NCBI GenBank assembly: GCA_027071315.1
Contig: JALSUP010000036.1
Coordinates: 1-40,962, forward strand
From: Sulfurovum sp.
Lineage (GTDB): Bacteria > Campylobacterota > Campylobacteria > Campylobacterales > Sulfurovaceae
DNA: 40,962 nt
Direction: 5' to 3'
Below, one piece after another: positions 1-40,962 of this stretch (its first letter is position 1; each line of letters opens with the position of its first letter). Made by a program: the position numbers and the translations under genes. The notes under the pieces were generated by a model. The model made no database searches and was not told the DNA's origin. It was given only the letters and a program-made list of their open reading frames with translations.

Positions 1-2
1 TG

Positions 3-173
3 TATGAAAACTACAGTGCGAAATACAAAGAGGGTATGGTTTCTATTTCAGATGTGTTGATCCAGCAATCAAAAGAGTTGGAAGTGATGTTGAAGCTCCT
101 GACAGCCAAGAATAAACGAAATACTAAGATATTTGAACTTGACAGTATTTTAAATAAAGGAGGAAAAGTATGA
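3..173 (+). CDS. TolC-like outer membrane efflux protein, C-terminal end (partial)
   Basis: An open frame enters from the left edge (frame of base 3) and stops with TGA at 171-173, giving 56 residues of a C-terminus. The stretch YKEGMVSISDVLIQQ is typical of the last helical hairpin of TolC-family channel proteins (Lys/Tyr-rich turn, Gly, then a long helix). The stop overlaps the ATG of the next gene as ATGA, so the two are translationally coupled, and the adaptor and RND genes that follow fit a tripartite efflux operon. The bulk of the gene lies outside the window. The family call rests on this short tail plus context. Confidence 0.7.
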   Translation, partial: YENYSAKYKEGMVSISDVLIQQSKELEVMLKLLTAKNKRNTKIFELDSILNKGGKV

Positions 174-967
174 AAAAAATCATAGGTTTACTACTGATAG
201 GGTCGCTTACACTGCTCAATGCCGTAGAGATAGAATTGAGCGGATCGGTGATATCGGACAATCAGAAAATGATGACAAGCCGTTATATGGGTTATGTGAA
301 AAATATGGCAGTCTCAGAGGGTGATATCGTTAAAAAAGGACAACTGCTTTATGAGATAGACTCCAAAGAGATAGAAGCAGCAGAGAGACAGGTTGACCTG
401 GCTATTTCCCAGGCAAGACTTGCTTTGCAGATGAACAGAAACCAGTATAACAATGTCCTGACCAACCTGGCACGCCATAAAAGACTCTACAAGAAGAAAA
501 TGGTTTCAAAATATGAGTTGGAAACGTTGGAACTGGGCGCAAAGAATTTAAAAGATATGGTGAAGATTGCGGAAGAGCAGGTCAATCAGGCTCTGGCTAA
601 AAAAGATGAAGTGCTGAACCAGTACAACTATTTGAAAATTATCGCACCCAATGACGGTGTGATCGTTGCCAAGAAGCTCAATGAAGGGGAGATGGCGATA
701 CCCGGTATGCCGGCAGTCATCCTGACCGACCTCAGTCGCTTAAAGATCGTTGCAGAAATTTCCGAATCACAGCTCAAAGATATCCATTTGGGTAAAGAAG
801 TGAGTGTTGAGATCCCTTCTATGGCATTTACGACCAAAGGAGAGATCGCTTCTATTATTCCCAATTCAAATCCCATGACACATAAGTTTAAAATTAAGAT
901 CAAATTCGACCATAAAGGTCGTTCTGTATATCCGGGTATGTATGCCAAAATTCTTATTAGGTATTGA
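170..967 (+). CDS. RND efflux periplasmic adaptor (HlyD/membrane fusion family)
   Basis: 265 residues. An N-terminal signal peptide (about residues 1-18) targets it to the periplasm. A split lipoyl domain follows: the first half near residues 38-66 (SRYMGYVKNMAVSEGDIVKK) and the second at about 159-185 (APNDGVIV). Between them lies a long helical hairpin (about 67-150), then a beta-barrel ending in YPGMYAKI. This is the layout of adaptors that join an RND pump to a TolC channel. It is short for the family (usually 350-400 residues), with a reduced C-terminal membrane-proximal domain. AGGAGG precedes the ATG, which overlaps the upstream TolC-like stop. It is clearly paralogous to the adaptor at 10392-11198. 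Confidence 0.9.
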   Translation: MKKIIGLLLIGSLTLLNAVEIELSGSVISDNQKMMTSRYMGYVKNMAVSEGDIVKKGQLLYEIDSKEIEAAERQVDLAISQARLALQMNRNQYNNVLTNLARHKRLYKKKMVSKYELETLELGAKNLKDMVKIAEEQVNQALAKKDEVLNQYNYLKIIAPNDGVIVAKKLNEGEMAIPGMPAVILTDLSRLKIVAEISESQLKDIHLGKEVSVEIPSMAFTTKGEIASIIPNSNPMTHKFKIKIKFDHKGRSVYPGMYAKILIRY

Positions 968-2592
968 TGATGTCTGAAAAAAAAGAATATCAAGTCACGG
1001 ATGTGGCAGGAAAACTGGCAAAAGGTTTTTTACGTAATCCTTTAACAGCCGTTTTAGGTGCTTTTTTACTGATCATGGGTTATCTGGCACTGAACATCAT
1101 GCCAAGGGAGGAAGATCCTCAAATTGCTATTTCCGGTGGTGCGGTCATTGTCGCTATGCCAGGCGCCACACCAAGAGAGATAGAGAATATTATTGTCAAC
1201 CCTCTGGAGAGAAAACTTCGTGAAGTCAAAGGGATTGAGCATGTGTACGGTATGGCAATGGACAATGTCGGTATTGTCAATGTCATGTACTACATTGGAG
1301 AAAACAGGGAAGATTCAAACCTGAAACTCTATGATAAAGTCATGCAAAACATGGACCTGATGCCAAAAGGGGTCATGCAGCCTCTTATCAAACCTTTTGA
1401 TATTGACATTGATATTCCTATTATGACCGTGGCTTTTTATGCCAAAGACGGCAGTAAGATCAATGATGCAGAACTCTTCAAAATAGTACGTAAAGTACAG
1501 CAGAAACTCAATGCTGCTGAGAATGTGGCAAAGACAACACTCAAGGGAGCGAGAAAAGAGCAGTATAATATTGAAGTGGATATGGGGAAACTTTCTGCCT
1601 ATCACCTCTCTTTGGGACAGATCATGAAAGCGGTGCAGTCTGTTGCCGTAGATGTTCCCGATGTAAAGGGAAGAACAAAAGATAACAAACTGGTGATCTT
1701 TGGTGTCAAAAATGCCATTGAAAATGTAGGAGATGTCGGCTCGGTGATCGTAGCGCAGTATATGGGATCACCGATCTACTTAAGGGATGTTGCCAAAGTT
1801 ACAGCCGGTATAGATATACAGAACTTTAAAACTGCCAAGATCAATATGCGTGCAGATGAACATTCCGGAAAGATGGGGAAGCAGAAGAGTCAGATAACAA
1901 TGACTGTGGCAAAACTGGCCGGTACCAATGCCGTATTTGTTGCAGAAGATGTGGTTGAGATCCTTAAAGAGCATGATGCGGAATTCGCAAAAGAGGGTGT
2001 GGGATATTTGATCACCAGAAACTACGGTGAGAGGGCAAATGAAGCCGTTAATGAACTGATGATGCACCTGGTCATTACCATTATTATTATTGCGCTGATG
2101 CTTGTATTTGCTTTAGGCTGGAAAGAGTCTGTTATTGTTACCTTTACCGTACCGGCTATTTTGGCAGTGACACTGTTCATTGCCTATTTGACCGGACAGA
2201 CGATCAACCGTATTACGCTTTTTGCCTTCCTCTTGTCTCTGGGACTTCTGGTGGATGCCGCGATCATCGTGATCGAGAATATCCACAGACATTTACATGC
2301 CCATGATGTGGATGACAAAGAGATGGATCAACTGCTTATTGAAGCAACAGATGAGATCGGGGCACCAACGAATATTGCCACACTGGCGATCATCCTGACA
2401 ATGGTCCCTATGGCATTCGTTGGCGGAATGATGGGGTCATTTATGAAACCTATCCCTTACAATGTCCCGGTGGCACTGGTGGCTTCACTCTTTATTGCCT
2501 ATATTTTTACACCGTATCTGAGTTTGAAACTGTTGAAAAAACCAAAACATAAACATCCGCACCACGGCAAAAAACACAAGGAGGCAAAATAA
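967..2592 (+). CDS. RND efflux permease, N-terminal half (separate gene)
   Basis: About 541 residues, half the usual length of about 1030 for an RND permease. It contains TM1 (about residues 28-48, preceded by FLRNPLTAVLGAF), one periplasmic porter region (about 50-340) and TM2-TM6. GLLVDAAIIVIENI carries the RND motif acidic residue (near D430), in the Asp-Ala form rather than the Asp-Asp of AcrB. It ends after TM6 with a basic, histidine-rich tail (HKHPHHGKKHKEAK) corresponding to the cytoplasmic linker before TM7. The frame could open at a TTG at 964, but ATG at 967 or 970 sits better behind AGG at 958-961 and overlaps the adaptor stop. Product: inner-membrane proton-driven exporter half; substrate unknown. 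Confidence 0.88.
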   Translation: MMSEKKEYQVTDVAGKLAKGFLRNPLTAVLGAFLLIMGYLALNIMPREEDPQIAISGGAVIVAMPGATPREIENIIVNPLERKLREVKGIEHVYGMAMDNVGIVNVMYYIGENREDSNLKLYDKVMQNMDLMPKGVMQPLIKPFDIDIDIPIMTVAFYAKDGSKINDAELFKIVRKVQQKLNAAENVAKTTLKGARKEQYNIEVDMGKLSAYHLSLGQIMKAVQSVAVDVPDVKGRTKDNKLVIFGVKNAIENVGDVGSVIVAQYMGSPIYLRDVAKVTAGIDIQNFKTAKINMRADEHSGKMGKQKSQITMTVAKLAGTNAVFVAEDVVEILKEHDAEFAKEGVGYLITRNYGERANEAVNELMMHLVITIIIIALMLVFALGWKESVIVTFTVPAILAVTLFIAYLTGQTINRITLFAFLLSLGLLVDAAIIVIENIHRHLHAHDVDDKEMDQLLIEATDEIGAPTNIATLAIILTMVPMAFVGGMMGSFMKPIPYNVPVALVASLFIAYIFTPYLSLKLLKKPKHKHPHHGKKHKEAK

Positions 2593-4313
2593 TGTCCGGT
2601 TTAGAAAAATTAGTCTATAATATTTTGGACTCTAAAGTGAAAAAAACACTGGTCATTGTGTTAACGGCAGTGGCGTTTTTTGCTTCACTCTTGATGTTCC
2701 CGTCCAAACTTGTTCTGGCAAAAATGCTTCCTGGTAAAAGTGACAATACTTTTTCTGTCTATGTCGATACACCGACAGGTTCTTCTATTGAACAGACCAA
2801 TATGGTCAGCCAGTGTGTCATAGATATTCTGAAAGATGAACCTGCTGTGATGAACCTTGAACTTTTCCTGGGTCAGGGTATTCCTCTGGATTATGCCGGT
2901 CTTGTCAAGGGTGCAGGTATGAAGATGACAGAGAATGTCTCGGAAATAGCAGTCAATTTAACTGATAAACACCACAGAGAAGAGCCTTCTTTCCTTATGA
3001 CGCAACGTCTGCGACCTATTATTAAAAAGAAATGTCTGCCTCTGGTCAAGGATACTAGCATTAAACTTGTAGAGCAGCCTGCAGGGCCTCCAACACTTGC
3101 ATCCATTGTCCTGGAAGTGCATGGAGAAAACCTTGACAAGGTACGTGAAATCTCTAACCAGGTAGCAGATATCCTGAAGCACACGGACGGGTTGGTAGAT
3201 ATTGATGTGATGGAAGATGATCTGTATGAAAAGTATGAGCTTATTCCGGATAAAGAGAAGATCGCACGTTCCGGTCTGAGTGTTGAGCAGGTGAACAATA
3301 TTCTCTATCTGGCTTTTGAAGGTATGGTCATTGCCCATAAGAATTCAAAAAATGTTCCAGATCAGATCCCTATGTTCCTTGTGCTTGACAAAGAGAGTAA
3401 AAAACTAAACTCGTCCAAAGAGAGTTCACTGCGGTCTAAACTCTCCTCCCTGAATCTGATGAACCAGAGAGGGATGATGGTACCGCTTAACGAGGTTGTG
3501 ACCATTCGTAAGGTACAGTCAAATCCGATGATCATGCATAAAGATCTTTCCCGCATGGTCAATGTGATCGCAGAGACGGACATGGTTTCCCAGGTCTATC
3601 CTCTGCTTGCAGCGAGAGATGTGATGTTGAAAAAATTTGCAGAGAAATATGATATTAAAAAAGCCGGTTTCACTACCTATATGTTCGATCTCTATCTTAC
3701 TGATAAGAAAACGGGTGAAAAATTTCTTTTACGCTGGGATGGAGAGATGAAAGTGACACTGGATACTTTTAGAGATCTTGGCGGTGCTTTTATTGCAGCA
3801 CTCATACTCATATTTTTACTGCTGGTCATTTACTATAAGAGTTTTGCCATTTCGGGTATCATCCTTCTGGGGTCTTTCCTCTCACTCATCGGGGTGATCG
3901 TAGGACACTGGGCGGCAAACCTCTTTACCTCGGAGACCTTCTTCCTGACCGCAACCTCACTGATCGGGTTTATTGCCCTGATGGGGATCTCTTCAAGGAA
4001 CTCATTGCTTCTGATCGACTTTGCCAAGTCTCTCATGGAGTTCCAGGGTATGAAAAAGAAAGAAGCGATCGCCGTGGCTGCAGCGACAAGAGCCAAACCG
4101 ATCGCACTGACTGCGGTTGCGATCATACTGGGTTCTGCACTTCTCGCCTCTGACCCTGTCTTTGGCGGACTGGGTGTTGCGCTTATTTCCGGAACGGTGG
4201 CAGCGGTATTTGTCTCCCTGCTCTTTGTCCCTGTCCTGATGGACAATTCCAAGGCAATGGACTTTGACCTTAAACTGCATACGAAAAAGGACAGTATCTC
4301 AATTGTAAGGTAG
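2592..4313 (+). CDS. RND efflux permease, C-terminal half (separate gene)
   Basis: 573 residues equivalent to the second half of an RND permease: TM7 (about residues 18-36), a second periplasmic porter region (about 40-395) and TM8-TM12. The TM10 motif GISSRNSLLLIDFA has Arg (R469) where AcrB has its proton-relay Lys940, as in some other RND subfamilies. The start ATG overlaps the previous TAA as TAATG and has its own strong AAGGAGG site about 10 bases upstream inside the first gene. This is therefore a designed gene boundary rather than an obvious frameshift. The two halves presumably assemble into the trimeric pump with the upstream adaptor and TolC-like channel. Confidence 0.87.
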   Translation: MSGLEKLVYNILDSKVKKTLVIVLTAVAFFASLLMFPSKLVLAKMLPGKSDNTFSVYVDTPTGSSIEQTNMVSQCVIDILKDEPAVMNLELFLGQGIPLDYAGLVKGAGMKMTENVSEIAVNLTDKHHREEPSFLMTQRLRPIIKKKCLPLVKDTSIKLVEQPAGPPTLASIVLEVHGENLDKVREISNQVADILKHTDGLVDIDVMEDDLYEKYELIPDKEKIARSGLSVEQVNNILYLAFEGMVIAHKNSKNVPDQIPMFLVLDKESKKLNSSKESSLRSKLSSLNLMNQRGMMVPLNEVVTIRKVQSNPMIMHKDLSRMVNVIAETDMVSQVYPLLAARDVMLKKFAEKYDIKKAGFTTYMFDLYLTDKKTGEKFLLRWDGEMKVTLDTFRDLGGAFIAALILIFLLLVIYYKSFAISGIILLGSFLSLIGVIVGHWAANLFTSETFFLTATSLIGFIALMGISSRNSLLLIDFAKSLMEFQGMKKKEAIAVAAATRAKPIALTAVAIILGSALLASDPVFGGLGVALISGTVAAVFVSLLFVPVLMDNSKAMDFDLKLHTKKDSISIVR

Positions 4314-4323
4314 GGGTATGATA

Positions 4324-4347
4324 CGGCAGGTATATATTTACCTGCCG
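4324..4347 (+). terminator. Hairpin after the efflux operon
   Basis: A perfect 9-bp inverted repeat, CGGCAGGTA / TACCTGCCG, with a 6-base loop (TATATT) starts 11 bases after the RND stop. There is only a weak pyrimidine run downstream (CATCTTTTCCC), so intrinsic termination is likely but may be partial. Confidence 0.6.
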
Positions 4348-4414
4348 ACGCATCTTTTCCCTTCACTTTCTCTCTACGCATTCGCTTTCTTCAAGCTTTT
4401 AACCAAGCATTCGC

Positions 4415-4420
4415 TATAAT
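4415..4420 (+). promoter_or_regulatory. Probable -10 element of efp
   Basis: A perfect TATAAT, preceded by GC, lies 27 bases upstream of the efp start and downstream of the hairpin that closes the efflux operon. No strong -35 is visible, which is usual for sigma-70 promoters in Campylobacterota. Confidence 0.6.
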
Positions 4421-4447
4421 CAATAAAATTTATTTCTAGGACTAACA

Positions 4448-5014
4448 ATGGCAACAATTGGCATGGGTGACATCAAAAAAGGCGCAAGACTTGAAATTAC
4501 GGGGAACCCGTATAAGGTAACAGATTTTCAGCATGTAAAACCAGGAAAAGGTGCGGCATTTGTACGTATGAAGATCAAAAATCTTGCGACTGCCAAGACC
4601 ATTGAAAAAACGGTGCATGCCGGTGATAAATTTGAAGTGCCGGAGTTGGAAGAGAAAACCATGCAGTATCTTTATGATGATGGTGAATTTTTACAATTTA
4701 TGGATACCACTACGTTTGACCAGATCGGTTTGACACACGAACAGGTCGGTAAAGATACTTTTGACTACATGATAGACGGTATGGAAGCAGAGATCCTTTT
4801 CCATGGCGGTAAAGCAATTTCAGTTGAGATCCCTCAGACAGTTGTTCTTAAAATTGTTGAGACACCACCAAACTTCAAAGGTGACTCACAAGGCGGGAAA
4901 AAACCTGCAACGCTGGAGAGCGGTGCAGTCGTTCAGGTACCTTTTCATGTACTTGAAGGTGAAATGATCAAAGTAGATACGGTTGAAGGTAAATATCTGG
5001 AGAAAGCAAAATAG
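4448..5014 (+). CDS. efp: Elongation factor P
   Basis: 188 residues, the standard EF-P length. The N-terminal KOW-like domain has the VKPGKGAAF loop with Lys34 at the position that is post-translationally modified in Escherichia coli; the two OB domains follow. EF-P binds between the ribosomal P and E sites and relieves stalling at polyproline stretches. No EpmA- or EpmB-type modification gene is visible here, so whether Lys34 is modified cannot be told. It appears to have its own promoter (TATAAT at 4415-4420). Confidence 0.97.
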
Positions 5015-5055
5015 GTATTTTCTTCTCCTCTCTCTGAATTAAGTAAGGATCCATA

Positions 5056-6453
5056 ATGATACATAAACATGTGACTGAACAAACGGCTATTTTTCTTTCT
5101 GTATCAAAATGGATTTTTCTCTCTTCTCTTGTCGGCATCATCATTGGTGCCATCGTTACCTTCTTTTTAAAACTCTTGCAATATGCAGAGAACGGACGTG
5201 TTTTTCTTCCTTTTGATTACTACTTGTTACTCCCCTTTGCACTGATGTTAACGGTCTATATTGTAAAAAAGTATGCCCCAAACGCAGAGGGTCACGGAAC
5301 AGAAAAAGTGATAGAAGCGGTACATAAGCACTCCGGTAAAATCGATATTGCTGTTATTCCTGTGAAACTTTTCGCAACTATTATTACTATATTTGCCGGA
5401 GGCTCTGTCGGTAAAGAGGGACCGGGTGCGCAAATCGGTGCAGGTGTTTCCTCTTTCATCGCAACCCAGTTCCATTTCTCTAAAGAAGACAGAAAGAAAT
5501 TGGTGATCTGTGGTATCTCTGCAGGATTTGCCACGGTCTTCGGTACGCCTATTGCCGGTGCTATTTTTGGTGTGGAAGTACTGATTATCGGGGTGATACT
5601 CTATGATGTCCTGCTCCCTTCCATTATTGCCGGATTTGCAGCATTCACAACAGCACAGCTTCTGGGTATAGAATACACTTATTATGATCTTCATTTTTAT
5701 CAGAGTATTACCCTTGATCTCTCACTGATCCTGAAAGTCATACTTGCAGGACTTTTCTTTGGTATGGTATCGTATGTGACTGTCCGTAGTGTTTCCGCTG
5801 TGGCAAAACTGATCAAAAAGATTCCCCTGCATCCTTTGCTTATTGCCTTTTTGGGAGGTGTTCTCCTGATCATCCTTACCCTGATCTTCGGCAAGCAGTA
5901 TCTTGGTCTTGGTATGGGAACCATTAAGGAGGTTTTAGGACCATTCCCCCTAATGTCTGACAATGTACCGTGGTATGCGTTCCTGGCAAAAACACTTTTT
6001 ACTTCTATTACCCTGGGTGTTGGTGGAAGCGGTGGTATTATTACACCGCTCTTTTATATTGGGGCAACGAGTGGGCATATTTTCGGACAGTTTGTGGGTG
6101 GTGACTATGTGGTCATGTTTGCTGCGCTCGGTTTTGTTTCCGTACTTGCAGGTGCGACCAATGCACCCATTGCTGCAATCATTATGGCAGTAGAACTCTT
6201 TGGGATTGACATTGCCCACTATGCGGCTTTATCTGTCGTTATAAGCTTCCTGATCACAGGGCACAGGTCGGTCTATTCATCGCAGATACTTGCGATGAAA
6301 AAATCCGCGATGCTGAATGTAAAAGTAGGGGAAGATATAGAACAGACCGATATTGAACTGGATGATCGTGAGATAGGAAAAATACGTAACTTGAAAACGA
6401 GGCTGGAGATGAGAAGATTGAAAATGAAAGAGAGAAAAAACCCCAAGAAATAA
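5056..6453 (+). CDS. ClC-family chloride channel/transporter
   Basis: 465 residues with roughly ten hydrophobic helices. GSVGKEGPGAQIGAG (about residues 116-130) matches the ClC motif GREGP and supplies the gating glutamate (E121). GSGGIITPLF corresponds to the GGIFAP region. The usual GSGIP anion-binding motif is altered here to GHGTE (about residues 76-80). A C-terminal HRSVYSSQ is typical of a bacterial ClC subgroup. It lacks CBS domains, and the tail after the membrane domain is charged. The gating glutamate suggests a chloride/proton antiporter rather than a passive channel, but this is inference. It follows efp by 41 bases and may be cotranscribed with it. Confidence 0.9.
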   Translation: MIHKHVTEQTAIFLSVSKWIFLSSLVGIIIGAIVTFFLKLLQYAENGRVFLPFDYYLLLPFALMLTVYIVKKYAPNAEGHGTEKVIEAVHKHSGKIDIAVIPVKLFATIITIFAGGSVGKEGPGAQIGAGVSSFIATQFHFSKEDRKKLVICGISAGFATVFGTPIAGAIFGVEVLIIGVILYDVLLPSIIAGFAAFTTAQLLGIEYTYYDLHFYQSITLDLSLILKVILAGLFFGMVSYVTVRSVSAVAKLIKKIPLHPLLIAFLGGVLLIILTLIFGKQYLGLGMGTIKEVLGPFPLMSDNVPWYAFLAKTLFTSITLGVGGSGGIITPLFYIGATSGHIFGQFVGGDYVVMFAALGFVSVLAGATNAPIAAIIMAVELFGIDIAHYAALSVVISFLITGHRSVYSSQILAMKKSAMLNVKVGEDIEQTDIELDDREIGKIRNLKTRLEMRRLKMKERKNPKK

Positions 6454-6470
6454 TGTTTTTTCTTCGTCGT

Positions 6471-8543
6471 TTATCTAAACACTTTTTCACAATCTTTGAT
6501 GACGGCACCGGGTACAGTCGCAATGGTCATGAATTCTGACATTTGCAGAAGCGGATACATCACTGAAATATAGTATTTAGGTTCAAGTATTTTTGCCTCA
6601 TCATTTTGAATCACAAGAGGGTAGGGAAGCAATGCTGCATTGTTCGTTCCTATTTTAGACGTGAACTTAGCAGTTCTTTTTCCAAGTTTAACACCAACAA
6701 GCGTTGCACCGTTATTTAACTTCTGTGTAAAGACCACATTTTTGTTGTTCTTCAGTTTTTCCAAAAGTCCCTTGCCTCTTGCTACGGTAACCATATCTTT
6801 ATAGGTAGGCATTCCATTCATGAACTGGTATTTTGGGAGAAGCTGAAACTTGAGTTTGTCTTTAGAGTTTAGCATACCTGTGAATTTTGCTGTGATCTTT
6901 GCCAAGGTTGCTTTTGCAGCGGCTTCATCATAACTCTTCTGCATGAATGCCTTCGCCATGTAGAGAGGGTTGGTAATGGAGATATGATTGTCTTTCTTGT
7001 TGACAAGCAGACGCAAAGAGCCTATGAAGGCTGTATCTTTTTTACTTCCCATCTCGGTAAGTACTTTATCGGTAAAGACAATAGAGATCAGCTGTTTCTT
7101 CTTATCGACCGGAGAGGTAGAGAGAATGTCGAACCCTGCCTCCTGGAGTGTTTTTTGTGCGGTTTTGACATCCATGAATTTGGCTCGGAGATAGGTTGAA
7201 ATTTTACCATTGGCAACCTCTCCGATGTTGGTATTGGTATTGGTAGGTTTTGCTTTTGCCATACGTTGTTCACTTGGAACATAGTTAGGAGGCATACGTT
7301 TTGAAAACTTGATAGAACGTGTGTCTGTGTCACTGCTGTTTGTGGTTTTTACCTTAACAGGAAGAGGCACTTTAGGAGGCTTTGGAATAATGATCTCTAT
7401 GGTCTCTACACCGTCTTCAATGCTCTCTTTTTTCTCTTTTGACTCTTCATGCGTTGCAGCTGCTTTTTCTGTTTCCGGTTCCTTTGCAGCTTCAGGTTTT
7501 TTAACAGGTGCTTTTACAGCTGTTTTTGGAAGTGTGAGCGTATTGACATTCTTCATTGGTTTTGCACCCAGCGTTATGAGTATCTGTGGTAATTCTTTAT
7601 CGAGTTTTTCCACGAGTGAAACCCTGTTTGCATCTTCTATACCAAGACTGTCTGACCAGTTATGCAGTCTGTACATACCAATGTAGAGTTTCCCACTCCC
7701 CTTGGGGATATACATGTACATGGTACAGGGCGCAAAGAGACCGGCATCGGGTCTTGCACCCTCTTTGTCAAAGACATTGAACGAAAACTCCATATGGCAG
7801 AGTGAATAGGTCCAGAAGGCATCATATGCTTTGAGTATTTCTGTAGCATCATCCGTACTGTCCATAAAATTGTGGTAGCCCGCGACAAGATACTTCTTGT
7901 CAGTCAATGCCGTTTCAAATTTTTCCTGGAATTCATCCATGAAGTCTTCAATATCTTCGGGTATATCAAAACTGTATTCAAAATTCATCATGGTCTGTTC
8001 TGGTAACTTGTTGAGCTCAATATACTCTTTCTTGCCGCCAAGCTCTTTTCCGATCATCTCATCCAAAGCTTTAAAGGAAGCGGTAAATGTCTCTCTCACC
8101 TCTTTATTCTCAATACCGAGAATGTCCAGCATCACTTTCGGCATGAGGTGCCCCACATGGGTGTTCTTTTCAGCAAGTTTTTTTTCAATCAGCATGTTGA
8201 AGGGGGCAAACCCGGCAATACGGGGGTCAATGTTTAAAAGGGGAAGGACCATTTTGTCATTGACGACGGGCATAAAACTCAATATATCCAGTACGGTAGA
8301 GCCAAATTCGGTTTTGTAGTGATCGTTGACACGTTTATGCGGGTCAGTGAGTTGAAAGCCGATACTTTTGATCTTCTCTTCTACCAGAGCATTATACTTT
8401 TTTTCAGCATCGCCGGGAAGGGTATAGAAAACGGCCAGTGAATTGTCAGTAGGGGTCTGTGTTACTTTAGGTGTTTTGGAAATAAGCTGGGAGGGAAGTA
8501 AGAGCAGCAGTGTGAAAATTACGATCTTTTTGAAAATATTCAT
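6471..8543 (-). CDS. Large exported protein with two DUF302-like domains
   Basis: 690 residues with an N-terminal signal peptide (about 1-22). Residues about 30-315 resemble a DUF302-type domain (RPDAGLFAPCTMYMYIPK). A low-complexity Pro/Lys/Glu linker spans about 330-410, and a second related domain about 415-690 ends in EPKYYISVMYPLLQMSEFM. The C-terminal domain is clearly homologous to the protein at 16845-17852 (MPTYKDMVTVARG against MPNVEDTILVAKG; LEPKYYISVMYPLL against LAPKYYLALSLPLL). The DUF302 assignment is from memory of the family pattern and is tentative; no enzymatic motif is seen. AAGGATG precedes the ATG. It converges on the ClC gene with only 17 bases between the stops. Function unknown; periplasmic or membrane-anchored location inferred. 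Confidence 0.8.
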   Translation of the reverse strand: MNIFKKIVIFTLLLLLPSQLISKTPKVTQTPTDNSLAVFYTLPGDAEKKYNALVEEKIKSIGFQLTDPHKRVNDHYKTEFGSTVLDILSFMPVVNDKMVLPLLNIDPRIAGFAPFNMLIEKKLAEKNTHVGHLMPKVMLDILGIENKEVRETFTASFKALDEMIGKELGGKKEYIELNKLPEQTMMNFEYSFDIPEDIEDFMDEFQEKFETALTDKKYLVAGYHNFMDSTDDATEILKAYDAFWTYSLCHMEFSFNVFDKEGARPDAGLFAPCTMYMYIPKGSGKLYIGMYRLHNWSDSLGIEDANRVSLVEKLDKELPQILITLGAKPMKNVNTLTLPKTAVKAPVKKPEAAKEPETEKAAATHEESKEKKESIEDGVETIEIIIPKPPKVPLPVKVKTTNSSDTDTRSIKFSKRMPPNYVPSEQRMAKAKPTNTNTNIGEVANGKISTYLRAKFMDVKTAQKTLQEAGFDILSTSPVDKKKQLISIVFTDKVLTEMGSKKDTAFIGSLRLLVNKKDNHISITNPLYMAKAFMQKSYDEAAAKATLAKITAKFTGMLNSKDKLKFQLLPKYQFMNGMPTYKDMVTVARGKGLLEKLKNNKNVVFTQKLNNGATLVGVKLGKRTAKFTSKIGTNNAALLPYPLVIQNDEAKILEPKYYISVMYPLLQMSEFMTIATVPGAVIKDCEKVFR

Positions 8544-8635
8544 GTGTCATCCTTATAAACAGTATTATGTTTAGGATAGCATATTATTGATATATTAAAT
8601 AAATTAAAATTATGATTTTCGATCAGAGGAAATGA

Positions 8636-8664
8636 AAAGCTACCAAAAGTGACTTGGTAGCTTT
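8636..8664 (-). terminator. Terminator of the 11-residue-repeat protein gene
   Basis: A perfect 11-bp stem, AAAGCTACCAA / TTGGTAGCTTT, with a 7-base loop lies 19 bases past the stop of the minus-strand gene. On the minus strand it is followed by TTTTCATTT, a short U-rich tract, consistent with intrinsic termination. Confidence 0.7.
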
Positions 8665-8683
8665 ATGTGGAAGCAGTGCCTAA

Positions 8684-9796
8684 CTATTTGTTGTTATCGT
8701 CTGCCACTTCTTTGACAGATTTACGTGACTCTTTAGAGATAGTCTTTGTTGAATCATTTGCATTGTCAGAAATTGTTTTAGTAGAATCATTTGCATTCTC
8801 AGAAACTTCTTTGACTGATTTTCTCGTATCGTTGGAAACGGTTTTAGTCGAATCATTCACATTGTCTGAGATGGTTCTTGTAGACTCGTCAAGGTCATTA
8901 GAGACTGTTTTCACAGAATCAGCTGTGTCATTAGAAACAGTTTTCACTGAATCTCTTGAATCATTAGAGACAGTTTTTGTTGTATCGTTAATGTTGTCAG
9001 AAACATCTTTCACAGAGTCTCTGGAGTCATTGGAAACAGTTTTCACTGAATCTCTGGAATCATTAGAAACAGTTTTCGTCGTATCGTTGATGTTGTCAGA
9101 AACATCTTTGACAGAATCTCTGGAGTCATTGGAAACAGTTTTCACAGAATCTCTTGAATCGTTGGAAACAGTTTTGACAGAATCAGTTGTGTCATTGGAA
9201 ACGGTTTTCACAGAGTCTCTTGAGTCATTAGAAACAGTTTTCACAGAATCTCTTGAATCGTTGGAAACAGTTTTGACAGAATCAGTTGTGTCATTGGAAA
9301 CAGTTTTCACAGAGTCTCTTGAGTCATTGGAAACAGTTTTCACAGAATCTCTTGAATCATTGGAAACTGTTTTTGTCGCATCGTTGATGTCTTTAGAGAC
9401 AGAAATAGCAGAATCTTTCATATCTTTAGAAGCAATTGTTGTTGAATCTTTAAGATCTTTTGTTGTGTTCGTAATTGAATCTTTTGTATCTTCAGCCACT
9501 TCAACAGTTGCATCTCTTACATCTTTAGAAGTAGAAACCTGAGCTGTTTTCAAGTCATCAGAAACTTTAACAGAAGTATCTTTTGCATCTTTTGAAACGT
9601 TGGTGACTGTACGCTCAGCACTTTTACTTGTCTCTACTGCCCCGTCTTTCATAGACTCAACAGAGTCTTTAGCATCTTTACTCATAGAGATCGCAGCCTC
9701 TTTCATGTCTTTGAACATATCGCCAAAGCTAAAGTCCGCCTGAGCACTTGTTAGTAGAGCAGCCGCAGCTACACAAGATAGTATAGTTTTTTTCAT
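8684..9796 (-). CDS. Exported protein made of 11-residue (hendecad) tandem repeats, LEA-like
   Basis: 370 residues from the ATG at 9794-9796, which has AAGGAC upstream; an earlier in-frame ATG at 9844 would bury the signal peptide (about residues 1-20, ending AQA). After a short leader the protein is built of 11-residue units. Twenty consecutive ones form the C-terminal two thirds, most reading KTVSNDSRDSV or close variants (TTDSV, NINDTT endings); earlier units are more diverged. Hydrophobic Val/Ile recur at positions 3 and 11, giving an amphipathic hendecad stripe as in late-embryogenesis-abundant group 3 proteins or right-handed coiled coils. There is no Cys in the mature protein and there are no aromatics in the repeats. 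Likely periplasmic or surface; desiccation, osmotic or envelope-spacer roles are possible but unproven. Confidence 0.85.
   Translation of the reverse strand: MKKTILSCVAAAALLTSAQADFSFGDMFKDMKEAAISMSKDAKDSVESMKDGAVETSKSAERTVTNVSKDAKDTSVKVSDDLKTAQVSTSKDVRDATVEVAEDTKDSITNTTKDLKDSTTIASKDMKDSAISVSKDINDATKTVSNDSRDSVKTVSNDSRDSVKTVSNDTTDSVKTVSNDSRDSVKTVSNDSRDSVKTVSNDTTDSVKTVSNDSRDSVKTVSNDSRDSVKDVSDNINDTTKTVSNDSRDSVKTVSNDSRDSVKDVSDNINDTTKTVSNDSRDSVKTVSNDTADSVKTVSNDLDESTRTISDNVNDSTKTVSNDTRKSVKEVSENANDSTKTISDNANDSTKTISKESRKSVKEVADDNNK
8714..9373 (-). repeat. Tandem array of about twenty 33-bp units inside the repeat protein gene
   Basis: The coding DNA of the C-terminal 20 hendecads is a head-to-tail array of 33-bp units, many nearly identical (for example GTCATTGGAAACAGTTTTC recurs on the plus strand). 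Higher-order units of 66 and 99 bp are visible, from the alternation of SRDSV, SRDSV, TTDSV and SRDSV, SRDSV, KDVSDNINDTT. The near identity implies recent expansion, and copy number is likely to vary between strains. Confidence 0.9.
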
Positions 9797-9930
9797 TTTT
9801 CTGTCCTTTAATATTTTAGATACCCCAATCTTAGCACTTCCCATTTAAAATAAAACTTAAATAGTATAAAAAAAAGTAATTAAATTTTATGATGATAATC
9901 AATGGAACTTAGTTATTAAAGATAGTTGGT

Positions 9931-9936
9931 TACAAT
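9931..9936 (+). promoter_or_regulatory. Probable -10 element of the cytochrome c'-like gene
   Basis: TACAAT lies 34 bases before the start of the next gene, with a GTGGAGGAT ribosome site between them. It is the only good -10 in the divergent region; the repeat protein is transcribed the other way. Confidence 0.45.
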
Positions 9937-9970
9937 ACAGTTAAGACAATATTTTAGTGGAGGATAGAAA

Positions 9971-10381
9971 ATGAAAAAAATAATAGCAGGTCTTCTCATC
10001 GCATCCGCGATGCTTTTGGCCGATGGATACAAGCAGGCAGACAGAATTGCAGACATGCAAAAGATGGCACAGGCAATGCAGGATATCCAGTCCGGATTCT
10101 TCTATAACAATGCCGACATCGTCAAGGCAGGTGTGAAGGATCTGAAAGAGACGATCGTCAAGATCCGTCCGATCGATTCGGAAGTGAACAATAAAGACAT
10201 TTATGAAAAGTGGCTTAACAACAATATGAAAATGACGCATAAGATCCAGAAAAAGATCAAACAGAAAGCTGAAGATATTGAAGAGCGTTTTGTAGATGGT
10301 GATGCGGTGCAGGCGTTGCAGGCATACAGTAAGATCTCTGGTCAGTGTATGAAGTGTCACGTGAACTTGAGAAAGTGGTAA
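9971..10381 (+). CDS. Cytochrome c'/class II-like periplasmic protein
   Basis: 136 residues with a signal peptide (about 1-18). The rest is predicted helical, with a single CMKCH heme-attachment motif close to the C-terminus (C126, C129, H130). A CXXCH near the C-terminus of a four-helix protein is the hallmark of class II cytochromes (cytochrome c' and c556), in contrast to class I, where it is N-terminal. Methionines in the N-terminal helix (DMQKMAQAMQDIQ) could supply a sixth ligand. It stands 10 bases upstream of an HlyD-like adaptor gene, an unusual pairing. A role in electron transfer or in binding small gases is possible; the substrate is unknown. Confidence 0.8.
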   Translation: MKKIIAGLLIASAMLLADGYKQADRIADMQKMAQAMQDIQSGFFYNNADIVKAGVKDLKETIVKIRPIDSEVNNKDIYEKWLNNNMKMTHKIQKKIKQKAEDIEERFVDGDAVQALQAYSKISGQCMKCHVNLRKW

Positions 10382-10391
10382 TACAGGCTTG

Positions 10392-11198
10392 ATGAACCAG
10401 ATAAAAAAACTTTTTATTGTAACCTTTTTACTCATTAGCTGTGTGAGTGCCGGTGAGATCGTTTTAACCGGAACAGTAGTCTCCAACGGTCAAAAAATGA
10501 TCGGAAGCAGATATATGGGCTATATCAAGAAAGTCTTTGTGAAACTCGGAGACAAAGTCAAGCGTGAAGATGAGCTCTATGAAATGGAATCAGCAGAATT
10601 TGACATTATGAAGTCTCAGGCGGACCTGATGCTGGAACAGTCCAAGATCGTATTGGAATTCTGGCGTAAAAGACTCAAGAACATCAATAAGAAAAAAGAC
10701 AGACTCAAACAGAGAAATAATATTCCGCTGATGGATATTGATGATATGGAAGCCCAGGCGGAAAATGTCTCTGCGATGCTGGATTCTGCCCAGGTCATGG
10801 TCGAACAGGCTTCTATCAAAGCCAAACAGATGGCGACCATTTTTAATTATCTGAAAATGAAAGCGCCTTCTGACGGAGTGGTCGTACAAAAAAATATTAA
10901 AGTAGGTGATATGGTCATGCCCGGTATGCTGACCATTATGATCGTCGATACAGAAAACCTAGAAATTGATGTTTCTCTCTCGGAAAGTATTATCGGAAAA
11001 GTAAAAGAGGGACAGAAGATCCCTGTGAAGATACCTTCCATAAACTACCGGACAGTAGGGACGATACATGCTATCATACCCGATGCCAATCCAATGACAC
11101 ACAAGATCAAAATGCGGGTTTCATTTGACAAAGGAAATTCCAATGTTTTTCCCGGAATGTATGCAAAAGTAATCATTCCTGACAATAATAAGGACTAA
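10392..11198 (+). CDS. Orphan HlyD-like periplasmic adaptor, paralogue of the one at 170-967
   Basis: 268 residues with a signal peptide (about 1-20). It has a split lipoyl domain (SRYMGYIKKVFVKLGDKVKR early, APSDGVVV at about 158-165), a helical hairpin between the halves and a short beta-barrel ending FPGMYAKV. It shares many motifs with the first adaptor, including IPDANPMTHK against IPNSNPMTHK, so the two are recent paralogues or a duplicated lineage. No TolC or RND gene is adjacent; the neighbour upstream is the cytochrome c'-like gene. ATG at 10392 is preferred over the in-frame TTG at 10389 because the weak AGG at 10385-10387 is better spaced. It may pair with the split RND pump under other conditions. 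Confidence 0.85.
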   Translation: MNQIKKLFIVTFLLISCVSAGEIVLTGTVVSNGQKMIGSRYMGYIKKVFVKLGDKVKREDELYEMESAEFDIMKSQADLMLEQSKIVLEFWRKRLKNINKKKDRLKQRNNIPLMDIDDMEAQAENVSAMLDSAQVMVEQASIKAKQMATIFNYLKMKAPSDGVVVQKNIKVGDMVMPGMLTIMIVDTENLEIDVSLSESIIGKVKEGQKIPVKIPSINYRTVGTIHAIIPDANPMTHKIKMRVSFDKGNSNVFPGMYAKVIIPDNNKD

Positions 11199-11278
11199 TC
11201 TACGAAGAATCTAAAAGAGGGTAGATTTCTCTATGAGAAAATGGTACACTATTCTTAAGCTTATTGAAGGAGTAGTGT

Positions 11279-12229
11279 ATGGATGGTATATATGATCTTA
11301 TTATTATTGGTGGGGGACCCGGAGGTATTGGTGCCGCAGTAGAAGCAAAAGTACTTGGACTTGAAAAGGTACTTCTCATAGAAAAAACAGACAATCACTC
11401 ACATACGATCCGTAAATTTTACAAAGACAAAAAACGTGTTGACAAAGACTGGCAGGGGCAGGCAGTTGAACTTGAAGGCAATGTCGAATTTGTAGATGGT
11501 ACCAAAGAGAGTACGCTGGACTATTTTGACAAACTGCTTGATGATGAAAGCATTGACACACGCTTTAATTGTGCCGTAGAAAAAGTAAAAAAAGAGGACG
11601 ACCTGTTCTATGTCTCCTCTTCCTGTGGAGAAGACAGGGCGCATCATATCATTGTGAGTATCGGTCGTATGGGCAAACCCAATAAACCCTCCTATAAAAT
11701 CCCAGGTTCACTTAGAACCAAAGTCAATTTTAACCTTGACAAATGCAGTAACGGTGAACAAATTTTAGTGGTAGGCGGGGGAGACACGGCAGTAGAGTAT
11801 GCCTGTGAATTGTCAGAAACAAACGATGTAACCCTGAATTACAGACGAGACTGTCTTACCAGACCCAACCCTACTAACCAGGAAATGCTGAGCAATTATG
11901 CAGATGATGAAGCCCTCACCTTAAAACTGGGTGTTGACATAGCGTCTCTTGAAAATGAAAGTGGGCAGATTAAAGTCAACTTTAGTGATGGTTCTGCTGA
12001 CTTTGACAGAATTATTTACGCCATCGGCGGTACTACCCCGTCTGATTTTTTAAAGTGTTGTCTTGTGACTTTGGATGAAGATGGTGAACCCATCTTCGAT
12101 GACAACTATGAGACGGCGACCAAAGGTATGTATGTTGCCGGAGACATCGTTTTCAACTCGGGTGGGAGCATTGCTATTGCACTCAATCACGGTCACAGGA
12201 TCGTATCACATATTTTAAGCAAATCATAA
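11279..12229 (+). CDS. fqrB: FqrB-like NADPH:flavodoxin/ferredoxin (quinone) reductase
   Basis: 316-residue FAD/NAD(P)-binding protein of the thioredoxin-reductase fold. GGGPGG (about 11-16) binds FAD and GGGDTA (about 163-168) binds the nicotinamide cofactor. The C-terminal AGDIVFNSGGSIAIALNHG is the FAD-binding end. It has no CXXC redox pair, so it is not a thioredoxin reductase. KFYKDKKRVDKD, MGKPNKPSYKIP and AIGGTTPSDF match what I recall of Helicobacter HP1164 and Campylobacter Cj0559 (FqrB), which exchange electrons between flavodoxin and NADPH or quinone downstream of pyruvate and 2-oxoglutarate oxidoreductases. That fits the oor genes in this window. GAAGGAG precedes the ATG. It heads a small operon with the two following genes. 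Confidence 0.8.
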   Translation: MDGIYDLIIIGGGPGGIGAAVEAKVLGLEKVLLIEKTDNHSHTIRKFYKDKKRVDKDWQGQAVELEGNVEFVDGTKESTLDYFDKLLDDESIDTRFNCAVEKVKKEDDLFYVSSSCGEDRAHHIIVSIGRMGKPNKPSYKIPGSLRTKVNFNLDKCSNGEQILVVGGGDTAVEYACELSETNDVTLNYRRDCLTRPNPTNQEMLSNYADDEALTLKLGVDIASLENESGQIKVNFSDGSADFDRIIYAIGGTTPSDFLKCCLVTLDEDGEPIFDDNYETATKGMYVAGDIVFNSGGSIAIALNHGHRIVSHILSKS

Positions 12230-12246
12230 CGATAAAGGAAAGAAGA

Positions 12247-12810
12247 ATGGCAGCAGTATTATTACCATTGGCAGCAGGTTTTGAAGAGGTAGAGGCGGTA
12301 GGTCTCATAGATGTTATGCGTCGTGGAGGCATAGAAGTACGCATTGCCTATATTGACGACTCTCTGGGGCATGGCAAAGTGGTCATCGGTGCCAATGGCA
12401 TTGGTGTCAAAGCAGATACTGCGTTAAAAAATGTCATTTCAGAAGATTTTGACATGATGGTACTTCCCGGCGGATGGGACGGTACCCATGCTTTGGCAGA
12501 GCACCCCAGAGTGATCGAACTCTTAAAAGAGTTTAAGGAGAACAAAGTGGTCGGTGCCATGTGTGCCGCACCGTATGTACTTAAAAAAGCAGGTGTTTTA
12601 GGGGCTGACTATACCTGTTACCCCGGAGCTAAAGAGGAGATAGCCCATCCCGGCTACAGAGAAGATAAAAAAGTAGTCGTAGACGGTAATGTGATGACTT
12701 CTCAGGGACCGGGAACAGCACTCTGCTTCGGACTTGCCATTGTTGAAAGACTGGTTGGGACAGAGAGTATGCAGGCTGTGAAAGACGGCATGTTACTGGA
12801 TTACTGCTAG
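12247..12810 (+). CDS. DJ-1/PfpI (YajL-like) family protein
   Basis: 187 residues, the usual length for DJ-1/YajL. The nucleophile-elbow motif GAMCAAP places the reactive cysteine at residue 106, the same number as in human DJ-1. The conserved acidic residue is in GFEEVEAV (E16), and MVLPGGWDG and TSQGPGTALCF are further family signatures. Members protect against oxidative or carbonyl stress; the deglycase activity reported for some is debated. It follows fqrB by 17 bases and is probably cotranscribed, suggesting a redox-stress link. Confidence 0.92.
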   Translation: MAAVLLPLAAGFEEVEAVGLIDVMRRGGIEVRIAYIDDSLGHGKVVIGANGIGVKADTALKNVISEDFDMMVLPGGWDGTHALAEHPRVIELLKEFKENKVVGAMCAAPYVLKKAGVLGADYTCYPGAKEEIAHPGYREDKKVVVDGNVMTSQGPGTALCFGLAIVERLVGTESMQAVKDGMLLDYC

Positions 12811-12821
12811 TTCAGACTGCT

Positions 12822-13139
12822 ATGAAAGAAAAGATCAAAGTTATCAAAGAAAGACTGGAGCAAGACCCTAAGTTTCAAAAGGCTCTCAAGTCACAGAAAC
12901 CCAAAAAAAGTGTCTGGGGTGTGTTGGGCATCATCCTTTTTTTCTTTGTTCCCGAACTTGTCACTTTCATTTGGCAGGATGAACTCATACACTGGGCACA
13001 TCTGCACAGCCTGACCGAACCTCTGGAAATGCAGCGCTGGCTTTTTGAAATGATGGAAAGTACATTTAAAGACGGGGTCTCCTGGTTAAACTTACTTATA
13101 GGAAGCCTGCTTCTTTTATGGCTTGTGAAATCCAAATAA
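12822..13139 (+). CDS. Small membrane protein of unknown function
   Basis: 105 residues. A basic, charged N-terminal segment (about 1-30, KERLEQDPKFQKALKSQKPK) is followed by two hydrophobic spans (about 33-52 and 88-103), with a Trp/His-rich loop between them (FIWQDELIHWAHLH). It starts 11 bases after the DJ-1 gene stop, so it is likely the last gene of the fqrB operon. I do not recognise a family. Confidence 0.7.
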   Translation: MKEKIKVIKERLEQDPKFQKALKSQKPKKSVWGVLGIILFFFVPELVTFIWQDELIHWAHLHSLTEPLEMQRWLFEMMESTFKDGVSWLNLLIGSLLLLWLVKSK

Positions 13140-13200
13140 ATTCAATCTAAATTTACCTAAACTCTGCTATATTAGCTCCCTATTATTTTAAAGGTCAAGC

Positions 13201-16200
13201 ATGTCAGAAGAACCACGAAAAACCCCTCAATTTACCCACTTACATTTACACACAGAGTACTCCTTACTCGATGGTGCCAACAAGATCAAAGCATTGGCAA
13301 AAAAGGTAAAAGAGCAGGGCATGACTTCTGTGGCGATGACCGACCACGGAAATATGTTTGGAACCATTGACTTTTACAATACCATGCGCAAAGAGGGGAT
13401 CAAACCTATCATTGGAATGGAAGCTTATGTGCATAACCAGGAAGAGTTGGGAGACAAGTCTGTGCGTCAGCGTTTTCACCTTTGTCTCTATGCCAAAAAT
13501 GATGTGGGTTATAAAAATCTGATGTATCTCTCTTCTCAGGCGTACATTAAAGGTTTTTATTACTACCCGCGTATCAACTGGGAGTTACTGAAAAATAACT
13601 CTGAAGGGCTCATCTGCTCATCTGCCTGTCTCCAGGGAGAAGTGAACTGGAACATGAACCTCTCGGAACGTAACCTGAAGTTTGGTGCCAAGGGCTATGA
13701 GGAAGCTAAAAGAGTAGCACTCAAATACCAGGAAGTCTTCGGTGATGATTTCTACCTTGAAATGATGCGTCACGGTATTGGTGACCAGCACCGTATTGAC
13801 AAGCAGATCATTCAACTCTCTCAGGAGACGGGTATAAAAATAGTGGCGACCAATGACACGCACTATACCAATCAGCCTGATGCCGATGCGCATGAGGCGT
13901 TTATGTGTATCGCGATGAACAAACTTTATGATGACCCGAACCGTCTGCGTCACTCGGTGCATGAGTTTTATGTCAAGTCTCCGGAGCAGATGGCTGAACT
14001 TTTTGCAGATATTCCGGAAGCTTTGGAAGCCACACAGGAGATCGCCGATAAGTGTAACCTTGAAATCAAACTGGGAGACCCGACACCGCCTAACTTCAAA
14101 TTTGCCAGACAAAGAGCGGCAGAATCAGAGATCGTTTTACCTTTTCCCGATATTGAGTATTCACTTGAAAATGACATTGTTCTGTTTGAGGAAGAGTCGA
14201 AACGCGGGCTTGAAAAACGTTTAAAAATTGTACCTGAAGAGAAACACCAGGAGTACAGAGACAGACTCAAGGTTGAAATGGACATTATCAACTCCATGAA
14301 GTTCCCGGGCTATATGCTCATTGTCTGGGATTTTGTCGATGCGGCAAAGCAGATGGGTATTCCTGTAGGGCCGGGACGTGGGTCTGCTGCCGGTTCACTG
14401 GTCGCTTTTTCTCTGGAAATTACCGACATTGACCCTATGCCTTATGGTTTGCTTTTTGAGCGATTCCTAAACCCTGAACGTATCTCCATGCCGGATATCG
14501 ATATGGACTTCTGTCAGGCAAGACGGCAGGAGATCCTGGACTATGTGGTAGAGAAATACGGCCGTGTGAACGTGGCACAGATCATCACTTTTGGTAAGTT
14601 GCTTGCCAAAGGGGTCATTCGTGATGTGGCACGTGTACTGGATATGCCATACTCCAAAGCAGATGCGATGGCAAAACTCATACCTGATGAATTAGGCATA
14701 GACCTCAAAGGGTCGTATGAGAAAGAACCGAAAATTGCAGCACTTTTGGAGTCTGACCCTCAGGCAAAGCGTACCTGGGAGTATGCACTTGCTCTGGAGG
14801 GCTTGAACCGAAATGCGGGAACACACGCTGCGGGAGTGGTCATCTCCAATGAACCGCTTTGGCAGAAAACACCACTCTTTAAACCAACAGGCTTAGATAC
14901 CCTTGCGACACAATACTCGGGAAAATATGTTGAAGATGTTGACCTCATTAAGTTTGACTTCCTTGGACTGAAGACCCTGACGGTGATTGAAGAGGCACTG
15001 CAACTGGTTGAACGACGTTATGGGAAGCGTATCAACTTTATTGAAGAGGATATTGAAGACCCTAAAGTTTATGAGTATATCTCAACGGGTGAAACGCTCG
15101 GACTCTTCCAGATAGAATCTGCAGGAATGCAAGACTTGGCTAAAAAACTCAAGCCAAACGGTTTTGAAGATATTATTGCGATGCTCGCACTCTACCGTCC
15201 GGGACCTATGGAGTCAGGAATGCTCGATGACTTTGTGGAACGTAAACACGGCCGTGCTGAAATTACCTATGCCTTCCCAGAACTGGAACCGATACTCAAA
15301 CCGACCTACGGAGTCATCGTCTATCAGGAACAGGTTATGCAGATCGTGCAGACCATTGGTGGCTTCTCTCTGGGTGGTGCCGACCTTGTCCGTCGTGCCA
15401 TGGGTAAAAAGATCAAAGAAGAGATGGACAAACTTCAGGGAGAATTTGCCGACGGTGCCGTTAAAAAAGGCTTTGATAGACAAAAAGCCTTTGAGCTCTT
15501 TGACCTGATCGTAAAGTTTGCCGGATACGGATTTAACAAATCCCACTCTGCTGCCTATGCGATGATCACATTTTATACCTCTTATCTAAAGTATTATTAC
15601 CCGACAGAGTTTATGGCGGCCATCTTAACGCTTGAAAAAAACAATACAGACAAAGTGGTCCGTTATGTGGATGAAGTAAAACACATGGGTATGAAACTTC
15701 TGCCACCTGACATTAACAAATCGGGTCTGGTTTTTGAAGCACGTAACATTGACGGTGATGAGGTGGTTATGTTTGGTATGGGTGCACTTAAAGGTGCAGG
15801 AGACATTGCGATTAATTCTATGCTTGAAGCCAGAGGAGAAGATGAGTTTAAAGACCTTTCAGATTTTGTATCACGCATTGACTCTTCCAAGGTGAACAAA
15901 AGAGTGGTGGAAACGCTTGTAAAAGCAGGGGCCTTTGACAGCTTTGGCTACTCACGAAAGGCCATGCTTTCACAGCTTGAAGACATCATTGATATGGCTA
16001 AAAAAGCGGGAGAAGCAAAAAAACAGGCAGTCAATTCACTCTGGGGTGATGATGAAGAGATGACTTCGGTGACCCTTGAACTGAACCACATGGAAGAGTT
16101 TGAACCTATGGAGATACTGGAGATGGAAAAAGAGTCTCTTGGTTTCTACGTTTCGGGACACCCGCTTGACAAATACCGTGAAACGCTTGATGAAATCTCT

Positions 16201-16770
16201 TATACCCTCAGTTCTGAAATTGATGAACTTGCGGATGGTTCACAGGCACTCTTTATTGGTAAAATTGAAAATATTACAGAGAAGATCTCCAAAAAAGGAA
16301 ATAAGTTTGGTATTGCAAGTATTATGGACTTGCATGGAAACATTGAGTTGATGCTCTTTGAAAACCGCCTCAAGGAGTTAGACGAAGATTTTGACCTCAC
16401 CAAGCCCATAGCCTTTAAAGTGAAGATCACTAAAGATGGTGACTTTACCCGTATGAACATTTTGAAGATCTCTTCTATTAAAGATGCGAAAAAGACGAAA
16501 GTCAAAGTACAGAAAGAGGAAAAACATACGCCAGAACCCGTACAGCCACCATTGATCTTATCAGTCAATCTCATGCCTGATGCTAAAACCGTGGAAGAGC
16601 TTATGTGTCTGGTTGAACGTTACCCGGGTAAACGACCTTTGGAGTTGCATATTAAGTCTAAACTCGCAGATGTGATCATAGAGAGTAAATATAAAGTGAG
16701 TGAACTCATGTTGGAGGAAGCCAAAGCTCTGGGTGTCTTCCCCGAAGAGAGTCTTGTGGTCGAAGGCTAA
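13201..16770 (+). CDS. dnaE: DNA polymerase III subunit alpha
   Basis: 1189 residues, normal length for DnaE. The N-terminal PHP domain starts THLHLHTEYSLLDG and continues through VAMTDHGNMFG. The polymerase core has GPGRGSAAGSLVAF (about 392-405) and the catalytic aspartates in PDIDMDF (431-437). FNKSHSAAYA marks the fingers/thumb region, and a C-terminal OB-fold domain follows (ALFIGKIENITEKISKKGNK). It is the replicative polymerase catalytic subunit. The start ATG is preceded by AAAGGTC, and a weak TATATT lies upstream. Nothing unusual is seen. Confidence 0.98.
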   Translation: MSEEPRKTPQFTHLHLHTEYSLLDGANKIKALAKKVKEQGMTSVAMTDHGNMFGTIDFYNTMRKEGIKPIIGMEAYVHNQEELGDKSVRQRFHLCLYAKNDVGYKNLMYLSSQAYIKGFYYYPRINWELLKNNSEGLICSSACLQGEVNWNMNLSERNLKFGAKGYEEAKRVALKYQEVFGDDFYLEMMRHGIGDQHRIDKQIIQLSQETGIKIVATNDTHYTNQPDADAHEAFMCIAMNKLYDDPNRLRHSVHEFYVKSPEQMAELFADIPEALEATQEIADKCNLEIKLGDPTPPNFKFARQRAAESEIVLPFPDIEYSLENDIVLFEEESKRGLEKRLKIVPEEKHQEYRDRLKVEMDIINSMKFPGYMLIVWDFVDAAKQMGIPVGPGRGSAAGSLVAFSLEITDIDPMPYGLLFERFLNPERISMPDIDMDFCQARRQEILDYVVEKYGRVNVAQIITFGKLLAKGVIRDVARVLDMPYSKADAMAKLIPDELGIDLKGSYEKEPKIAALLESDPQAKRTWEYALALEGLNRNAGTHAAGVVISNEPLWQKTPLFKPTGLDTLATQYSGKYVEDVDLIKFDFLGLKTLTVIEEALQLVERRYGKRINFIEEDIEDPKVYEYISTGETLGLFQIESAGMQDLAKKLKPNGFEDIIAMLALYRPGPMESGMLDDFVERKHGRAEITYAFPELEPILKPTYGVIVYQEQVMQIVQTIGGFSLGGADLVRRAMGKKIKEEMDKLQGEFADGAVKKGFDRQKAFELFDLIVKFAGYGFNKSHSAAYAMITFYTSYLKYYYPTEFMAAILTLEKNNTDKVVRYVDEVKHMGMKLLPPDINKSGLVFEARNIDGDEVVMFGMGALKGAGDIAINSMLEARGEDEFKDLSDFVSRIDSSKVNKRVVETLVKAGAFDSFGYSRKAMLSQLEDIIDMAKKAGEAKKQAVNSLWGDDEEMTSVTLELNHMEEFEPMEILEMEKESLGFYVSGHPLDKYRETLDEISYTLSSEIDELADGSQALFIGKIENITEKISKKGNKFGIASIMDLHGNIELMLFENRLKELDEDFDLTKPIAFKVKITKDGDFTRMNILKISSIKDAKKTKVKVQKEEKHTPEPVQPPLILSVNLMPDAKTVEELMCLVERYPGKRPLELHIKSKLADVIIESKYKVSELMLEEAKALGVFPEESLVVEG

Positions 16771-16844
16771 TTTCCTCACCTTAAGATGCTTTAAGCTAGA
16801 ATAACCATAGCGTACTTATACATTGAATGAAAGAAGGCAGGGAA

Positions 16845-17852
16845 GTGAAATCTTTACTTTGGTTATTTCTTAGTTTGTCATATTTTAGCTATGCGCAAAA
16901 GCCACAAATAAGTGCTGGTGACATGAATAAAAGTAGTGCTGTAGAGCAGAATGAAATTGCCCAACTTAAGCAACGCGTGAAAGCATTGGAAAAAGAGTTA
17001 GCTGAATATAAAACAGTCAAACCTTTAGCAGGTAAGCCTATTCTGCCAAAAATAAAAGTGCCTAAAAGTGCTTCTGTTAAAAAAGTAGCACGTGGTGTAG
17101 GCTTTTCTTTACACACAACCTCTCCTAAAACGCTTTCTGTCTATTATGAAGCTGACTTACAAACGGTAGAAGAGATGAGATATGCTTTACTGAGTCACGG
17201 TTTCATTGTCTTGGCGACAGATGAAATTCTCAAGGGTAAAACCGTCATATCTTTTACGTCAGAAGCACTCAAAAGTACCAACTCTTTTATGTCTGTGTTA
17301 CATCTTCTGGTCAATGAAGGAAAAGAGATTCGCGTTCAGAACCCCTCTTACTTTGCAGCAGCCTATCTGCAGGAAAAGTACCACTATGGTGACTTCAACA
17401 GTACACTTCAAGCCTTGGATGCTGCGCTTGGTGGTATGTATGAAGTCAAAGAAAACCTTAAACTGAATGACTTGGCAGAGTATCATTTTATGTTTGGCAT
17501 GCCCAATGTGGAAGATACGATATTGGTAGCAAAAGGAGATGACTTAAAAACAAAAGCCAAAGATAACAACCATTCTGAAACCATCTCTTACACACTTGAT
17601 TTACCCAGTGGTGCACTTTTGGTCGGTCACCGTTTGTCTGCACAAATATATGAAGAACTTTCTATTATTAAGGCAGAAAACAATGCACAGATTTTCCCTT
17701 ATCAGGTCATGATAGAGAATGAAAGAGCCTACATACTTGCCCCTAAATACTACCTTGCTCTCTCTCTTCCCCTATTGAGTATGACAGACTTCCTCAAAAT
17801 TGCTTCTGCTCCCGAAAAGATAGTCACAGAGATTAGTCAGAGTTATAAGTAA
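16845..17852 (+). CDS. Exported protein, short paralogue of the DUF302-like protein
   Basis: 335 residues from GTG at 16845. The upstream ATG at 16827 would add six residues (MKEGRE) but lacks a ribosome site, whereas GAAGG lies about 8 bases before the GTG and the protein then opens directly with a signal peptide (KSLLWLFLSLSYFSYA). A short coiled coil (EIAQLKQRVKALEKELAEY) and a Lys/Pro-rich linker precede one domain (about 85-335) homologous to the C-terminal domain of the 690-residue protein at 6471-8543 (shared patterns around YHFMFGMP, GALLVG and LAPKYYLALSLPLL). A putative -10, TAGAAT, lies at 16797-16802. Function unknown; likely periplasmic. Confidence 0.78.
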   Translation: MKSLLWLFLSLSYFSYAQKPQISAGDMNKSSAVEQNEIAQLKQRVKALEKELAEYKTVKPLAGKPILPKIKVPKSASVKKVARGVGFSLHTTSPKTLSVYYEADLQTVEEMRYALLSHGFIVLATDEILKGKTVISFTSEALKSTNSFMSVLHLLVNEGKEIRVQNPSYFAAAYLQEKYHYGDFNSTLQALDAALGGMYEVKENLKLNDLAEYHFMFGMPNVEDTILVAKGDDLKTKAKDNNHSETISYTLDLPSGALLVGHRLSAQIYEELSIIKAENNAQIFPYQVMIENERAYILAPKYYLALSLPLLSMTDFLKIASAPEKIVTEISQSYK

Positions 17853-18042
17853 TATTTGATATTTATAGTCAACTGTGAAGATATGTGACGTATTGGTACT
17901 ATATCTATGCATTTGTCCATAATAACTGTGTAATTTTGAAACAAATATTCAAGTTAACTTTTACATAATCTATACTTTTACGAAGCTATTTACATAAAAG
18001 TGCTAAACTCTTTTTACCAATAACTTAATTTAAGGAATTTAA

Positions 18043-20226
18043 ATGTCAAAATTACCAAAAATCATATGGTCTAAAATTGATGAAGCGCCAGCATTGGCTA
18101 CTTATTCACTACTACCAATTGTAAATGCATTCACACAGGCTGCAGGTGTTACAGTTGAAACTTCAGACATCTCACTTGCAGGTAGAGTACTTGCAGCAAT
18201 GGGTAAAGCAGAAGATCACCTTTCCGAACTTGGAAAAGTGGTTTTACAACCAGATGGGAACATTATTAAACTTCCAAATATTTCTGCTTCTGTCGGTCAG
18301 CTTAAAGAGTGTATCGCTGAACTTAATGCACAGGGCTATGACCTTCCTGAATTCCCTGAAAATCCTGCAAATGCAGATGAAGAAGCAATTAGAGCTAAAT
18401 ATAACACTTGTCTTGGTTCTGCGGTTAACCCGGTACTTAGAGAAGGTAACTCTGACAGACGTGCTGCAGCAGCGGTTAAGAAATATGCACAAAACCACCC
18501 ACACAGATTGAAAGCATTCCCTGAAAATGCTAAATCATATGTGGCACACATGGCTGGTGACGGAGACTTCTACGGTAATGAGAAATCTGTGACTATGGAT
18601 AAAGCACAAAAAGTAACGATTGCCCTTAACGGTAATGCACTTGCAACAATTGATGCACTTGACAAAGAGGTACTTGACGGTACGTATATGTCAGTTGCCA
18701 AGCTTAAGACTTTTATTGCTCAGACAATCGAAGATGCTAAGAAAAATGATGTTCTATGGTCTATCCACCTTAAAGCAACAATGATGAAGATCTCTGACCC
18801 TATTATGTTTGGTCACGCATTTACTGTTTTCTTCCAGGATGTATTTGACAAGTATGCTGATGTATTTGCAGAGCTTAATGTTAACCCTAACCAGGGTATG
18901 TCTGACTTAGAGAAGAAAATTGCCGGTCACGCTAAAGAAGCTGAAATTAAAGCAGCATTCCAGGCAGTTGTTGAGTCTGATAATCCAGAGATCGCTATGG
19001 TTGACTCTGATAAAGGAACAACGAACTTTAACGCTTCCAATGATGTGATCATTGATGCTTCAATGCCAGTTGTGGTACGTGAAGGTGGTAAGCAGTGGAA
19101 CCGTAACGGTGATGCAGTAGAGTGTGTTGCTGTTGTTCCTGACTCAACTTACGCAATGTTCCATGCTGAAATGGTTGCAGACTGTGTGAAAAATGGTCAG
19201 TACGATGTCACAACGATGGGTTCAATGGCTAACGTTGGTCTTATGGCACAAAAAGCAGAAGAGTACGGTTCTCATCCAACTACTTTTGAACTTGAAGAAG
19301 CTGGTAAAGTAACGGTAACGGCTGAAGATGGTACAGAGCTTATGAGTTTTGACTGTGAAAAAGGTGATATCTGGAGAATGTCAAGAGCGAAAGATATCCC
19401 GATCAAAGACTGGATCAGATTGGCAGTTGAAAGAGGACAGATTGAAAAAGTACCTGTTATCTTCTGGCTGGATGAAAACAGAGCACACGATGCTGAGATG
19501 ATTAAAAAAGCGAAAACATATTTGGCTGACCTTGACACAACTGGGTTGGATATCCAATTTATGGATGTGACTGCTGCAACTAGATTTACCAATGCCAGAG
19601 TAAGAGAAGGAAAGAATACAATCGCTGTTACAGGAAACGTTCTACGTGACCACTTGACAGATATGTACCCGATCTTGGAGCTTGGAACATCTGCTAAGAT
19701 GCTTTCTATCGTTCCATTGTTGGCTGGTGGTGGTCTTTATGAGACAGGTGCCGGTGGATCAGCACCTAAGCACGTAGACCAGTTCTTGGCTGAGGGTCAC
19801 CTTCGTTGGGATTCACTGGGTGAGTTCCTGGCATTGGCTGAGTCTCTTAGATTTATTGGGAGAAAGCACAATGATGCAAAACTTGCAGCATTGACAGCGG
19901 CACTTGACAAGGCGAACGAAGGTTACCTTGACAACAATAAAGCACCATCAAGAAAGTGTTGTGAGCCAGATAACAAAGCGTCTCACTTCTTTGTTGCACA
20001 GTACTGGGCAGATGCACTTGCAAACGGTGATGATGCCGAGTTGGCTGCAAAATTTGCACCGGTAGCGGCGGCACTGAAAGAGAACGAAGAGAAGATCATC
20101 TCCGAGTTGCTTGCAGCTGAAGGAAAGCCACAGGATATCGGTGGTTACTTCCATCCGGATGATGCGAAAGCGGAAGCAGCAATGAGACCATCTGCTACAC
20201 TTAACAGCATTATTGATGCTATCTAA
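18043..20226 (+). CDS. icd: Isocitrate dehydrogenase, monomeric NADP type
   Basis: 727 residues, typical of the monomeric 80-kDa isocitrate dehydrogenase and far longer than the dimeric type. Family stretches include LREGNSDRRAA, DKGTTNFNASNDVIIDASMP, DENRAHDAEMI and ETGAGGSAPKHVDQF. In the reductive TCA cycle it carboxylates 2-oxoglutarate with NADPH to give isocitrate; in the oxidative direction it makes NADPH. It is the first gene of the central carbon block, with AAGGAATTT before the ATG. A 190-bp leader contains TATACT at about 17971-17976. Confidence 0.97.
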   Translation: MSKLPKIIWSKIDEAPALATYSLLPIVNAFTQAAGVTVETSDISLAGRVLAAMGKAEDHLSELGKVVLQPDGNIIKLPNISASVGQLKECIAELNAQGYDLPEFPENPANADEEAIRAKYNTCLGSAVNPVLREGNSDRRAAAAVKKYAQNHPHRLKAFPENAKSYVAHMAGDGDFYGNEKSVTMDKAQKVTIALNGNALATIDALDKEVLDGTYMSVAKLKTFIAQTIEDAKKNDVLWSIHLKATMMKISDPIMFGHAFTVFFQDVFDKYADVFAELNVNPNQGMSDLEKKIAGHAKEAEIKAAFQAVVESDNPEIAMVDSDKGTTNFNASNDVIIDASMPVVVREGGKQWNRNGDAVECVAVVPDSTYAMFHAEMVADCVKNGQYDVTTMGSMANVGLMAQKAEEYGSHPTTFELEEAGKVTVTAEDGTELMSFDCEKGDIWRMSRAKDIPIKDWIRLAVERGQIEKVPVIFWLDENRAHDAEMIKKAKTYLADLDTTGLDIQFMDVTAATRFTNARVREGKNTIAVTGNVLRDHLTDMYPILELGTSAKMLSIVPLLAGGGLYETGAGGSAPKHVDQFLAEGHLRWDSLGEFLALAESLRFIGRKHNDAKLAALTAALDKANEGYLDNNKAPSRKCCEPDNKASHFFVAQYWADALANGDDAELAAKFAPVAAALKENEEKIISELLAAEGKPQDIGGYFHPDDAKAEAAMRPSATLNSIIDAI

Positions 20227-20338
20227 GTAGAACTCTTCTACTTCTAACTGCTTTTGCTGTAATATACGCGAAGCAGTTACGCTAACTTGGCACTTCGCCA
20301 GGTTTAGCAACAACTCCTTACAGAATTTTCTTCTGTAA
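20227..20338 (+). terminator. Series of hairpins after icd
   Basis: Four stem-loops follow the icd stop: GTAGAA/TTCTAC (20227-20241), AACTGCTT/AAGCAGTT (20246-20278), an imperfect GCTAACTTGG/CCAGGTTTAGC (20281-20307) and TTACAGAA/TTCTGTAA with loop TTTTC (20318-20338). The last is followed by a T-rich stretch. Together they probably end icd transcription and stabilise its 3' end. Confidence 0.55.
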
Positions 20339-20426
20339 TTTCACTTCTTTGTATCTAGTGTAAAAAGATGCACATAAAACGGTTTTGCCTCATTTGCCGC
20401 AAGACATAATTGATAATGCAAGTTTC

Positions 20427-20432
20427 TATACT
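20427..20432 (+). promoter_or_regulatory. Probable -10 element of mdh
   Basis: TATACT lies 62 bases upstream of the mdh start and beyond the icd hairpins, suggesting that mdh and the fumarase genes have a promoter separate from icd. A nine-codon upstream ORF lies between this element and mdh. Confidence 0.45.
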
Positions 20433-20494
20433 ATGGGTAATGATTTATGTTTTGCAACGAGGTGTTTTATGATTCTCACAAAAAAAGGATTTAA

Positions 20495-21445
20495 ATGAGT
20501 AAAGGTAAAAAAGTATCCATTATTGGTGCTGGTAATGTTGGGGCAACTGTAGCCTATGCATTGGCTATGAAGGGTGTCTGTCACGAGATTGTACTCAGAG
20601 ACAGAAATACAGAGATCGCCAAGGGTAAAGCACTTGACATGTCACAGGCAGCCAATGCGGCCAGAATGCACACGATCGTATCGGTTGCGGAAGAGGCTGC
20701 AGATATGGCAGGTTCAGATGTGGTCGTCATTACTGCAGGGTCTCCAAGACTTCCGGGTATGAGTAGAGATGATCTTCTAATGATCAATGCAGAGATCACA
20801 AGAGAAGTGGTACAGGATGTGAAAGAGCATGCACCGGATGCCATTATCATTATGGTTTCCAACCCGCTTGATGTCATGACCTATGTTGCACTAAAAGCTT
20901 CCGGTTTCCCGAAAGAGAGAGTACTTGGTATGGCCGGTATTCTGGATTCTGCAAGAATGGCACACTTCATTCATGAGAAGATCGGCTATGGAGCAGGACA
21001 GATCCGTGCATCCGTTATGGGTGGTCACGGTGATGATATGGTACCCCTTCCAAAGTTCTCAACTGTTGCGGGTGTCCCGTTGACAGATGTACTTGACGAA
21101 GAAGATATTTTGGAAGTGGTTGAGCGTACCAAGCATGGCGGTGCAGAAATTGTAGGTTACCTGAAAACAGGTTCTGCCTATTATGCACCGGCAAAGTCAA
21201 CAGCCATTATGGTTGAAGCAATTTTGAAAGATACAAAGCAGATCCACCCTTGTGCAGTCTACCTTGACGGACACTACGGACATTCAGATGTTGTTTCGGG
21301 AGTCCCTGTTGCACTGGGTGCAGGAGGCGTTGAGAAGCTTTTTGAAATGACACTGTCAGAAGGTCAAAAGAAGAAGTTTGCAAGATCGGTTGATTCTGTA
21401 AAAGGGATGATCGCAGTACTTAAAGAGAAAAACTTTTTTGATTAA
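20495..21445 (+). CDS. mdh: Malate dehydrogenase (LDH-like type)
   Basis: 316 residues. The Rossmann motif GAGNVGATVAYALA is at about 11-24, with an acidic residue (LRDRN) at the end of beta-2 favouring NAD. The substrate loop SPRLPGMSRDD carries the arginine that selects malate/oxaloacetate over lactate/pyruvate. The catalytic Asp is in ILDSARMA and the catalytic His in GGHGDDMVPL. In the reductive cycle it reduces oxaloacetate to malate. AAAAAAGGA precedes the ATG. The class I fumarase alpha gene follows after 9 bases, making an mdh-fumarase operon. Confidence 0.96.
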   Translation: MSKGKKVSIIGAGNVGATVAYALAMKGVCHEIVLRDRNTEIAKGKALDMSQAANAARMHTIVSVAEEAADMAGSDVVVITAGSPRLPGMSRDDLLMINAEITREVVQDVKEHAPDAIIIMVSNPLDVMTYVALKASGFPKERVLGMAGILDSARMAHFIHEKIGYGAGQIRASVMGGHGDDMVPLPKFSTVAGVPLTDVLDEEDILEVVERTKHGGAEIVGYLKTGSAYYAPAKSTAIMVEAILKDTKQIHPCAVYLDGHYGHSDVVSGVPVALGAGGVEKLFEMTLSEGQKKKFARSVDSVKGMIAVLKEKNFFD

Positions 21446-21454
21446 GGAAGTAAA

Positions 21455-22306
21455 ATGAGAGAAATAGAATTTGACGTCGTCGTCAAAGCGGTAAGAGACA
21501 TGATCGTACATTGCGGAACTGACCTTCCTCAAGATACCTATGATGCGCTTGAGGAAGCGATGGAGAATGAAAAATCTCCGGTAAGTAAAGAGGTGATCCG
21601 TCAAATTCTTGAAAATGCGAACATTGCAAAAGATGAGAAAAGACCGCTCTGTCAAGACACCGGCCTGGCAGTTTTCTTTGTCAATGTGGGAGAAGAAGTA
21701 CGTATTAAGGGAGGTCTTCTCAGAGATGCCATTAATAAAGGAACAGAGCAGGGCTACACAGATGCCTATTTGAGAGCATCGACCTGTGAACCTTTTTCAA
21801 GACTGAATCTGAAAGATACAGTAGGGTATAACCTTCCGGCGATCATTCACTTTGATATTGTCGCGGGTGACAAGATCGACATCGAGTATGCAGCTAAAGG
21901 CGGCGGTTCTGAAAATGTTTCCCGTGCAAGAGTATTTCCTCCTGCAGCAGGAAAAGAGGGGATCATCAACTATGTCAAAGAGGTGATCTCCGATGCGGGC
22001 GGTAACCCCTGTCCTCCGATCACTATCGGTGTCGGGATCGGCGGTACTTTTGAAAAAGCCTGTATCTCTTCCAAACATGCACTCTTCAGAGATCTTGGAT
22101 CAGTGAATGAAGATCCTGAAATGGATGAGATGGAGAAAGATATCCTCACAGAAGTGAACAAGCTTGGTATCGGTGCTATGGGTATGGGCGGAACAGAGAC
22201 AGCTTTGGCTGTGCACATTGAGTCCAACCCCTGTCACATCGCTTCATTGCCTGTGTCAGTGAACGTGCAGTGTCACTCTTCAAGACACACGCACATTACA
22301 ATATAA
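21455..22306 (+). CDS. Fumarate hydratase class I, alpha subunit (Fe-S)
   Basis: 283 residues, the two-subunit form of the oxygen-sensitive [4Fe-4S] fumarase. The three expected cluster cysteines are present: C66 in LCQDTGLAVF, C111 in STCEPFSRLN and C203 in KACISSKHAL. PCPPITIGVGIGG is a further family signature. With the beta subunit it interconverts malate and fumarate. It sits between mdh and the beta-subunit gene with gaps of 9 and 10 bases, so the three are cotranscribed. The L(+)-tartrate dehydratase family is close in sequence, but the mdh context favours fumarase. Confidence 0.93.
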   Translation: MREIEFDVVVKAVRDMIVHCGTDLPQDTYDALEEAMENEKSPVSKEVIRQILENANIAKDEKRPLCQDTGLAVFFVNVGEEVRIKGGLLRDAINKGTEQGYTDAYLRASTCEPFSRLNLKDTVGYNLPAIIHFDIVAGDKIDIEYAAKGGGSENVSRARVFPPAAGKEGIINYVKEVISDAGGNPCPPITIGVGIGGTFEKACISSKHALFRDLGSVNEDPEMDEMEKDILTEVNKLGIGAMGMGGTETALAVHIESNPCHIASLPVSVNVQCHSSRHTHITI

Positions 22307-22316
22307 GGGAGCAAAA

Positions 22317-22874
22317 ATGGCAGAATATACATTAACCACTCCATTGACATCTGAAGATACGAAAATGCTTGAGGCAGGTGATACGGTTCTTTTGAACGGT
22401 ACGATCTATACAGCCAGAGATGCAGCACATAAAAGACTGGTGGATCTCATAGAAAAAGGGGAAGAACTTCCTTTTGATCTTGAAGGTTCCATCATCTATT
22501 TTGTCGGTCCGACACCACCGAAACCGGGTGATCCGATAGGTTCAGCAGGTCCGACAACTTCCTATAGAATGGATTCATACTCTCCAACGATGTTGAAGCA
22601 CGGTTCAAAAGGAATGATCGGTAAAGGTAAAAGAGACCAGGCGGTCAAAGATGCCTGTGTTGCTTATGATGGTATTTACTTCGGTGCCACCGGCGGAGCG
22701 GGTGCACTGCTGGGTAAAAAAATCACTTCGGCAGAAGTCATCGCCTACCCGGAGTTAGGTCCTGAAGCCGTACGTAAGATCACTGTAAAAGATTTCCCTG
22801 TAACGGTCATTAATGACACACACGGAAATGACCTCTACCAGCAGGGTAGAGAACAGTACGAAATCAAGGACTAA
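22317..22874 (+). CDS. Fumarate hydratase class I, beta subunit
   Basis: 185 residues matching the C-terminal domain of class I fumarases, here a separate gene. Characteristic stretches are LLNGTIYTARDAAHKR, YFVGPTPPKPGDPIGSAGPT, KHGSKGMIGKGKR and FGATGGAGALLGKK. It completes the active site of the alpha subunit. GGGAGC precedes the ATG. The gene is followed by a large palindromic repeat that separates it from fumC. Confidence 0.94.
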   Translation: MAEYTLTTPLTSEDTKMLEAGDTVLLNGTIYTARDAAHKRLVDLIEKGEELPFDLEGSIIYFVGPTPPKPGDPIGSAGPTTSYRMDSYSPTMLKHGSKGMIGKGKRDQAVKDACVAYDGIYFGATGGAGALLGKKITSAEVIAYPELGPEAVRKITVKDFPVTVINDTHGNDLYQQGREQYEIKD

Positions 22875-22886
22875 AGTCCAATATTC

Positions 22887-22960
22887 CGCGTAGGGTGGAT
22901 TTACCCACCATTACTTGTAATTCATATACATTTTGACGGTGGATAAATCCACCCTACGCG
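22887..22960. repeat. Imperfect 23-bp inverted repeat element (possible dispersed palindrome)
   Basis: Left arm 22887-22909 (CGCGTAGGGTGGATTTACC and on) and right arm 22938-22960 are complementary over 23 bases with one mismatch, separated by a 28-base AT-rich loop. GTAGGGTGGAT...ATCCACCCTAC termini resemble dispersed palindromic elements found in many bacterial genomes. It lies between the class I fumarase genes and fumC and could also terminate transcription. Confidence 0.75.
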
Positions 22961-23053
22961 TATCATCCCGAAAAAAACTCCCCCAAAAAATACTACAATC
23001 CGTTAATCAAACAAGTGTATCATTAAAGTATCAAAGCTTTTAAAGGATCAGGT

Positions 23054-24451
23054 ATGGAATTTAGAATTGAAAAAGACACGATGGGTGAAGTTCAAGTCCC
23101 TTCAGACAAATACTGGGGTGCCCAGACACAGCGTTCTCTGCAAAATTTTGAGATCGGTGATGAGAAGATGCCGTTGGAAATAGTATATGGTTTTGCCCAT
23201 TTGAAAAAAGCCTGTGCCCTGGTCAACAATGAACTTGAGCGGCTGGATGAGGATAAGACACTTGCCATTGCCAAAGCGGCTGAAAGTGTCATTCACAGTG
23301 AACTTGACGACAACTTTCCTTTAGTGGTCTGGCAGACCGGTTCAGGAACCCAGTCCAATATGAATATAAATGAAGTCCTTGCCAATAAAGCCACAGAGCT
23401 TTTAGGTGCGGACTTCAGAGAAGAAAAGCTGGTACATCCCAATGATGATGTCAACAAAGGACAAAGCTCTAACGATACCTACCCCACAGCCATGCGTATT
23501 GCAGAAGTGGTAGCGGTGACTGACAGGCTTATTCCCGCTCTTGAAAAACTCAAGATCACATTTCAGGAAAAAGTAAAAGCGTTTGAAAAGATCGTCAAGA
23601 TCGGACGAACCCATTTACAGGATGCAACGCCTTTGACACTGGGACAGGAGATGAGCGGCTATGTTGCCATGCTGGAGACCAATGAGAAGCAGATCAATGA
23701 TGCCCTGGTCTATTGTCGTGAACTTGCCATTGGCGGTACGGCTGTAGGAACAGGACTTAACTCGCATCCTGAGTTCTCCCAGAGAGTGGCAACACAACTC
23801 AATCGATTTATGTCTAAAAATTATGCCTTTGTTTCCCAACCCAATAAATTTCATGCCTTGACAGGACATGATGCGGAAGTGGTGCTCTCCGGTGCACTCA
23901 AAGCTTTGGCAGCGAACTTGATGAAGATCGCCAACGACATTCGCTGGCTGGCATCCGGTCCGCGCTGTGGTTTGGGTGAGTTGGAAATTCCGGCGAATGA
24001 ACCGGGTTCTTCCATTATGCCGGGCAAAGTGAACCCTACACAGGCAGAAGCACTCACCATGGTAGCCGTACAGGTAATGGGTAATGATGTAACAGTTGGC
24101 ATTGCGGCTTCTCAGGGTAATTTTGAACTGAATGTCTTTAAGCCGGTCATTGCCTATAATATCCTGCAGTCTATTACTCTTCTGAGTGATGCAATGAGAA
24201 GTTTTGATACAAACTGTGCCGTTGGTATTGAACCTGTCAGAGAGAAAATAGAGACTTTTTTAAATGATTCATTGATGCTGGTCACGGCATTAAATCCCTA
24301 CATAGGCTATGAAAATGCAGCCAAGATCGCTAAAACAGCGCATATAAACGGTACGACACTCAAAGAAGAAGCTGTGGCACTGGGTATTTTGACTGCCGAA
24401 GAATTTGATGCCTATGTGAAACCTGAAGAGATGGTCTCCTCAAAGGCGTGA
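23054..24451 (+). CDS. fumC: Fumarate hydratase class II
   Basis: 465 residues, the usual FumC length. It carries the superfamily signature [13 protein letters not shown], the active-site region [10 protein letters not shown], and [16 protein letters not shown] with the catalytic His. It is an iron-independent, oxygen-tolerant enzyme that interconverts malate and fumarate, so it duplicates the class I enzyme encoded just upstream. Aspartase is the main alternative in this superfamily, but the opening [18 protein letters not shown] fits FumC. AAAGGATCAGGT precedes the ATG. Confidence 0.95.
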
Positions 24452-24510
24452 TCTTTGGCTTTTCTCTCTCTAACTGTGTAGAAATTTAACACTTTATTAA
24501 AATCAGTCAT

Positions 24511-24539
24511 GATAATAATTGAATTAACCAATTATTATC
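24511..24539. promoter_or_regulatory. Perfect 11-bp dyad upstream of sucC (candidate operator)
   Basis: GATAATAATTG (24511-24521) and CAATTATTATC (24529-24539) are perfect inverted repeats around a 7-base centre. The right arm overlaps where the -35 of the TATAAT at 24551-24556 would lie, so a protein bound here could control sucCD. The GATAAT/ATTATC ends are reminiscent of Fur boxes, but the spacing is not the standard 19-bp box. Confidence 0.5.
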
Positions 24540-24550
24540 GTGCAAAAACG

Positions 24551-24556
24551 TATAAT
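24551..24556 (+). promoter_or_regulatory. Probable -10 element of sucCD
   Basis: A perfect TATAAT lies 32 bases before the GTG start of sucC, just downstream of the 11-bp dyad. Confidence 0.6.
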
Positions 24557-24588
24557 AAAGGAACTTATTGTAAAAAAAAGGAGACTTT

Positions 24589-25761
24589 GTGAATATACAT
24601 GAATATCAGGCAAAACAGATTTTCAAAAAGTATGATATACCGACACCGAAAGGTATTATGGTTGAAAGTGTGAAAGATGCGGTGATCGCTGCGCAAGAGC
24701 TTGGAGGCCCTATCTGGGTTGTTAAAGCACAGATCCACGCAGGTGGACGTGGTCTTGGTGGTGGTGTTAAGCTCGCTAAGACGATTGATGAAGTAGAAGA
24801 ACTTGCTAACGAGATTTTGGGTATGACTTTGGTGACACATCAGACAGGTCCTGAAGGTAAATTGGTTCAGAAGCTTTATATTGAAGATGGTGCAGACATT
24901 CAGTCTGAGTATTACCTCTCTGTTGTACTTGACAGAAAGCTTGAAATGCCAATTATCATGGCATCTACTGAGGGTGGTATGAACATTGAAGATGTGGCTG
25001 AAAACTCTCCGGAGAAAATTGTGATTGTTCCTGTTGACCCAAGCATTGGTTTTCAAGCTTTCCACGGACGTGAGCTGGCATTCGGTCTTGGTCTGACAGA
25101 CAAAGATGAGCAGAGAAATATGATTTCATTTGCTTCCAAGCTGGTAAAGCTTTACATGGATAACGATGCTGAAATGATCGAGATCAACCCGCTTGTGAAG
25201 ACAGGTAAGGGTGAATTCATTGCACTTGACGGTAAAATGGGCTTCGATAACTCTGCACTTGGCAGACACCCTGAGATCGCTGCAATGCGTGACCTTACAG
25301 AAGAAGATCCAGATGAAGTTGAAGCAGCGAAGTATGGCCTTTCATATGTCGCACTTGACGGTGAGATCGGTTGTATGGTAAACGGAGCAGGTCTTGCGAT
25401 GGGTACGATGGACACCATTAACCACATGGGTGGTACACCGGCTAACTTCCTGGACGTTGGTGGTTCGGCAAATGCTGAAACGGTTGCAAAAGGATTTGAA
25501 ATTATTCTTAAAAATCCGAATGTCAAAGCGATCTTTGTTAACATCTTTGGTGGTATCGTTCGTTGTGACCGTATTGCGAATGGTATTATTGAAGCCACTA
25601 AAATCACAGACGTTAACGTACCTGTGATTGTTCGTCTTGATGGTACAAATGCTCCAGAAGCAGCAGAAATTCTTAAAAATGCAAACATTGCCAACCTCAT
25701 TGTTGGTGATGATCTAGGTGACGGTGCAGCAAAAGCTGTAGCGGCAGCGAAAGGAAACTAA
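24589..25761 (+). CDS. sucC: Succinyl-CoA ligase (ADP-forming), beta subunit
   Basis: 390 residues starting at GTG, with AAAAGGAG upstream; no ATG fits the conserved MNIHEYQAKQIF opening. The ATP-grasp domain contains VVKAQIHAGGRGLGGGVKL and EMIEINPLV, and the C-terminal domain contains NFLDVGGSAN and IFVNIFGGIVRCD. With SucD it forms succinyl-CoA from succinate in the reductive TCA direction. sucD begins 3 bases after its stop codon. Confidence 0.97.
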   Translation: MNIHEYQAKQIFKKYDIPTPKGIMVESVKDAVIAAQELGGPIWVVKAQIHAGGRGLGGGVKLAKTIDEVEELANEILGMTLVTHQTGPEGKLVQKLYIEDGADIQSEYYLSVVLDRKLEMPIIMASTEGGMNIEDVAENSPEKIVIVPVDPSIGFQAFHGRELAFGLGLTDKDEQRNMISFASKLVKLYMDNDAEMIEINPLVKTGKGEFIALDGKMGFDNSALGRHPEIAAMRDLTEEDPDEVEAAKYGLSYVALDGEIGCMVNGAGLAMGTMDTINHMGGTPANFLDVGGSANAETVAKGFEIILKNPNVKAIFVNIFGGIVRCDRIANGIIEATKITDVNVPVIVRLDGTNAPEAAEILKNANIANLIVGDDLGDGAAKAVAAAKGN

Positions 25762-25764
25762 TTT

Positions 25765-26637
25765 ATGTCAATTCTAGTCAATAAAGATACAAAAGTAATC
25801 GTTCAAGGTTTTACTGGTAAAGAGGGTTCTTTCCATGCTGAGCAGTGTTTAGCATACGGAACACAAATTGTGGGTGGTGTCACACCAAACAAAGGTGGTC
25901 AGGTACACTTAAACAAGCCAGTATTTAACACTGTATCAGAAGCAGTAAAAGCAACTGATGCGACTGTTTCTATGATCTTCGTTCCACCTGCATTTGTGGG
26001 TGACGCAGTGATGGAAGCGGCAGAAGCGGGTATTGAACTTGCTGTCATCATTACGGAAGGTGCACCGGTAAAAGACATGCAAATGGCTAAAGCCTATGCA
26101 ACGAAGCACGGTATGATGACGATTGGACCAAACTGTCCAGGTGTCATTACTGCTGAAGAGTGTAAGATCGGGATCATGCCGGGTATGATCTTCAAAAAAG
26201 GTAAAGTAGGGCTTATTTCCAAGTCTGGAACACTCACGTATGAAGGTGCAAACCAGGTATGTAACGAAGGTTTCGGAATCACAACAGCCGTTGGTATTGG
26301 TGGAGACCCGATCATTGGTCTTTCATACAAGCAGATCCTTCCTATGTTCGAAGCAGACCCGGAGACTGAATGTATCGTCATGATCGGTGAGATCGGTGGT
26401 GACCTTGAAATTCAGGCAGCGAAGTTGATCAAAGAACAGATCACTAAGCCGGTTGTTGCATTTATTGCTGGTCAGACAGCACCTAAAGGTAAAACAATGG
26501 GTCACGCTGGAGCGATTGTTTCAGGTACGGCAGGGACAGCAAAAGAGAAGATGGACGCGCTCGAAGCAGCAGGCGTAAAAGTCGTTGTTTCTCCAGCAGA
26601 GATCGGTAAAGCAGTGAAAGAAGTACTTTCTAAGTAA
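25765..26637 (+). CDS. sucD: Succinyl-CoA ligase (ADP-forming), alpha subunit
   Basis: 290 residues. The CoA-binding Rossmann domain opens [15 protein letters not shown]. The phospho-histidine is H247 in [15 protein letters not shown], and [20 protein letters not shown] is a family signature. It completes the SucCD enzyme and supplies succinyl-CoA to the 2-oxoglutarate oxidoreductase encoded downstream. A hairpin after the stop suggests sucCD is its own unit. Confidence 0.97.
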
Positions 26638-26665
26638 GTTACTTCACGCTTTTTTCTCTTACCCT

Positions 26666-26693
26666 GCAAGATAAAGCTTGTGCTTTATCTTGC
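26666..26693 (+). terminator. Hairpin after sucD
   Basis: A perfect 12-bp stem, GCAAGATAAAGC / GCTTTATCTTGC, with a 4-base TTGT loop lies 28 bases after the sucD stop. ACTTTCT follows rather than a clean T run. Probably a terminator separating sucCD from oorDABC. Confidence 0.65.
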
Positions 26694-26915
26694 ACTTTCT
26701 ACACACTTAAATCAGATATTTTTTCTCTTCTAATTCAAATTTCCAAAGCCCGGCTATTTTCCCTCTAAACTGTTGCTTCAAATGGTAACAACAGCACTTA
26801 TACTTGCAATAATTCTATCTTATTCATAGCAACATTACAAAAAGTAAGCTACTCTAACACATAGTGAATCGAAAATCTCACTTACATAATATTTAATTTA
26901 ATAAAAGGGGAACAA

Positions 26916-27248
26916 ATGGCAGCAATGACAGCTCCGGAGAATACTCCAGTATGGGTAGACACAGCCAGATGTAAAGCATGTGATATTTGTGTGGACGCGT
27001 GTCCTGCAGGTGTGCTTTCTATGAAACAGGAAGCAACTTCAGTATTGGGTGCAATGATCAGCGTGATAGCGCCTGAGTCATGTATCGGATGTAATGAATG
27101 TGAACTTACCTGTCCGGATTTCGCTATTTATGTGGCAGAGAAGAAAGAATTTAAATTTGCAAAATTGACTGATTCGTCTAAAGCAAGACAGGAAGCAATT
27201 GCAAACAACGGGTATAGATTACCTACAGATTATAAGGAGGCTAACTAA
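26916..27248 (+). CDS. oorD: 2-oxoglutarate:ferredoxin oxidoreductase, delta (ferredoxin) subunit
   Basis: 110 residues with two [4Fe-4S] motifs: C19, C22, C25, C29 (CKACDICVDACP) and C56, C59, C62, C66 (CIGCNECELTCP). It is the electron-transfer subunit of the four-subunit OOR. AAAGGGG precedes the ATG. Its TAA overlaps the oorA ATG as TAATG. The order D-A-B-C is the one known from Helicobacter and Campylobacter. The 278-bp region upstream is AT-rich and contains the sucD hairpin and no gene. Confidence 0.95.
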   Translation: MAAMTAPENTPVWVDTARCKACDICVDACPAGVLSMKQEATSVLGAMISVIAPESCIGCNECELTCPDFAIYVAEKKEFKFAKLTDSSKARQEAIANNGYRLPTDYKEAN

Positions 27249-28384
27249 TGTCAGCAACAAGAGAAATTATTTCAAGTGGTAATGAATTGGCAGCGATCGC
27301 AGCAGTTGATGCAGGCTGTATGTTCTTTGCAGGATATCCGCTTACGCCATCAAGTGAAGTAATGCATGTTATTTCCGACCTTTTGCCTAAAAAAGGCGGT
27401 GCAGCTATTCAGATGGAAGATGAGATCGCCGGTGTTGCAGCAGCGATCGGTGCGGGAATGGCAGGGATTAGAACACTGACTGCTACTTCCGGACCGGGTA
27501 TGTCATTGAAAGCAGAGAACCTTGGGTTGGCGCAAATGGCTGAAGTACCTTTGGTCTGTGTGAATGTTATGAGAGGAGGGCCGTCAACAGGTCTTCCGAC
27601 ACGTGTGGCACAGGGAGACATTGCTCAGGCAAAAAACCCGTCACATGGAGATTACAAATCAATTACAGTCTGTGCCGGTAACCTTGCAGAATGTTATACG
27701 GAAACAGTCAGAGCCTTTAATCTTGCTGACAGATTTATGCAACCGGTCTTTGTTCTGCTTGATGAAACATTGGGTCACATGCATGCAAAAGCGATGCTTC
27801 CGACAGTGGAAGAAGTACAGGCGGGGATTGTCCCAAGAAAGACATTTGACGGCCCGGCAGAAGAGTATCAGCCTTATGGTGTTGCTCAGGATGAACCGGC
27901 GGTACTTAACCCAATGTTTACAGGGTACAGATACCACTTTACAGGGCTTCACCATGATGCGATGGGATTCCCGACTGAAGAGATTGAAACATGTAGAAAG
28001 CTGATCGACAGACTCTTTAGAAAAGTGGAAGCGTATCAGGATGAGATCGAATCAAATGAAGAATATATGATTGAAGATGCAGATATTCTTCTTGTTGGTT
28101 ACGGATCAGCATCACTTGCGATTAAAGAAGCGGTAGACGTGTTGAGAGCAGAAGGTGTCAAAGTAGGTATGTTCAGACCTATTACGATCTGGCCAAGCCC
28201 GGAAACACGTATGCATGAGCTTGGAGAGAAATTTGACAAAGTACTTGTGGTAGAACTCAACCAGGGACAATACCTTGAAGAAGTACAGAGATCAATGGGA
28301 AGATTGGATATCAATAAACTGACGAAGACTAACGGTCGTCCATTCTCCCCTTCAGACATTATTGAAAAAGTAAAGGAGCTATAA
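27248..28384 (+). CDS. oorA: 2-oxoglutarate:ferredoxin oxidoreductase, alpha subunit
   Basis: 378 residues. The pyrimidine-binding domain shows FAGYPLTPSSEVMH and QMEDEIAGVAAAIGAGMAG, then TATSGPGMSLKAENLG, the conserved loop near the active site. RGGPSTGLPTRVAQGD is typical of 2-oxoacid oxidoreductase alpha subunits. The C-terminal domain (about 280-378) contributes to subunit contacts. In autotrophic growth the complex carboxylates succinyl-CoA with reduced ferredoxin to 2-oxoglutarate, a key step of the reductive TCA cycle. Confidence 0.96.
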   Translation: MSATREIISSGNELAAIAAVDAGCMFFAGYPLTPSSEVMHVISDLLPKKGGAAIQMEDEIAGVAAAIGAGMAGIRTLTATSGPGMSLKAENLGLAQMAEVPLVCVNVMRGGPSTGLPTRVAQGDIAQAKNPSHGDYKSITVCAGNLAECYTETVRAFNLADRFMQPVFVLLDETLGHMHAKAMLPTVEEVQAGIVPRKTFDGPAEEYQPYGVAQDEPAVLNPMFTGYRYHFTGLHHDAMGFPTEEIETCRKLIDRLFRKVEAYQDEIESNEEYMIEDADILLVGYGSASLAIKEAVDVLRAEGVKVGMFRPITIWPSPETRMHELGEKFDKVLVVELNQGQYLEEVQRSMGRLDINKLTKTNGRPFSPSDIIEKVKEL

Positions 28385-28385
28385 T

Positions 28386-29243
28386 ATGGCATTTAATTAT
28401 GATCAGTATTTAAGAGTAAACAAGATGCCAACACTTTGGTGTTGGGGATGTGGGGATGGTGTTATCCTTAAATCTTTTATTCGTGCGGTAGACAAGCTCG
28501 GATGGAACAAAGATGATGTATGTGTCGTATCCGGTATTGGGTGTTCAGGAAGATTTTCTTCTTATGTAGACTTCAATACAGTACACACAACACACGGAAG
28601 AACCATTGCATTTGCAACAGGTATCAAGCTTGCAAATCCGGACAAACATGTTGTCTGTGTTGCCGGTGACGGTGATGGACTTGCCATTGGTGGTAACCAT
28701 ACGATTCACGGGTGTAGAAGAAATATTGATATGACATTGATCATTATTCAGAATTTCATTTACGGTTTGACGAATTCTCAGACTTCACCTACAACACCGC
28801 AGGGTATGTGGACTGTTTCTCAGAAAGCGGGTAACATTGACCCTACATTTGACGGATGTGAACTGGCTATTGCAGCAGGAGCATCATTTGTCGGTAGAGA
28901 AAATGTAACAGCACCTAAGAAGCTTGAAAAACTGCTTCTTCAGGCAATGCAGCATAAAGGATTCTCTTATGTAGAAGCCCTTTCTAACTGTCATATCAAC
29001 CTGGGTAGAAAAAACAAAATGCAATCAGCCATGGCGAACCTTGACTGGATCGATTCTATCACTATCTCCAAAAAGAAGTATGATGCATTGTCTCCGGAAG
29101 AGCAGCTCAATCTGCTTCCAACAGGTATTTTAAAGCAAGATACAGAAGTAGGTGAGTATTGTGATATGTACGAAGAGATCAAAAAAGCGCATCAAGGTCT
29201 AAGAGGTCCGATTACCCAAGACGACTTTAAGAAAAAGATATAA
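28386..29243 (+). CDS. oorB: 2-oxoglutarate:ferredoxin oxidoreductase, beta subunit (TPP-binding)
   Basis: 285 residues. The thiamine-diphosphate motif is GDGDGLAIGGNHTIHG...IIIQNFIYGLT. Cysteines in LWCWGCGDG and SGIGCSGRFSSY match the cluster-ligand region of beta subunits. The N-terminal TLWCWGCGDGVILKSF is highly characteristic. It begins one base after the oorA stop and is cotranscribed with oorDAC. Confidence 0.96.
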   Translation: MAFNYDQYLRVNKMPTLWCWGCGDGVILKSFIRAVDKLGWNKDDVCVVSGIGCSGRFSSYVDFNTVHTTHGRTIAFATGIKLANPDKHVVCVAGDGDGLAIGGNHTIHGCRRNIDMTLIIIQNFIYGLTNSQTSPTTPQGMWTVSQKAGNIDPTFDGCELAIAAGASFVGRENVTAPKKLEKLLLQAMQHKGFSYVEALSNCHINLGRKNKMQSAMANLDWIDSITISKKKYDALSPEEQLNLLPTGILKQDTEVGEYCDMYEEIKKAHQGLRGPITQDDFKKKI

Positions 29244-29254
29244 GGAGAAGAACG

Positions 29255-29809
29255 ATGAGTAGAGTTGTAATGAGATTTACCGGTGTTGGTGGTCAAGGTG
29301 TTCTTCTTGCGGGAGAGATCTTTGCAGCAGCAAAGATCAAAGCAGGTGGTTATGGTGTAAAAACAGCTACCTATACATCGCAGGTACGTGGTGGACCGAC
29401 TGTTGTTGATATTCAACTTGATGATAAAGAGATCTTTTATCCTTACGCGACAGATGGTCATGTTGACTTTATGCTTTCTGTTGCTGAAGCAAGTTATAAA
29501 CTCTTTAAAAATGGTGTGAAAGAGGGTGGTACGATAGTTATTGAACCAAACCTTGTTCACCCAACGGAGGAAGATAGAAAAAAATGGAATATCGTTGAGA
29601 TACCTATTATTACTATCGCCAAAGAAGAAGTTGGAAACGTTATTACCCAGTCAGTGGTTGCTTTGGCAATTGCCAATACTTACACACAAGCACTTGATGA
29701 GCAGGTTCTTATTGATACTATGCTTTCAAAAGTACCTGCAAAGGTACATGAAGTCAATAAAAAAGCCTATGAATTAGGTAAAAAATATGCATTGGAATCA
29801 ATGAAATAA
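29255..29809 (+). CDS. oorC: 2-oxoglutarate:ferredoxin oxidoreductase, gamma subunit
   Basis: 184 residues, the gamma-domain family of 2-oxoacid oxidoreductases: RFTGVGGQGVLLAGEIFA at the start and TYTSQVRGGPTVVDIQL follow the family pattern closely. It completes the OOR heterotetramer. AAGGAGAAG precedes the ATG, 11 bases after oorB. A hairpin follows the gene. Confidence 0.95.
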   Translation: MSRVVMRFTGVGGQGVLLAGEIFAAAKIKAGGYGVKTATYTSQVRGGPTVVDIQLDDKEIFYPYATDGHVDFMLSVAEASYKLFKNGVKEGGTIVIEPNLVHPTEEDRKKWNIVEIPIITIAKEEVGNVITQSVVALAIANTYTQALDEQVLIDTMLSKVPAKVHEVNKKAYELGKKYALESMK

Positions 29810-29828
29810 TTTTTTTTCTTGCGGTATC

Positions 29829-29854
29829 GCACCTCTTTTTCTTAGGAGAGGTGC
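29829..29854 (+). terminator. Hairpin after oorC
   Basis: An 8-bp stem, GCACCTCT / AGAGGTGC, around a 10-base loop lies about 20 bases after the oorC stop. The downstream T tract is weak. It likely ends the oorDABC transcript. Confidence 0.5.
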
Positions 29855-29970
29855 ATGTCTGTATCTACATTAATTTTCTATCTCTTTCTCCACATAATTC
29901 ACAATTACACACTTATAAAATTAAATTTTCTTTTCCTGTTTTTTATACAATCATTCTTGCTATCTTTTGT

Positions 29971-29976
29971 TATAAT
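29971..29976 (+). promoter_or_regulatory. Probable -10 element of the small acidic protein gene
   Basis: A perfect TATAAT lies 31 bases before the ATG at 30007, with AAAGGA as ribosome site. Confidence 0.55.
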
Positions 29977-30006
29977 GAGCAAAATTTAACAAAGGATTAT
30001 AAATAA

Positions 30007-30315
30007 ATGAGTGATTACATAGATGAAGAAAAAGAAGATGAGTACGAAGATGAATATGAGGATGATTTTTGGGGTCGTACACCACAGTCAAGTTATTTTG
30101 AGATAGCAAAAACAGCCAACCAGAACATTGTCGAACAAGAGCTTGAAAAAGTATTTAGAAGACTTGCAGTGGCCGAGAAAATGCTTGAAGAGCGAGATCT
30201 TGCGGATGAACATGAACGGCAGATATCTTCACTGATTATAGATAAAGAGATAGATGAGAGAACAGCATCTGTTTTTATAGATCTTGTCGGAGCAATCGTT
30301 ACCCAGTGTGAGTAA
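30007..30315 (+). CDS. Small acidic protein of unknown function
   Basis: 102 residues. The first 20 are almost entirely Asp/Glu/Tyr (DEEKEDEYEDEYEDD), probably disordered; the rest is predicted helical (about 35-100) with no membrane span or signal peptide, so it is cytoplasmic. It has its own -10 and ribosome site. I do not recognise a family. It is convergent with the minus-strand gene at 30333, with 17 bases between the stops. Confidence 0.7.
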   Translation: MSDYIDEEKEDEYEDEYEDDFWGRTPQSSYFEIAKTANQNIVEQELEKVFRRLAVAEKMLEERDLADEHERQISSLIIDKEIDERTASVFIDLVGAIVTQCE

Positions 30316-30332
30316 TGAAAGCCTATGTCCGG

Positions 30333-30851
30333 CTACCCGCCCCAGCCATGCATTTTTTTAGATATGATGACATCATAGTGTTGGAACATATCGGTGATGG
30401 TATTGGTAGCAACATAGTTATGCTCTTCCAGAAGTGAAGTCCAGTGATCCTGTGCTTTACGGTCTTTTTTGGGTATGAAAATAATAATATTTCCGGCATT
30501 ACGCATAATTTGATGGACTCTTTTTAGAAAAGCACTTTTTAATTCATCTTTTATCTCTGCTGTCACAAAAATAAAATCATACTGTCTGCCTTGCATCATA
30601 TATGATCTGCGTTCCAAAGGAAAGTATTTTACGACAGTGGTCTCTCTGTCACGGAATTTCTCTGACACGGTGTTATAAAACGTTTCATCCAAAGCATTTA
30701 TCTGGTATAAATAATTTCTAATATGACAATATTCACTTAACATATCAGTGATCCTATCACCGCTCTGTGCAAAGTGCGCTATTTGAAGAGAAGGGTTTGA
30801 ACCTATAATATTCAAAAGAATTTCAAGTTGGTCTTTTTCTAAGTTTTTCAT
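30333..30851 (-). CDS. Unknown protein, possibly a degenerate methyltransferase fold
   Basis: 172 residues from ATG at 30849-30851 (MKNLEKDQLEILL). A longer frame to 30950 exists, but it would run over the divergent promoter region and adds an unlikely hydrophobic, cysteine-containing extension. A -10-like TATACT on this strand at 30878-30883 supports the shorter start, although no strong ribosome site is seen. The order of predicted strands (YDFIFVT, GNIIIFIPK, YDVIISKK) and the phrase LLEEHNYVATNTI resemble the C-terminal half of class I SAM methyltransferases, but no glycine-rich SAM motif is visible. Treat the function as unknown. Confidence 0.6.
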   Translation of the reverse strand: MKNLEKDQLEILLNIIGSNPSLQIAHFAQSGDRITDMLSEYCHIRNYLYQINALDETFYNTVSEKFRDRETTVVKYFPLERRSYMMQGRQYDFIFVTAEIKDELKSAFLKRVHQIMRNAGNIIIFIPKKDRKAQDHWTSLLEEHNYVATNTITDMFQHYDVIISKKMHGWGG

Positions 30852-30912
30852 ATTTGAAGTGTAGCTAAATAAGATAAAGTATAAATTATTTTTGACGCAT
30901 TTATTTCTTGGG

Positions 30913-30918
30913 TATAAT
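30913..30918 (+). promoter_or_regulatory. Probable -10 element of glsA
   Basis: A perfect TATAAT lies 20 bases upstream of the glsA ATG in a short region divergent to the minus-strand gene, with an AAGG ribosome site in between. Confidence 0.5.
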
Positions 30919-30938
30919 GACATAAAAAAGGCAGACCT

Positions 30939-31862
30939 ATGGATTATCAAAAAATCCTCGACGAGATTTATGCTGAGATCAAACCTGAGTTAACACGTGG
31001 GAAAGTCGCAGATTATATTCCTGCTTTGGCCGAAGTACCCCAAGAACAATTTGCCATGTCTTTGACTCTGGCAGACGGATCTTTCTATTCTGTGGGAGAT
31101 TCCAAACAAAAGTTTTCTATACAGAGTATTTCAAAAGTCTTTACCTTTACCTTGGCACTCGATATTTACAGTAAAGATCTCTATAAGAGAGTAGGGGTCG
31201 AACCTTCAGGCAACCCCTTTAACTCTTTGGTGCAGTTGGAATATGAGCATGGCAAGCCACGTAATCCTTTCATTAATGCAGGAGCTATTACCGTGACCGA
31301 TACTTTGGTGAGCCATTATGGCTCTGAAGAAAAAACCATCCAGGGTATTATGGATTTTCTTTGTCTGATCAGTGCCAATGAGGAACTCTATTTTGATCCC
31401 ATTGTCGCTGCCTCAGAAATGGAACATGGCGACAGAAATTTGGCACTTGCCAGACTCATGAGAAGTTTTGGGAATTTTGAAAATGATGTACATGAAACAG
31501 TATTGACCTATTCTAAGCATTGCGCCATTACGATGAACACAGAAGAGTTGTCCCGTGCCATGCTTTTTTTAGCCTTTGGCGGGACTGACCCCATTACGGG
31601 AAAAATCATTACTTCACCGAGTCGAGCCAAACGTATTAATGCTGTGATGCTCACCTGTGGACATTATGATGCCAGCGGTGAGTTTGCGTTTAATGTGGGC
31701 TTACCCGGGAAAAGTGGTGTAGGAGGGGGCATCGTAGCAACCATACCCAACAAAATGTCCCTCTCTGTCTGGTCTCCCGGACTCAACAAATATGGAAACT
31801 CCCATGCCGGAACCATTGCTTTGGAGAAGTTCACCACGAAAACAGAATTATCCATATTTTAG
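30939..31862 (+). CDS. glsA: Glutaminase
   Basis: 307 residues, the usual length for the serine-dependent beta-lactamase-like glutaminase family. The catalytic Ser-x-x-Lys is in FSIQSISKVF. NPFINAGAITVTD, a Tyr in VLTYSKHCAIT and a Gly-rich GKSGVGGGIVATIP are family signatures. It hydrolyses glutamine to glutamate and ammonia in the cytoplasm. It has its own promoter and is followed directly by rnpB. Confidence 0.95.
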   Translation: MDYQKILDEIYAEIKPELTRGKVADYIPALAEVPQEQFAMSLTLADGSFYSVGDSKQKFSIQSISKVFTFTLALDIYSKDLYKRVGVEPSGNPFNSLVQLEYEHGKPRNPFINAGAITVTDTLVSHYGSEEKTIQGIMDFLCLISANEELYFDPIVAASEMEHGDRNLALARLMRSFGNFENDVHETVLTYSKHCAITMNTEELSRAMLFLAFGGTDPITGKIITSPSRAKRINAVMLTCGHYDASGEFAFNVGLPGKSGVGGGIVATIPNKMSLSVWSPGLNKYGNSHAGTIALEKFTTKTELSIF

Positions 31863-31874
31863 TCGGAAATATGC

Positions 31875-31880
31875 TATAAT
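31875..31880 (+). promoter_or_regulatory. rnpB: -10 element of rnpB
   Basis: TATAAT ends 6 bases before the predicted 5' end of RNase P RNA, the expected spacing to a transcription start. It lies just after the glsA stop. Confidence 0.65.
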
Positions 31881-31886
31881 CCGCTT

Positions 31887-32231
31887 CAGGTGCAACAGGT
31901 AGTTGCTGGTAGCGTAAGCTACGAGAGGAAAGTCCGGGCTGCAAGTGAGACAGGACTCCATCTAACAGATGGCCAGAGTGATCTGAGGGCAAGTGCAACA
32001 GAGAGTAGACCGCCGGATTTCGGTCCGGTAAGGGTGAAAGGGTGGGGTAAGAGCCCACCGGTGTTTATGGTGACATAGGCAGCCAGGTAAACCCTGTCCG
32101 CAGCAAGAAGTATATGGTACAAGTCTCACAAGCTGTTAGCTCAGCACACATACTTCGCTCGAGCCTGTTGGCAACAACAGGCCTAGATAAATAACTACCC
32201 ACGACAAAACCCGGCTTATCGTTGCACCTAC
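31887..32231 (+). ncRNA. rnpB: RNase P RNA (bacterial type A)
   Basis: The conserved core GAGGAAAGTCCGGGCT appears near 31923-31938, and the 3' partner, ACCCGGCTTA, near 32209-32218. CAGAGAGTAGACCGCC, GGTGAAAGGGTG and GCAGCCAGGTAAACCC are further conserved elements. The termini AGGTGCAAC (31888-31896) and GTTGCACCT (32221-32229) pair to close helix P1. It is the catalytic RNA that matures tRNA 5' ends. Its 3' end is partly repeated at 35319 onward, suggesting that foreign DNA was inserted at the gene end. Confidence 0.96.
32215..32227 (+). repeat. Left direct repeat at the rnpB 3' end (candidate attL)
   Basis: CTTATCGTTGCAC at the end of rnpB recurs exactly at 35319-35331. Both copies continue into an ACTCA-containing stretch and then a short hairpin. 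The segment between them holds the toxin-antitoxin pair and the primase-helicase. Confidence 0.55.
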
Positions 32232-32239
32232 TCAATTTT

Positions 32240-32257
32240 GAAGTCTTTTTAGACTTC
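32240..32257 (+). terminator. Hairpin after rnpB
   Basis: GAAGTCT / AGACTTC with a TTTT loop lies 9 bases beyond the P1 strand of rnpB. It probably terminates rnpB, and possibly the convergent antitoxin transcript on the other strand. Confidence 0.55.
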
Positions 32258-32291
32258 GATTGACACTATATTTCAACTTTCCAAGACTTAT

Positions 32292-32576
32292 TTATATGAT
32301 AGAAATATTTAATCTTTTCCCAAGAGCTTGTGTCGCTGATTCGAGTGTATGTAAAGTTAATGAACCATTATCTGGATTGAGTAGTCTATTCACAACGGCT
32401 CTACTTGTATTCATGAGCTCTGCCATTTTTGTTTTTGTAATATTTTGTGCTTTCATCTCTTCTTCTAGTTGGTAAGCAATGACTCTCTTTATTGCAATGT
32501 CATTGACATCTTCATAAATACCGTCGTCTACAAGAAATTCATCAAAGTCGCTATTCATATTTTCTTTTAGTATCAT
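32292..32576 (-). CDS. HigA-like antitoxin (XRE-type HTH)
   Basis: 94 residues. A helix-turn-helix occupies about residues 40-80 (ITKTKMAELMNTSRAVVNRL), and the N-terminal 40 residues are acidic. It overlaps the end of the upstream toxin gene by 4 bases (ATGA on the minus strand), which gives the toxin-first order of HigBA-type modules. It neutralises the toxin and probably represses the operon at the dyad at 32914-32935. Confidence 0.85.
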   Translation of the reverse strand: MILKENMNSDFDEFLVDDGIYEDVNDIAIKRVIAYQLEEEMKAQNITKTKMAELMNTSRAVVNRLLNPDNGSLTLHTLESATQALGKRLNISII

Positions 32577-32908
32577 TTGATCTCCTTTTGTCTTTTTTCT
32601 GCTAGTTCAATATCACTTTTTGCTGTCTTCTGTGTTTTTTTGATAAAACCATGAAGCAATATCATATATCCTGACATGACAGTAAAAATGACTCTTGCTA
32701 TTCTTTTGTCGGATATATTACTTCTTACTTCATATAACTTACTCCCTAGTTTTCTACAAGTAGGCATACCAATTGGAAAACCATATTCCACAGTTTTAAT
32801 GTCTTCACCTATGATTTTTCGATCAGCTTTATCCAAAGATAGCAGCCATTCTCTCACAGGTTTTTTACCATTACTGTTAACATAAAAAAGAGAAGTTATT
32901 TTTTTCAT
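32573..32908 (-). CDS. HigB/RelE-like toxin
   Basis: 111 residues from ATG at 32906-32908; a TTG at 32923 would add five residues but falls in the operator dyad. KKPVREWLLSLDKADRKIIGEDIKTVEYG, which spans about residues 14-42, and LGSKLYEVRSNISDKRIARVIF and YMILLHGFIKKTQKT are typical of the phage-derived Gp49/HigB branch of the RelE superfamily, ribosome-dependent mRNA endonucleases. It is the first gene of the module, with the antitoxin overlapping its end. It lies back to back with the primase-helicase gene. Confidence 0.85.
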   Translation of the reverse strand: MKKITSLFYVNSNGKKPVREWLLSLDKADRKIIGEDIKTVEYGFPIGMPTCRKLGSKLYEVRSNISDKRIARVIFTVMSGYMILLHGFIKKTQKTAKSDIELAEKRQKEIK

Positions 32909-32913
32909 ATGGC

Positions 32914-32935
32914 AGTGTATCAAAAAAGATACACT
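32914..32935. promoter_or_regulatory. Operator-like dyad of the toxin-antitoxin module
   Basis: AGTGTATC and GATACACT form a perfect 8-bp inverted repeat around AAAAAA, starting 5 bases upstream of the toxin start. This is where HTH antitoxins usually bind for autoregulation. Confidence 0.6.
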
Positions 32936-33048
32936 TAGTCAAGTGTTGTGGTCAAACAAAAGTGCTTTATTGTAAAGTTTTACAGTGTGTAGGCTATAAA
33001 ATTATTTATGATAATATTGTAACAGATTATAAAAAGGTTATTTTCTAG

Positions 33049-35250
33049 ATGTATCAAGATCAATTGTATAAAAGGCTTGCTTATCTTGAAGAGCAGCGGT
33101 CCGTTATTGAAGAAGAGATTATAATAATAAAACGAGAGATTGAAAAACTGTCACCATTTTCCAAGGCTGATAAGATTGCACTTTTCCGTCAACTTTTCAT
33201 AGGGAACAAACTTGTGTATGCCAAACATTGGATCAGTAAAGATGGTTTGAAAAAAGGTTATTCCCCTGTATCAAAGACATTTCGGGGGACGGACTATATT
33301 CCTCTAAATAATCACATCATCCAACAGCATCTTGAAGGTAAAATGAGGATGGGAACATATGCTGTTAAAAATCAGACGATGTGTTCTTTTCTTGCAGTTG
33401 ATCTGGATAAGTCCAGTTTTGTTGCAGATGCCAGAGCAATTCATGCTGTATGTAAAATGATGGATATACACCCATACTGTGAACTTTCTAAATCAGGGAA
33501 CGGAATTCATATCTGGTTTTTCTTTGCTGAAGATGTGAGAGCCAGAGATGCAAGGATACTTGGTGACTTGATGATTACCAAAGCTATGGATATCAGTGAT
33601 GGTATCGATATGAAAAGTTATGATCGTCTCTTTCCCAATCAGGACTATGTTGCCCCCGATGCACTGGGTAATCTTATCGCACTGCCTTTACACTATGGAT
33701 CTCGTAGTGAAGGGAAAACAGTTTTTATAGATATTGATACTATGCAACCCTATGAGAATCAATGGGACATACTTCAAAATGTTATTAAAATCCCCTCACA
33801 GAAACTACAGAATCTGATAGCTGACTATGCGAGACTGACTGAGGCGACAACTTTGATGCCATGGGAAATCAAACAGGAAAAGTTGATACTGCCAAAATCG
33901 ATTCAAATGGTTTTACACAATGCAATTTATATTGATAAGTCAGCACTCTCAAAAACATTTCTCAATCTACTAAAAAGAATGGCATCCTTTTACAACCCGG
34001 AATTTTTTATGCGTCAAAGGCAGAGACTGTCAACATTCAATACTCCAAGGGTTGTCTCGACCTATGAGTTAAATGAACGTTATATTATTTTGCCTCGTGG
34101 ATTGTATGGAAAACTTTTGCGTTTTTTCAAAAAACATCGTATACCTGTCAGTATAGAAGATAAACGTTTAAAGCAGAAAGTGTCTTCTCAAAATTTTCAT
34201 TTAAAACTTCGGTATGAACAGAACAAAGCACTTGATGATATTTTAAAGAATGATTACTCCTTATTGATCGCACCTCCCGGATTTGGTAAAACAGCAGTTG
34301 CCGCAGCAGTGATTTTCAAGCGTTCTGTAAAAACACTCATTTTAGTGCATAAAACGATTCTTTTGGAACAGTGGGCAAATAGACTAAGTGAATATTTTCA
34401 AATTGACATCAAATCAATAGGCATATTGGGCAAAGGAAAGAAAAAACTCAATGGCAATCTTGATGTTGTTACATTACAATCATTAAAAAACAGAGCTGAG
34501 CTAATTGAAAACTATTCACAGATTATTATTGATGAAGCACATCATATGCCGGCTGTTTCGTTTGAAATACCACTTAAGAGATTTAAAGGAAAATATGTGT
34601 TGGGGCTAAGTGCGACACCCAAACGTAAAGATGGGATGGAAGCGATCATGTATCTTCAGTGTGGGGACATAGTGCATGAATCCGTACGAAAAAACAGAGT
34701 GAAGCATACACTGAAAACCATTACGACCCAATACGATACTTTTTTAGATCATTTTAGCATGATGCTTGGCGAGATTACAGAAGATGATATGCGAAATAAG
34801 CAAATCATAGAGGAGATAATAAACCTTTCAGATAGAAAGATTCTTGTATTGAGTGAGCGTATTGAACACTTAAACATTTTGTGGCATATGTTGGAAGCAA
34901 AGGGGATTGATGCTGTGTTGCTTTATGGTGGACTTAAAACAAAAGAGAAGAGGTTGCAGTTTGAAAAAACGGAGAATGCATCCATTATTCTTTCAACAAG
35001 CAGTTATATTGGTGAGGGAATTGACATAGGACATCTTGATACCATTATTTTCACCATGCCTATTTCTTACCCTGAGCGTATAGTGCAATATTTGGGACGG
35101 ATAGGCAGGCAAGGGCAACAGTGTCTTGCTATAGATTTTATTGATGCCACTGTGCCTATGTTAAAAAATAGTTTTAACAAGAGAATGAGAGGGTATAAGA
35201 AAATGGGCTATGTATTGTCTCATAGTAGATCATTATTTGAACCTATCTAA
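33049..35250 (+). CDS. TOTE-type archaeo-eukaryotic primase fused to SF2 helicase
   Basis: 733 residues. A coiled coil (about 5-38) is followed by an archaeo-eukaryotic primase/polymerase (AEP) domain (about 45-250) with catalytic D118/D120 (LAVDLDK), the SGNGIHIW motif (149-156) and YDRLFPNQDYVAP. The pattern matches the AEP domain of TOTE conflict systems, but the usual Cys-rich zinc insertion before IPLNNHIIQQHLEG is missing. The SF2 helicase (about 395-715) has Walker A APPGFGKTA (K414), DEAH (495-498), GLSATPKR and QYLGRIGRQG. No nuclease domain follows. Likely a nucleic-acid-targeting defence or mobile-element protein. It is AT-richer than the rTCA genes and lies between repeats of the rnpB end, next to a toxin-antitoxin pair. 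Confidence 0.85.
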   Translation: MYQDQLYKRLAYLEEQRSVIEEEIIIIKREIEKLSPFSKADKIALFRQLFIGNKLVYAKHWISKDGLKKGYSPVSKTFRGTDYIPLNNHIIQQHLEGKMRMGTYAVKNQTMCSFLAVDLDKSSFVADARAIHAVCKMMDIHPYCELSKSGNGIHIWFFFAEDVRARDARILGDLMITKAMDISDGIDMKSYDRLFPNQDYVAPDALGNLIALPLHYGSRSEGKTVFIDIDTMQPYENQWDILQNVIKIPSQKLQNLIADYARLTEATTLMPWEIKQEKLILPKSIQMVLHNAIYIDKSALSKTFLNLLKRMASFYNPEFFMRQRQRLSTFNTPRVVSTYELNERYIILPRGLYGKLLRFFKKHRIPVSIEDKRLKQKVSSQNFHLKLRYEQNKALDDILKNDYSLLIAPPGFGKTAVAAAVIFKRSVKTLILVHKTILLEQWANRLSEYFQIDIKSIGILGKGKKKLNGNLDVVTLQSLKNRAELIENYSQIIIDEAHHMPAVSFEIPLKRFKGKYVLGLSATPKRKDGMEAIMYLQCGDIVHESVRKNRVKHTLKTITTQYDTFLDHFSMMLGEITEDDMRNKQIIEEIINLSDRKILVLSERIEHLNILWHMLEAKGIDAVLLYGGLKTKEKRLQFEKTENASIILSTSSYIGEGIDIGHLDTIIFTMPISYPERIVQYLGRIGRQGQQCLAIDFIDATVPMLKNSFNKRMRGYKKMGYVLSHSRSLFEPI

Positions 35251-35318
35251 ATAAGATTTGTGAAAAAAGGCGTCACTACTGTATGGATAGATATTGTAAA
35301 TACGGGAATAGGGCATAA

Positions 35319-35331
35319 CTTATCGTTGCAC
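35319..35331 (+). repeat. Right direct repeat, copy of the rnpB 3' end (candidate attR)
   Basis: CTTATCGTTGCAC, identical to 32215-32227, lies 69 bases after the primase-helicase stop. The bases that follow (TTAACTCAT, then a GAGGTC/GACCTC hairpin) also echo the rnpB end, although the 5' flank does not. Confidence 0.55.
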
Positions 35332-35347
35332 TTAACTCATCCTATAT

Positions 35348-35363
35348 GAGGTCTTTTGACCTC
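35348..35363 (+). terminator. Hairpin similar to the rnpB terminator
   Basis: GAGGTC / GACCTC with a TTTT loop. It corresponds in position and form to the hairpin after rnpB and would terminate the primase-helicase transcript. Confidence 0.5.
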
Positions 35364-35431
35364 CATTAGTTTCTCAATAGTTTGCTATCCTAACACACAT
35401 CTTTCCAATAAAGGACACATCATAAATATGA

Positions 35432-35437
35432 TATGAT
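35432..35437 (+). promoter_or_regulatory. Possible -10 element of the lasso-peptide cluster
   Basis: TATGAT lies 41 bases before the PqqD-like gene in an AT-rich 228-bp gap. No clear -35 is seen. The gap also holds the rnpB-end repeat and no convincing gene. Confidence 0.35.
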
Positions 35438-35478
35438 TTGTCAAAAGAAAAACAAATAAATTACAGAAGTAGAATAAA

Positions 35479-35754
35479 ATGAATTTAGAACAAAGTATTG
35501 TCTTTTCTGGGACTATTTTTGCACAGCTCGTAGATGATGAGCTTGTGTTATTGGATATGGAGAGTGAAAAGTATTTTGGTCTGAATGAAGTCGGTACATC
35601 TATCTGGCAGGCGATGCAGGAGAACAAAAAACTACAGGATGTCTATGAGGTATTGCTGGAAGAGTACGATGTAACACCCGAAGTGCTGAAAGAGGAACTG
35701 ATGTCGTTTGTCGCTTCTATGTCCGATGCCGGGTTGATCACACTTGAAGATTAA
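35479..35754 (+). CDS. PqqD-like RiPP recognition protein (lasso peptide B1)
   Basis: 91 residues of the PqqD family. LVLLDMESEKYFGLNEVGTS, then IWQAMQ, is the usual opening of such domains, followed by DVYEVLLEEYDVT and a helix with DAGLITLED at the end. In lasso-peptide pathways this stand-alone protein binds the leader of the precursor peptide and presents it to the leader peptidase (B2). It is the first gene of the cluster, with an ABC exporter, B2, kinase and cyclase downstream. Confidence 0.88.
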   Translation: MNLEQSIVFSGTIFAQLVDDELVLLDMESEKYFGLNEVGTSIWQAMQENKKLQDVYEVLLEEYDVTPEVLKEELMSFVASMSDAGLITLED

Positions 35755-35783
35755 GTTTTTTTTCTTTTCCCTCACTGCTGCTG

Positions 35784-37553
35784 ATGCATAATACTTATAC
35801 TTTTCAAACCCTTTACCGTCAGATAAAGTCACAAAAAAGTGACTTTTGGCGTACCAACCTTTACGGTATACTGGCAACCTTACTGCTTTTACCTATCCCT
35901 ATGCTCATCCCACTACTTATCGACGAAGTGCTCCTGGAGCATCCGGGAAAAATGACAGCCTGGATCAGCTCTCTCTTTGGCAGTACTGAAACCTGGGTCT
36001 ATATTGTCACTATTCTTGTCACGGTGATGCTTTTACGTTTTGTAGCTTTCTATTTCAATAACCGAAAAACATTTTATGCCATAAAGATCACGCAAAAAAT
36101 TTCTTATCTACTCCGTTATCGTATTTTACATCATCTTGAACGTGTCTCTTTGGCAGAGTTTGAAACACTGAAGTCCGGAGGAGTAGCGGCAAAGACCATT
36201 CAGGATGTCGAGATGGTGAGTAGTTTTGCCGGACAGACAGTCGTTACTCTGCTTACTTCTGTGTTAATGCTTGTGGGTATTGCGGGTGTCATGCTCTGGA
36301 TGAACTGGGTACTGGCACTCCTTGTTTTCATACTCAATCCACTTTTCTTAGCCTTTTCCAAACTTTTGGGACGAAAAACAGGTGAGTTAATGCGTCGGCA
36401 AAATGAAGCGTACCAGGTTTATCAGGAGCTTTTGGCAGAAACACTTGAACTCTTTGTGCAAGTGCGTGCTTCCAATCAGGAAAAAAGCTTTTTTGGACTC
36501 TTGCAAAACCGTGCAAAAAAGATGGAAGAGACGGCACTCGACTACGGGTACAAGTCTATGGTCGCAAGCAGTGCTTCGGCTTTAATGACCACTACGGTCG
36601 TAGATGTCTTCCGTGCTTTGGGTATTGCTGCGGTGGCATACTCGGACCTGACCATTGGTATGATGATCGCCTTTCTTTTCTACCTCTCTACGCTTGTGCA
36701 GCCTGTACAGCAGCTTATGGGGCTGGTGATCGGCTATCAGACGACAAAACCGGCATTCGTACGCATCAATACACTCCTGACTCTGGAGCAGGAGCCGCAT
36801 TATGCACATGAAGAGAACCCTTTTGAAGGGAAAGTAACTACCTCTCTGGCACTCAATGACATCTCTTTTGCCTATGGTAACGGCAAGACAATACTGCATG
36901 GTATTTCTTTGAAAGCTGCTGAGGGACAGAAGATCGCGTTGATCGGTCCAAGCGGCAGCGGTAAGACGACGATCGCCCAGATCATGGTGGGGTTCTACCC
37001 TTCTCACAGAGGAGAGATACATTACGGAGATGCTCCCATAGAAAAGATCGGCTTACCTGTGGTGAGAGAAAATGTGGCACTCATGCTTCAGCAATCACTT
37101 TTCTTCAATGACAGTATACGCATGAACCTGACACTCTCTAAAACGATTGATGATGAAAAGATCTACAAAGCGCTTCGTGCTGCCCAGATGGAAGACTTTA
37201 TTAAAGGGCTGGAAGAGGGACTAGATGCACGTATAGGGAAGAACGGCATCCGTCTTTCAGGCGGTCAAAGACAAAGACTGGCCATTGCCAGACTCATACT
37301 CTCCGACCCGAAGATCGTCATCTTCGACGAAGCCACTTCCGCACTCGACAATGCCACAGAGTACCATCTTTATGAAACACTGGCACCCTTTCTTGAAGGC
37401 AGAACCACCGTCATCATCGCCCACAGAACCACAACCATTAAGCAGGCAGACTACATTTACCTCATAGAAGAGGGACGGGTTAAAGCAGAAGGGATTTATA
37501 ATGTCCTACAGGAAAATGGGCTAATAAAAGAAGATTTTGATGCAGACCAATAG
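35784..37553 (+). CDS. ABC exporter, fused permease and ATPase (lasso peptide D)
   Basis: 589 residues. A six-helix membrane domain (about 25-320) is followed by an ATPase domain (about 345-589) with Walker A GPSGSGKTT, signature LSGGQRQRLAIAR, Walker B IVIFDEATSALD and the H-loop IIAHRTTT. There is no C39 peptidase domain, so leader removal must be done by another protein, consistent with the separate B2 gene 12 bases downstream. Likely role: export of, and self-immunity to, the mature peptide. Confidence 0.9.
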   Translation: MHNTYTFQTLYRQIKSQKSDFWRTNLYGILATLLLLPIPMLIPLLIDEVLLEHPGKMTAWISSLFGSTETWVYIVTILVTVMLLRFVAFYFNNRKTFYAIKITQKISYLLRYRILHHLERVSLAEFETLKSGGVAAKTIQDVEMVSSFAGQTVVTLLTSVLMLVGIAGVMLWMNWVLALLVFILNPLFLAFSKLLGRKTGELMRRQNEAYQVYQELLAETLELFVQVRASNQEKSFFGLLQNRAKKMEETALDYGYKSMVASSASALMTTTVVDVFRALGIAAVAYSDLTIGMMIAFLFYLSTLVQPVQQLMGLVIGYQTTKPAFVRINTLLTLEQEPHYAHEENPFEGKVTTSLALNDISFAYGNGKTILHGISLKAAEGQKIALIGPSGSGKTTIAQIMVGFYPSHRGEIHYGDAPIEKIGLPVVRENVALMLQQSLFFNDSIRMNLTLSKTIDDEKIYKALRAAQMEDFIKGLEEGLDARIGKNGIRLSGGQRQRLAIARLILSDPKIVIFDEATSALDNATEYHLYETLAPFLEGRTTVIIAHRTTTIKQADYIYLIEEGRVKAEGIYNVLQENGLIKEDFDADQ

Positions 37554-37565
37554 GATAGATAGTTT

Positions 37566-38027
37566 ATGATCAGAAAATTTAAAAAATTCACACAACTCTC
37601 TGCAGCAGAGAAAGCCCTTTTTCTTGAAGCCTATTATACACTGGGGATGATGCGTGCAGGTATTTTGACGCTTTCTTTCAAACGTCTGTCCCGTAAACTC
37701 CAACACTTTCCCAAAGCAGTTCCTCTGCCTGAACTGGATGAAAAACAGAGAATAAAAGCAGAAAACATCGGGCGTGCCGTGGTACGTGCTGCTGCATTCA
37801 CACCCTGGGAAAGTGCCTGCCTCGCACAATCACTCACTGCTCAGAAAATGCTGGAAAAACGCGGTATACCCGGTGTCTTCTACCTGGGTGTCGCGAAAGA
37901 TGAAACAGAACCCGGTAAAATGAATGCACACGCCTGGACACAATGCGGAGAACACATTCTCACCGGAAGCGGCGGACATCAGGCCTTTACCGTTGTCTCC
38001 GTTTTTGGCTGGAATTTACCAAAGTAA
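37566..38027 (+). CDS. Lasso-peptide leader peptidase (B2, transglutaminase-like)
   Basis: 153 residues of the lasso-peptide B2 family (transglutaminase-like cysteine protease). The catalytic Cys is C85 in TPWESACLAQSLTAQKML and the His is H122 in KMNAHAWTQCGE. RGIPGVFYLGVAKD is the usual stretch between them. The recognition domain is not fused to it but supplied by the PqqD-like gene, the arrangement known in many proteobacterial clusters. It cleaves the leader from the precursor, exposing the N-terminus for ring closure by the cyclase. Confidence 0.9.
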   Translation: MIRKFKKFTQLSAAEKALFLEAYYTLGMMRAGILTLSFKRLSRKLQHFPKAVPLPELDEKQRIKAENIGRAVVRAAAFTPWESACLAQSLTAQKMLEKRGIPGVFYLGVAKDETEPGKMNAHAWTQCGEHILTGSGGHQAFTVVSVFGWNLPK

Positions 38028-38107
38028 ATACTGGATCTATGATATTGCCATACTATGCCAGGACTAAAGTCGCCAGTTCCAAAACTTCTATCTCATTAAA
38101 TATAAGT

Positions 38108-38113
38108 TATAAT
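38108..38113 (+). promoter_or_regulatory. Possible internal -10 element before the kinase gene
   Basis: TATAAT lies 26 bases before the kinase ATG in a 111-bp gap within the cluster, suggesting that the kinase and cyclase genes can be expressed from a second promoter. Confidence 0.4.
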
Positions 38114-38138
38114 ATTTTAAAATACTTACGGAGCATTT

Positions 38139-39023
38139 ATGACCGCATATGGAATAAAGATCATCTCCGATATTGCCTTTCCTTTGGATCTGTTACAGGA
38201 GACGGAAAAACGCTATGAAGTAGAACTTTCTTCAAACATTCCGGAGCCGCTTAAAAATGCTATCACCTGTGGATTTTATCTGTATTGGGCACATGGACGT
38301 AGAGTATACCTCTATTCAGATCGTGAATTTGACGGCAGTGAAGCAGCGCAACCCTGGTGTTATGAGGTTGAAGATGTTGTGACGTTTTACTGGGGAGGTG
38401 GTGAGCGAACAATTTATTATGAGTTGGGTAAAAAAGGCGATGCGAACTTACTGGGTTTTTGGTTCATTCATCTTCTTTTGCCACTCTATATGACTTTGGA
38501 GAATATGTATGATCTTCTGCATGCTGGTGCGGTGGAAGTCGATGGTAAACCCATCTGCTTCATTGCCCCCTCAATGGGTGGTAAATCGACGATGACAGAT
38601 TACTTCATGAAGCAGGGGCATCCATTGGTCTCGGACGACAAGGTGCCGACTTTTATTCAGGACGGCAGTGTTATGGCCGTCGGTTCCCATCCGTATCACA
38701 GGCCTTACAGAAAGTTTGAAGAGTTGGGTTATAGGGTTGAAACGTTTACGGACAGCTTTAAACCCATCCATGCTTTTTACGAGCTTGAAGGTGCAGAGAG
38801 TGATGCAGAGATCAGGATAGAAGAGGTCAAAGGTTTTGCGAAGTTCGATGCACTTTTGCAAAATTATCTCTATATGTTCTCATGGCTGAAACCGCAACGT
38901 TTAAAATATCTTTCCCAAATGTTAAACAGTATCAGGGTTTTTCATGTGGCCGTGCCTTGGGATATGCAGAGATTGGGTGAAGTACATACAATGATCTGTA
39001 CACATAGTCAAGGGTTAAAATGA
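38139..39023 (+). CDS. HprK-like kinase of the lasso-peptide cluster
   Basis: 294 residues. The Walker A APSMGGKST (K149) and the following HPLVSDDKVPT are characteristic of HPr(Ser)-kinase-like proteins found in lasso and other RiPP clusters. The N-terminal 120 residues (YLYWAHGRRVYLYSD) form the usual substrate-side domain of this subgroup. In paeninodin-type pathways such a kinase phosphorylates the C-terminal Ser of the precursor; here the target cannot be seen. The start has ACGGAG upstream, and the stop overlaps the cyclase ATG by 4 bases. Confidence 0.85.
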   Translation: MTAYGIKIISDIAFPLDLLQETEKRYEVELSSNIPEPLKNAITCGFYLYWAHGRRVYLYSDREFDGSEAAQPWCYEVEDVVTFYWGGGERTIYYELGKKGDANLLGFWFIHLLLPLYMTLENMYDLLHAGAVEVDGKPICFIAPSMGGKSTMTDYFMKQGHPLVSDDKVPTFIQDGSVMAVGSHPYHRPYRKFEELGYRVETFTDSFKPIHAFYELEGAESDAEIRIEEVKGFAKFDALLQNYLYMFSWLKPQRLKYLSQMLNSIRVFHVAVPWDMQRLGEVHTMICTHSQGLK

Positions 39024-40924
39024 GTGGATTTCTTGGAATCTTTAATCGTAATGGAAACGCAGTAGAGAAAGAAATGGTTCAGACTATGCTTGATGCCAGC
39101 GACTATTGGGAAGCAGATGAAAAAGACACATGGTCAGAAGGGTTTGTTGCTCTTGGTCATACCATGTTGTGGAATACCCCGGAGTCCAAATATGAACACT
39201 TGCCTCTCAAAAAAGATGCCATTGTTTTAACCATGGATGCACGTATAGACAACCGTGAAGAACTGGCTAAAGAGATAGCTCTTCCTGACAGATCTTTAAG
39301 CGAAATAGGTGACAGTGAATTCATTTTGAGTGCTTATAAAAAATGGGGAGACGAGTGTCCTAATCATTTGTTAGGTGATTTTGCCTTTGCCATTTGGGAT
39401 GAGACAAAACAGCAACTTTTTTGTGCCCGTGATCATGTGGGTGTCAAGCAGTTTTATTATCATGTGTCTGAGACGCTTTTTCTTTTTGGAAATGACTTGA
39501 AAGGTTTGACTCAGTATCTAAATATTTCAAAAGAGATCAACGATGAAGCTGTGGCGAACTACATAGTCAACCATCAGCTTTTAAGTAATACATTGACATT
39601 TTTTGAAACTTTCATGAAGTTACCTCCTGCACATACACTAATTGTTTCTAATTCCAAGATAGAAGAAAAATGTTACTGGAGACTGGAAGATGCCCCAAAA
39701 GTAAAACTTCCCAATGCAGAAGCGTATGCCAAGAAACTGAGAGAGCTTTTAGAAGAAGCTGTGTATGCGAGAATGCGTTCGGACTATCCTATTACTTCAC
39801 ACTTGAGTGGAGGTCTTGACTCTTCATCTATTGCTGTTTTGGCAGCAAGGAAGTTGAAGGAAAAGGGTGAAAAACTTTTGGCATTTAACTGGGTACAAGA
39901 ACCTGGAGAGGGTGATGATCCTGAATATTATGAATGGGCAAATAGTAAAATGATCGCAGAAACTGAAGATATTGATCATCATTATGTCTCACTGACTTCT
40001 AAAGATATAGCTGCGCATATGAGTGAACGAAATATAGTTTATGGAGAAACTACACAATTTTGGTATGAATACCCGGTACGTGAGGCTGTTCAAAAAAGTG
40101 ATTCACGTACTATACTTTCCGGGTGGGGAGGAGACGAACTGGCTACCTATCATGGTCAGTCATTTTATGCTGACCTGTTTATGCATGGAAAGTTTTTGAG
40201 ACTTTTTAAAGAAGTAAAAGTAAGAATGAAAAAGAAAAAAGGCTTCAAACCTCTTCTTGGTTTTATTTATCATTGTATTTCTATACCGCTTGTAGCAAGA
40301 AATCTATATTGTAAAATGCCAAAAATCACTTGTGATGAAGCAACTTTTCCTTTTGTGCAAAAGGAATTTATGACTATGGTTGAAAAAGAGAACAATAGAT
40401 ACCGTATCTTGACAATGCAACCTCAAAAAACCATTAGAGAGCATATGATGGCATATTGGGATAATGCTCATATCCAAAGTCGAATAGAGTCTTGGGAAAC
40501 AGCTTCGAAAACTACCAAGATAGAGTACAAGTACCCTTTGCTAGACAAGCGTATTATTGAGTATATATTGGGAGTGCCGGTTGAGTACTTTGTTCAAGAC
40601 AGCATTGGACGATATTTGTTTCGCAATATTGTAAAAGATTTATTGCCTAAAAATATTGTATGGAATAATACAAAAACAGAACCTCAAAGAGTTAAAAGGT
40701 TATCTATATTGAGTCTTGATGCATTAAAACATATTGTTTCAGATTTGAAATTTGATTCCTCAAAATATATTATGATTGATCAACTATTTATAGAGGTTAA
40801 TGATATAAGACCAAATCAGTTAGATAGAACAGATATTCTAAAGGGCACCTCTAAAAATACCCTCCCAATTCCAAAATCAGAACCTAAAGTCATTATTCCT
40901 CAAATGATGCCTTCATTCATTTGA
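39020..40924 (+). CDS. Lasso macrolactam synthetase, asparagine-synthetase-like (C)
   Basis: 634 residues. The N-terminal part (about 1-200) is like the glutaminase domain of AsnB, but the nucleophile Cys2 is replaced by Ser (MSGFLGIF), so it should not use glutamine. The synthetase domain (about 225-530) has the ATP-pyrophosphatase loop SGGLDSS (263-269) and SGWGGDELATYHGQ. It would adenylate the Asp/Glu side chain of the core peptide and close the lasso ring with the free N-terminus made by B2. A C-terminal extension of about 100 residues is less conserved. The last third is AT-richer than the start of the cluster. The protein ends 38 bases before the window edge, so its stop is inside the window. 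Confidence 0.88.
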   Translation: MSGFLGIFNRNGNAVEKEMVQTMLDASDYWEADEKDTWSEGFVALGHTMLWNTPESKYEHLPLKKDAIVLTMDARIDNREELAKEIALPDRSLSEIGDSEFILSAYKKWGDECPNHLLGDFAFAIWDETKQQLFCARDHVGVKQFYYHVSETLFLFGNDLKGLTQYLNISKEINDEAVANYIVNHQLLSNTLTFFETFMKLPPAHTLIVSNSKIEEKCYWRLEDAPKVKLPNAEAYAKKLRELLEEAVYARMRSDYPITSHLSGGLDSSSIAVLAARKLKEKGEKLLAFNWVQEPGEGDDPEYYEWANSKMIAETEDIDHHYVSLTSKDIAAHMSERNIVYGETTQFWYEYPVREAVQKSDSRTILSGWGGDELATYHGQSFYADLFMHGKFLRLFKEVKVRMKKKKGFKPLLGFIYHCISIPLVARNLYCKMPKITCDEATFPFVQKEFMTMVEKENNRYRILTMQPQKTIREHMMAYWDNAHIQSRIESWETASKTTKIEYKYPLLDKRIIEYILGVPVEYFVQDSIGRYLFRNIVKDLLPKNIVWNNTKTEPQRVKRLSILSLDALKHIVSDLKFDSSKYIMIDQLFIEVNDIRPNQLDRTDILKGTSKNTLPIPKSEPKVIIPQMMPSFI

Positions 40925-40962
40925 GAGAAATTCTATAAAATCAATAGAAAAAATTCTTCCAT

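Follow-up and report, generated by a model that had tools for sequence, protein, structure and literature searches.

A probable kinase-bearing lasso-peptide cluster of paeninodin type in Sulfurovum, with its precursor gene beyond an insertion sequence

Five consecutive genes in a Sulfurovum genome (G000), in the order B1-D-B2-K-C, very probably form a lasso-peptide cluster of the paeninodin type, which is characterized by an HprK-like kinase, with the precursor gene A close behind C in convergent orientation and an insertion sequence (IS) between the two. The window, that is, the whole stretch of DNA analysed, is the entire contig C36 with its 40962 bp. All five open reading frames were found on the plus strand where the first-pass annotation had placed them, and its assignment of these genes as B1, D, B2, HprK-like kinase and C is upheld by Pfam and NCBIfam matches and by the residues. 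The lasso reading holds as well. The gene set, the catalytic residues, the precursor, the IS and its target-site duplication can be read directly from the DNA, and the biosynthetic steps discussed below are predicted from the analogy to paeninodin. Taken together with the related genomes, this is a complete lasso system with a kinase, open to experimental test, for which more than ten species of one Campylobacterota genus supply precursor sequences. In the literature searched, lasso peptides and Sulfurovum are named together in only two papers, where lasso peptides come up once or twice each.

The first gene, B1 (35479..35754, +), encodes a PqqD-like protein (Pfam PqqD, E 1.9e-18) that resembles the solved lasso protein TbiB1 (5v1u, E 1.5e-11) and provides the predicted leader-binding domain (RRE) expected in lasso clusters, with a score against NF033536 of 60.8 bits, under the cut-off of 80. 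It is followed by the ABC exporter D (35784..37553, +), in which permease and ATPase are combined (Pfam ABC_membrane and ABC_tran) and whose orthologues near B2 in relatives of the genus are 68-80% identical. The leader peptidase B2 (37566..38027, +) has the transglutaminase fold typical of these clusters (Transglut_core3, E 7.8e-26) and reaches 94.8 bits against NF033537, for which the curated cut-off is 33. Its residues C85 and H122 are present and are invariant across 12 aligned B2 proteins. Searches of the PDB with B2 and of PHROGs with B2 and K gave no match, and a search of plasmids for B2 yielded only distant B2 proteins.

The cyclase gene C was read in the window as an open reading frame of 634 aa (39020-40924, +), of which codons 1-608 (39020..40842) are native. 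The protein is AsnB-like, with Asn_synthase and GATase domains and the ATP-binding motif SGGLDSS, and it scores highest against the lasso cyclase model NF033535 (1.4e-132, 443.6 bits), although the score stays below the strict cut-off of 525. The first-pass annotation had made its interpretation dependent on whether the 153-aa and 634-aa proteins fall into the lasso B2 and C families; this is the case for B2, and for C by best model but not by cut-off. B1 and C thus match lasso models strongly and the precursor weakly, all three below curated cut-offs. C starts with MSG and has Ser2 in place of the glutaminase Cys2 of AsnB, which the nine homologues of this C type all lack as well; homologues from 9 relatives are 41-64% identical to C.

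The kinase K (38139..39023, +) is more divergent. It has no match in Pfam, stays under every curated model cut-off and reaches 22.2 bits against HprK-related kinase A (TIGR04352), where 200 are required; apart from this weak HprK_rel_A match there is a weak one to ScmC, and HPr kinase structures are weakly matched over their catalytic stretch. Its residues H128, K149, S150, D166 and D167, however, are invariant in 16 homologues and include the His-Lys-Asp-Asp motif that a review describes for kinases of the paeninodin type (PMC9266682), so that K is best described as an HprK-like precursor kinase. The initial statement that all catalytic signatures are present is confirmed: C85/H122 and SGGLDSS are there, as are H128/K149/D166/D167 in K, whose P-loop reads APSMGGKS in place of a three-glycine form. 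An AlphaFold model of K based on three sequences had a mean pLDDT of 46 and was too poor for use.

The first-pass annotation had described the cluster as having no visible precursor, which turned out to be an assembly artefact, as the contig breaks inside an IS and the precursor is found on contig C4. With only 38 bp between the stop codon of C as read and the contig end, the window could not show whether a precursor was absent. Its last 120 bases (40843..40962, +) are found about 19 times in G000, nearly always at contig ends, with 98-100% identity. All of these copies open with GGGCACCTCTAAAAATACCC, preceded by four bases that vary (TTAA, TAAA or TATA, for example), and the opposite IS end, ..GTATTTTTAGAGGTTCCC, opens other contigs, C4 among them. 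TAAA comes directly after the IS end on C4 and directly before the IS in the window (40839..40842, +), and these would constitute the two copies of a target-site duplication. This IS, bounded by GGG..CCC and flanked by 4-bp duplications, is present in many copies and fragments the G000 assembly. The open frame GRIFSIDFIEFLSNE, on the minus strand at the contig end, looked at first like the end of a precursor, but it lies within the IS and was dropped.

Residues 609-634 of C as read, i.e. its last 26 codons, are IS-derived and do not belong to the native gene. Across the junction of C36 and C4 the native frame of C is extended by 13 codons before it stops, giving 621 aa in total, which is near the 625-634 aa of the relatives; the IS has thus replaced 13 native C-terminal residues in a poorly conserved end. 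TAAA also occurs at two other right-end contigs, C143 and C154, and the join is therefore not unique by the duplication alone. It is based on the precursor, on the in-frame fit of C and on the convergent layout in G058, the nearest relative, whose C is 64% identical and is likewise followed by a convergent precursor, and not on reads. We take the IS to have entered C within its final codons, where it separates C from A in G000, and to have broken the assembly. The insertion might impair C, but a cyclase with the 26-residue IS-derived end may still work. For genome mining, the case illustrates how a RiPP precursor can escape notice when an IS breaks the contig.

The precursor gene A is a 56-aa open reading frame on the minus strand (G000:C4:287-457), MNEHIENESIRDLIAKVKKEWENPKITELNIKETKSGKTGFYVEGDYTHINTRSSS, with the leader and core MNEHIENESIRDLIAKVKKEWENPKITELNIKETK|SGKTGFYVEGDYTHINTRSSS. 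It has a WxxP leader motif, a Thr at position -2, a Glu suitably placed within positions 7-9 to close a ring, and a terminal Ser (the peptide ends Ser-Ser-Ser), and its linkage to the window would run across the IS. A hidden Markov model built from the precursors of eight relatives, with the own genome left out, found A among the G000 contigs at E = 2.8e-9; a second match on contig C122 (E 0.83) is attributed to chance. The strict precursor motif gave one match in 62 kb, as compared to 0.05 per shuffle. The match of A to the paeninodin (PadeA) family model NF033524 is weak, with E 0.0021 and 17.7 bits, below the cut-off of 27. Judged by Thr(-2), the ring would be formed by Ser1 and Glu9, and a cut one residue later would result in Gly1-Glu8, an ambiguity that is also found in G058 and G015. 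The product is likely a class II lasso peptide with one of these two rings. Its calculated mass would be 2287.051 Da ([M+2H]2+ 1144.533) for Ser1-Glu9 and 2200.019 Da (1101.017) for Gly1-Glu8, and one phosphate would raise these values to 2367.017 Da (1184.516) and 2279.985 Da (1141.000).

The pairing of C and precursor recurs in the genus, in which 78 genomes were analysed. In all ten clusters that have this type of C and sequence 3' of it, a precursor adjoins C, as a small open reading frame directly 3' on either strand; together with A on C4, this answers the earlier concern that a precursor might be lacking near C in this and related genomes. In G021, which has the same C type, the cluster runs to the contig end and a WxxP precursor lies past it, and the more distant cyclases of G065 and G041 are followed directly by lasso-like open reading frames. 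Examples of the cleavage regions are ..KTL|GGITQFNE.., ..RTL|GSKASGLE.., ..KTK|SGAPWTSE.. and ..ITL|GGSGTAAE.., and in the precursor alignment a K, the W and P of WxxP, the T and the E are invariant. The precursor of G015, outside the training set, was recovered at 1.4e-9. The first-pass annotation had considered such a cluster unusual for Campylobacterota, and indeed only 8 of the 397 genomes sampled across the phylum, from 4 of 68 genera, encode a lasso B2; this genus, where 24 of 78 genomes have one, is the exception. The host group given in the annotation was also right: of the named relatives, the closest two are a Sulfurovum sp. and a Campylobacterales MAG.

By analogy to paeninodin (PMC9266682), B1 would bind the WxxP leader, and K would then phosphorylate the linear precursor, most likely at its C-terminal Ser. 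B2 is predicted to remove the leader by cutting one residue after Thr(-2), C would activate the Glu and close a ring of 8 or 9 residues around the tail, and D would export the product. Known clusters of this type comprise PadeA/K/C/B1/B2/D, and their kinases include ThcoK and SyanK (PMC9266682; PMC13381572). The cluster described here shares with them the split B1/B2, C, D and an HprK-like kinase with His-Lys-Asp-Asp, as well as the WxxP leader motif, which is that of the paeninodin type (PMC13381572), Thr(-2) and the C-terminal Ser of the precursor. It differs in the order B1-D-B2-K-C with a convergent A, in the kinase P-loop, in its Campylobacterota host and in that no nucleotidyltransferase was seen in the sequence examined; moreover, the precursors of relatives often have no C-terminal Ser. 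HprK-like kinase, RRE and ABC exporter are also common to clusters for linear polyphosphorylated peptides in Bacilli, but these lack a B2 and a cyclase of their own and encode a signal-peptidase-like protease (PMC13381572), while B2 and C are present here.

The terminal Ser-Ser-Ser of A suits a C-terminal phosphorylation, and the phosphorylated product suggested by the first-pass annotation is plausible in view of this end and of the kinase residues; the site is possibly the C-terminal Ser. It is quite conceivable, though in our view not the likely case, that K phosphorylates another core residue, or that it is part of a broader kinase-B1 module. A precedent is BsfK from the Bsf lasso cluster of Bradymonas, which phosphorylates the ring residue Ser3 (PMC10368454) and whose H148/K169/S170/D186/D187 have the identical spacing as H128/K149/S150/D166/D167 of K. 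K keeps only one (G148) of the three BsfK glycines, the other two being replaced by A143 and M146, and Bsf has Ile at -2 and YxxP where Thr and WxxP are found here. Precursors end in Ser also in G036, G076, G015, G065, G056 and G064, and position 3 of the core of A is Lys (Thr if cut one residue later), which favors the C-terminal Ser. In G003, G006, G008, G018, G058 and G066, however, this Ser is absent, and several relatives without it keep K, with precursors that end in Gln, Tyr, Gly, Ala, Leu or Thr, some of them with a Ser at core position 3; across the relatives, Ile occurs as a last residue too. As the C-termini vary while the kinase is retained, the phosphorylation site is directly testable. 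K without B2 in 19 genomes also speaks for a broader role of the kinase. The occurrence of K and B1 outside lasso clusters in the genus could even suggest a non-lasso RiPP or a role of the AsnB- and HprK-like proteins in primary metabolism, but this is highly improbable and already contradicted by the B2 score, by Ser2 of C and by a precursor with WxxP, Thr(-2) and ring Glu.

Returning to the cluster as a paeninodin-type lasso locus, one may ask whether it is decaying, with the IS having replaced the end of C and a pathway left without product. The position of the IS within the C gene would be compatible with this, and there is a precedent in the relative G074, where K and C are broken and no precursor was matched. 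We nevertheless consider decay unlikely, because the catalytic motifs are all intact, merely 13 poorly conserved residues of C are replaced and the precursor gene on the opposite strand is intact. In G074 itself, the remnant (L036, 7140-8920) consists of kinase and cyclase in pieces beside intact genes for a Dsb-like protein, B1 and RsmG, and the precursor model had no match at this cluster.

Among the 78 genomes, K is found in 41, B1 in 42 and B2 in only 24, and 16 of the 19 genomes with K but without B2 carry a conserved Tat-like peptide, RRxFLKKxxYxAPxLxxLGxLxKP. This peptide occurs in 25 of the 78 genomes, all 25 of which have K (Fisher p 6e-10, which overstates independence since the species are related). 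Without B2 or cyclase nearby, the cassette comprises a LamG-type secreted protein, a lipoprotein, the Tat-like peptide of 56-74 aa, an HprK-like kinase, sometimes a Dsb-like protein, B1 and rsmG; it is found at the rsmG locus of relatives (L129, L130, L131, L132, L133, L134, L135, L136, L137, L143 and L144) and in the own genome at G000:C65:7924-8106 and G000:C86:178-2233. We tentatively propose, with considerable doubt, that kinase and B1 are a self-contained module of the genus that modifies two unrelated substrates, namely lasso precursors and the Tat-like peptide encoded with the LamG/P-domain secreted protein and the lipoprotein, and that the lasso phosphorylation site varies by species. 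No HprK-related kinase/PqqD systems were found in the literature searched for them.

Some further arrangements were seen in the genus. In four relatives (G021, G036, G076 and G003; L027, L028, L029 and L031), a single cluster seems to combine cyclases of two types with two precursors, one with WxxP and a Glu ring and one with YxxP and an Asp or Glu ring, which apparently share one D/B2/K set, the second cyclase of G003 being only partly on the contig; the literature searched for two-cyclase lasso clusters contained none. In G063, a genome with no lasso B2 match, a locus (L142, 7705-13093) combines a C2-type cyclase, kinase, B1 and a YxxP precursor, with two genes between B1 and K, one of which starts like an FAD enzyme. 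In most relatives the cluster adjoins B1 and rsmG, and a Dsb-like gene is often present too. The cluster of the window sits elsewhere with its own B1, and K2, a Dsb-like gene, B1b and rsmG are located on contig C86. Directly upstream of the cluster, at 33049-35250 of the window, a TOTE-type archaeo-eukaryotic primase fused to a helicase is encoded (Pfam AEP-TOTE, 6.8e-69).
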